A stretch of 64,000 bases of DNA from Litomosoides sigmodontis. Lineage: Eukaryota > Nematoda > Chromadorea > Rhabditida > Onchocercidae. Position numbers and translations under genes: made by a program. Within the stretch, counting starts at the first letter, position 1; every line of letters starts with the position of its first letter. The stretch covers positions 2,502,001-2,566,000 of the forward strand of contig OY718805.1 of the NCBI GenBank assembly GCA_963070105.1, written 5' to 3'. Below the pieces are notes generated by a model. It was given only the letters and a program-made list of their open reading frames with translations, was not told the origin of the DNA and did not search any database. Positions 1 to 64,000 of this stretch are shown here, in pieces.

Positions 1-936
1 GGTAAACATCCTGTATGCATGATTATCACTAAGCTTAACAGTTGCTCTAAAGCGATTTATCAGTGATTCATTTGTACATCTGAATCATCGATTTTAAAGT
101 AATTAAGAATGATATCCTTACGATTATCGCACTATTCGTTGCATCTCAGCTACAAGTAACGAGAGAGGTAGCAAAAATAATGAAAATATCATTATTCTTA
201 CGTGTCTTGAAATTTACTTCAATTACCAATATATGAGTTCCAGGCGAAGAATTTGATTCGGCGTAATCTAGTCAGAATTTAGGTATGGAAATAACCATTT
301 GATAAGTTGTTCGAAATCAGCCCCACTAGTTTGGGTAAAAATGAGCCCTTTGCTGAGTTAGTTTCGTTTAGTCCACCTCCCTGATTAGATGAACGCAATA
401 ATGATGCTGATACTCCACAATGATTCATTTTAATCATTTTATGATTTATTCAACGGTTATGCAAATTTTATTGAAAATCCAATTTTATACACATTCTTGA
501 AGAGTGCTGCACCTTGCGATACTTTTATTCGTTATCTGATATATGGTTATCGTACACTGAAACTGTTCACCTAAAATGAGCTTATTTATTTAATTGATTA
601 TTTCATATGTTTTGCAAAAATATTACACAATGTGATTTTGGATAAATATGCAAATTTAATTGTTAATCCCTTTTTTATCCATAAAATATAACTTCTTCAT
701 CGTAAGCAAATATTACGTGAAATATTGAAAAAGAATAAAGTTTCAACGACATTTCTGTTTGTTTCATTTCTAATTCATAGAATATTGTTTTTTTTTTTAA
801 ATTTGTCTTTTATCAGATGGTACTCTTTTCTCTTGCAAACTGGTTGAGACTATGACTATGGCGTTCAATTCTTCTGGCAAAAATAATTTAAGTTCTACCT
901 CTAGTTTCAACTGAAAACGTTAATTTATGGTTGCAG
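1..936. other. Stretch before the first WASHC4 exon found
   Basis: No coding exon could be supported here. The human family member has about 80 residues before the part that matches the first exon at 937, so one or two 5' exons are missing. They may lie upstream of the window or be short and hidden in this stretch. The window opens with GGTAAAC, which has the form of a 5' splice site, so base 1 could be the last base of an exon. That is speculation from six bases. The rest is AT-rich with short T runs. Confidence 0.5.
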
Positions 937-3900
937 AACAGCTATTTTTATGATTTGGGGCCAAGGGTGAGTGAGTTGACGCATAGCGGTAATGCTGTTG
1001 TCGACAAATGTATCATCACGTTTTCCACGCTTATCATGGAAGTGGATATCTTGGAGGAGAAAGCACGAAACACACTCTACAGCGCATTGATTGTTTATGG
1101 AGAAGATGGTAACTTTAAAAAAGTGTTATCGTAAGATGAGGGATAATTTGCAGAATCTATCTTTTTGCTTACACATTATCAGCAATTGCAATTGTTATCA
1201 AAGTAAATGAAAAATAAAAAGTTGAATTATTTGAGTGAGCAATTTTTCAACGTTTCTAACTACCTCTTTTTTGGCAGCTGATGGATGCTTATCGTCAGAA
1301 GATGGCAGTGTGAAAATGATTGCGCAATTTTTGCCAAAACTTCAACAGCTTCATGTTTTTGTCAGTCGTTGTTACGAAGTATTCCGTAATATCATTTGTC
1401 AACTGCATGCTTTTTTCATCCTAAAGTAAGTCTTAGTTCATGCCTAATTTCAGTTTGAAAACATTTTTGTTTACTAAGCAAAGAAATTGCAAAAATTTCT
1501 GAATACAGAACTAGCGAAATTGTTTTTCACTTTTTGTACATTCGTCATTGTATTTCTAGGAGTAGTATTTTGGAGCGAGCTCAAGATAGGAAGTTGATGA
1601 GGATGTGGCGTTCACTTGGATTACTATTGTCTGTTTTGATTTCACTTGATGAAATTATTCGTCAACAGTCCACTTTACAGCAACACTGGCAATCATATTA
1701 TAGGTAGCAACTAATTTTTTGCGATTTCAATGGAAAGAATTATTTTTAAAGTGGATGCCATTATTTCTTATACAGATTTGACAATCATCAAAATCGGTTT
1801 GATGGAAATGACCTAGATAAGGTGATCTGAAGCTCAAGAAAGTTAGATAGCAGTTGAGGAAATTAGAATTAAGAAATAATAATAGATGCATGTCTGCATT
1901 ATTATTAGATTGCTAATACTCCGTTATATTTTTTATTTTATAAAACTGAACTACAAGAGTAACTCTTTGATGCCATCTGAATCAGTTCAATAGCTCGAAA
2001 TTTCAAAAAATTTTCAGAGCAATGCAACTGGTAGCTCATAATCCATCTCAATTCGATGTAGAATCGGATTTGTCGCAACCTTTTCAGCGGGTAATTGCAG
2101 CTATTGATCAATCAATTATGCAAGCTAATCTCTACAAGGTGTTAATTTGACTTTGTTTCGAAAAAAAATTTATTTTGAAATTGGATGGATTTGATAACAG
2201 TAATCATAACGTGGTGTTTTAGTATGTTAAATAATGTTTGCAGAAGCTCAGGTGACTCAGCATTTTATCCATTGACAATCGGTCAATTAAGTAAATTGAT
2301 GTCTTCTGGGCAGCTTGCATTTAGGATAAGCACGATCATTTTTATATTTTGCCATCGTATATAGTATATACTGGGAAGACACGTTACCCTGGATGATTGG
2401 ATGATTTCATAATTAAATTATTAGGACATCTTCCTGTTTATCTTATATTTTACCAAAAAATTGAAGAAATAGAAAATGCTTGGAAAACCTGTAATACAAA
2501 TGTGTCCTTTCTTGTTTATTTCTATACTTTATGATTATTTTGCATGAGGAAATTAATTTCATGGATTTTTGTTTTTACAAGTATACGCATATTGATGAGT
2601 TTGCAGAGTTGCTGTCAACAAGTGTTCGAGAAAAATATACATGAGAATCTTCAGTTCAATGAACGAATGAAAGCGATAGTAGTTGAAATGTTCGAAAAAT
2701 GGGATCGAATAGCTGGTACGTATTGCTTATTTACTTTTCACGCTTTGGACAAATCTTATTTAAAATTTTTTAATGTTATCGAGTTTTTATTTTGCACCGA
2801 ATATTTAAAAATTGTCATTTAGAATCTTTGTTGAATGATTTTTTTTTATTCCAAACGTTACGGAAAATTCGTAACATTTGGAGTAAAAAAAGATACCGAA
2901 TTTGCTTATTGTTTAACTAAAGTTGTAAATATTTCAAATAACGTTTATGTGGCACACTTCAGCAGATGACATACCGGATAAAAGGCATTTAATGGCGATC
3001 GTTGCTCTTACCTTATGCAATATGTTCGTATTTCGAACGGTTGACAAGAAAGTAATGCGTGTCATTTGGAATAGTTATAAAAAGGTATGCAATAGGGGAT
3101 AAAAAAGACAATTAATGCGTATTTATTGTCATAAGTTGGTTAAGCTAATAATTTGATAGTATTATTAGTGAATGAAATATTCTCTACAACACTTTTTGTT
3201 TTCAATTTGTTATTAGATTAAATGAAATTGTTGAAATAGTAGAAAGTATTTTCTAGAAGTTATCGATACACAGATATTTAGAAGCCACATTTTTGCTAAC
3301 ATTATCAGTTTAACTAAAGCTATATTCAGACAGCTGAAACTATTATCAGGATATTAATATTTTAGAACGTTTCATGTAACTTTCAATAGAAAGCTGACCA
3401 GTTAGTATTATAATGATTTTTTTTAACATTAAAATGCGTATTCATTGAGAATAGGCAGATATTATTAAGGATGTTAGATGATTGTGTTGCATTTAATTCC
3501 AAGTTTATTTCAGCTCCCATTATTCCACCTGTTTGGCTATGTGATTTGGTGTCCATGTGAATTTATGCTGGAAAATATAACCGATGTAGATCGTGTGATT
3601 GATAAGAAAATGATAGCTGCAATGACTTCTGCAAAATCTACTCAATTTGTTCAAACTATGGAAGCATTATCGCGAGAAGCAGCGAATGCAGCAAATATAG
3701 TTAGTGAACGAGACTTATATGTGGAATTTCAACATAGAGAAATGATATCCTAGAACTAGTACGGCCGTTCAGCATAACCTGCTGTCGATTTAGACTTCAT
3801 TTTTTCCTAGGATATTTGTAGGATGGTATTGATTTTATTTTTCATGTCTGCAATAAAGAAAAAGTGCTAATTTGCGAAGTTTGTTTATCATAAATTTAAT

Positions 3901-6900
3901 AGCGATAGGTAAGTTTACTAAGCTATTTTTGATACCAATAAATTGCAAGTTTTTGTGAACAGGGTGATTTCCTTTAATGAATTTAATGTTGCAGTTAGGT
4001 GAGTGGAAATGTGATATGAACGAAAAGTTGAAAGAGACACCTGAACGAATGTCGAAGGATCACTTAACGCTACGGATTTCACTTTTTTTGCGAGTAATTT
4101 TATTTGCCTAAAATATTTTTTAAAAATGCTTTATACACTGCAACATTTGACTCATACTTTTGTTGGAATAATTTTCAAGATCCTCTATTGCATACGAAAT
4201 TGACACATCGTGTACCAAATTACCATTTTATGAGTTTAAGTCGGGCATTTTATTTTTGGTTGGAAATAAAGATGATGGTAGAAAAATCAGAAATGAAAAA
4301 CATGATGTTAACTGTATAATACGTGTGTGCGTATGATTGATTTTCGATTAACGTACCTATTTCGTATAAGTATGAAATATTGTAAGAAATTTCTACATTG
4401 GCGAATTGAGCAATTCAAAAGATTTTTTAACATTTCAATTTTTGCTACAAATATTTTTGAAAGCAGTTTGAAATAAAAAAGACAACGAGTCAAAGGAACT
4501 GCAAAGCATTTTGCAGGGTATACGCTATGCAGATTTGTTGTGTCGCCTTTTGAAGACTTTGATGAGCAGATTGGTGATGGAGCAGAAAACTATATCACGT
4601 AGTTCAGCTTCAGCTGCTTTTCGTTTAATTGAAGCAGTTAAGGTATAACTTTATGTTTGTGGTTCTGAAAACTTAAATAGCGAAGATATACTTTGAAACG
4701 TCCAACATCCTTATTTACATTTTGACAGAGCAAGAATTTTCTGCTCTTCGTTTCTTTTCATGTGCTCAGAAACGAACGTTAATTTGCACTAATTTAATTT
4801 TTGCAGGAAATCGAGGAAGTATTCTATAAATGGTGGTATGATGTTTTAGAAAGTTGTCAAGAAGCAGCCCAATACTGTAGTGCTAAGCTTATTCATCTCA
4901 TCAGTGCGGTGCATCAAACAATTCGCAGCGAGTCGGATTTTTCCTACCGCACTGTCGACACACATTCCGCATTGACTGTTGCCGAGAATGCTCTTTCGGG
5001 TTCCAGCAAGTGTTTTCTTTTTTTTTGATTTTAAAATGAAATAAGATTTCTGTAAAAAAATTTTCTAGCATTAACGAACATAAATTGTTGTATTTTCCAC
5101 TTGGCCTTCTTCGAATCTGTCAAATTATCTCACTTTTCAAAAGTTGAACACTTTAGCTAATTCTTGATATTTCAGTTTCGAGGACTAGTCTAATTGTTGC
5201 TGGCACGGCGTTAGACATGGCTTCTTATACAGTAGGTGTTTTTTTTTTTCACTCTGCTTCGTTTCAGAGATATATGTTGGTTTAGTTTACACTTTTACTT
5301 TCCATTTATGTTGCATTTATTTGATTTGATAGATGCCATTTATTAAAACCGGTGAATAGTACTTTCTTTCATTTGCGAACAATATATTATTGGAGTTTTA
5401 CTTAATTGTCTATTATTTTGAAGAAAATATTTCGTGGCAATGATACCGAAAAAATGGACGAATTACTTTTACGTCTAGAAACCCTCTTATCATTTGGAAA
5501 TATCATTTCTCGCACCTGTAATTGTTCGTTTTTATTCTGGCACCGGTCGTTCATCGCCGCATATTTCAGCGCAGTCATTGAGGATAGCAAGTCGAGACCT
5601 GAGGTTTCTCCAGTGTTTTTTCATGTCCATTGTAGTATCGGAAGGTGTAGCTACAGAAGACATGCATTAATTGAAGCCATTTTAAATATAATTCCATGAC
5701 ACTCTATTTATGCTGCCACTTTTACTCCTGAATATTTCAGAATTTTTTTGTGGAATTTATGTAAATTTCATTTGTTGTTATGAATTAGAGATTTTCTGCA
5801 GCTTTTCTTCGCTGCGATTAATGACATAGAAACAATATTGGGTTCAGATGAGAATGCACTGGACATAAAGGTCAAGGAATCCATACGGGATGAATTGTAT
5901 GAGTTATATGAAAAGGTTAGAACTTAAAGTTGCAAGTACAGATTTATATAACCTGAAAACATGAAAGAGAATGGTATTTGAGAATTGGTTTGTTAGATTA
6001 AACTATGTATCAGCTCAGCCCTACTTTAGTACTAAATACGACTTCTGCCTGAGTGTTTGTTAATGACCGAAACTCGAATTTCTTTGAATACAATGACTCT
6101 TACTTATAAATTACAATTTATAAGTAAGAGAACAACTGTTGCTCTGTGATGTTGCTAAAAACTCTATATTGTTGGAGAATTCAAAATTCGATGATCGAAA
6201 TTTTACTATTTTTTGTTCGAATTTTTACCGTGTACATACGCGAAATCATTGACGTGATGAAACCTCTTTCAGTTGTATTTGAAAAAATTGTGTGAAGCAG
6301 TAGAAACAGATCTGCGGTTAACTGTTCATTCGCACCTTCAATTGGATGATCGTACACCGAAAGATCCAATGCATGATGCAAACATGCGTTTAGTTAATTT
6401 ATTGGAAATTCCAGCTGTCGAACTGTTTGATCGATTGATTGACGTTAAAAGTAGCTGTTATTTTTTTATGCAATAATGCTAGGACACTGTTAGAATATTG
6501 GTGGTATTAACACAAAAAGAATTAGTACTAACACAATTTTTTGTGAAGTAATAACATGTTATCAAAGAAAATAGAAACGAAACACTCAACAAGTTTAATG
6601 AAAAATAAGAATAAAGGCTATGGTCGGAGAAAGCAATGATCATATAAATTCTGCAAATTACTTAGTGGACAAAAGAATTGAGTAGCAAATTTGTTCACGA
6701 AGTAATAACTGAAAGTTATTCTTTCCTCCTTCAGTTCATCAAGATTTTAGGGTATGTTGAGGAATATTTGGAGAGTACTTTCTACAATTTGACAGCTGTC
6801 GCGTTGCATGATTCAAACACCTACATGGCGATGAGTTTGTTGGCGAAACAAAAGTATAACTTAATCTTATGTCAAAGTCGTTTACCATTTCAAAAGCTCG

Positions 6901-9900
6901 ATCAAGGCCCAGATGTGTTATTTATTGCCCGAAATATCGATTCGTTTGTGGAAAACTATGACTATAATTTAAATGAACAGGTACAGTATTATAAATTCAT
7001 ATATGACAAAATTTTCTGCCCTGTTTGTCAGAGTAGACATGTGAGATAATTTGGTGAGTTAATAGCTGCACTTTGCATATTGTAAATGTACATTTGCTGG
7101 TCAACTCTAATTTTTGTTAAATGGTGATTTTAACTATCAGTTCTACATGTATTTGAGATATGAAATTAAGTTATAATTGAAAAATTACTAAAACTGTTTG
7201 TCAGTTATGTGTTTTATGACTTTTATGATCGACTAATATGATTTATTCTTGCAAATTCGATAATAGTGTAAATCATTTTAAAGGGCTTGCAATGATTATT
7301 AGCTTCAAATATACAAACACTTCAAATATTTGTCTCTTTTACATTCATTATTACATTTCCGTTCTGCTTGTGAAAGTTAAAAATTTGGTTTAATTTCAGT
7401 TTTTTATCGAAAAAGATAGTAAAGGCAAGCAGTTGACAATATTAACTGCGGAACATGTTGTGAATTCGATACGTACTCACGGTATGGGTATAATGCATAC
7501 GACGGTATGATAAAATTTATTCACTTTCTGTGACAAATTTATTCATTTTTTTTCTGTGACAAATTAATTCATTTTTCATCCTCATGTTTTTAAGAGCAAG
7601 GAGAGGCAGTTAAAAAATGTTCACTGATTTATGAGAGTTTTAAAACTTGCCTTTAATGAGTTCTGATGAATTTCCTCTATTCGCATACACTTGAATTTCT
7701 TCACTCTTAAACTAATCATTTATAATGGTAATATTATTATGCAAGATTTCCAGCAGATTGAATGTTTGCAAATTTGAAAAGGAAACAAGCGCTTGAAAAA
7801 GTATCATTCTAAAAAAAAAAGAAAATAATTTCTCCACTACATTATTTCTCTTTTTGGATTTACATTGCAGATCAATCATGCTTATCAATTTCTGAAAAAG
7901 AAATTCCACGTTTTCTCACAGCTCTTATATGATGATCGTATTAGGAATCAATTGGTTAAGGATGAGCGATATTTTCATGAGAATGCTGAAAAACTTGAAA
8001 AAAAGGTTATTCTCTATCGCTTGACATGCTTAAAGAAATTTCTTTCCCTTAAATTTTCGCGTGAAAATATTTTCTGCTAATTAGTTCGAAGAACTGGAAG
8101 TTAGAAGTTTCAAATCACATTTCAGTATCCAGTGAATCGAGCACAACGTTTCAGCACCGCAATTCGGTTTCTTGGAGTTGGAGATGATGACTTATATTTG
8201 GATAAGTTATGTATTCTGATCACTGAAGTCGGAAATGTTATGGGTTACGTAAGGCTTGTCAGGTTAGCCGTTAATTTTTTTGTTAATTTCTGTAAACCCT
8301 GTTGATTTAGTTGATTATAGGAGATCGGAGTGACTTGCTCAGTGCTGTAGTTTCTTTCAGTAAGATACTTAGCTATAAAAAGCACTCTATGTAGCAGTAA
8401 ATCCTAGGATTTCTTGTATCTTTGGCTCCTTGTAACGGCGCTTATCGATTCACGAATTTGATCATGAGAGTTTTAAACTGTTGAATAATGACGTTGATAT
8501 CTTCTACTGTAAAATTCCGTGCCAAGGAATGCTTTTCGCATCGGGTGGGAATTTTTATATTGCAAAAAGTGCTAATTGATAATTAGGTTTAAAACGATTG
8601 AATAAGTTATCTTGCTATGCGTTTTTTTTTTCACTGATCTTTATATTTGAATGTTTCTGCTTTCGAACATCTGTTTTCAGGTTGCAGTTCTCAATTTGTT
8701 GAATATCTTATTTTTGATTTCGTATTAGAAACATCTAGGGAAAAGGCCATCCGAGGTGTCCATAATATGGATTTGAAGTCTTTTGTAATTTTCAAAAGAG
8801 CAGATTCATTTCGTTTTGAACTTTGCAGGTCAGGTGGTATTGAAGCGAGCATGCAGTCTTTAGGATTTCTTCCCAATCTCGATGATGTTCCAGCTTTTGG
8901 ACCGCTTGCGGTTAGTACGAAACTGTCACCAGAAAGTGTCTGTGCTGCTAAAGTATTAGATACTGTTTTCGACGTGGCGAAGAAGAATATTAATCAGTCA
9001 GACAACTATTTACAGGTTCTCATTCAAAATCTTTCCTATCTGTTGATAAAAAAAAATTGCCCTAAATCCTTTTAGAATGTCAAGTATGCGTATGCTGTCA
9101 GACAGATACGCATTTCAGATTTTGGTGGAAGCATTTGCGCCAGAATTACGTGGAAATACGAAATATGAACATTTGAACTTTTTTTACATGATTGTGCCAC
9201 CATTGACGATCAATTACGTGGATCGAATGCTCTCTTGCAAGGGGAAATTAGGACGAAGAGCGAAGCAGAATAATACCTTTACCGATGACGGATTCATTCT
9301 TGGTATAACTGCGAGAATTTTTTGGAAACTCAGTAACAAAATTTAAATCGAGCAGCAAAAGTTTGGAAAACTCTTTCTGTGTTTTAATGCTTAGAGAATT
9401 ATTAAATAAAAAACTGTGCGAGCCTTTAGTTTGCAGAAATCTTATATTCAGCACAAAATTTGGATAAGCTTCAAAACTTTGGTGATTCCAGGATAAGTTT
9501 TGAAATTAAAAAATTTTTAGGTGTAGCATTTATTCTGGAAGTACTAGATCAGCACAGCTACTTTTCGGATTTGAACTGGTTCCAATCGGTAGCTCGAGAA
9601 TGTGAGGAAGAAATTGTCAACGCTTCACTTGGTTCTAAAAGTTCATCCGCCAAAATTGCTTTAGATCCATCTACAGCAATCCGTCTAGCAAAGCTTGACC
9701 AATACCAAAAAGTTAGACTTTGATTCGTTTCGTAAATCATGTGTGCTTAAGTACGTGATAATTTGTGAAAAAAAAGAAAAAAAATTAAGCTAGAGTTGTA
9801 ATTCGCTCTGAAGCCTGTTAGTTCTGTTAATTATATCAAGATTTTCTTAAATTTAAAAAAAAAAATTGAGAAAAGTAAGCGTTTTTAGTATGCCATCGTT

Positions 9901-10022
9901 TGAGACGTTACAAAATTCTGTATTTTCAGGAATTCCAGTTACTTTCGTACACGTTCAGTTCGGCTAAAGTATTTTTCAGTTCAAAGCAAGGTAAATTTAT
10001 TGTAATTAATTTATTGGTTTAA
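937..10022 (+). CDS. WASHC4: WASH complex subunit 4 (SWIP/KIAA1033), 22 exons, N-terminus missing
   Basis: SWIP is a subunit of the WASH complex, which activates Arp2/3 actin assembly on endosomes. Exons: 937-1108, 1278-1425, 1560-1703, 2018-2138, 2607-2715, 2963-3084, 3514-3699, 3995-4093, 4517-4642, 4807-5005, 5176-5231, 5424-5603, 5802-5915, 6273-6450, 6751-6980, 7400-7504, 7871-8005, 8126-8262, 8829-9015, 9119-9302, 9521-9711, 9930-10022. Together they give 1,071 codons plus stop with every junction in phase; human SWIP is about 1,170 residues. Diagnostic stretches are FLFWHRSF, LRLTVHSHLQLDD, STFYNLTAVALHD, INHAYQFLKKKF, NTFTDDGF and DLNWFQSV, in the same order as in human SWIP. The 5424 acceptor (TTTTGAAG) is weak. 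The last exon reads through a possible donor at 9996 to a TAA at 10020, so the final ten residues are uncertain. Family identity is firm; absence of the first ~70-80 residues is a window or model limit. Confidence 0.93.
5006..5175 (+). other. GC-AG intron in WASHC4
   Basis: The exon ending GGT TCC A is followed by GCAAGTG, and the next exon starts after TTTCAG at 5175. Only this GC donor gives an open frame (phase 1) into the downstream residues SRTSLIVAGTALDM. The nearest GT donor, four bases on, leads to an immediate TAG. GCAAGT is the usual form of the rare GC donor class. Confidence 0.75.
6097..6130. repeat. Perfect 16-bp inverted repeat with 2-base loop
   Basis: CTCTTACTTATAAATT at 6097-6112 is the exact reverse complement of 6115-6130, separated only by AC. 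It lies in the WASHC4 intron between the exons ending at 5915 and starting at 6273. It could extrude as a cruciform in DNA or form a tight hairpin in the pre-mRNA. Confidence 0.9.
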
Positions 10023-11065
10023 TTGAAAGTTGTTTTTTCAAGCAAAAAAGTTAATAATTTTTGCATCACTAGTAGTGTCAACCAGTACCGTATCTGTGTT
10101 TATTATTGTTATAATAGGTGTGCTACGGTGTCAAATTTTTGCGAAATAATTTAATGATGTATGTGTCTAACGAAGGCGAAATTTAGGACGGTTGAAACTT
10201 TTAGCGGAATGGCTTCATCATTTCATGGACATTTATTACAGATACAGCAGCTCAGCCTTCCTATACCTCAGAAGCGTAGCAATCTCAACAGGGGATGTAA
10301 TGGTAGAAGTCGACATTTCAATTGTAAAAACCATTTTGTTTGAAGTACTTTCCAAGACTTACTCTGCTCTCATCTCGAACGTCGCTTTAGTCTGAATCAC
10401 TTCTCGAGCTTCCTTTAGTTATTTGATAATGTGTTGGTTTTTGATTGCTGCATATATCGATGCAATGAATTTATTCAATGCTTATTTCTCAGAGCACAGA
10501 ATTATTTCCCATCTTAAAAATTTGAAAAAAAAATGCACTGATACTGATGTAGTTAGTTGTTTGACGGGAAGGAATACATTCCAACATCATTTCAAATTTT
10601 CGTTACAATCATAAGAATATTTGAGATTAATGCATGGATTAGCTAACAATGTCAGATGGGATACTAAGTTTGCACAGCGTGTATGACTACACTTCGGTTT
10701 TGGATTTTTTGCTACGTGGAGCTGTCACGTCATCTGTTCTGGAGTACCGTAAAGCCGGGTGGGGTGGTATAATAGATTGGATTAAATTGTACTAACAGTG
10801 AATGTGATATGGTTATAATTTTAGTGGCTTGGTATGTAATGGGAACGCGCTTTGTGTAGTCAAACACTCTTCGCTTCTGAATTATGTAGTTATGTACATT
10901 CCACCCTGATGGCTAGTGGGTTGAACACTTTAATGACTGGCTCCTTCGACTCGTTGTATAAAATACTCTACTTTGTACTGAGTGATTTTATGTCGATTAA
11001 ATTTTACTGGGTTTGTTAGTGATGTAACTATCACTCACTATGTGTTAGAAAGGCAGGAAATCAAA
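10023..11065. other. Gap between WASHC4 and the ArfGAP gene, with an orphan ORF
   Basis: About 1 kb between two genes on the same strand, long for a standard nematode operon spacer but not excluding one. An open frame on the + strand at 10192-10395 reads a protein-like stretch (WLHHFMDIYYRYSSSAFLYL and onward) with no clear start codon or splice sites. The part from 10640 to 11050 shows nothing I recognise; it may hold the ArfGAP promoter and 5' UTR. Confidence 0.5.
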
Positions 11066-14000
11066 ATGAGTGAAGCAGAGGAAGCCCCGTTAAAAACAGA
11101 TATTCAAACAGTTTTCCGGAAGCTTCGCGCTATACCATGCAATAAAGTATGTTCATTTGTAGCCATCTTTAGGTTTGGTTGCAAATACTTTAGAAAAGTT
11201 TGTTGGATTTTTTGTATTTTTTTACTGTTTTTGTTACATTTTGGTAACAGTAAATGATTGGAGCAGTTTATATGCAGGACTTAGTAGTGATTATGGATTA
11301 GAGATTAATGATACTAACATGGTACCATGAACAGAAAATAGCCTTTATATGCTTGCGGTAAAGGATTATGGTGTTCAACGAAGGGTTTATCAAGAAAGAA
11401 CAATTGAACTTCTGTGGATTAGTAATTCAGTTAGCTTCTAAATTATAAATTTTGGAGTGACAAATTTCAAGTTAATACTATGAAACTGCTCAATGTGAGG
11501 CAGAAATCCAGGAATGTTTTGATTGTGGCGCGCGTAATCCTACGTGGGCATCAGTGACTTACGGTATTTATATCTGTATCGATTGCTCGGCGGTGCATCG
11601 CAATTTAGGTGTTCATATCAGTTTTGTACGATCGACTACTTTGGATACTAAGTGGACATGGTTACAGTTGCGTGCTATGCAAGTTGGTGGAAATGCTAAA
11701 GCAGTTTGTTTATGTTTTCTTTTCTGGAAAATAGAGAGGAAGTGCATGAGATAGAATGAGGAATTTTGTTAAAAGGATAATGTGGAAAGCTCATTCGTAT
11801 CCATTTCTCTAATTTATAAACTAATTTCCTCTATTTCCACCGCAAGTGACATGTTGCTTCATAAAATTCGGTTTTTTTTCAACAAGTATGACGCATCATC
11901 GTTTTTATTTCCTCGGTTTTTTGCACTGCAAGATCTTTTGAAGATGTTGCAATATCGTAATTTGCTTCTACTTTTTTGTGTACTATTGATGTGACTTTGA
12001 AATTTGCCTTTGCTAATGTGTAAAGTTTTACGGACAGCGTGAAAAGAATGTTATCAGCATGATGCACTCTTTTCAGAGCAATTTTTTCAAACAACATGGA
12101 TGTAATACAAATGATGCTCAACAAAAATACAACAGCCGGGCTTCAAGTTTATATAAAGTATGACGTTATTTTCCATGCTTAAAATGTTCGAAGAACATGA
12201 ATTACAGTTTCTTTCGATTAATATCATTATTTGGATAGTTGTTTTTTGGTATTTTTTTTCTTCCAATAATTATTGTAGAAGCGATCAATTATTAAAACTG
12301 TTTTATGGCTTTAATTTTTCCGACGACAAATCACTGTTTTACGATCTAGCACGAACGTGCGCAAAAAATCTTTTGATGCTGAATTTTTATTAACGTATCT
12401 CACTTGGTTTGGCTTTATCAGTTTTTCTGCTTTCACCAGTGAGTTTAATAAATGATCCGAAGTGTATCTAACTGGTGGAAGTTGCATAGCCATCTTATTT
12501 TTAGGAAAAATTAGGCTCGCTAGCAGTGGAAGCACATCGGCAGTATGGCACTTCTTTGATGATGGAAAGTAGCGATTTGATAACGGATGGAGGATCTAAC
12601 GAAATAAATACGAAAAACGAAGTGGATTTTTTTTCACAAGATTTTGTTGCTCATCAAAGTAATTCATCATGCTCGATAAGTCAGGACGCGTTTATTAATA
12701 ACAGCAGTGAAGCATTATTTGGTATGTACTGTTTCGTTTAATTTTTTTAATTTTTTCGATTAATTTTTTCTTGTCCATCGATCATCATTTGAATTGCTTA
12801 ACCAACAATTTTTGAATGTATCTAGATGTGATTGTATGTCAAACATGATTTTCTGGCCGGAAAAACTAGCTGTCAACTAGTCACACCACATCCCCTCAAA
12901 ACTGTCTTAAACTTGATTCGGATTGGTTATGGCTGTCGTGATACTGCTACTTTTAGCTTTGCTGTACATGCTAGGTGCTTCCCAGTTGGCGTCGTTCTTC
13001 AACAGGTTTAAAGCTCCCACTCCGATTTGGTTTTACTAAGTTCTTATGTTAGTGGCAATCCTACGGAGTTGAACAAAATTTATCAATTTCTTGCATTTGT
13101 TTCGATGAGATTAAGTTCTGTATTTTTCAGAACCGAACATTGAAACACTATCATTAAGTGATACATCTCGTGATCAAAGTGTTCCGATGAAGTCAGGTAT
13201 TATAAGTAAAAGAGTGCCTGCGAAAAAGGGGGTGAGTTGTATTTTAATTTATCTGGCTGGTTTTATTTTCTGATAATGTCCTTTGTTACTTATTTATAGG
13301 ATAGATAAAGAGGCTTCGTAATTTTTTTTGTTTGCTTTTTTCCTACTTGGGATGAGTTAAAACGCTTTTTTCTTGCAGCTTGGCACTAAGAAAGGAATGG
13401 GTGCACATCGCATAACAGCGAATTTCAGTGACATTGAACAGAAAGCGTCTAATTTTGATAAAGAAAAGGAGTCGCTAGAAAGTTCTACCGTAAAAGATGT
13501 CGAGAATGATGATAATGATTCTGATGGTTCGAAAACGGTCGTATCGAGTCGATTCCTAATGCAAGAATTAGAAAAAAGGGTGTGTCATGGTGTTGCCTTT
13601 TTAAAATTTTGCGCGGAATCATTGGGAAATTCTGTAGGAATCCGATGTTCAATGCCAAATTATCAATTGGTGTCTTTGTTAGCGGTTTGATGAACCTGTT
13701 GATGAGTTGCAAAACTTCCTGAAAAAAGTTTCCGTATTTCATGCTCGTATAAGTTTTAGTTTTTAAATGGGCTGATGTTTTTCTTTTCCACTTTATATGA
13801 TAATTTTCATGTTAGGCCAAACAAAAAGCAAGTAATATGGATCAGAATAAAGCAGACGTGGTAGAACGTCTTGGTATGGGCAATGGTTGCGCGATCTTTG
13901 GGAAGGGACGGATAAGTCATTCGGTGGCAAGCGGCATCAAGGCCATTCCTCAAGAAGGCATTTCAAGGAGCAGCAATCTAGCTGCAATTCCAAGTCGGCG

Positions 14001-15011
14001 AGAAGGCGAATGGGAAATTATTGATGACAATTCAAGGTTCTGTTTAGAAATTTTGTAAACTTGCGGAATTAAATGTATAAAGTAGACTGAGAAAAGTGGC
14101 TTACAGGGTCGATGCTTTTTGTGGTGTATTGTAGATTTCTTAAATTTATTCGAATTATAATCATTAAAAATTCTCTTGCTTCATCGTAATCGTAATTTAG
14201 AGGGAATGAAGGGCGATCAAGCATCATCGATGACCATTGCATCATAAAAAAAACTGCAGGCGACCACTTCTTCGATAATTGGGAAATTCCTGCCTCAACA
14301 ACTGCAATTAAAAAACCGTATCTATTTTTGCCCAATTTTTTCTCAAATCATTATGGTATCAATTTGTCATATCATTGTTTGTGATGAGGACCTTATCGAG
14401 AAATAATTATATCGGTACACACGCTTCACTCAGAAATTTTTAAAAACGGCTTAGTATGCAGAGTAATATGTTTCGTGGACTTTTTTTTTTATCGTACCAT
14501 CTCCTTTTTCGAGTAAAATCTCTGTAAGAAGAAAGATTTCGCTTTTGAAAATCTATTTTAGGTCTAGGCCAGCTATAACCGCTGCAGTTACTGAGCCGTC
14601 TAGTGATAGCGCGTTGAAGAAATTTGCAAATGCGAGGGCAATATCATCTGATCAATATTTTGGTGGTCCGCAAGTGGATGTGAGGATTTTAAATAGTACA
14701 CTGATTACAGGAAATGAAATAGATAAATAGCGGAGTTAGTTAATATTGTCCCAAAGTTGGATTTTATAGTAGAGGTGATTTCTTTTTAGTATGAGGCACA
14801 ATCAAGATTGAATCGTTTCGAAGGTTCAAGTGGAATTGGTAGTGATGATTTGTTTGGTAATGGCGAAAACAGTTCATACGGTGGTGGTTATGCGAGTCAA
14901 ATGCCAGAAATGGCGACAATTAGAGATAGCATGAAAGTGGGTGCTAGCAAAGTAGCTGGGAAGTTATCATCTCTGAGTAACTCCGTTGCGCATTATCTTG
15001 CGGTGAGTTAA
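11066..15011 (+). CDS. ADP-ribosylation factor GTPase-activating protein, ArfGAP2/3 type
   Basis: Stimulates GTP hydrolysis by Arf1 on COPI-coated Golgi vesicles (family knowledge). Exons: 11066-11146, 11512-11703, 12077-12157, 12505-12721, 13131-13231, 13379-13579, 13816-14036, 14562-14679, 14790-15002, all in phase, 475 codons. The ArfGAP zinc finger is complete: CFDC, a 16-residue spacer, then CIDC, followed by HRNLGVH, whose arginine is the catalytic finger. The tail carries the features of the ArfGAP2/3 branch: an [13 protein letters not shown] basic patch, [16 protein letters not shown] with an SHSV motif, then [24 protein letters not shown] and a C-terminal [11 protein letters not shown] helix. 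Start ATG at 11066 gives a family-like N-terminus ([17 protein letters not shown]). The 3' end is open: reading past the donor at 15003 gives VS and a stop at 15011; splicing to 15196-15219 would instead end in RYFPECL. Confidence 0.93.
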
Positions 15012-18000
15012 TTTAGAGATATACATTAAAATTTTTCTGTCGTTGCTATCTTAGTAATTTATCAGAGAAATAGAAAGCCAAACATAATGCAGGAATAAGT
15101 CTGATATACTATTTGTTTCAGAGCCTTTTAAAAATTCACTTATTGCCGTGTGCAAACAGAAAAATAAATTTTCTTTCATGTTATTTTTTAAACAGAGATA
15201 TTTTCCCGAATGTTTATGAAAAGGAATACAAAGCTTGACCTTCTGCGGGATTTCTAAATTGATATTCTATCCGTTTGCTGTCACAGAGTTTATCCATTCC
15301 TGCTTCCGGTTTGAAATCTTTAAATTGTGGAAATTGCTGTATATAAGTTATGGCAAAATTTTTCTAATACTTTGAAATGACCTTTTTGAAATGAAATATT
15401 TTGAAAAAATTGAAACGCCTGAAAGCTTTATTTCAGCGAACAAAGATATAATTTCCGGAATGAAAGGTTTATCATCAGTATGATTTTTTTCGGGTCTTAT
15501 GTTTCTTTGACAGAAAGTCGTTTTCTACGTTGGCTTGTAACTTCTCTATCGATTGTTTGATTAAATTTCTGTTTCAGTTCATAGAACCGTTTAATATATG
15601 TTAGTGTGCTTTCTTGTTCTTTCGAAGCTGTTGTATTTTGTTGCATGATGGAGCTTTGGCTTCACATCTGGTGCAGTGAATTTTTTTTCCTACTACATTA
15701 TTGTAGATATTTAGAAACATGCTAAAATTGGGATGAAAATTTCTGCAGTTTTCGATACACAGTATTTTTTCGGTTGACGAAAATTTTTAAAAACATAAAG
15801 CTTCATGCAAGAAAATTTGTACAATTCAGTTTAATTAATGAGATTGAACGGAACACTAATGTGAGAATTACTGGGAGCTAACGTTAGATGAGATTCTAGC
15901 AATGAAGGAGTTTTAGCTACTTTTCTGTTTGTGCTTACAAGTTTCCAGAGAACTTAGAACTTTCATTTCTAATGTCCTGGAGAAGCTAATGTTTATCGGG
16001 TCATTTTCGAATTCAGCATCTAGATCGGTTAAGCCAGGTCACAATAGTTCTGTTTTTGTAATTGTTATGGAGGGCGAGGTATTTTCATGACCCCGAGCTA
16101 TCATAATCGGTAAAGGATTTTATGTTCTGCAGTGCATTGAAGGAACTAACAACTAAATGGATTGAACAAAATTTCATGAATGATCGATCCTTTTCTATTG
16201 CTTTTCTAGACATTGCTTTCTGTAAAAGTTATCATTTAGAAATTCTTCATTTTCCATCCCTTAAGTTTCTTGTTTTGCAATGAACGGTGTCGGGTCGTGT
16301 TTGTGTTTGTACATCAGAATTCGTAGTTTTGGTAGTAGGGTCTTGTTCATAGTCAAAAAATTCAACCCATTTTTTCATCTTTATTTTTGATCGATGAGTG
16401 ACAAGTGATTCCGAGAATCTCCCTTGAAGTGAAGTGAAATTAATAGATTGTTGTTGGTGGCGAAATACGAGGGAAATACAGCGAATGCTAGATTGAATCA
16501 CAAACCTGAAGTTTGCTTAAATGTTCTAAAATACAGACACGGCCTGACACTAATTTTCTTTTAAAAAATGCTCAGTTTATTCGAATTAAGAAGTTTTTCT
16601 TCAGAACAATCAAGATCGTTACTGATTATCGGTCATAAAGAAACAGGAAACATCCAGTCTGATTCTGCTTATGTTGTAACTCATTTGATGGTTTACAAAC
16701 GGAGTGAACGCCGCCACGATTCCACTAATTTGCTTTTTCTTTCTGAAAACAGTGCTTTGATAATAAATGAATTTGGAAAATTTGGCTATCTACCTGTGGA
16801 ATACGCCTTTTGTCTTAGAACTGCTTCCTGTGAAATGTTTGAAAGTTTAATTGTGATTGTATGTTGGCAATAATTTAAAGTTAGAATTTGAAATATTTGA
16901 AATCATGTGTAATGATGGGAACTTTCGGGGTTGTAGTATATAATAAAATTATTTGAAATGGTTTCGTTTCACCTCAATTCTGACTCGCCAGTAAGAAATC
17001 GGATATGCAAAAAGACCATGCTCGACAGTAAGATTGATGTGACCCAGTAAAATTATTAACACTTAAAACGGACTTTCTGATGTGTTACACTTCACTGACT
17101 TGGAGAGATTTGTGCCATTTCAACTTATTTCTATTGATGATTAAATTTGAACATGCTTCCCTACAATTTTTGAAATGTCTTATAAAAGTCCGAACGGGCA
17201 AAATTGGTTGGTGTTCGCTGAGTTAGGGGAATGACGTGAGAAAGAAACATGAAAATACTAGATGTAGCGGAAAACATTTTAATGATAACTGTTGAGAGTA
17301 AAGGTTAATTTCAACATGTTAATTTCAACTTCGTTTCGGACTCCCGTAGAAATCTTCCATTTCATTGCTATTCTTTTCGGGGAGGTGACTGAGTTGCTGC
17401 TAGTTGGCATAGCAATAGGGGGGTTGATAGTATGAAGGCATGAAAGTAAATAATAATATTTGATTAGATGCATGTAATGAGAGAGACCGGAGCAAATTTG
17501 CCGCTATTTTTCTAAAATTAAACTTCATTGTTTTCGGATAAGACAAACAACGATACAACAAACTGTACTTAAGAAAAAATAGACATATAATACAGCGCAA
17601 TGAATGCGTAAACTTTCCATAAAACAGGTGGTTTGTTGGATCATTCGATCCACAAAACAAAATTGATCATTTGCATCTTCCTAATTTACTTTTGTTTCAC
17701 ATTAATGATGTGATAAGCTCGTTGGGGATGACATTCGAACGAATGGGCCATTCGTCATTTTGATCGAATAGGCTTCTCTCAATAAATGCATTCAACAAGT
17801 TATATTGACTTTGCGCAAAACGAGCTGGACTTTTTCGCAGCACATCCTGAAGTGTGCCTATGTACTTTAAAATTTTTGGACTTGAAGCAATACGCTTTTA
17901 ATTGTGACAAATGAAATCTAAATGCTATATGTTCTACATTGAACCAACACACAGAAAGACCCCTCAGTTCTATACGCTCTTCGATGATGACGCGTGTGTG

Positions 18001-18303
18001 TCATTTGACTGCATTTCAGGAACTACTAACATTCTGGTGCAAATTTTTTTTTGGAGGAAGGGCGGGAAAGTGAACAACATACATATAACTAAAGACGCGA
18101 TAAATTTGACTATTATTCTGCACTTGATGTAATCCACTAAATTATTATTTTTGGAAAGCTGTAATACAGCCAGCGATTTATGTGTAAATGGCAAAGTTTG
18201 CCAGTTGTCAAGTAATCACAAATAGCTAGTATCAACCGACAAGATTTTGTTTTTCTTCATCTTAGTACGACACCTTTTTTTCCACTTACGGTCTCAAGTT
18301 TCA
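15012..18303. other. 3.3-kb gap between convergent genes
   Basis: This lies between the 3' ends of the ArfGAP gene (+) and APC1 (-), so both terminators or poly(A) signals should be here. The longest open frames are 16568-16873 (+, 101 codons), 16247-16378 (-, from an ATG at 16378, 43 codons) and 17911-18132 (+). None shows a family I know or a convincing exon chain. I searched the - strand for further C-terminal APC1 exons and found none. Confidence 0.5.
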
Positions 18304-21300
18304 TCAGACAGAATGTGAATTAAAAATTCCCTGGCATAGAAAGAGCTACAGATAATCATTAATGCAACGCACAACACCAATAAACATACCTTGACAAAAG
18401 AGAAAGCATAATCATAAGCTGCAATGCTACCATTATCAAGCTGAAAACTCCGAATCCATGACCCAAAAGCAAACACATTTGGTTTCTCTGTGTTTCCTAT
18501 GTCAACATTCGCCTCAGGTAAACTGAAATCGAATTTTTCGCGGAATTTTTGGTCCCTTTTCGCTGCATTTAGCAATTCTTTTTCACATATTGGCATCAAC
18601 ATTGGATCATTCGCCGTACTGCACATTTCTTTTATTGTTGCAACCACAATTTTTTGCTCTTTTCTGAAAAAAAGTTATGGAGGGATCAATTTGGATAGTC
18701 TTCGACTTATTAATTTTAATTACATCAATCAATTCGCATAAACTAAATATCTATTATCAGGACTGATTCATAGTAAAGAGTTAGATGGAAAGGCTTAGAG
18801 TAATCCATTAAATAAACCACGATCTGCTTATTCCCTTTCCCCCACAGTACGCTGAGGAAATTCAAGAATCCATCCCGACTTAACGCTCTGATAAAATTTA
18901 AAGATATCTTGGAAAACCATTCAAGAATCTCAAAAAAATGGCAAAACTTTCACTTACTGTCCTAAATAGTTCACCACCATCCGCCCATGCTGCTTTTTCA
19001 GAATTTCATCCAGTTTTTGCTTGTCTGATTCATGTCTCAAATCAAAAATTTGCTTTTCATACTCCTGTCCGCCAATCTGGATCTAAAATTTCAATTGACG
19101 TAGTTATTTAAGAAACCATCAGAATTTTGAGAGTTGTTCAAACTAATGTTTGATTTCTTAGCAACTGTAAATTACGGTTACTCCAATATCTGTAATAGCT
19201 TTAAAAATCTTGGTTTCGATAGAGACCAATTTGAACAAAGTAAAGTCATGAATTCGTAAGTTACAAATCGTAGAGAAATACTCTTCGACCCATATTTTCC
19301 TAAATTTTCTTTAGTACAACAGTATTTATAATACTTTGCTTTATGACAATTTTTTGATCTTTGCATAAGGTACTTACTTTATTTAGCAAACTCAGCTCAG
19401 GTATAATGCAAGGCGTACGAAGATTGAGAACATCTGGATACATGATTTTAGATCCCTGAAATCTCGAAACCTTGCAAATCCCTAAACTATTTCATAAGTT
19501 ATATTCAAGCGTTAACACATTAGGAACTGAAGACTGAAAACTGAATGCCATTGAAAGAATTCATGTTTGAAGGATTTAGCAATGTGAACTTCATGAAATG
19601 AAGAAAAATAACTCTATACCTTGAATGCAATTTCAACTTCCAGCGCTACCGGTTCCTCAGTATCTGCGTCAATTGAACATAGCAAGCGTTCCTCAGCTGC
19701 AATTACCCAAAGTAATCGAAGCGGTTGTAAATACGTTCTGGAAAAATACGTTGAGTGATCATCAGTGTTTCTTATTATCGCTTCAAAACAAAATTTTTCT
19801 TTGCGTTTTATCCGATATAATAGACAAATAAAGGAGAAATAAATAAAAACATGAAATTAACACATTAATGTAGAATGAAATTATGTAAACTCCCGCCGGA
19901 ACACGTACTTACTTTACTTTTATAGTTAGAATACACATACAACGTCCACATAGGAAAAGAAAGAAAGGAAGTCCAGATAGAAAGAGGAAACAAAGCTCAA
20001 TCGGTTTTGAGGGAAGCTCAAGCTATTGTTGATTAACCTATATTTCCTCCATTCTTTTTCTTTCCGTTAGATTAAGAAAAGAAAACTTACCGATTATCAT
20101 TTAGCGTATGAGGACTAACGGGATAGAATGAAATAACGAGTGCAGCAACTGATAAATCGTCTGTTTTTAAAGCATATCTGGAAGAAAATCACTTTTAGTT
20201 AAGAAAAAACACTAGAAGAATTAACAATTAACGCTAGAATAGTTTCAATTTTCACTTCTGTTCCGGTCATTAATCAAATTATGACACTTTAACATCTGAA
20301 ATCAGATAATGCTAATTCATGTGATTGTAAATGATATACGAGTGGATGAAAAAAATGCTTTGAACCTCCCACGACCAAGCATCAACATTCCTATTACTGT
20401 GTTCGCAGTGGTATATAAGCTATGAGACGTATTATCCCGATATGCATCCGGTAATGTTATACGAGTGCGAAGAAATCGACAAAGACGCATCACTTGCAAA
20501 TTTCCACTGCCTGCCATAAGCTGGAAATAGTCACAGTTATTGCAACACTGCGTTAAGCATGCATTATCTAAAATGTAACCAGATTTAAAATTAGATCTTC
20601 CGACAACAATTATAATTTACGTTTTAAATGTATTAGTTTTCAAAATTTCGCAAGAAAATCAAAAAACGGTACGTCGCATACTACAGCAAAATATTGTAAG
20701 ACAACATCTAAAAAAATTACAATTGTTGGAATACCATATATATTAAAATTGAATAACATAGTAAAAACTTCGAAAAAAGAACATACGATGCCCAGTGAGC
20801 TAATGAGAGTGCTCAAAACATTAAGGCAAGCACTGGCGCCAGCGGCAAGACTCATCTTACTACAAATGTGTTGCGCATCCGGCGGTAAAACCATTTTTAT
20901 ATAATGCCACTACAAATGAAAAGAATAGTCGTTTTTTGAGTATTGAAAAGGATTTTTTATAACTCAAAGGGATATTGAAACGACAGCTCACGTAGCGAAG
21001 GGATATACACATAAACGACTATTCATATATATATGCATGAGTAAATGTAGCAAAATAATTAAATTCCTGGGAAGTGAAGCTGCATTTTTTAACTGTATTA
21101 ACAGTAATACAGCTTATGACACCTAGCAAATGAAATGGTTCAAATGATACTACTTGTACCCAGCAAAATGAACGATCAGTTCATTTGGGTTCCATCCCTT
21201 TTTAGGAAAGAGATAAAATCTTACGATTATATCAAAAGCTTCGGAGTTCCATGTTGATGCAAAACGAAGAGCCATTGCAAAGCAGGACCCAGCTACAACA

Positions 21301-24300
21301 TTCAGGTACGTCTAAAAGACATCTGCTGTAAGAGCAATGAATTTATGAATCCTCGAGCCAATACCCATTCACTCATCCGTCTATATTTGTTAATAAACTA
21401 TGGCTTTCGAATGATATCCAAATTATGATCTTGATAACAGCTGTCGAATATCAATTATAAAACAGAACAGACGAAGCCGCTATTCCAAATAATTTTTGAT
21501 CCGGAAAAAATTTCTCCTCAATGTCTTTTGTGAATAAGAAGCCAACACCTTTACGGTAATAAATACAACCAAGTCAAATCACACCCCGGTAAAATATTGA
21601 AGAAAATACAACTAGTAAAAATAACCTGAGCTATGGTTTGCTTATCAACTGCAGCTTGCAGCATTCGTAAGTTTTCCTCCTCATCATCATCAGTTTTTTG
21701 CAATTCGTTGAATAAACGATCCTTATAATTCAGCACAATTAATGATACTGACTCTTCCACCCAATTCTTGGAAGCTGTTATTTCATTCCACAAAACAAGA
21801 TGTCGGCAAAGCGTTCTAAAAATCATCTCTTTACAACTTAGTTCGTTCTTCACTAATAAAGAAACTTCTTCGAAATAAACATCTTATTCTTCTAATCTTT
21901 CTTGATTCTCGAAAGCAATTTCGAGACAGTGTCTAATTAATAGTGATTAATTCAATTTGATTCTATAAAAGCTAGTTAAATTATGGCGTCTACCTGATTA
22001 ATATAACATCAGGTCGAATTTCCTCAATCGCGGATATCGTTTCAGGAATTTTCAAGCTTTCTGCTGCCCATTTATTCCCTGTTCGAAGATACATCAGACC
22101 TAAGGCAATAGCTGCTGGACTTGCTGCAATAAGCCAAATTTCTTGAGTGAGCTACGAACATATAAGTTCAAAAAATTTTTTGATGTAATTTTTCTGAAGA
22201 TTCTGAGAGCAAAAAGATCAGAAATGAGTAAAATATTAGAAATCGAGAGAAAAAGATGATTTGGAGGAAATGTGTGAAAGCATTCGACATAAAAACGAAA
22301 AACTAGGAAATTTTAAAGGTTTTTTAAAATGACTAAACGTCTTCTGAGGCTATGCAGGTCGATTCTATATTTTTTCAGGAAATATACGAAAATCATGGAC
22401 TCGATCATAACACATAAAATGTTAAGGAAAGACTATGAACAGAGCTGTCCGAAAGTGTTGTGTGACCCTTAACCGCAAACTTTCCAATCCATAAGTGATT
22501 TAACGTAAACAAATGATCGAACTAAAACAAGCCTGTAAGATGTGGATTGACATTTTCGGATCCTCGAACGTGATTTGACTGTGAGAAAGATGAGGCAGTA
22601 GTGGTATGTCTCGAAGATGCGCTCTCCGTGGTAGTTGTAGGAAATACGCATAGTGACCGCAATCCACCTTCCATTAACACTACAAGTCTGGATGCTATTA
22701 CCGGATATTGCTCCACAAACGGGACACTCGACAACAAATCTTCTCCGCGTCCTGGAATTTACGTAAGGAAATGTATTCTTACAAATATATTATTAATCCA
22801 TAATGACATATAAACAATAAATTTCGCCCACCCAAAGCAATAAGACCAATAGCAAATCCTGCAGAAAGGGAATATGAGTATCGATCAGTTGGTGGTTCAT
22901 GATCCGGACATGCAGGTCGACCTATCTCATTGATTAGCTGACTTAATATGCCCATATGTGATGATTGCGCAAACAGAAGGCCCAGTGCTACAAGTGCCGC
23001 CGTTTGAATCATTGTATCGATATGCAGTTCAAGTAATGTTGGACCCATCATAAATGGTAAGTGTGTTACCATCATTTTATACATCTGGAAACAAGTTTAA
23101 AATTACAGTCCATGGAAAACAAGTAAAAACATTTTGTTGAAATCAACATTCATACTTCTTTTAAACCCAGAGAAAGAGCAGCAGTGACCTGTAAAAATCA
23201 AGTCGTGAGTTGGAAAAAATTACCCAGCACGTTTTGCACTGAATCTTTGTACTCCCAATATATTTCCAATGTAAAAATTATAACTGCTCCTTATGAATAT
23301 AACATTCCATTAATACTTTTAATTTGGTTCTTGGAGTACCGATATTTCCGAAATACAATATTAATTAGATAACAGTAGTCACTGGCTTATTTAAAGCTTT
23401 TTTTTTAACATCCAATTCGCACGACTGCAGTGAATTCTACACTACCATAAGATGTTTTAAGTCAGATACTGCATAAATAACGGACTAATAAAAGTTTGAA
23501 ACCCGAATCTTTTCAGAATTTTGGGCAGGCTTCATAAGCAAGTATGAACAGATAAATCCAGAAATACATTTTCACAAACTCAATTAGTCTACCTGCACGT
23601 CAGCGGTTGTTCGCCGACTTACACCACATCCAAGCAGAATTGCAATGCTCATTACCGGATCACCGCTACTCAAAAGTTCATGTATCATAAACAAATTCAT
23701 ACTCGTTATATGGCCATTTAATCCAAATGCATACATTAAACCAGCAGCCTCTGGCCCCTGCTGCAATAAATTAGGAAATTAACAAAAAATGATATTCAAT
23801 ATTTCCGAAAATCGACCTTCGGGAAAATATGTTACTTTTAAATTTAGAAGTAAAAAAGTCAATAATTTTGGTACCAAATTATTGATGCTCATAGCAAGCC
23901 ATTCACTGTCAAGGCGTAAACTGTTACAATCACCGATACATAGCCCAGCAGCAACAGCGTTGTAAAATAAGCTCCACTTGATTATCGGTTTGATTACCTA
24001 TAAATTCATTTTTAGAAATTTATGATCAGCCCTTGTCTAGTATGAAAGACCTGTTGCATTAAATTATTACGCTTGTTTATTTAATTGTGCTTCGGGTCTT
24101 CCGAAAAAATTATTCTATTTCAACTGCTGATATAAAAACAAAAAAGGCATACTTCATTTTGTGGTAGTTCAACTGGTGTATTCGTCGGATGCAGTCGACC
24201 TTGTAGATTAAGTGGAGGTATTGCACGTGGTCGGCTAAGGGGAGGTGAAAAAGACCGAAAATCGAGTGTTGAACGTCCAAAAGCGTGTGTTATATTACGC

Positions 24301-27300
24301 ATGCTAAAGGATTTCAGAAGGCGTTCAGCCATATCTCGCTGGCTTGCTTCCGAAAGAACCTGAAAGAAATGCCTATGGATCTCAGTTCTAATAAGTACAG
24401 GTAAATCGTTGGTAATGTAAATGACAATTCCTCATCTGATCATTTGAGAATTTACATTTTATTTCATTGACTACAGCGTACAAAACAATAAATGTTAAAA
24501 TTATAGCGAGCGATGTTCAAGTTAAATCTGCCTAAAATAAGCCGAAACATTTATTTATTAATAAACAAATCTTAACACACTTGTCAATCGAAAAACTGCT
24601 ACAACGCCTGACTTCTAATCCTATCATATATTTATGGCACACACCTACTTTATTTTATTTCAAATAATCTACAACAAGCAGATATGAAAAGAAAGATCCG
24701 TATCACTCAGCCCAATCTTTTCTAGAAAGAAAAACTCCAATCTCGAATTACCACCGCTGTAAGCACTGCCAAATGCTGAACAAGGATCCACAACCGTTGA
24801 GATATCCAGACAGCAAACACTTATATTTGATGCACTTCCCGCAAATACGTATATCAAACTTACTTCATTACTTGATGGTATAAAAATTGGGCGTCGACTA
24901 TCAAGCATTTGTATTACGTTAATGCATCGTAAATCGTGCTTCCATCGTCGCCTCGTAATTAGAAAATTTTCTTCCGCAGATGGCATATGACTGAAAGTTT
25001 AGAAAATAAAATCTAAGAAATATGTTTTTCAAAGTGCTCGGAATTTCAAATTTAGTACGCACACTAAGTCTAAATTAAGTTAAAATTTCACAGACCAAAT
25101 TGTCAGCTTTAACTTCCAGGCATGTTCAAATTTAATGCGTGATCTCATTTCTTAAATTATCGCATTCCTCGCTTGATTGTAAAAGAAAGTAATTTAAGGT
25201 AGTGCTGATAGTAATTACATGTTGAACATGTTTTAAAGGACATGAAATCTGAAGCACAAACCTTCGATCTTTCTGACATACTGGAGGTGTAAGAAAATGC
25301 AATGTTTTCGTTAGCTGCTCATAAAGCAATTCGCATAAAATTATAGCAACCGCTGGTGGTAGATCCAACAGCGAAGATTTCGTGAATTTGAACAGTTGAG
25401 CCAATTTTTCGCACCTACAAAATAAGAACATTCAAAAACTTTCCTTTACTTGTAAATTCGCTAAAATTTACTAATCAGTTCGAAGGAAGAAATTTTCCAA
25501 ATTAATTTAACCTCAGTTAAGAACAAGAATTAATGATAGTTCATTAGCCATTAATTTTTTGCTAACTAATATGTTTATTATTGCCAGCGCAAGATAATTG
25601 TTCTGGCACTCACACAAAGACTTTTTTAAGTCTTCGCAACTGTATATGGAGTATACCATTATAATCACGAAATGATTTATCAATAATTTCGAGTATTTGA
25701 TGCTAAATTAAATTTTGCCAAGCTACTTGCAGAGCCCGATATGCTATCATATTCCCCACTTCGTGGAATTAGTTGCAGAATTCTTGGTCAGATACATTCA
25801 TTTGAAGCTCAAATCATGATTTTTTTTCAATCTCTAGAACAAACTTTTCAACTGCCGCAGAATTTTCATTCAAGATACTAGCAAACTGTTGCGCATCAGT
25901 CTTTGTTAAGCGCAGTTTTTTCTCGTACGATTTTCCCAGAACTTTCTGAAAACAAGGTTCCTAAATAAATATTTTTGAAAAGTTTTCAGCTTTCATTTTC
26001 ACGTTTTAGAACAATGAACTTTAAAATAAGTTGGCAAGTTCTGACTGAAATTCAGAAATCGGGATTATAATTCTCGAGATAAAAAATCCATCGAAATCGA
26101 AGAAAAACAAAGGAGAAAAAAGGAAGACAATGGATTTAGGAAAATGAAAATAGAAGAACAAACAATTCTTAAAAAGCAACATTTTCACTTACTTGAACAT
26201 CGGCAATATTTTCCAGTCGTTTCAACCCAATAGCAATTGTAATGACAATTGGAGAGAAGAAATGTGATGAAGTGATCGACGTCAAATGACTTTTGCCATC
26301 CAAAAATCGTAACAAGTTATCATGCCATGATGGTATACGTTCAGATGAAAATCGAGAACTCATCAAAAGCGTTTGAAGCACTTTGCGTCCACCTGTGGAA
26401 AGATGATATCTCCTGCATGCTCATTCATGTTAAAATCCACTTGAAGCTTTTAAACTGGACGACATGTAAATGATGCTTTTAATGGTTTTTTCTTTTTTTT
26501 TAATGGTTTTTTCTTTTTGTTTTTTCTTCTTTTAATGGTTTTTCCTTTTTTTTTAGTTAATGAAATATATGCTAACATGAGAAACTGTGATTGGCACAAG
26601 TTGTTTCGGTACATTTTAATAAAATTTAAAATGCACTTGCCTTCCAAAATTCTGAAATTTTGATTTGATAGCATAGGAAAATCCTTTCTGTAGTAATCAG
26701 CATAACTTTTTAATTCAAAAATCCTGCAATGAGACTTCTGCAGTTTCAAAGTTTGCAGATGTTAATTTCTTCAAAAGCAAATTTGAAATCGACCTGCGAG
26801 AACTTCAAATATATTTTTAATATTTTTGTGCCACCTAAATTATGAATAAAACAACTGCATAATTAAAAAAATCATGCAAAAGGGAAGCAAAATCGCCTTT
26901 GGGATATCCCAAATTATTCAGAATGTTTGTGAAAATTTTTAAAGTTATGGCTGATGAAGATAATTATTCTTAATCTTACAACTTTGGAATTTTGGAGATG
27001 TTTCTTCTACAGTAACTAATCGTACTTACTGAGCAAAAGCATGTAGTGAAGATGCTAGAATAAACAATAATGATATCGTCCTTCTATCTAATTTAGCCGA
27101 TTCATAAATAGCGTGTAGTCCGGAAAATATCGCTAAGGAATAACCAAAAAAATTGCACTCGTCATTGACTGAAACACTATAATACTTTGGAGTAATATTT
27201 TCTGCGTTATCAAAACTCCACCAACGGCTGCCGCAAAAATGCTTCATTTTTTGCCAAGCCTGAAATAATTTTGAAGAAACGGAAATGATTTCTGAAAAAC

Positions 27301-30300
27301 ATTCACTGATGCACTGAAAATTTCGCAACCTGAAACGGCGTCTTAAAAAACTTTTACATTTCAAATTCAATATTACTCTAATTAAAAACCCCGCGCTGAT
27401 CACATATGTAATGAAATTTGGTTTCTTTCAGACACTTATTTCGATCCTTATTCTTACAATTAAAGACACACCCATATTCTCATTACCTTATTATTCCCAC
27501 TTTTGAACGAAATTCGTAAATATCCGTAATTTTATAAGTGATGAATTAAGTAAATTTTGTCATACGAAGAAAATAATGTATTTATGTCTGCGGTTATAGA
27601 AAAAATAATAAAATTAGCATAATTTTTCACGAATAAGAATTATTTTCGATTTTATTACTGCTAACTGTAACGTGTTGTAACACATTTTTGAGATCCCTAT
27701 AAAGTTGATATGATAGCTATAATAAGGATAATTCATTATCCAGAAACGTGGAAGCCGCTGTTAGTATTATTTCAAATTTAGCTTTACTTTAAGAAATCAA
27801 ATAGTTACTATACTTACTCCAACATGCTTAGAAAGTTCGGTACGCTTCTTCTTTTTATCAATTTCTTCTTCACAGCGACTTCGAAGTAAATTTATCTAAA
27901 AGTAACTCCAGAGTTTTTCTTTTCAAAACCATTTTAAAATTTCAATAAAGTACAAACATGAAAGTAAATTTCTGGAAACTTGGAATAGAATGTATAAGTT
28001 TTCGAAAAAGGAATAGAATGTATAAGTTTTCGAAAAACGATATGGGAAATCCTCTAAACTAAGATCAAAATGAAAGGCGTGAGGTCAAAAGTTGAATGAA
28101 ATTATATTTCAAACAATTTTTCTAAATTAACAAGAACGTACTTCGCGAAATACAGGAAAATCCTGGATATGAAGCCCACACTGTGCAAAAAGGAATTGTA
28201 CCAACATAGAAACCTCTGCAGCAACACGATTATCATAATAGTGACCTAATAGGCGAGAAGTGTTACTTGTACACCAGGACGATGACAGCTTCATTGCTCT
28301 ATCCAAAGGTAAATTTGAACAGACTTGTGAGAGGCATTCCGCAACTGCAAAAAAATGAAGTTGCAATGAAGCCCTCTCATTTGAAAAGTTACATGTATGA
28401 AAAACCAAATGATGAAGAGAAAAAGTAACCAAAGGGAGAGAATGCAACTGGTGGCAGCCTGCACATCACCAATTCGTGCTTCTGTGTTTCCTGGAATTAT
28501 CAGATTTCATAAAGTAGAAAACCTTTTAAATAAAATTATTAAAAAATTTGGGATATCCAAATTTAGCTGCAAAACTTGAGATCACTTTTAACATTCTACC
28601 ACAAAAAATTCAAAATATAAAAGATTTCATTGCACAAAAAAGCTTGGAACTTTGAATACATTTATGAAAAATAAGGATGACATTTTTTTTGAGTTAAACG
28701 TACTAAAATTAGATGTCCTACAAACGCAGTATGCAATTCAACAACTGAAGCACACACTGATAGACCGTAAGCACTAGTGTTCTCTTGAACAACCTAAAAA
28801 TTCGACATCTAAATAAAATAAAGCAGGAATAAACTTAACATCCATCCTTCCAGTTTACTTGGAATTAGCTCCTTTTCGCTTGATGTGAAAAAAATACAGA
28901 AAGTCAATCCCATGCAGCTGAAGAAAGTTCTTAGTAAGGAATTTTACCATAAATATATTTCTAACAATACTCATTTTGTGATAAATGCGTTTATACAATT
29001 CACGCCACCTGACTCCTTGCAAAAGATTCCTTAAAGTTTATGAATTCATAGTTCCCATATAAAACACCAACACGAGTAATGCCACTATAAAGAACTACAG
29101 TTCCATCAAGATCGATTATTGCCATCATCTTGCAGCCCTGCAGAAAAAAATTTCATATACCCTCCACAACCTGAACTTTAATTCCCCTTTTCAGAGGAGA
29201 ATTAAGAAAGGAAACCTTGATATCTGCAGCTCCTTTACACGGAATCGTAGTAAAAGAATTTATAGTCATTCGTCCTTCATCATGCATCTTTCCCCTAGCA
29301 CATTTTAAGAGATTTTGCTCTGCCACGTAAAAACATGCATACATTTGACCGATGAAATCTGCAAACACATTCAAGTTCCTTAATTGATATAACATTTGCG
29401 TTACTTTCTCTTCTAACACTATTTCATCCTTTTTACACTGATCTGATACTTTCCTCCAGAGTATTCAGGTGCAGTATTGAACTTACGCCTAGCTCAATTG
29501 CGCATACACGCGACATCTGAATTACTATACGTCTACTTCAATCAATTAACACATTCTTTGAATCATACCGAAGTTGTAATGATGGTGAAGTAGTAAACTT
29601 GCTATTTCTTATTAATAAGAAATAGAATAAGATAAAATAGATTTTTACATCTACCATGAAAGACAAAAACCTTGGGTAAGAAATGCAGTACTCGCAGGAC
29701 TATTTGTTTCGGGATCTGTCTGGCGACGTTCCGTCCATATACATTCCATACAAATCTGAAAGAGGATTGTAAGGAAAGCACAAGAAGTACATCAAAATCC
29801 AAAAAACAAAACGAACTATGATTTAAAAAAACAAACAAACTACCTCGGGTGCCAAAAGATCGAGTTCTGAACCCCGAGTTTCAATCAACGAAATGATACT
29901 GTCATCACAAAACGAACTAAGGCGAGGGGTGGTATGTGCACCTATAAGTGTTAAATCGAAACGATACGAATATATTAATCACGATTTCACAAGATGCTGC
30001 TCCGAAACAACTATGAGCAAGCAAATCAATAAAAGCAAATTAAGAAATTATGCATTAGAAGACCAATAAGGCAAGCACAGAACTTTCTATTTTTATTTTT
30101 TTTTATTTCTTATGTAATACCCAGACTAAAGTTTCAGATGCATTTAAAATTCATTTCTATTCTGCAAAAATGAATTCTGGACTTCTAATTCTTTTCGGAA
30201 TGGAACTGAATCATTCTTACTTCCTCCTCGCAAGCGCAAAATAGGCGAATCTGTCACTGACCGACTGCAAGAGAAATTGCATTAATTTTCAAATTTCCTT

Positions 30301-33300
30301 TCCAAATATACAAAGTAGAAAGTTCCTTGAGACAGAAACACATGTCATTACGACAGGATAAATAAAAAGCAGACACGGTTTTATATAATCCTTTTAAAAG
30401 AAGCTCACATTATTACCACCAATCCAATTCATTTCAAACAAATAACTAATTTGATAGTGTTTAAGTGAAATATCCAAAATAACTAGACTTTGTAGAAGAT
30501 CGCTGAGCGGGACTTGTAGTTGGAAAAGGTAAAGATTGTATTAGTGCAGCTGCTGCGGTCATTGACCGTGTGCGAACTGATCGAGTTTGAGGTGTCGCCC
30601 ATGATTCATCTTAAAAATTTTACCTTTGTTTGATTGCAAAAAAAAGCGAAAATTATTCGCAGATATATGCAAAAGAATTTTTACCAGCAAAGGAATCATT
30701 CTTGCCAAAGCGATGCCTCGACTGGTCACCCAGTTGCGGCGTTGATAGCTGACTTGATCGACCTGAAAATTAAGCAAAGGATTTCAAACTTCTAAAAGTA
30801 TTATTTCATCCTTAATCTTACTTCCACAGCTCTTTCTAACTAAGGAAAAAACAACAATCATGACAATATGCCAAATTCTACTTGCACCGTATAAACAACG
30901 TGATACATACATGTTTCTTGAATTTAAAGAATAACTCATTACCTCGCAGGAATTGAATAAAAATAAAGTCAAAGATGTTCTATTCATTTTCCAAAATTTT
31001 GTGCTTTCGCTGTTAACCACTACTAATCTTTAAGTGACAGATAAAACAATACATTGCAACACGCTATAAATAACTGAAACAGTTAGATGTTCACTTTTAT
31101 AATAGGTTACCAACAGTTCACATCAGTTGTATTCAAAACTAACCAATGATAATGACTATTTACAAACACTAGAAGCTAATTTTCAGGAATCAGATAATCT
31201 CCGACGCTATAACTTGTACCCCCTATTGTATGATAGCATAGACTAACAGAAGAAATTTATACACTCTGTAAAACTAAATCTCGATCCATTTTTTATGAGA
31301 TTTCCTTTCACCTACTAAGAAAGTCGCCAGCGGGGGTAAGTGTCGTATTACACGAAACAACACTCTCTGCCTTAGTTGCTGCACATTTCCACTCTCCTTT
31401 CGTTGCTCTTCGTATCCAATACAGTGAATGAACTCGAGCAGTCGCCGAGTAAGTTAACAGAAGTTGACAATCATTCAATGCCTCCAACAACGCTACTTCA
31501 GTATTATCCCAAACATAGTGTGAAGAACTCTCCGCATCTGAAATATATATCAAAAAACTTTGTAAGTTCCATTAATAATAAACAACGATTACATTAAAAT
31601 AATCAAATAAAAGATTCTTGACAGGTGCCTCTTTATAAAAGATGATGTTAGTCATGTTGGATGTTTCAGAAGTACATATGTTAGCATAAACATCCTGTTT
31701 GAAGCTCTTAAGGTCAAACAAATGGATAAAATCAACTGCGAGATAATAGAATATATGTTGGTAGCTAAATCCCATTTACATTTCCCTGAATGCTCAAAAT
31801 ATTTTCAGCGAACAAACTCTATTCGTAAAGCGTTTGCTCAGTTCACCGAGAACGGTATCTTCCTCAATGACAGTTCATCAACTTAATGTGAACCACATAA
31901 ATATTATCGATCCATCAAAGATTAGATGGAACAAAAAAATACTCCATATTTTCATCTAGCACTTTAGTAAATTATTACATGCTATAGAAATTTATTCTTT
32001 TAGCCACTTTATCCTTAAAAATTCTCACGCGTTCAACCGTAAATGAAGCATTTCCTTCAAGATAAATGAAAGTAAAAACACCTTTGCTTTTTGATATAAC
32101 TGGTAGTATTTCGCAGTATGGATGTGACAACGAGAACAAATGTGGAAAGTTTGCAATCCTAAAACCACATATTTTCTAAATACTAATGTAAGCTTGAATA
32201 ATTCTACAAAATAAATAAACGGTATCACACAATACTTTTGACGCTTGACTCAGTATCACAGTATTAATATCCTGTAAATGCAAATTGAACTGATATAAAA
32301 AAAATATTTTGAAAGCATTACAGTGATGGTACTGGGGCCGTTCGTTGCAAAATCAAGCCCAAGGCACTTCGAAATACTCGTTTTACCTGTAATATTAATT
32401 AGTAATTATTCGAGGGTGTAAGTGAATAATGAAATTTGAACGAGCAACTAGGCACCCGTGTGTCCGGAATTCAAATTTCCGACATTTAATACATAAGGGA
32501 CAGAACAGAAGTTAACTGAATTTTACGACTGGCTGAATTACAGCCTCTGAAAAATTTTTGAAGCAAGACATCTGGAAATTATTACAATGAATGGTAATGT
32601 GATTGTATAAGAAATCCAATCAGTATCAGAAGCGAATATAAGATTTTTGTGGCCAATAAGACAAACACCATGCATAGGACCGTTATCAGCAGATGTGTTC
32701 GGAAACTCGCACCAAAATGCCTGTAAAAATCTGAATTACGTAGGAAACACTTTTTGGAATCTAAAAATCTAGGAACTACAAAAGTTAGTTCACTAGAATA
32801 ATATTTTGGTAAAAACCAAAGAATATGAGAAACTTAAAAGCAAAAAGGATTAAACAAGCGAGATATTGTAGTGCAAAACTTAAGAAGATAAAAGCACAAA
32901 CTGGAATCATAAAATGAATACATAAAGTAACTAACATCCAGCAAAGTGAAATCTGCTGTAAGTCTGCGTCGAACTACACCAGATGGGTACTCTTGGATGG
33001 TAACTGAATCATCCAGAATCAAAAGCTTTTCACCACCACACTTCGATAAGCTCCGATATCGAACCTTCTGCTCCTGGAAGTAATCATAAACCGTCCACTT
33101 TCCAAAATTATATAAAAAGAACTTTAACTTGACATCACAAGAGAATAGATGAAGATCAATTTAAGGAAACACAAAAAGTTATCATTTCCATATACATAAT
33201 TAATTTTTTCTAATGGCTGATTTATCTGGAAGCATTAGTTATTTGTTTTCCAAAAAAAAGTATTTTGGTGTACTCCACACATCCATTTAGTACTATGTGA

Positions 33301-33850
33301 AATGAACAGTTCAAGCCCAGCCAACCGTGATAAGCATAACTATAAACACATATTCAAAAATAATGGTCATTTGTTTACAATGATTAAATAAACTGTTTGC
33401 TGTCAAATTTTATATAATAAAGTTCGAAGTTCATGGATCAACTATGAATTATAAATCATAAACCCCTAATAATAGCGCGGAAAAATTTTTTTTCCGCAAA
33501 ATATTATGTTCTCCGTTCACATGTAATGGACAAAAAATCAGCAGAATAGAAGTTCCCATCGAAGCTCTGTGCATTTGGGTACGTATTTTCCATGTATGAG
33601 TTACAGAATGGTATTAATCTTTTGCCAATAAAATCCCCAAGTTCACAGCCTTAGCATCACATTCACGAATTTTTTTTGATTGACAGTTTTAACCATTAAG
33701 TTTTGAAATAGTAAAATGAAAACAAAAGGATAAAATAAACTAGAAAAAACATTATACTTCCGATTCGCCTGCAATAGGCTCCATCAAATCAGCGACAATC
33801 ATATCACTATAGTCGACTAACTGTTCGTTGTCACTTCCGCAACCATTCAT
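18304..33850 (-). CDS. ANAPC1: Anaphase-promoting complex subunit 1 (APC1; MAT-2 in C. elegans), about 40 exons
   Basis: APC1 is the largest scaffold subunit of the APC/C ubiquitin ligase, which triggers anaphase and mitotic exit. Exon 1 (33850-33758) starts MNGCGSDNEQLVDYSD. Well-supported exons include 33073-32936, 32720-32586, 31537-31316, 29358-29216, 29137-29009, 28344-28142, 27259-27030, 25414-25262, 24990-24864, 24359-24153, 23997-23875, 23760-23593, 23084-22832, 21815-21626, 20909-20787, 20520-20366, 19737-19620, 19455-19378, 19082-18958, 18663-18390 and 18330-18304. Landmarks in family order: RWKHDLRCINVIQML, the PC repeats (NAVAAGLCIGD, GLMYAFGLNGHI, AGFAIGLIALGG, AIALGLMYLRTGN), INEIGRP, TLCRHLVLWNE, LMAGSGNLQVMRLCRFL and VIAAEERLL. 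Summed exons give roughly 1,700 residues; human is 1,944. The difference is mostly at the C-terminus, where the equivalent of the last ~250 human residues was not found. Junctions near 28.9 kb and 26.4-26.6 kb remain out of phase in my model, so a small exon may be missing in each. Confidence 0.93.
22124..22532 (-). other. Candidate second GC-AG intron, in APC1
   Basis: The exon 22751-22533 ends HLT in phase 1 and the next exon, 22123-21994, begins inside ASPAAIALGLMYL after TTATTGCAG. This join gives HLTASPAAIALGL, which lines up with the conserved TCPGATLALAMIYL of human APC1, but the donor would be GCTTGT, a weak GC site. A GT donor four bases on does not keep the frame with this acceptor. 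Alternative small exons are possible. Confidence 0.35.
26475..26555. repeat. Polypyrimidine imperfect tandem repeat in an APC1 intron
   Basis: On the + strand the unit TTAATGG followed by T runs broken by C recurs three times. On the - strand this reads as an A-rich stretch that yields a false lysine-rich open frame. It falls in an APC1 intron (between exons at 26723-26637 and 26392-26193). Confidence 0.7.
27981..28039. repeat. Direct tandem duplication, unit about 28 bases
   Basis: Two adjacent copies of GGAATAGAATGTATAAGTTTT followed by CGAAAAA, nearly identical, in the APC1 intron between exons 28344-28142 and 27895-27818. This looks like a recent replication-slippage duplication. Confidence 0.8.
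29602..29625. repeat. Perfect 24-base palindrome
   Basis: CTATTTCTTATT is directly followed by its exact reverse complement, with no loop. It lies in the APC1 intron between exons 29755-29671 and 29358-29216. No function is evident. Confidence 0.9.
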
Positions 33851-34702
33851 TCAATACAGACCGCAACTCTGGAAAAAATTCCAACAAAGTTCAAATTACC
33901 GTTGATTCATTAGTTATATAATTAACTGGCGATATAAGAAGACAACATAAAGAACCAACTGCAATGCGACTAAACTTTATCAAGATGAAAGTGATAAGTA
34001 AAAAAATTAAAAATTTTTTAAAAGAAAAAAATAACAAAAGAATCGAAAAAAGGACGAAAAAGTGCAAAGAAAAAAAGGACAAGTTTCTCAAGTTCAAAGC
34101 ACGAGTACGTCATTCATTTCTCCCATTAATTTCAAGTAAATTTCTAGTTATCTAATTATTTGGTTACTGAACTTCCGTTAAGCATTCTGGTATCCCGGAT
34201 GGTCTTCCAGTATCTTGCGTTGAACAGTGTCACATGACGATTTATTTACCAATTAAATTATACGTACAATTTCAAGTCACAGTTCTGTCAGTTCATACCT
34301 CAGACGGAGACTTTTAGAATCATAAATTGAGTTTGTAGAACATAGATAGGAAAATCCAAATTTAATTCTAACACCTCTTTTCTTCCTATTTACTTCTTCA
34401 AATAGAAATGTGACATTGTACAACATATGCTAAAAAACAAGAAAAGAATAAAATTGAAGCGAATATTTGAAAAGATAAACAGACTGTTGTAAGCAAAGGG
34501 AATTTTGATGAGACCAATGAGACATCGAAATTTCGCATCGGTCAACATCGCACCAGTCATTAGCCGTAAATTGTTGCACAAATTTGAAATTTATGGACGG
34601 CGCGTTTTCGTTGGCATTTTGTTGAGTTCTGGAAATGCGTTTTAATTCAATTTCGTGATTAGTTGATATTGAGTATTACTTAACTTGGACTTTAGGCATC
34701 CA
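33851..34702. promoter_or_regulatory. Divergent promoter region shared by APC1 and the CEP295-like gene
   Basis: The APC1 start codon (33850, -) and the CEP295-like start codon (34703, +) face away from each other with 852 bases between. Both promoters must lie here unless distant 5' exons exist. There is an A-rich/T-rich strand asymmetry around 33990-34085 but I recognise no specific promoter element. Sharing is inferred from geometry only. Confidence 0.5.
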
Positions 34703-36000
34703 ATGAGACGTTGCAGTACTACGACTGGAAGTTCGCAGCTAGCAATACTAACATCCAGTCAACGAGAAAGTATTATACGTAAGGAGCGCGAAAGGCGTAG
34801 ATTGATAAGGTATGCTAAGTGCTGGACTTCTGCCATTATGGTGAGAGTCTCATGAATTGATTTGGACTTTTGTTAAACTTTTAAAGATTTGAATGATGCC
34901 TGGATTTTTCTTTGTGTTTACTACACTGTTTTTCTTCTAGAACTTCCATGGAAGAAATATATGTTTTAGTAGTAGAGAAGAGGGATAAGAATGTATTAAA
35001 AATACCTTTTTTTTACTTTGCATGTATAATTAATAAAAACTTTGCATTCCCACTTCATCTGTTTTCCTTAATTTTTTCTTTTTTTTCAATTTTCCGAACT
35101 TCATTGGCAATGCTTTTTGTCATAAGGAAATTAATTTTTATGAAGCGATTAGTAGGGTGTGCCAATCGTAGTTTTGTGAGGACATTTCCATCCTTTTATA
35201 AGTCTCTCCTTCGACTAATTGCCCCAGATTTAAATTCATTTATACTCACTCTACCTGAAAGCCTAACTCATTTGCTTAATGTGCTAGAAAAGTCTTAAAT
35301 TTAGTTAAGAGATGAACAGATAGCCATATCATAAGGAGTAAAATTAATAGAGTCCGAACTATGCGGATATGTAATTGCTTAATCAGTAAAACATATCTTT
35401 TCGTGAAATCAAGCATGTATTTTGCAGATATCAGCAAGTGCGTCAATTAAGTGCTGAAAATGCAGCAAAAATACGGGAACGAGTTAAAATAGCAAAACAG
35501 AAGGAGATGGAGAAACTTAAAAAGCGTATAATGGACGCTATCGTTCAACGGAATCATTTAACTACAAACTGTGTAGTTTCCCCTATTCCTGTCGATAGCA
35601 GTACAGTGGTGAGGATTTTTTTTTTTAATTGATGGACAGTGGAAAAGATTACCGATCGACTCGATTGTCAAAAATATTTTGTTTGATACGACAAGGTTAC
35701 TCACTTGGTGCCATGCGTAAAAATTAGAACTTTTTTGGAAGTGTGTTAAAGGCGACCTGGGAATCTCATGTTTTGTAGTCTTAGCACTATTAAAATTTAA
35801 TTCAGCCTAGCGAAAAACCGCGTAGATCACGGCGGCGCCAAATCACGAATGAAGAATTGACGCGTGCAATACGTCGACATCGTGAAGCATTGGATCGATT
35901 ACGTCGAGAAAGTGAGAGGGAGCAACGACGACATGAGCTCATATTGGAAAGGCAAAGAAAGGCTCGTGAAGTTGCAAATATGCGATCGAGAAGGATCTAA
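34703..36000 (+). CDS. Short basic coiled-coil protein like the CEP295/Ana1 N-terminal head
   Basis: Three exons, 34703-34809, 35428-35608 and 35806-36000, join in phase to 160 residues and a TAA stop. The protein is rich in arginine, lysine and glutamate and predicted by eye to be mostly helix. The segment SIIRKERERRRLIRYQQVRQ and the following LSAENAAKIRERVKIAKQ match the pattern of human CEP295 (EAFILKEDYERRRKLRLLQV, then REQERDIALQIREDIKQ). The C-terminal part, with IRRHREALDRLRR and LILERQRKAREVANMRS, matches the next CEP295 block (RKADLRHKEAL, KARKEALLVEKKRS). CEP295/Ana1 is a centriole-to-centrosome conversion factor of about 2,600 residues in humans; here only the head exists. A generic charged coiled coil could imitate this, but agreement runs over both blocks in order. 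Neighbour: divergent from APC1. Confidence 0.6.
34912..35298 (+). other. Open frame of 128 codons inside an intron of the CEP295-like gene
   Basis: This frame lies wholly within the first intron (34810-35427) on the same strand. It is phenylalanine- and leucine-rich in its first half and ends LNSFILTLPESLTHLLNVLE. I recognise no family. It may be chance, given AT-rich sequence with T-rich codons, or an alternative exon. Confidence 0.2.
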
Positions 36001-38617
36001 CTGGATAGTTGATTTGTATAGTGTTTCATGATCATTTTCATCAGCTAAATATTGTTCGTTATACAAGAAATACTGATGGTAGCAATAATAACAGCAGTTA
36101 CGTAAGAAATTGATGGAGTAGGTTTTGGAGAATTTTCTTCCCCACATGTGCAGATGTTCTTCCGAGAAAAAAACCAAACTGTAATATCTGCTTCCTTCAA
36201 GTGCTTGTCTATTTTCGCGTTTTTTACAACAAAAGGAAAATTTTGTTACCACCAGTTAGTCTGTGGTATATATAGTTTCATTGTGGTAATGTTGATTTCG
36301 AATATTCTATAATTTCTGGTTCAAAACGGGAACGCAAATTTAGCTGGAAAATGGAGCCGCAATTCAAAAATCATAACAGGAAGTGTTCAATGTTCTTTTA
36401 TCTATCGTTTTACGGGAAATATGGACAGAACCACGGTTATTTATTATGAAAATGTTTTTGCAATAATGATTTAAGTATTCGTGAAATTTCTTCTTTCGGA
36501 TATGTGAAATTTTTCGAATGAGCTGGTAATGGTATAAATTGGAATAATGGCCATCTTATAAAAGAGACGTAACTTTTTTTCGATAGGAAATTATCGATCG
36601 TTTGTTTCAGGTCCGCCCACAATAGTAAGCATTTTAATATACACTGAATAGCCATAGTTCTAAAAGCATGTCAGTCTACCAGTGAATGGACTGTATTTTG
36701 GGATTCGCTCACAAATGTCGATAGTGAATCGTGACTAAAAAGAATTCAGGAAGGTTCGAATGAAAGTATAGGAATTTGTAAAATTTGATTTTCGGAATTG
36801 TCGTAGGTCTATGAGTATGTCTCGTGAGGATGTGTGCGGTTGCAACTATGCATAATGAAACCATGGAGGAGCTCCAGATTTTGAAAATAAACTGTCCTGT
36901 TTCATTGAAGTAATTAATTTCATCAGGTATAGGAAAAGGACAACAACTTGACACTTTTATTTGTGCTGTTAGGCAATAATATTTCAAATTGAAAGTGACA
37001 CAATCAATTTGCCGACTGATAGCAACGTGACGGGCGAAAATGATGAAAACGGTAAAATGGTGATAGCAGGGAAGAGTTGTAACGATGTTCCTGATCGTAG
37101 TAGTATGTATGATAACGATCATAATGATAGTGCTAGTGATAACATCAATGCTTTGAAATTATGCATATGCAAATAATTCTGATGAAATCCTTCTCGCGCT
37201 CTTTGGATTTGGCAGTTGTGGAATAAACTTAAATTCAGTAATTAGTAATACCAATGATAAACTTGCAAAGTTAGCAGGTTAGCAGATAAATTGCTTCCTT
37301 CGATAGCTTGTAGCATAAAAAGTAATAGCAGCAGTAATCGCCAATCGATTTTTTCTCATTAGTGATGGTTTAAAGGGTGCAAAAAAAGGATTTAAAAGAA
37401 ATAATTGCAGTACGTTTTACCCTCTTACAGTCACCCATCTTAATAGCTATTGCTAACATTACTGGGAAATTTTGACAAATCAAAATTATTTCAATCAATC
37501 GAATATCGCAACAATCATTCATTTACTACATTATACACAGAGTCGATGGTATGAATTTCATTTCAAGACATTAAATCACCGCTCACGTTTGTTTAGTAAT
37601 ACAGTGACCGATACACTGAACCGGTATTTCATTTCTGATTACAATCCGACATGTATCCCTATACAGTGATAGAGAGAGATTTGAAATTGATACTTTTATG
37701 GATGAGTTAATAGCAACCTTAATATCATAGTAATTTCACACTAGTAATTTCTCATTACAGTGCTGTGATAATTCGATATTTCCTGCTACCAGACAGTGAC
37801 AATTTTTACTTAGTACATTTGGTTTTTATTTTGTTTTATATTACTCATGAAAAAAAGATTTTAAGGCTTTTAAAATGTAGAATTGATATCATTAACTAAA
37901 ATTTACGTATGGTTCTTCCTTCTTTAAAGTTCCTGTTTGTTTTCATCCCTAATAGCCTCATAGAATTACCGTAGTAAGTATATTCTGGTGAATCATTATG
38001 CATCAAGTAATCTAGATTTTCAACTCCTCCAATTAAATGTTACACAGAATTAGTTAGACAATTAATTGATCTTGCCTCATGAAACTTTTTTTTACTCATT
38101 TTAAATTACTTTTAAAATTTAATGAAAATATTATATGCAGCAAATCCATTATAATTTTATTTTTCCCTTTCAATTAAATAAATTATGTAAATGTCACAAG
38201 ATGCATGATTTCATCAATATCGTTAACAAAATTAGAATTTCATTTCCTGCAGCGGTTACTGATACACACCTAGCACTGTTAGAATAGCTATTAATTAATT
38301 GCAAAGATTCCATTTAACCTTTAACTTCAACAATCCTCTCGTTTGATTTATTACTCTCTGATGAGCTTTGTTGTGTAGTATCCAAATTGACTGACGGTAA
38401 CTTAAATTTTCCACTTCATACTTTACGGAAAGATAAAAGAATAAACTTTTAATTGAAATGAATATTTGTGAGTGAAAAAGTATTCTCTGTTTTTTTTTTT
38501 AAATTTCATTATGATGCTTCATTTTCTCAACAGCACAACCATTACTTTTAAAAAATAATTCGTTAATTAATGACAAAGATTCTAAATTTAACCTTTTAAA
38601 AGCTAAATGCTTAAAAT
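36001..38617. other. 2.6-kb gap between convergent genes
   Basis: Lies between the stop of the CEP295-like gene (+) and the stop of the SLC26 gene (-). Open frames such as 35899-36252 (-), 36709-37122 (-) and 37472-37669 (+) show no recognised domain or exon structure. I see no RNA gene. Expected content is two 3' UTRs. Confidence 0.5.
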
Positions 38618-41600
38618 TTAATCTTCGAATATCCTAAAATGTGTAAATGGACAAACCATAATTTTGCTTGTCACAGGTTCAATGCTACCACCAAATCGAA
38701 CATCTTGTTGTTGCTCGTACTGCGCTTGTGCAACAGCATCTTGCAACGATACAAACATGTAACTTTTGGGTACATGGTCGTAGAAATGTGAATTCTCGAA
38801 CATTTGTCGTACAGCTACTTAAATACTTGTAAAATTATAATTTCAATTTCCTTTTTTTGTGCCCTAACGATTACGAAATTTGTTCGCTATTGTTATCAGT
38901 TATTTTTGTGAAACGATGCAGAATTTGTATTGGATTAGCAAATGATTTCTGATAGTCGGTATGTAATCATTATGTGATAAGGATAGATGAACCAGAGAGC
39001 TGCAACTGTTATCAGTAAAGTTTTAAAAAAAAAAAGAATCTGTTGACCTTTGCAACAAGCAAAAAATACAGTAATATTGATAGCTTTATATTCGGCATGT
39101 GCTCGTGCAAGCGCATCAACACCCATCAGATCGATGTATGGAAAGGATGAGCAATCGACGATGATATGTGTCAATTGAATTAACTCTTCCGCTTCCTCAA
39201 CTCTTTCGACATTTCGTTTCGATGAGTGGATACAGTGTCGTCGTACTGTCAACTCTATCAGTAAAATTATTATTATTGCTAATTTTTGTTAATTAAAAAA
39301 TTAAATGAAAAACTTGTCATTTACCTCACCACTGGTTTCATTTGTAAATTTAATGACAGTGCAAGAAGAAACAAAACAAAAGGTATAATCAATATTATTT
39401 GAATATTTTTCAAAACGAAAAAACGGCACAAATGAGTAGGTAATTCATTAAATTAAGTAACAGTAAGGTGAAAGGTAAAGGTAACTGATATTACTGTTAA
39501 ATAGCTGAAAGGGACATCAATGAACCTACCAATTTCCTCATCATGATTTGCAACCTCATCTCTTCTATTAGCAATCTCACTAGTTGCTTTTTTCTTTTCA
39601 TTAACTGTTTGTTTAAGCTTTGCTACAATATTTAATGGATCAAGGCCTGTTGCGCTAAAACAAAAAAAATAAATTAGCAAATTAAGTGAAAATTCTGCTA
39701 AAAATTATGAATTGAGATATTACTACATATTATTTTATCTCATAATTATGCAATCAAAATTAAGCAATCAATTGATAAGAAAGTGAGCAAATAATTAATT
39801 GTTGATTTTCAAGTAAACGACTTTGAACTTTCAAACTTTTTAAACAAACATTGTTGAAAGTCTGAAAAGTTTAATTCAATCAAAAAAAAAAATAACTGTT
39901 CAAGTAAGCAATATAGAAGTGCAAACTTAACCTATGTATGCTCGATAAAAATAATTCAGCATTTGCAAAATACAACGGCGCATCAAATCGAAAGACTTTA
40001 ATGCCCGAAATTTCCATAGCTGTACGATAATGACCGATACCTTTGAAATCTGACGTTCCCGGAATACGTCCCATACACGTACTTTCCGCCCTTAATCATT
40101 TCATAGACATTTATTTAGTACTTTTATTGTAAATAATTAATTCATTGAAAAAAAATTACCATTACTAAAAGGAAATTGCTTCAATTTTTTTTGCACGAAA
40201 AATAAAGAGGCGAAGAAAAGTTCAGTTAGAGAAAATAACAAAACATTGTCGTTTAGCTTCCTTTGATGCAATAAAGTGTTGAGAAATAATTTATAAAAAA
40301 ACAAAAGGAAAATCCAATTATCAACATTTTATCATAATCAGATCATTCTATCAGAATTAATTTAGCAACCAATGAACGACGTGTCTTTTTGCGCACTTTT
40401 CGTTTTCATGCACTAATAAATAAAAGTTTTAAGGAAAATTTTTTAGCAATTAAATAAATTTCCGAAGAGATTTTGAAGACAAAATATAGCATTTTAATCA
40501 TTTAAGTATTTCAGTACTCAATGAGATACCATTGTGATCGTAGTACGACGGTGAGAAGGGCGAAAACGACACCAATTGCAAGTCCAATATTAACATTTAT
40601 CAGAATAACCGCTGTAAATGTTACCAAAAATATGAACTAAAAACAAAAAAAGTGATAAACAGGAATTAAATTTTTGCTTTTCCAATTCCAACTGTATATC
40701 TTTCATGTCTACGAAATATCATTACTTTCCAAAGTTTTGTCCATAAAACTGTATTAATCAGTTGTTTTAACTAAAATATCGCATATATGTAGTAAAAGCA
40801 TTGTGAAATTTAAATGAAATTTAACGGAAAGAATTAATAATTGGAAGAGAAATAAAACTTTAGCAGAAAGCTAACAAAATCAACGATTGATTCTTGAAAA
40901 AGTACACGTGACCAGCATATTTTTAGGTATAACTCCTTCATTGCAACCACAACAATGCACGACAATACTGTCTTAAAAATTATCACATGAAGTAAATTTT
41001 AATTTTAATTTGAGCAACGAATTGAAATTGAAAAAGCATTAAATTTGCAATTACTCATTTGTTTAATAAATATTTATTCACTTAATTTCTATTCTTACTT
41101 CATACTCCAATTACTCATATTTTCAATGCTTTCTTCTATCTCACATAAGAATGGATGAAATTAAAGCTGTGTTGAAAATGAAATATGAATTACTTCCATT
41201 TTTATTTATGTATTTTATTTAATGAAATCAAACGGTACGTTGTATGAAATACCTTAGGCAAATATTTGAACAAAGGCGCAGCGCCGAATGCAATAATTAG
41301 CAGTACTATAACTACCACCAACGTTGTTAGCTAAAAATAGCCGCGTAAGTGTTGCAATCAGACGTAGCGTGAGATGAGTATTAAAAGAAAAAAGGCTAAA
41401 TTTTGGTAATCAATTAGACTTATTTGGTTGAATTAACTCAGCGCTTCACTTCAGACTTCATAATGATACGATAGATAACTGTAAAACGTTTAAGCGTACT
41501 TAATGCTTACTAAATAAATAAAACCAAAAAGGTATGTTGAAGGTGTATGTATGTAAATATTTCAGATGTTCGCAAGAAACAAAAAAAAAGTTTTTGGGAA

Positions 41601-44600
41601 TATCCGATTTAAATGTTTTGTAGGTCCCATCGATCTGGCAGGTAATTTTCATTTTAATTTTCCTAGAAATAAAACATTTCGCACTTGTTACTTTCATAAA
41701 AAGGAAAAACTCTAACTTGTGATTTCGTTCCCAATCTTGCGCTCAAAATTGTTCTACTGAGGGATGAACCGCCGGCAAAACAGCCAAAAAATGATGCGAC
41801 AATGTGCATTGTACCCAATGCCATCCATTCCTTGAAATATACCGAAATATCACAAATTAATTAACAATAAGTAGTGATTTGAAGTGATCGCTGGGAGTGG
41901 TAGTTCGATTGGTTAGTATTGGATAAGTAAGTTGTCATCAAGCAAGGAAATAGTGTTACTTCAAAAGTACCTGATTAACGCTAATCTGATACTTATACTC
42001 TTTGGCAATTAATTTTGCCAGTGCTATATGTATCACAAATGATACAATAGCAATTGAAAAGGCGGAAAAAATAATTTTCCCAGTTTTGCTAAAGTCCGGA
42101 ATGAATGGTGCACGCATTCCGGCGTCAACGTCACCAACAATGTGCAAATGTAAATCGAGCGGTGTTCCGGTTGCAAAATAGCATAAACATATGGAAAATA
42201 TCACCTGTGCCACAATAATTAATTTAAACATAGAATTTTGATAAATAAAAAATTTTTCTCAAAATTCTCTTCAACTCTTAGCTTATTTTACTTAAAAAAG
42301 AAATTTGATTTTTTTTTTTACTAAATATAGAGCAACCAATTTTATTTCTTTCACCTTATAGTTTGCCGACAGTTTATCCCTGAAGTAATAACTCAAAACT
42401 ACAACTTATTTTCTATTCTCTCTGAGACAAGTTTAACATCTTAAAATCTATAGCAGGAGTTTCAGATATGAAATCTCTTCACTGCACTACACAACGTTTG
42501 CTTAAAATTACATTTATCATTTTGAACCTTTCTTCTACACCGCTCAATATTCCATTTTAAGTTAATTATTAGCTGTGTTAGCTTACCAAAATGAATTCCA
42601 TTGGAAATTTTGTTTTCGTCCAAGGCTTGACCACTGGATCGATGACAAATTTCGATATGAGCAAGCAGAAAATGCAAATAATCGTACATAGGAATGTATG
42701 AAATTGAAGTGTACGAATATTTCGAAAAAAACAAACAATAAACTGAAAGAGATGTTAAGTTATGCTCGAATGTGTAAGTAACGATTCTGAAAAATATTCA
42801 CTTCTTACGCAACATTTCAAGCGCACGTTAGCTTTTTCACACATCTGCTTATGAACACGTCTTTTAAGCCTATTCAGTAGGTTAATGTTAAGGTTAAGAT
42901 AATTACGATAAGACCGATGATAAAATTAGATTGGAAAATTGATGATGTTTATTTGTGAAATGACTTCTGTAATGCATGAATTAAAGTTTAACAGCGCTTG
43001 GAAATCCACTCATAAAAACTAAAGTTTGTGAACGTTGTTTGAATGCGAATAAACGTCTTGCTTGGATAGAATGCGCAACTTAACTATGTAATTTCGTTGC
43101 TTTTTTTTTTGAAGTTATATTTAAACATAATTTAACAGTTTGTGCGTAATTTCACAATTTAATGAAGCTAAAAACGTTCATGCTAAAATGAGCAATTTTG
43201 AAATTTCAAATAGCTTACTCGAACGATTCCGAACATTTCGGATGTATGCGGCACATTCTTGACACCGGTCATTGCTTGAAGTTGACTTGCAAGAACGTGC
43301 ACCGCTGCGCCAGACGTTAATCCCTCCACAAGCTGATCAGATAGCCAGACGGCTAATAAGCCAGCATTCAAAAGTCCTAGGATTACCTTCAAAAAGTAGT
43401 TTATAGACTGCTAGAGTGAAGTAACCTATTTTTGCTCTTCTTTTTTCCCCCAAAAATGTCAACAACCTGTATTACGCCGACAAAAAATGCAATCAGTGAC
43501 GCTAGTTGAATAGCCTCTTCCGCCTTCGGTTTCTCAGTTAGTTCGGAGCAACAGAGGCGACCTGTTTCGTTGCTCGTTGGTGTTCGATCGGTTATCGATT
43601 GCTCGATTACCGATCCAACCATCATGGAGATAATTGCAAAAGCACCTGAAAAAAAAAAATTCACTTCATTTTCCTCCTTTTGCTCCTTCCTTGAAAAAAG
43701 AAATGTTGAAATTTTTCAATAGATGGAAAAAATTCGGAAGTGATATGGGTGATAATCACTTCCTATCATTCACAATAAAGAAAAAAAACGGACCAAATGA
43801 GTTCAAATGAGTAAGCTAACCGGTAGATGCATGCCGTGATGTACCAAGAAAAACATAAATCAGTGGTCCAACGATACCTGTATAGATACCGTATATCGGT
43901 GGTGTACCAACCATTACACCGTACGCAAGACCTACAAAAAGCAAACGTAACCGCTCACCTTCGTAAGCATTTTCAAAATTGTAGTTAGTGAAAATTAAAT
44001 TAACACTTAAATTGATATCTGTAACCTTGTGGAATGTAAATGATTGATATCATAATACCATTGATAACATCTCTCAGTAAATCTTCCTGCCAATTATATG
44101 TTGGAAGCCAACCGATAATTGGTAATCGACTCTGAATTTCATTTTATTCCATTCATGTCTTACTGATAGCAAAATTCACGTAAGTTTAGACTAAAGTGGA
44201 GTTATGCAAATTAAGCACAATTCATTTACCTTCAGAAAATTCATCCATTCTGGACTGCGCCATGTTTTAATGACTTTTAGTTGATAAATAATTTTCCGTG
44301 CTATTGATAAATTAGTCTGAAAACTCAGACAGCAATCCAGTTAGATCAGCCTAACTTGGATTAATTGGATGAGAAAAAAGTAAGGTGAAAAATAGCTTTC
44401 TGCGCTAGCAATTTAGCATTTCAAGTTAAAAAAGTGTAAAATTTTAAGAGGTTTATAGCTAATATGCTTTCTTTAATATTTTACCAATTATTCACATTTT
44501 TCCGATACGATCAAACATTTTACAATTATTATTAATTATTAATTATTATTAGGATTGTTGACATCAATCAACTGTCAATAATAGCATACATCGTCGTTGT

Positions 44601-45800
44601 TGTTCGCAATTGTTTGCATTTGTTGTTGTCAGACAATTTAATTTTAAGAATAGCTAGTGATACTAAAGAAATTTAAAATTTCTCTTTTTTCGATTACCCG
44701 CCTATAGCCGTGTTTTTTGTCAAACTGTTCCTGATTTATTGCAGGCTTATATTCCGCTTTCAAAGTTAATTGCATTTCCGACTTTTGCACGCTAAAAATA
44801 TATTTGCATGCAATCATGGTTAATAATTATTAAATACGATATGCCTAGAAGTGAATTTCAAACGCTACGGCGTTTAGAAGTGAACTTGCAGCAGAAATCA
44901 AATATTCTGAAATGAAAAATTCTAAAGTGTAGGCTTCCTTATGGTTGTGCAGTAAGTCAATTTCTAGCTAATCCTAATAGCCTCGAGAAAGGCGGAGGAG
45001 TGGAGGCAATTTCACACGCAGTGTTCAATTCCTGCTCTCGAGATGTTTTCATTTGCGACTTCTGTGATTGTGTTTTGTCCTTTTTACTCAATTGATTCCC
45101 ATTTCTTGCATATTTTGTCGTTTTATGCTTCATATTTGTTGCATCAGAAGAGTACATTGCTGCAAAAGTAACTTCAATTTAATTCAATTTCAGTTTTAAT
45201 CCTCTAAATTGTAATGTGAGAATTTCAAAAAAAAAAACAAAAAGAAAGAGCCGATATTGAAAGCAAAATTGGACAAAGTTACAAGAAATAATTAGCGAGT
45301 AAAATGCGCAGATAATATGTAGCATCGTTTGGAACGTGAAAATTACGCGAGTGCTACACGTACCAATCAATCTTTAAAGCTATTAAATTGCACCAATCTT
45401 TGGCAGTTATTTATGATTTAGTCAATTTGGCAAACAATATCGTCAATTCTTCCTTCGCTCATTGATTTAAGCGTAAATTTTATATCGTAGCAGCGTAACC
45501 TACTGCATTGCTACGAGATTTACGCTTAAATAAGCATAAGACATCCGATCATTCGGACATCAATGCTGCTGGTGCGTGAGAGCAGTGAAATTTTGTAAAT
45601 TAATAAATCATAATTTGCTTATTATCATTTCCTTTTCGAAACTGAGAATTATCTCTATGCTTATTGCTATCATTACTTGAATCGGTAACGGATGATGACG
45701 CAGTGAAATTTCTAGCTTCAAAGGATGGCAAGTGACTTCCAGCGTTTTCTGTCATTGCTGCAACTGTGGGCCGATCGACGTGCTTCTTTTGATCAGCCAT
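38618..45800 (-). CDS. SLC26/SulP family anion transporter with STAS domain, 17 exons
   Basis: Membrane exchanger or channel for sulfate, chloride, bicarbonate or oxalate; substrate cannot be read from sequence. Exons: 45800-45677, 45159-45018, 44791-44698, 44316-44230, 44131-44026, 43931-43821, 43645-43467, 43386-43219, 42742-42587, 42204-41971, 41830-41717, 41330-41253, 40636-40530, 40090-39932, 39654-39530, 39254-39048, 38817-38618. All phases match; 796 residues. Residues 1-95 are polar and probably disordered. Then YKPAINQEQFDKKHG, the SulP signature IYIPQGLAYGVMVG, PPIYGIYTG, FLGTSRHAS, the helices LTTLVVVIVVLLII and FIFLVTFTAVILINVNIGLA, and GRIPGTSDFKGI. The STAS domain follows (FRFDAPLYFANAELF; later HIIVDCSSFPYIDLMGVDAL), with a charged insert (residues KLKQTVNEKKKATSE) between its first strand and core. 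The first two exons are supported only by splice phase. Confidence 0.93.
45466..45530. repeat. Interrupted hairpin, 13-bp outer and 7-bp inner stem
   Basis: TTTAAGCGTAAAT at 45466-45478 pairs exactly with 45518-45530, and CGTAGCA at 45486-45492 pairs with 45509-45515. The loop is 16 bases. It lies in the first intron of the SLC26 model (45160-45676). The shape is like a small fold-back element or a pre-miRNA-sized stem, but the unequal internal bulge (7 versus 2 bases) is large for a microRNA. Confidence 0.75.
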
Positions 45801-46401
45801 CTTTCACTTCCACTCTTTACTAATAATATTTTTCACGACATTTCCTCCATTTTTTTGTAAAAGTGTATTTTATGCAAATTTTCGCTTTCAGTTTTAATCC
45901 ATAATTAAAGCGTATTAATTTCATACATTTTTGCATGTGTACAAGAAAATTAAAATTGAAATTTATTGCAATTAGTCTGATGGTGATTGCGTAGGTGGTG
46001 ATAATTCAGTGAGTTTCAAAAATTCTTCTAATGAATTTAAAACTGAATTTATAATGGTAATTGAAAAATGCATGATTTCAACATTTAAGTTTCACTTCTG
46101 CAAAATATTTGAAGCAAAACAAATACGAGGAAAAAATCACATAAAATTTAAGAAAAAAAAAACGATGAAAGAATATGAAAAATTACAGCAACAACTCCGT
46201 AAACATTTAGCATTTAGCTGGTACAATTCAATTAGTAATATAATCAATTTGGAGGAGTTCGAATTGCAAAGCTGTAAATTTCAAAATAATCATAGCTTTG
46301 CAAGTCTGCCGCTTCATTGTATTCCGATTGTTGAAACAAAATGCATAAAACAAATAAATAGCTCTCACTCCACGCATTCATCAGACTTTCAGATGAGAGA
46401 T

Positions 46402-46476
<75 letters not shown>

Positions 46477-46778
46477 TAATCAATCAACCAATCAAACGGT
46501 GAAAAGTGGAAATGAAGTAAAGTTAGTTTGTCAGTTTTTTTTTAACCAATGCTGTTAGTTAAATGTATCAATTTATGTACAATTTAAAATAGCTGCAAAA
46601 TATGTTATGCCTATAAAAATAAGGATTTTCTCAAAGATTTCTCTTGAAAAATTCTCAAATTCAAATTTCCATTTCTCTTTCAATAATTTTTGAAGCAAAT
46701 TTAATGCTTAGAAAGAAAAAAACAAAAGCATATATATGAAAAGTGATGTTAGAAAACGAAGCAGAATGAAGCAAACTG
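45801..46778. other. Gap between the GAS1-like and SLC26 genes
   Basis: Same-strand spacer of about 1 kb that should hold the SLC26 promoter and the 3' UTR of the GAS1-like gene. It contains the ATCA microsatellite at 46402-46476. The open frame 46009-46479 (+) that runs into the repeat has no recognisable domain and ends in translated repeat. Confidence 0.5.
46402..46476. repeat. (ATCA)n microsatellite
   Basis: About 19 uninterrupted copies of a four-base unit, then imperfect copies to about 46495. Because the unit is not a multiple of three, all forward frames read the same Ser-Ile-Asn-Gln cycle. Confidence 0.95.
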
Positions 46779-48840
46779 TTAAAAAAGTAACAAAGTACTG
46801 AATGAAGCAATTAGTAGAAGCTGTGATGCTACAGTAACTGAGCCAGTATCTGCGTGAAAATCCCGATCTGTGATCAACGTATTCACTTCAACTGTTGCAA
46901 CATCTTTCAGCAAATTATTCTCTACAGGTAAAATTGTCACACGTGAATTCTGAAACAAAAAAAAAAGAACAAACGTGAAATTCACACTCGCCCGAGAAAT
47001 CCTGCAATATTGCTTAAGTGAACTTACAACTATCAACGATTCATTTTTCATTATCCAATAATAATAAGTGATAATTATGTGATCGTAACAGAGGAAAAGA
47101 GTTTTGAATAGATTTAAAAATTGCTCTCATTCCTTTTATTCTTGCGCGCAGTGCCCAATGAATAGAATTTGTTTAATCATAAATGAAATTTTTAATTTGA
47201 AAATGAAAAAAAAAAGTTGCACAAAGTTTGAAGATAAAATTAAATTACCGTCATGCAAGATTTTAATGTGACATCTTTTAGATGCTCACAAAGTTTGTCA
47301 TCCTTATCCGTACAGGTGCAATCAAAAAACGCAGCACCTTGTTGAGTTTTTAACGTATCATTTAAAAGTTCACGACATCGTACGCTACAGTCACCGTGTG
47401 CTGCTTCACTTTCACATTCCGACGTAAACATACCGTATCGTGAGCTGCACTGCAAAATCGTATACGTCCAAGAGGTGAAAAAAAAAGGTGTGAACGAGTG
47501 CACTTTACCTGTTCAAGCAATACAAATTAAAATTTATCACCTAAATATTCAAATAATGGACCAACTTATTTTAGTAACTTTTAGCTTTATCAATTGAGTG
47601 ATATCGTATAGTTACAGCTGTCTAATTGAAAAAATTATTTCAATTTCCACAAATTTACCATTAGATCAGCTTCACAGGCTAATTTTGCTAAATTACAGTA
47701 AACTGGTGATTTTTTTGGAATTAAATTGCACAATTCTAATTCATATCGACCAGGAATACATGAAATATCAGTTCGTAGAAGTGATCGCCCCAAACGATTT
47801 TGATACAAATTCAACACCGCATTTCGACACTGCGGTTGACAGGTGTTCGTTACGCTTAAAAAAAAATAATTAATTAGGAGGAATTATTTTCTCATTTTTT
47901 CTTCTAATAATAGCTGCGACTAATTTTTCTTTTGTGGCCAATTTCAAATTGACATTCGTTTTTTTTTCCTTTTGATAGTTAAAAAAATTTTTGACTTCTC
48001 GTTTTGTTGATAGTTTAGAGAGGAATGTCTCATTAATAACACTCACACTATCACTCATTTTGAAATCCACAAATTTGTTATTTCAAAAAAAAAGTGTGAA
48101 AAAAGAAAATAAGCGAAAAAAAGCAAGGTGGGAAAATAATTGAGCTAAATATTAAATCAATGCTTCTTGTGTGATAAGTTTTTCTGCAACTAGTTGAAAG
48201 AAATAAGTAAGTTATTTCAAGTTACTGAGTTGATTTCAAGTTTATTTATTTCACGTATGTTTACATAAATGTTGCAAACTAGCAACGATATTAATGATAT
48301 GCATAAACATCTAAAATTTCTAAAACTGTAAATTTCAATTTTAGTTCCAAATTTTCAACATTTTTGTTTGTTTTTCTCATTCAATTAAAAATCCCATAAC
48401 AATCGATTGCTTTTCAGTTGGGTGGGATGCTGCGATATTGCAGTGAGAATGGAAGCAGTCATCGTTCACAGTGGCAGAAGAAGAAATGACTTTTGAACTA
48501 ATCTATCTTTTGAACTGTCCTTAAAGCTCAGTTTTTTTTTTCTCTGAGAGAAAAAAAATAGCTTGAAAGAAATTTGATAGTTCCGACATTCATACAATAA
48601 ATCGAAATCAGTGTTAATTTAACTTTTCCATACGCTAAGTGAAAATGTCCAAATTGAAATTTTCATTACTTAATGTTTTAAAACATTGCAATATTCCTCA
48701 TGAACGGTTGAATAATCTAAGTGTATGTTGTAGAATTAATTGGTTCAACTATTTTAATGAGTTTAACGTTAATGAACAAATTATGTAGGATGAATTCTGT
48801 TATTGTTTATTGTTGTTGTTACGGTTGTTGCTGCTGCTGC

Positions 48841-48874
<34 letters not shown>

Positions 48875-50903
48875 ATTGTTGTTGTTGTTATTGTTGTTGT
48901 TGTTATTGTTGTTGTTGTTATTGTTGTTGTTGTTATTGTTGTTGTTGTTATTGTTACGGTTGTTGTTGTCAGTGATAATTGTTTCACTGTTGGATGCATT
49001 GAACGTTTCCAAATTATCACTAATGACACTTCACTAATGACAATGACAGAACGACAGTTCGCCAATGTCAAATCGCACTGTACACCCTTCCAAACCACTT
49101 ACTTCCTCTGCCATCTTATTTCTTCCTTATTACCTAAATAACAAAATATATACAAAAATATGTCAAACTTACCTAGTAGTAACTGAAATAAATGCAACTT
49201 TCTTGAAAACATTCATGATAATACGAACGGTAATAAATAATATAAATTTGCAGAAATATTTGAAATGAACTTTCGATCACAATGTGACATAACTGTGGTA
49301 TGAGTGAATTAGATCACGATGATAAGATTACGATGAGGCAAACCATATATAGCTAAGATCGTGGCAGAATGGCAAATTTAATAACAATTAAATGAAAGTT
49401 TCGGAAATACAGAGAGAGAGAGAGTAGATACTAGTTAATTATCACTATTTAGTTGAAATTTAAAAAAATTTAAATACATCGATAGTTGACTTATTTTATG
49501 CTAACATGCATAATTCAAAACATAATAATCTTCTATGATTGTTGCATGCTGAGATCCGTCAAAATTTCAATACGTAATAACTAACTACACACTATGCGCA
49601 TGTTTTATGAAATTAAAATTTCATCATAAAATGTTGATGACAATTTTATTATTGGAAAGAAAGGAGAGGAAATGTTAATAGTTAATAGTTTGTTAGCAAA
49701 GCTAAAATATTCACTTTGACTTCAGTTAATTTCAAATAACAGTGAAAATAAGAAAAATTAGTGATATATTATCCAATTATTATTTGTTAGATAATCAACA
49801 GTTATTTTAATGCTTTATTATCGTTGAAAATTTAAACGGCCCATAAAATTTCATTCTTTGAAGTGAAATCATTCTCATTAAATTTCCTCCTTTTTTCCAA
49901 TAAAAACTTTTTAATTTTTTTTTTTAAAATTTGGTGGAAAAAAACATTAAATTATAAATAAAATAGCGCAAAAATTTATTTGTTAAAGACAACAGCTACT
50001 TCTTCCATCATTTTCGATGGAGGAGAAATGAGCGGAATTATCAAAAGTGACAGGACATAATTGATGACCTCGAAAATTGCTTACAGTTAGATCGAATCCC
50101 ACTGCAAATGTGCTAAATGTTAAGTAGCTAGACATTCTAAACGCGTAAATGTAGAATTTTACATAATCGAATGAGTGAATTGATCAATCGATCAGAGAGA
50201 TCAATTGGCGCAAATTGTTTCGATGCAACGTTCGAGTCATTAATTAGCATGTCAAATAAATTCACTTACAACATGCGAAATATCAGTCACTTAATTATTG
50301 GTCAATCGTAAGTCGCTGCAATCAGTTAATTGAATCAGTCGAGAAAATGTTTGAATTTAATTATTTGATATGTTTATGATATTTGTGTATTCAAAGAAAT
50401 AGTTAAAAATGCAAATCATATCAGATATAATTCATTTCAGTACAAAAATCCATCTAAAATATTTGTGATGTCAATTTACATTTCTTAAAAAGATTTTCAT
50501 TTTCATTTAAACAAATATTAATGATTGTCCAAAGTAGTTTACTTACATCTAAATTGTTTGCATTTTCTACCTCTTTCAGTCGGTTATCTTAATGACAAAT
50601 TTAATTTACAAGAAAAAAAAATTTAATTCTAGCAAATTTTTTGAAATTTGTTTTCTGCATTTATGCCGTTCTGATTTACCAGGTGGATTGCAGGACGGCT
50701 AATCGGTGCACGCAATCGGTATTGTCTTCACATGCCGCTTTTGCTTGCTGACATTCTGTGGAATAATTTGGACTTTGCGCCTCCACAATTTTTGTTGCAA
50801 ACAGAAATAAAAACAGTTGCTTCATTAGCTGTTTCCTAGAAAACATTAGCCACTTAAATTGTCCTTTGGAACGAAATAGGAACGGAAACAATTTTGATGA
50901 CAA
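46779..50903 (-). CDS. phg-1: GAS1/PHG-1-like cysteine-rich GPI-anchored protein (GDNF-receptor fold)
   Basis: Exons 50903-50680, 47854-47659, 47449-47249 and 46949-46779 join in phase to 263 residues if the first ATG is used. The later ATG in MKQLFLFLFATKIVEAQ would give a cleaner signal peptide and is the more likely start. The mature part has two GDNF-receptor/GAS1 cysteine modules: CQQAKAACEDNTDC to TDISC, and YCNLAKLACEAD, then CSVRCRELLNDTL, FDCTCTDKDDKLCEHLKDV and LKSC, which follow the cysteine spacing of GAS1 (CTEARRRCDRDSRC, CTDECR, CVCDG..ICESVKE). The C-terminus is a hydrophobic stretch without a following basic tail (VASQLLLIASFSTLLLF), as in GPI-anchored proteins. In vertebrates GAS1 is a Hedgehog co-receptor; the C. 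elegans homologue is PHG-1. Intron 1 is 2.8 kb and carries the TTG/TTA repeat; its acceptor is an unusual TTTTAAG, so an extra exon is possible. Confidence 0.85.
48802..48970. repeat. TTG repeat with a 15-base higher-order unit
   Basis: A pure (TTG)n tract, preceded by four GCT triplets, passes into six regular copies of a 15-base unit made of one TTA and four TTG. It lies in intron 1 of the GAS1-like gene. In + orientation it reads as poly-Cys/Leu/Val and in - orientation as poly-Asn/Thr; these frames are artefacts. Confidence 0.95.
49410..49425. repeat. Short (AG)n tract
   Basis: Seven to eight AG dinucleotides in the large first intron of the GAS1-like gene. Confidence 0.85.
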
Positions 50904-53900
50904 TTTATCAGTGATAATTAATGAAATTAATTAATCAACAATAAAAGCAATCATTATTATTGTTCATCACAAATACATGAATCATCCCAGGCAGTTACTA
51001 AGTATTTATGCAACAATGTCTGTCTGCCAGCTTCTAATTAATAACACTTCATTTTTCGGTTTTACCATTTTATCTCAAAATTTCATGGAAAAAATTTTTA
51101 TGTGATATTTTCATATTTTATAAAAATAAAGCTAATTAAAATTGGCAGATCATTTGTCATAATCATTTTCATTGCACGCTCTATGGTGAATCCTTTCTAA
51201 GTGATCGAATCAACAGGACTACTTATCCTACATGAAAAATTACTATTTTCAAATTTTTTTCCCAATAACCTACCTAAAAAATTCACCACAATGTGCAAGT
51301 GTTGTAAATTTTATAAGAGGCGAAGAGAGAGGCTAATATGAGCGATAAAAAGTTATGGGCTTCAGAGGAAGAGGGACGTGTAATTGAGGTCACGTAAATA
51401 GTATTTGATAAAAATTAGACTATTGAAAATAGGAAATTAAAATCGAATAAATGGTGAATGAGGGAAGTGAATGAAGAAGTGAGGAGTTCGTAGATTGAGT
51501 ATATATTTGTAGCTGAGAAAGCAATAGTGAATTTGAGAACGTCTCGTCAATTCTGCCCCTCAATCAGTCACTCCAGCGAACCATCCAAACTATCCTTCCA
51601 TAAACGACCCTTTCTTTCCTCTCTCTCTCTCTCTCTATCCCTCTCTCTTTGCCCTACTTACTATTTGCTCATAATTGAAAGGTTTTAAAAATTCAACTTG
51701 TCCTAGCAAAACTAAATCATTGCAACAAAACGATCATTTACTTCAATATTTAGTTTTATCGAAATGATACTATGACCTTTGAACATATGCATGCTAAGTA
51801 ATAGACACGTTAGTTAAATTTACCATCAATTTCACGTGAATTTGCATAAAAAGATCATCATCATTGCTGAAACATTGTTTTAAATTTCTTTTCCGCGCAA
51901 ACAATTGAAGTGATTGTAAAATTCAAAATTTTTTAAATAATTTAAAAGAGGAACGATAAAACGTTGGACATTTTTGATCGAAGCCTCTCTTTCTTTACAT
52001 TGAAAAGAAACAAAAAAATAAATAAACGAATGAAATTTCTTCCAATAATTTTTCTCCTCTATTGTTATACATTTTCAAATATTAAATTATGTTCTAAAAA
52101 ATTTTTTAGCAAAAATTTTTTTTCCCAATTTTTTCTTGAAAATTCATCGTAAATGGAAATTGCTTGCGTAAGTGGTAAAAAAGGTGCTAAAAAATTTTTC
52201 AAGCTTACTAACTTACTTACTTATTTGTTGAATATTTGAGGAATGACACTTACAGGCACAAACTGAGTGGAAATGGCAAAAGAGAGAGTGTTTCAAATGA
52301 AATGAAAGTGGACTTTTGCGCTTCATCTCACCATTTATTCATTCCTCTCCCTTTCTGACAGTTTCAGTTTTTACCTTTCTCTCACGCTCTTCTGCCCTCC
52401 TAATCTATCGTTTATGTATTTTTGTTATTAAATTAGGTCTCGAGAAATGAGAGATTGATTGAGGTAGAAGTGAACGAGAGGTTTTGCAGGAGGAGAAGTG
52501 GCCGAAGGGACACGTTTACAACAAATAATTCAGCGATTTAGCTCAGTCATTGAGTAATCAAACTAACTGCGCAAATGTCAACAAATAATCATCCAATTTA
52601 CCACCAATTTCCAATCCATCCTCTCTCTCTCTCTCTCTTTCACTAAAATTTCAATCGAATAAATTTGCATTTTTTTCTCCATTACTGTACAACTCCTCTT
52701 GTTCCTGTAGAACAATTTAGTATTATGATGAGATTTAAATTTACCAGTTAATTGCATGGTAAATTTTCATGAGAAAAGAAAAGCTATTCTAAACACTAAT
52801 AATTGATCGAGCAAATGAGAAAAATTAAAAATGTATTTGTAAGGAATAAAACCAAAAAAAATATCTGTGAAACCTGGCGAAAATTTAAAATGGAAATGGA
52901 CATTGAATGACGTATTTTACTACTATTATTATTAATATTGTAATTGCTGTTTTTGTTATTATCGTTGTTCTTTTTGTTATTATCTAATGTTTTTCGGACA
53001 TTCCATGAAAAAATATTTTTTTTAATTCAAAAACAATATTTTGCAGCGCAACTTTTACCCATTCAAAGTGATAGAATAATTCTTCACTGCAATATTTTAA
53101 ATGAAAAAGGTAATTATTCTGTTAATTTAATATACATTAAATTATACAATCTTTTAATTACTGTTCCATTGAAGAGATTTAAATTTTAAATTTCGCAAAT
53201 TCACCATTATAGATGATTTTAGTCTAGCAAACTGGTCCATATTTCACATTTCTTCAATCACATATCATCATCATCATCATCGTTTTATATAATTATTATT
53301 GCTGAATGATGGAAATACCGAAGACAGAAAGAGAGATGGAGAGAGAGAGAGAGAGGAGAATCTTCTGAAAGGAAAAGTGAATTTTACATATTAATTTAAT
53401 ATAAAAATTCCCATTTTGTTATTACAACAAAAATGCATTGCTACCCAAATTTCCATTCTAATTAATGAGTTCAAAAATCTGAAATAACCTAAGAAAAAAT
53501 TTTCAGCGAAATTTTTTTGCTTCAACGAAACAGTCGCTGTTCATTTTCACCAATATATCATTCATGTTCGAGTACGTATCACATATTAACATCATTTAAG
53601 TAAAAAAAAAAAATTAGTGCAAAATTCATGGAGTGAAATATAAAGAATTTATGAATGGAAATGAAAAGTAACAATTCTCTTCAATTCTCAATTCATGTCG
53701 GTAAAACGACCAGTGCAAAAAGAGAGATGCAATGAAAATTACTAATGGATGATGACGATGATGTATGTGGTTGGTGCTGAGGAGGAGGAGGAATGAGAAG
53801 GAAAAATTTGTCAATGACCCGACTGTCGTCACTACCTCTCAGAGGTAAGACCTTTTGCATTGCATTAGCACTAAATCACTTCTCTTATCACACGTATCAT

Positions 53901-55720
53901 TTATCACTCACTTCATCATCTTATCTATCCCAAATGATGATAAGCAGCAAATGCTCCATTCATTCATTGTCGCTGTCACCACCGATATTGCTATCACTAT
54001 CACTACTGCTAATTATCACTCACTAATCATAGCACTGACCAGTTGAAAAGAAGAACTCGTCCACTCATCAGTACCAAGTGATAAGCTACTCATAGTTTTA
54101 TTAATTCTGCCAATTTATTCCTTCTTTTTAGATAGACAGAAAATGCTAAAATGCATATACTTTTACCGGGATGACAAATTCGGTAAGTGTACAAGTCTCT
54201 GATGGTTTTTCAGAGAAATGTTTCCTCAATTGAATCCACCCTGAACTGATAAATAAAAAACTTCTTGCAACAGTACAAAAAAACTACACGTACAAAAACA
54301 AACGGAAATACGTGAAATATTTGAGTGGTTGAAATTTGATACAATTGCATTTTTAAATGTTGTAAAGACCAAAAATCTTTTACTACGGCTACTCTCTTTC
54401 CATTTCTTAAACTATCTTAACAATTTCTATTTACTGCAAAAAGTCTATTATGGGTACCAAATTTTTTGCGCTTCTTCTCACTATTATCAATACGAACTGT
54501 TATCATTTCCTGAAAACCCAAGTTTTTTGTTATTTAACACGCAATATGATTTCCAACAAAAGTTATTATGATTTCTTGCGACATAATAGCTGCGGCTAAC
54601 ACCCTCAAACGATTAGCGACAACATTTTCCCTTTTAAATCGCATGTCCGATTATCGCTAATCATGACTTATCACTTTCCCGTCAATAATTCATATTTTGC
54701 AAATAAACTAAAAATAAGCAGGATATTGATAAATGTTTACTCCCTGCACCTCTTCATACTCCTCATTTAAGCTAAAATTGTCTCTAACATTTCTTTCTTC
54801 GTACCAGTTCAATAAAAATTATAGCATGACTGCGCGTAAGTATGAAAGTGGTAGAAAGAAAATACATGCTAAACTTTTTCGAAGTTTTAACATGTGATTA
54901 GTTCTGCAACGAAATAGAAGCACTGTGAATCTTTCCACGCCCCATTAAAAATTAAATTTAATTAATCATCTTCAAAATAATAACGCATTTACATGCAATT
55001 AAACAACAATATAACACGACAATTGATTATTTTGATGAAAAAAATAGAAATAACATAAGAAAAGGTTCAAAAAAGAACGAACCAGATATTTCAGTGAAGA
55101 ATTTCATTTTATAAAGTAATTCCATTAAAATTACAACGAATTCATCTAATTCAATCAGTTTTCCATTCACTCAGACAATCTGCTTACCCACTTTTTGTGA
55201 AATCTAGATCGAAGGCTTTTGCTATTCTAACAAATAAGTGTCAGTAAAACCATTATTTCGATGAAGTTATGACTACACTCCAAAAATGTAATTACGAAAG
55301 AAGTGATATAACTAACAGATATTTTAAAAAACTGACATAGCCAACACACATTTTGAGAATTTGGATGAAGAATAAAGCAATTTTGCAAAATATCGAACCC
55401 GTTTGAAGATATCGGAATAAAAATTGAGCAACATTTGAAGTACAATGTGCAACATAACTTTATCATCACAACATCAATAGAATCATCTACCTAATGAGAG
55501 ATTTCATAAGTTGACATAACACGAAAACTATTTAACTCTACGCACTAGTGTCATCCTCCACAATAACTTTGAAAAAGATTTCCAAACAAAAGAAATATTT
55601 TAATTTTATTCGTTTACTATCTGATACAACAAATAAAAGAAGCTATTATGAGGTATTAATACCTTGAAATTTACTCTCATCTATTACTTATCGTTTCCTT
55701 TCATCATTTCAATTTATTGA
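50904..55720. other. 4.8-kb non-coding stretch upstream of the GAS1-like gene
   Basis: No exon with recognisable protein content on either strand. It contains dinucleotide tracts, (CT)n at 51619-51636 and 52620-52638 and (GA)n at 53341-53355, and an (ATC)n tract near 53265. Scattered open frames (52944-53189, 53793-54046, 54329-54571, 55227-55469) look like chance in AT-rich DNA. It is the longest gene-free part of the window, so it could hold distal regulatory elements for the developmental receptor gene, and the 3' UTR of the SZT2-like gene near 55.7 kb. Confidence 0.5.
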
Positions 55721-58700
55721 TTAGCTTGTATGCACCAAACTCATCCAAGCAGAAGAAGCAACACAACGAACTAATTCATTGAATTGTTCCCGCACTGTGT
55801 GATCCGCTTCCATCAACAGTGACCCAGATTCATTGCACTTGCGCTCCTTAAAAAAAGAAAAAGGAAATAGACGAAAGATTTAGCATCTGTTCTCTCTTTT
55901 CTTGCCTAATGTATTCAGTACGGTTCTAATTTGAATCATTAATTAAAACATTTTCAAAGAGTACAAAGTCCTAATAGTATTTCTTCTTTCTGAATTTCAT
56001 GAAGATCCTTTTACTTCCAAATTTTAAATCAAAGTTAAAAGGGAAAGTGGTTGTTTTCTCCTTCAGGAGCACATTTCAACTGCAAAACAGTAGAAAATAC
56101 CTTTGCAAGCAATTTCATCTGCAAAGGTTCACCATTTTGAGCCGTGAAAAGAAATACGTCCTGCTGAGCTTCAGGAGTAATGATCACGAGGTGCTGCAAA
56201 TATGCAGTGCACTCACAAATTTAAAGCTTAAATCACCTTCAATAACAAAATTAAAAACTGTTAATTCCAGTGGAAATTAGAAGCATAGTGAACGGGCTTT
56301 TCTAAAACGGCATATAATGATTAAAATGAGCGTCCGCAAAAGTATTCTACCGAACTGATCAAGACCATGATATTACATAATAATTTTGAAATAATAGTGC
56401 TGTGCTGTACAGCAACAACGGAACTTCTGATAAGTTAAATAGATTTAATGAATGTAACCAACAACTACAGTAATTTTATATTCGGTAATCGAATTATAAA
56501 GCTTTTAAAATATATCCTTGCGATCTAAATTTTAGATGACATATTAACAATCACTAAAATCTTAATAACGGTTTGTTTCTGGCAAAGCAGAGCAATGCTA
56601 CCAACTCTTACACATTTAAGTTTAACAAGTTGAATCAAAATTCAAGATTTTAATTTGAAAATCTGCAAATCGGTGAGTAAAAGACGCTATACATGCTAAA
56701 GGTAATGATAGCTTTTCTATATTAACTGTATCGCCTCCACTTATCTATGTGAAAACACTATCTACTTAACCTTAAACCAAGCTGAAAGACCGAGACTTCT
56801 AAAGACACAATTTAAAACATTTAGTGAGCTACAAAAAACTTTACTGAAAGTTTCATAAAATAAAAATGAATAATTTTAAAATAATTACCTCCTTAACGGA
56901 TGAGCAGAATAACCGACATTTTTGCAGACCAAAATGTTGAATAAGCGACTTGAAGAAGACACCAGGATCCAGGTTACTGACTAGTGAATCCAATAAAGGC
57001 TCGTAAATATTCAAAGATTCAGATTTAACATAACCTAATAAATTATCTAGATCCGTAGTTGTAAGAGATGTTGAAAGTGCTAGCCGTAACACTGGAGCTA
57101 CATCATTATTGTAGCGAGCTAATATCTCCCACTGTTCGGTCATTTCAACAGTATCACGTTTTGTAACATGCTTTTCTAATATGTCATTCCAAAGCTGAAA
57201 CAAAAAACAAAAGTAATAAGGCTAAAACTTTTTGTTGGAAATTCTTTCCTCCTTCTAATAGTTATGGGAATTGAAAAAAAATCTTCCGTCGTATAGAATT
57301 TCGTTATTGAATGTTAGATTTAGATACAATATTAAGCATAACCTAGATGCCTACTTCAATGGCTACCATACCAAATTAAACGCTTATGTTAACAGTGTTA
57401 ACAGCCATTAAATCTATTTGAAAATATTATGTGGAGTTATAGAAGATTAACAAAGAAAAATGACACATAGTAAAAGTGAAGTAAAATAGGAGGGAATTTA
57501 CCTGATTCCTTTTGCAATGCCATATAGCATCTTCAATCAACATTTGCAGCTTTCGCTTATAATTCATCACACTATCCTCCAGTTCTTTTTGCAATCTCTT
57601 TTGTAGTCTGTTCATGTAATAGACGTAAAAAGCTTGCTCACGAGGCACTATTGTCGTTGGATCAGATAGCCTACTACCGTCTTAAAAGGAAAATCTGCAC
57701 AAAATATCTTTGTTAAAAGAACACCATATATTGGTATGACTAATGATTCTCTACTGAATAGAAAAGTGGCTATATCTAAGCACGAACTTTCAACAAATGT
57801 TAAATGCTGTCAAAATTCAGTTCAAAACACATACCTCGAAAGTTTGGCCGTGTTCTGCGATGTCTCAAAGGAGCAATGTTTTGAATGGATAATTTCCGTA
57901 CTTTTCCCTGTGACATATGTGCTTTTTCATTTGGCATTGAACTACGCTCATTTAATTTCACTCCTGCAAATATTGCGCACATTTTTCAAATTGAGTTTTA
58001 AATACAAGTCCAATTCGTATTTGAAACTGACGGATTAATAATGATCTTAATAGATAATTGGTTCATAAATTTAAGACGGGTCTTAAAGTAAGCGCTCATA
58101 GAAGCTATTTTTTTGAGCACACCTTTTCAGGACTACAAGCCCTTTCCTGAAATTGCAAAAATTCCCGTAAGCAAATGCAAATATGTTTTCATTTTCCGAC
58201 AAGAAAAAATACTTCATCCATTAAACGAGGATTCGAACATTATAAGGCTCAAGAGTGCCAATGTATTGATTGCATCATAACAATATGAACAGATAATTTT
58301 TTACACTAACCATTCGAATAATTGCGTGGAAGTGCTGCTTCTTTTGTTGATCCACTATTCTCCCCACTACGACATCTCCGCCTAGTATAGACAACCGGTT
58401 CACACCATGCATTACTGGTATTGCTACAACAATTATGCATTGATAACTGATAGCCAATAACAAGTGAAAATGTTGAGGAAACGATATTCAAACAAATAAT
58501 TGAATTTGAAATCAGAGGGCATTTAGATGAAAGCTGTATCAGAGTGCAATCAGACGAAAGTTGTATAAAGCAGAAAATTATATGCTAGCTTATTAAAAAA
58601 AAACATCGTTAAATCCTTTCGCAATAAAGAAACCTCAGCCACAGAGGTGCATTGCAATAGAAAGATCAAGCAAAGTGAGATAAGTGCAAACGAAAATGAA

Positions 58701-61700
58701 TAATTGCCAGACATTCTTAATTAACTTTTTGAATCACTAACATTCCATGATCCGAGAAATAATGAAATATAATTCAAATAAAATTAAAAATGCGCCTACT
58801 CCAGTCCTATGATGCCGTCAGCACTTTTTCGATAGTTGTCTATATTGCAGTCTACATTCAAACCTTCAAGTTTCTTAAATTCACCACTTATTTTCGAATC
58901 ACGTTTATATTCCGCATCCAATTCCAAACTTTCCATCAGCGGATCAGCTAAATAAGCTTGGTCAAATTTCGTGAAAATTGAGGTAATATTCAATTTATAA
59001 CAAACTTACACAAATAATTTGCAATGAAAAGCTTGCAAAAAAAACTCACTTCTTTCATGTGAAACCAGCATAACATAAAATTTTATATTCAATGTTTTTG
59101 CAGCGTAAAGTTGGTTTTCATGAACTATTGCTTGGATTTCCTTATAGGTTAACCCAAAACAATCCTGGAATTTGTTATTGTAAGAAAAACAATACAGTTA
59201 TAGACTTTCACCAGGAAAAAAATGAAAAAATTAAGTTTTACCGTATCATCTTCGGTAACAATCATGAATTGCCCAGGCATATCCATTTCAACCGTCTTTA
59301 AACGTACTATACGCCAATTATTACGTTTTTCATCCAACAAATACTCCCAAACCTTCTGATTTGTGACAGGTAGATTAGGAAATGTAATCTGCAAACGATT
59401 AAAAGGATTTTAAAGAAATAGCATTCCTACTCTTGCTTCGTACATGAGCATACACCGATCATGCATACCAATTGTCACTTTAATGATGACCAAATAGGCT
59501 GAAACATTAGATTTGGTAAATTGCTAACAAAAATACCAACTTTTTCTTCGTAAATACAGCTACAAGCATAAGGTGGACGACAATTATAGTACTGCAAGAA
59601 ATCCGTTAAAAACTCGTTCGTATTGTATCCATAATTAAAAAGAACCTGAAAATAATACATAGTATATAATTTCTACTGTTACCAGCCGTCAATAAATCGC
59701 AGATCAGCCTTTAACATGACATAGAAACTTTTACTTTCGTCTAGAATACGTCCAACAGTACACACTAGGCAGTTTAACGTTAAACCTTTCATTAAATCAT
59801 TTAAGTTGTTACTGTGAAAACCTCAATTAATTATAGCGAATTCAATTCTCATTGCAGAAAAAATGTAAATTTGCGTACCTGCTGTCCACCGATTAAATAT
59901 GTCGCTACCATGCGTAAATGAAAATCATAAGTAAATGAATGAACGTGAGCCTTTGATATAATCCTATCCTTCAACGCATAAAGGTCTCTTTGATCGTTAT
60001 AATCAAAGTTCTTGTCACAATTTATTTTCAATCGATTTAGTTGTGCAATATTCCACAGCAAAAACTGAACACTAAAATTTCGAAGTCAACATTAGGTGGA
60101 AATACGGGATTTTATCAAATAGAAAGGGATCAATGTAAATCTAATGAGAAAAATCAAAAGTGGCTTGTTTCGGATTGCAAGTAAAACAATTCACTTCAAA
60201 TTCACACAGAACTTTTCAAAAGTTTTTCTGAAGTGAGACTTCATTTCAATTTCAACAAACCTGAAATGCGGCTCAATGATCGTAATATGAACGAATAAAA
60301 TACCACAATCACAAGCTTCGTACATCCAAACATTGGGTGATGAATCGGTATTCTGGAAGTTGATAGAATAACATGGAAAGCACATCAACAATTCGCCAGC
60401 AATATCTTTGAAACGAAAATTACTATACTTTTGGTTACATTTTGTTACCACACAAAAATTTATCGAAAAACCCGAAGTGGATAGTTTGAAATAAACATTT
60501 TAAATCAAAATAACTTTATAGCAGTAGCTATTTAAAACAAGAACCTGCATATCGTAGTGCAAACCGTAACGTGAACCTGCTTGTCCTATTATAGGAGCAG
60601 CAGCTGTTACATCCAACAATTTTAATCCATTCTTCGTTAGATATTTCACATAACTCTAAAAGAAATAAAACTGTCGATACTCTCTAACTTCCGAAATAAG
60701 AAATTACTGATAACTCCTGTACCAATACTTGAATAGATAGAACTAATGGTGCACTAACCTACACTAATTAAAAAAGTCGATACTCAGTTTGTTCTCAGTA
60801 ATAAGCAATTGAGACAACTAGTTAACAAAAATCTCCTTAAAATTTTTTGCCAAAGTTTTTGGAAATTGTGTAAAAAATATCCTAACAAAAATATTCACCT
60901 CAACAAGCATAAACTGTATCTTCAAACAACACGGTTCATCCTCTTCTAAACTTTTCTTAAACTTTCGTAACGTACGGTCAGATGAATATAATAATGCACC
61001 GAATGTATTTGCACGAGTTGTGCGCATCTGCAAAGAATATATGTCTACAGCTGGAAATTATTCATAGCAAGAATAACTTGATTTGCCTAAAAATTTCATG
61101 AAAAATTTATTTATTATCACCACTTCTGACCAAGATTTGACTATGAAAAACTTGTGCTTCGCCTTTTTTTTCAACAATTTCCAAGAGACTAGCAAAATTT
61201 AGCTTTTGGAAAAGATTATTTGGGGGATTATATTTCATCACTAGTCAAATGACATTATGATGCACATACATGTGATGCTGATGAAGAGTTTTCGATATGT
61301 GAAGTTTTTGAGCCACTGATGTGCCTCGCAAGTGAATTAGACACCATTGGTCGTCCAAAACTGCAACAAATTTGTTGATTAAAAAATATTTAAATGATAT
61401 ACTCCGAAATCTTTTAGACCGAATTCTGCAACTGATTTCTTCCTTAAATTTAAAAGTCAACTGGAAAAATTAAACATAGGGTCCATACTGTCAAAATTCT
61501 CTCACCAAAATCACAACTTATTGCACTTTATTACAATTCATAACTGAGTCAACTAAATAAATTCTCGCCTCATCGCATTTTCAGTTCCTCTTCGAACAAC
61601 CGCTACTAATTTACGCCATTTCGGAAAAAGCAGCAGAGGCGATCGAACAAAATGCACCACCCGGCTACGAGAAATTATTTCCAGCAAATCACACTCCCTG

Positions 61701-64000
61701 ATTTCATGGGTGCCGCTCATCAGTTCACCGTGTATCCGATTGAATTTTTCACAGTCGTGAAGTAGTGATTTCATCTATTATTTATAATCGAGTGTTTAAA
61801 ACATTTAAAACCAAATTAAAAGTTTGAACTTGGATCACCAACTCGAAATTCATTTAAAACAAAATAAAATGAAAAAAATTCGCTAAGATCTCTAATTAAT
61901 AATATAGCAGTATGCCAAAATTTAAACTTCTTTTGCTACTAACAACATCTTGAGGGAAAATTTCAATTTCAATGTTTTCAGGTCTCGTTTTTACAGTAAT
62001 TTGAATATGTTGAAAAAAGGAACTTTATCTCAAATGTAAAGATATCCAAAAAAAGCTTCATCCAATTGGAATAATTGAGAACGCTAACTCCTACAACTTA
62101 TTTTGTTTGTTTCTTTGCATTCACAATAAAAGTATTTGTCACCATAAAAATACGAATTACCAATAAAGAATAGTTTTTAATTGATGAAAAGAGGTTATAA
62201 TTCTTTATAATAAAAAAACAAAGCACCAGTCTTTAAATGAGCAATTTTTCCGCTAAATTAAAATCAATCTCATCTAAATTCTCAAATCAAAATTAGAGAC
62301 CATAACGGAGACACCTGTTTTTCAAGAAAAACCATTTGAGAACTTTGATCTTCAAAAAGATTATTGCTATTCAGATTAAGTGGCAAGAAAGCCAAGGTTG
62401 TATGCCGATAAAGATGCATTAACGGCTCAGCCTGGACGTACGTCACTCCTCTCACCAACCTGCAAAAAATTCATTTCAATGGTATTTACCGAATAAAAAA
62501 GGAATAGTCCCTTTGTCTCACATTGATTGCTCAACTTTTTACTTCAAAATATTGAGTAATGTGCACATTTATATTTAGCGCTATCCAATGCATTTATATG
62601 CCACCCATGTGTTCATGCAACAGCAAAAGCATTAACGCTTCAAAAATATTTGTATCCAAATTATTAAACAAATGAATCTATTTTTTGCTAATGCATGCAT
62701 TAGGACGTGCTCTAAAGATTTCCTTAGGCGGCGGCAATTATCAATCATAAGAAATATACTGAATTAAATTCTAAATGTCATGGAAAATCTTGGGATGCTA
62801 AAAATTCCTAGAAACATTTGGGTTTCTCAATACAAGGACGATACCTTTTATCAAAATGTACAGACCCATGTTGAGGAATTTCATATTCACTCAATAGCTC
62901 ACTGTTTAGCCAAACTAGCTCTTCATCTGTCGGAGTGATTCGACAGGATAAGTGTGTAACACCCATTTTATGCAAACCAATTTCTCGAAGTAGTCGTGAT
63001 CGGGCATTCTGCCATGACAATACATTTGCGACCATTTGATAAACCTGTTCAGCAGCATCCGACGAATAGTTGTACAGATATAAGGTAGCCTGTTAATCGA
63101 ACTTGCTTAATAAAACAATTAGTTAAATATAGTAATTCGTAATTTAAAGCTTAACTGTAATGCATAGCACAGGACAGGGTGGATGTTTCCAAAAAAACTT
63201 CGTGATGCCACTATAATGGCAAAAATAATGAAATATTAAGGAGAATGTAAGACTAATTATCATTATTCACTGTCATGCTATCACCGTTCCATAATATATG
63301 TTCACACTCATAGTGCAAAATTCCCTGATCCCTATTTAAATAACGATTTACAAAAACAATAATTTTAAAAAAATTCAAAAAGTGTAGTTTGGTATGCCAT
63401 GCAAAAAAATGGCATACCGTTGCACCCTTCGACAATAGATATAACAAATGTTGTCGTGGAACAAATGGAGCTATTTGTGGTAAAAAACGCATCGAGCTAG
63501 CTGAAAAAATTAACAGTAATTTTTACGTCCCAGAAAGAAAAACTCTCATTCTATCAGACATCCTTACGGATTTAATCACACAACAGTTTATCCGAAGAAG
63601 GTCGCAGAAAATTGCTCAAGAAATACAATTATTCATAACTTTCAAATCACTCCATTAGCTGATTATGCACCTGCCAATTTAAAGAAGATAAAATATAATT
63701 TTATTAATAATCGATACAATAAATGCTTGATTTAAAAATTGATGAAGTGACCTTCTCTTAATTTCATTTTTCTTACATTCCCTCTTTTGTCTTTCCACGT
63801 TTTTTATTGGCATGAATTTCCGGCAATGAAAAAATTGATCAAACCTTTTTGGTTATGTAAAGCTTCTTCTACAGCTGCTGGTATAATGTTTGAACGTGAA
63901 TCTGCACCATATTTCAGTATCGCTTCTGAATAGCGATGGTTGTAAGCAAGCATTATTAGTGAAGGTTCTTCGTTTTCTCCTGCTACTATCCGACCATTGT
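55721..64000 (-). CDS. SZT2: SZT2-like protein (KICSTOR subunit), C-terminal part, 5' end outside window
   Basis: SZT2 is the large KICSTOR subunit that ties GATOR1 to lysosomes and so restrains mTORC1 when amino acids are scarce. Exons read: 64000-63845 (partial), 63500-63418, 63089-62845, 62459-62333, 61774-61554, 61360-61270, 61027-60899, about 60658-60546, about 60430-60206, 60064-59879, 59645-59529, 59388-59242, about 58960-58800, about 58440-58311, 57963-57835, 57680-57502, 57194-56889, 55846-55721 (stop TAA 55721-55723). Most junctions are phase-consistent; those near 60.4-60.7 and 58.3-59.0 kb are not settled. Stretches that recall the SZT2 C-terminal region are LYLYNYSSDAAEQVYQM with SWQNARSRLLREIGLHKMG, HVHSFTYDFHLRMVATYLIG and TRANTFGALLYSS. 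The protein has no enzyme motif. The call rests on remembered fragments and could be wrong in name, but the exon chain itself marks one large real gene. Confidence 0.6.
63391..63418. promoter_or_regulatory. Perfect 10-bp hairpin over a 5' splice site of the SZT2-like gene
   Basis: GGTATGCCAT at 63391-63400 pairs exactly with ATGGCATACC at 63409-63418, loop of 8. On the - strand the GTATGC donor after exon 63500-63418 (complement of 63412-63417) lies inside the stem, so the folded pre-mRNA would hide the splice site. Confidence 0.6.

What the first reader, a model, noticed from the sequence alone, without database searches (positions are those of the whole stretch)
34703..36000. A 160-residue 'head-only' CEP295/Ana1-like protein in a nematode
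Seen: three exons joining in phase to a highly basic coiled-coil protein whose two blocks match, in order, the first and third blocks of the human CEP295 N-terminus. Known: CEP295/Ana1 is a large centriole protein needed for centriole-to-centrosome conversion, and I know of no established nematode orthologue. Inference: nematodes may keep a miniature version with only the N-terminal centriole-binding part. If right, this would fill a gap in the worm centriole parts list.
Basis: partly seen in the sequence, partly recalled or inferred. Interest (0 to 1): 0.75.

Follow-up and report, generated by a model that had tools for sequence, protein, structure and literature searches.

The report
Head-only CEP295-like protein in filarial worms
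Filarial worms carry a small conserved gene that matches only the first 160 or so residues of CEP295, a large centriole protein that nematodes were said to lack, so the worms may keep a stripped-down version of it.

Summary
The three-exon gene is real: its 160-residue product has relatives of similar length and ending in filariae and Thelazia. The genome holds it at one locus.

The CEP295 link holds up. A profile of 11 vertebrate CEP295 heads scores all 11 filarial proteins tested at 19.8-31.4 bits, against 15.7 for the best of 177,635 PDB sequences and 17.6 for the best of 18,000 shuffles. Profile-profile comparison aligns filarial 17-161 with CEP295 13-164 in order (95.5%); seven other CEP295 windows stay below 10%. 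Block 1 is strong, the last block weak alone. Pfam PF28375, listed on CEP295 proteins, is also on the Acanthocheilonema relative.

The match corresponds to the CR1/DDC8-like domain, needed for centriole localisation in human cells. The CEP295 tail is missing. A 2017 commentary says nematodes have no CEP295/Ana1 homologue. Centriole function is inferred, not tested; nematodes outside these groups were not properly searched.

The parts
34703..34809 (+). exon 1: ATG, variable residues 1-14, start of block 1 up to ...RRRLIR
   Evidence: conserved in relatives
34810..35427 (+). intron 1 (GTATGC...TTGCAG); extra residues sit at this junction in the database models P0008-P0011, P0013 and P0014
35428..35608 (+). 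exon 2: rest of block 1 (YQQVRQLSAENAAKIRERVK...), predicted helix to residue 82, start of the disordered linker
35609..35805 (+). intron 2 (GTGAGG...ATTCAG); the database model P0001 fits an earlier donor after 35590
35806..36000 (+). exon 3: linker end, block matching CEP295 about 115-164 (RAIRRHREAL...), C-terminus RSRRI, stop TAA

Best explanation
The gene encodes a natural, stand-alone version of the N-terminal CR1 (DDC8-like) domain of CEP295/Ana1, kept by filarial and related nematodes after the rest of CEP295 was lost or changed beyond recognition. Two long basic helices (residues 18-82 and 111-159) joined by a flexible linker are predicted. I propose that it sits on or in the centriole wall through the conserved first helix, as the DDC8-like domain does for human CEP295, and helps stabilise or position the wall. 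It lacks the tail that recruits CEP192 (human) and Asl/CEP152 (fly); in C. elegans the recruiting step is done by SAS-7 acting on SPD-2. Shown: the gene, its conservation, homology to the CEP295 head, the missing tail. Inferred: centriole location and role. My split: homology to the CEP295 head 0.92; centriole or basal-body role given homology 0.75.
For: CEP295-head profile A3 against 11 filarial proteins (window and P0001 are near-duplicates): 19.8-31.4 bits in 11 of 11, E 1.5e-6 to 0.0053 for 177,635 sequences. Same profile against 177,635 PDB sequences: 4 matches at E<=10, best 15.7 bits. Best of 18,000 local shuffles of six filarial proteins 17.6. Filarial profile A4 against PDB: 0 matches at E<=10. 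hhalign 95.5% over filarial 17-161 to CEP295 13-164; seven other CEP295 windows, some overlapping, all under 10%. Score 47.0 against a maximum of 30.8 in 200 column and 200 heptad-block permutations. The best place for the filarial profile is the N-terminus in 119 of 120 CEP295 proteins. PF28375.1 is listed on P0004, alone among the 18 relatives, and on all 120 listed CEP295 rows as I read them. Human CEP295 without the DDC8-like domain does not reach centrioles (PMC5007451, passages). CR1 is described as found in all CEP295/Ana1 homologs (PMC13422256, passages). An exon matching SAS-6_N above its cut-off is in this genome.
Against: Pairwise identity is low (block 1 14-23 of 55, block 3 7-17 of 45, 20 pairs). 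With HMMER's composition correction the filarial profile reports only 9 of 120 CEP295 proteins, all frogs; the median row has 8.4 bits and the lowest rodent rows 0.1-1.3. In one search (35 CEP295 heads) only block 1 aligned. In one search block 1 of P0016 (17.0 bits) does not exceed the shuffle maximum (19.3), and block 3 is weak in all 11 (2.8-11.4). A conserved stretch of the CEP295 head (about 68-113) has no counterpart. One frog head as query did not find the locus in the genome. In flies an Ana1 C-terminal region without the N-terminus localises weakly to centrosomes, though a residual protein complicates that result (PMC13422256, passages). No expression, localisation or genetics here. 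The CEP295 profiles are vertebrate only.
Confidence: 0.7

Rival explanations
1. Convergence: an unrelated, arginine- and glutamate-rich coiled coil that resembles CEP295 by composition and helix periodicity.
For: Very biased composition (35 Arg, 17 Glu in 160); HMMER bias terms of about 5-35 bits; the Pfam copy used here gives only matches below cut-off, the best DUF7648 at E 0.0019, three of 19 members.
Against: Shuffles that keep composition in 20-residue pieces and decoys that keep heptads do not reach the real scores; nothing in PDB matches the filarial profile at E<=10; matches are colinear at nearly the same residue numbers, not scattered over other CEP295 coiled coils; the newer Pfam model PF28375 marks P0004.
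Confidence: 0.08
2. It is an ALMS-motif protein (the CEP295/ALMS1 C-terminal motif), as UniProt's automatic name for several relatives says.
For: UniProt names 'ALMS motif domain-containing' for several relatives; a 22-25 residue resemblance of filarial 46-70 to the end of the ALMS motif.
Confidence: 0.04
3. Homologous head, but recruited to another job (for example a cytoplasmic microtubule binder or a regulator unrelated to centrioles), or a natural brake that competes at centrioles rather than building them.
For: Loss of every other CEP295 part; exogenous human CEP295 1-560 associates with microtubules and is dominant-negative on centriole elongation (PMC4958302, passages); in flies CR1 deletion left Cep135 and microtubule binding intact, so its own role is open (PMC13422256, passages).
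Against: The only requirement of the matching human domain in the passages I read is centriole localisation. The human fragment is much longer than 160 residues.
Confidence: 0.2

Closest known systems
CEP295 (vertebrates), N-terminal DDC8-like / CR1 domain
   Same: Two helical blocks in order at nearly the same residue numbers: LxPNxxxxxxxERERRRxxRxQQVR...IR and RAxxRHREAL
   Different: 160 against 1056-2259 residues in the listed proteins; the stretch about 68-113 has no counterpart; residues from 165 on, and the ALMS motif, are absent
Drosophila Ana1
   Same: Described as sharing the CR1 domain (aa 19-134) with all CEP295 homologs (PMC13422256, passages)
   Different: Ana1 is 1729 aa with Cep135-, microtubule- and Asl-binding regions outside CR1; its sequence was not compared here
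Mammalian DDC8 / CEP295NL
   Same: A separate gene resembling the CEP295 head; 'DDC8-like domain' is the name used in PMC5007451 (passages). That DDC8 equals CEP295NL, and that it is a head-like paralogue, is recalled
   Different: Stands beside an intact CEP295 in mammals (recalled); sequence not compared here
C. elegans SAS-7
   Same: Called the apparent functional analogue of CEP295 (PMC5342821, passages)
   Different: 1014-aa coiled-coil protein, no CEP295 similarity reported; not compared here

Membership tests
CEP295/Ana1 | N-terminal CR1 / DDC8-like domain | tested here: met
   PF28375 on P0004 and CEP295. Block 1 strong, last block weak alone. Tested against vertebrate sequences only
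CEP295/Ana1 | rest of the conserved head (vertebrate 165-330; fly Cep135/microtubule region 180-497) | tested here: not met
   protein ends at the equivalent of residue 164; hhalign to window 170-345 is 0.6%
CEP295/Ana1 | C-terminal PICA motif and CEP192/Asl-binding tail | tested here: not met
   the 160-aa protein has no tail. For the rest of the genome the test is weak: frog CEP295 P0121 finds one chance-like match, E 0.53, and PICA letters were not available, so a tail elsewhere is not excluded
CEP295/Ana1 | ALMS motif (vertebrates) | tested here: not met
   ALMS-end profile hits 0 of 11
CEP295/Ana1 | location at the centriole wall | not testable with these tools
   needs imaging
ALMS-motif proteins (ALMS1, CEP295, C10orf90) | ALMS motif | tested here: not met
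   (0 of 11)

The most novel reading that the evidence does not exclude
CR1 is a self-sufficient centriole module, separable from the converter tail of CEP295. Nematodes that lost the tail and handed its work to SAS-7/SPD-2 keep CR1 alone, either as a wall component or as a natural dominant-negative-like limit on centriole length (centrioles are short in C. elegans, about 175 nm, PMC9531800, passages; filarial ones were not looked up).
Probability: 0.35. Interest if true: 0.8.

Novelty: new variant of a known kind. Interest (0 to 1): 0.62.

Why it matters
CEP295/Ana1 is required for centriole-to-centrosome conversion in flies and vertebrates, and a 2017 commentary states that nematodes have no homologue (PMC5342821, passages). 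A CR1-only protein in filariae contradicts the strict form of that statement. It would be evolution's own truncation of CEP295, isolating the conserved domain whose job in flies is still open: CR1 deletion spared Cep135 and microtubule binding, although a CR1 fragment alone binds Cep135 weakly (PMC13422256, passages). Testing one 160-residue protein is far easier than testing a 2600-residue one.

Tried and rejected
Pfam, NCBIfam and PDB sequence searches with the filarial proteins gave only matches below cut-off: Pfam's best was DUF7648, E 0.0019, three of 19 members (16.9 bits against a cut-off of 27 in P0014); NCBIfam gave three matches at E 0.0058-0.034, 14-16 bits against cut-offs of 100 or more. 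Foldseek against PDB gave one meaningless match, E 7.1. PF28375 is not in the local Pfam copy, so its name and position could not be read; that it is an N-terminal CEP295 model is my inference. A single frog head against the genome found nothing, which the tool says shows nothing. P0121 against the genome gave one lysine/serine-rich frame on C4, rejected as chance. In a six-frame scan of the window with the CEP295-head profile the frames of the three exons ranked 2, 3 and 5 of 2098, while rank 1 was an unrelated short frame at 44960-45178(-), so single exons are not diagnostic. RTTN and PPP1R35, whose fly counterparts help recruit Ana1 (PMC11127918, abstract and passages), were not found in the genome, but no control genome rang, so this is not evidence of absence. 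Promoter and poly-A scans were uninformative. Literature: I saw listings (30 of 48; 20 of 26; 10 of 4,197; 7 of 7), and passages of the papers named in this report, of PMC10425847, PMC12141670, PMC6281471 and PMC7255964; none that I saw describes a nematode CEP295. Subscription papers are mostly not held.

The search was not a reciprocal search: with a 1297-residue query it only considers proteins of about 713-2270 residues, so short nematode proteins could not appear. The 323 of 443 hits that were not listed may include invertebrates.

Relatives: one search gave 18 rows and one search gave 21. For the profile tests I used the window protein plus 10 database proteins (fil set), or plus nine without P0001 (A4). 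I left out P0008-P0011, P0013 and P0014 (extra residues at the intron-1 junction) and P0017-P0021 (fragments). CEP295: of the 120 held proteins 35 below 90% identity were used in A3.

Full report
What is there. The window sequence 34703-36000 (+) holds three exons, 107, 181 and 195 bases, with GT/AG borders, joining in phase to 160 residues and a TAA stop; an in-frame TGA begins 33 bases upstream of the ATG. The window is part of a 65.9-Mb, 7-contig assembly and the protein matches there only at this locus, as three exon matches. The annotated protein P0001 of Litomosoides sigmodontis is identical to the product apart from six missing residues, so the genome is that species or a very close relative. 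The missing residues fit a donor 18 bases earlier in exon 2.

Conservation. The protein search found 18 relatives, and a profile search 21. Named species are filariae (Litomosoides, Elaeophora, Loa, Acanthocheilonema, Cercopithifilaria, Dirofilaria, Brugia, Onchocerca, Wuchereria, Setaria) and Thelazia; five come from a source without names. Of the 18, 14 have 154-174 residues and 15 end in RS(R/K)(R/E)(I/V), so the short length is conserved. The most conserved stretches are about residues 28-59 and the region around RRHREAL. The profile search scored only the 7,992 candidates sharing most words, and only proteins of similar length, so absence from other nematodes is not shown.

Test of the CEP295 claim. 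A search with a recalled human CEP295 head (residues 1-170) gave 443 proteins, of which 120 were listed: all from vertebrates, most named CEP295. Profiles were built separately. The vertebrate head profile A3 (11 sequences) scores all 11 filarial proteins at 19.8-31.4 bits (window protein 21.9); the best of 177,635 PDB sequences has 15.7 and the best of 18,000 local shuffles of six filarial proteins 17.6. The filarial profile A4 matches nothing in PDB at E<=10, but scores frog CEP295 at up to 31.1 bits. The best place of the filarial profile lies at the N-terminus in 119 of 120 CEP295 proteins. Against this: with the composition correction only 9 of 120 are reported, all frogs; the median row has 8.4 bits and the lowest rodent rows 0.1-1.3.

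Profile-profile comparison. With 35 CEP295 heads hhalign gives 92.5%, score 47.0, against 400 permuted decoys with a maximum of 30.8; there only block 1 aligns. With 21 full-length CEP295 proteins one alignment covers filarial 17-161 and CEP295 13-164 at 95.5%, while seven other CEP295 windows, some overlapping, including two over the ALMS region, stay under 10%. The session's own comparison tool gives 91.9% over filarial 16-137. Split in two, block 1 gives 96.1% and the last block 69.6% (45.6% with the set), and neither matches the other's partner. By HMMER block 1 gets 17.0-32.5 bits, 10 of 11 above the shuffle maximum of 19.3. The last block is weak: 2.8-11.4 bits, window 4.6, shuffles 99% at 5.9 and maximum 16.3, though in the same register in all 11. 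The conserved stretch of CEP295 between them (about 68-113) has no counterpart.

Independent marks. The database lists Pfam PF28375.1 on the Acanthocheilonema relative P0004 (1 of 18) and, as I read the listing, on all 120 CEP295 rows, including those without the ALMS motif model. This model is absent from the local Pfam copy. UniProt's 'ALMS motif' names for relatives are not supported by our tests: an ALMS-end profile hits 0 of 11.

Structure. AlphaFold2 on alignment A4 predicts two long helices, 18-82 and 111-159, mean pLDDT 81.3, pTM 0.34, with a low-confidence linker. There is no informative fold match.

Biology. In human cells CEP295 lacking the DDC8-like N-terminal domain does not reach centrioles, and the PICA region near the C-terminus is needed for centrosome formation (PMC5007451, passages). 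Fly Ana1 binds Asl/Cep152 through its C-terminal part (PMC11565839, passages). In flies the CR1 domain (aa 19-134) is called common to all CEP295/Ana1 homologs; a CR1 fragment binds Cep135 weakly, but its deletion did not affect Cep135 or microtubule binding, leaving its own function open (PMC13422256, passages). That human DDC8-like and fly CR1 name the same domain is stated there by citation of the human paper; that the filarial match equals it is my inference from position. Exogenous human residues 1-560 act as dominant negative on centriole elongation (PMC4958302, passages). A commentary on SAS-7 states that nematodes have no CEP295/Ana1 homologue and calls SAS-7 the apparent functional analogue (PMC5342821, passages). 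An exon of SAS-6 is in this genome, so a core centriole part is there.

Verdict. The finding stands: a conserved, head-only CEP295-like protein in filariae and Thelazia. Membership in the full CEP295 family is not met because the tail is absent; membership in the CR1 domain family is met. The proposed work is at the centriole wall, with tail functions handed to SAS-7/SPD-2; this step is inference.

Noticed in passing
window 34690-34702: CTTTAG ends seven bases before the ATG and could be a spliced-leader acceptor; not tested.
   Followed up: no
window 35591-35608: The database protein of L. sigmodontis (P0001) fits an earlier exon-2 donor, losing six residues that relatives keep; probable annotation error.
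   Followed up: partly
window 6666-7046 (+): Exon of a WASH complex subunit 7 gene (Pfam WASH-7_mid, E 2.8e-32).
   Followed up: no
window 38938-39288 (-): Frame with a STAS domain (E 1.9e-10), perhaps of a sulphate-transporter-type gene, about 3 kb downstream on the other strand.
   Followed up: no
P0006 (Dirofilaria immitis): The relative is named 'Calpain-type cysteine protease' in its source, which the 161-residue sequence does not bear out; probable misannotation.
   Followed up: no
P0008-P0011, P0013, P0014: Six filarial database models carry extra residues at the intron-1 junction, typical of unsupported splice predictions.
   Followed up: partly
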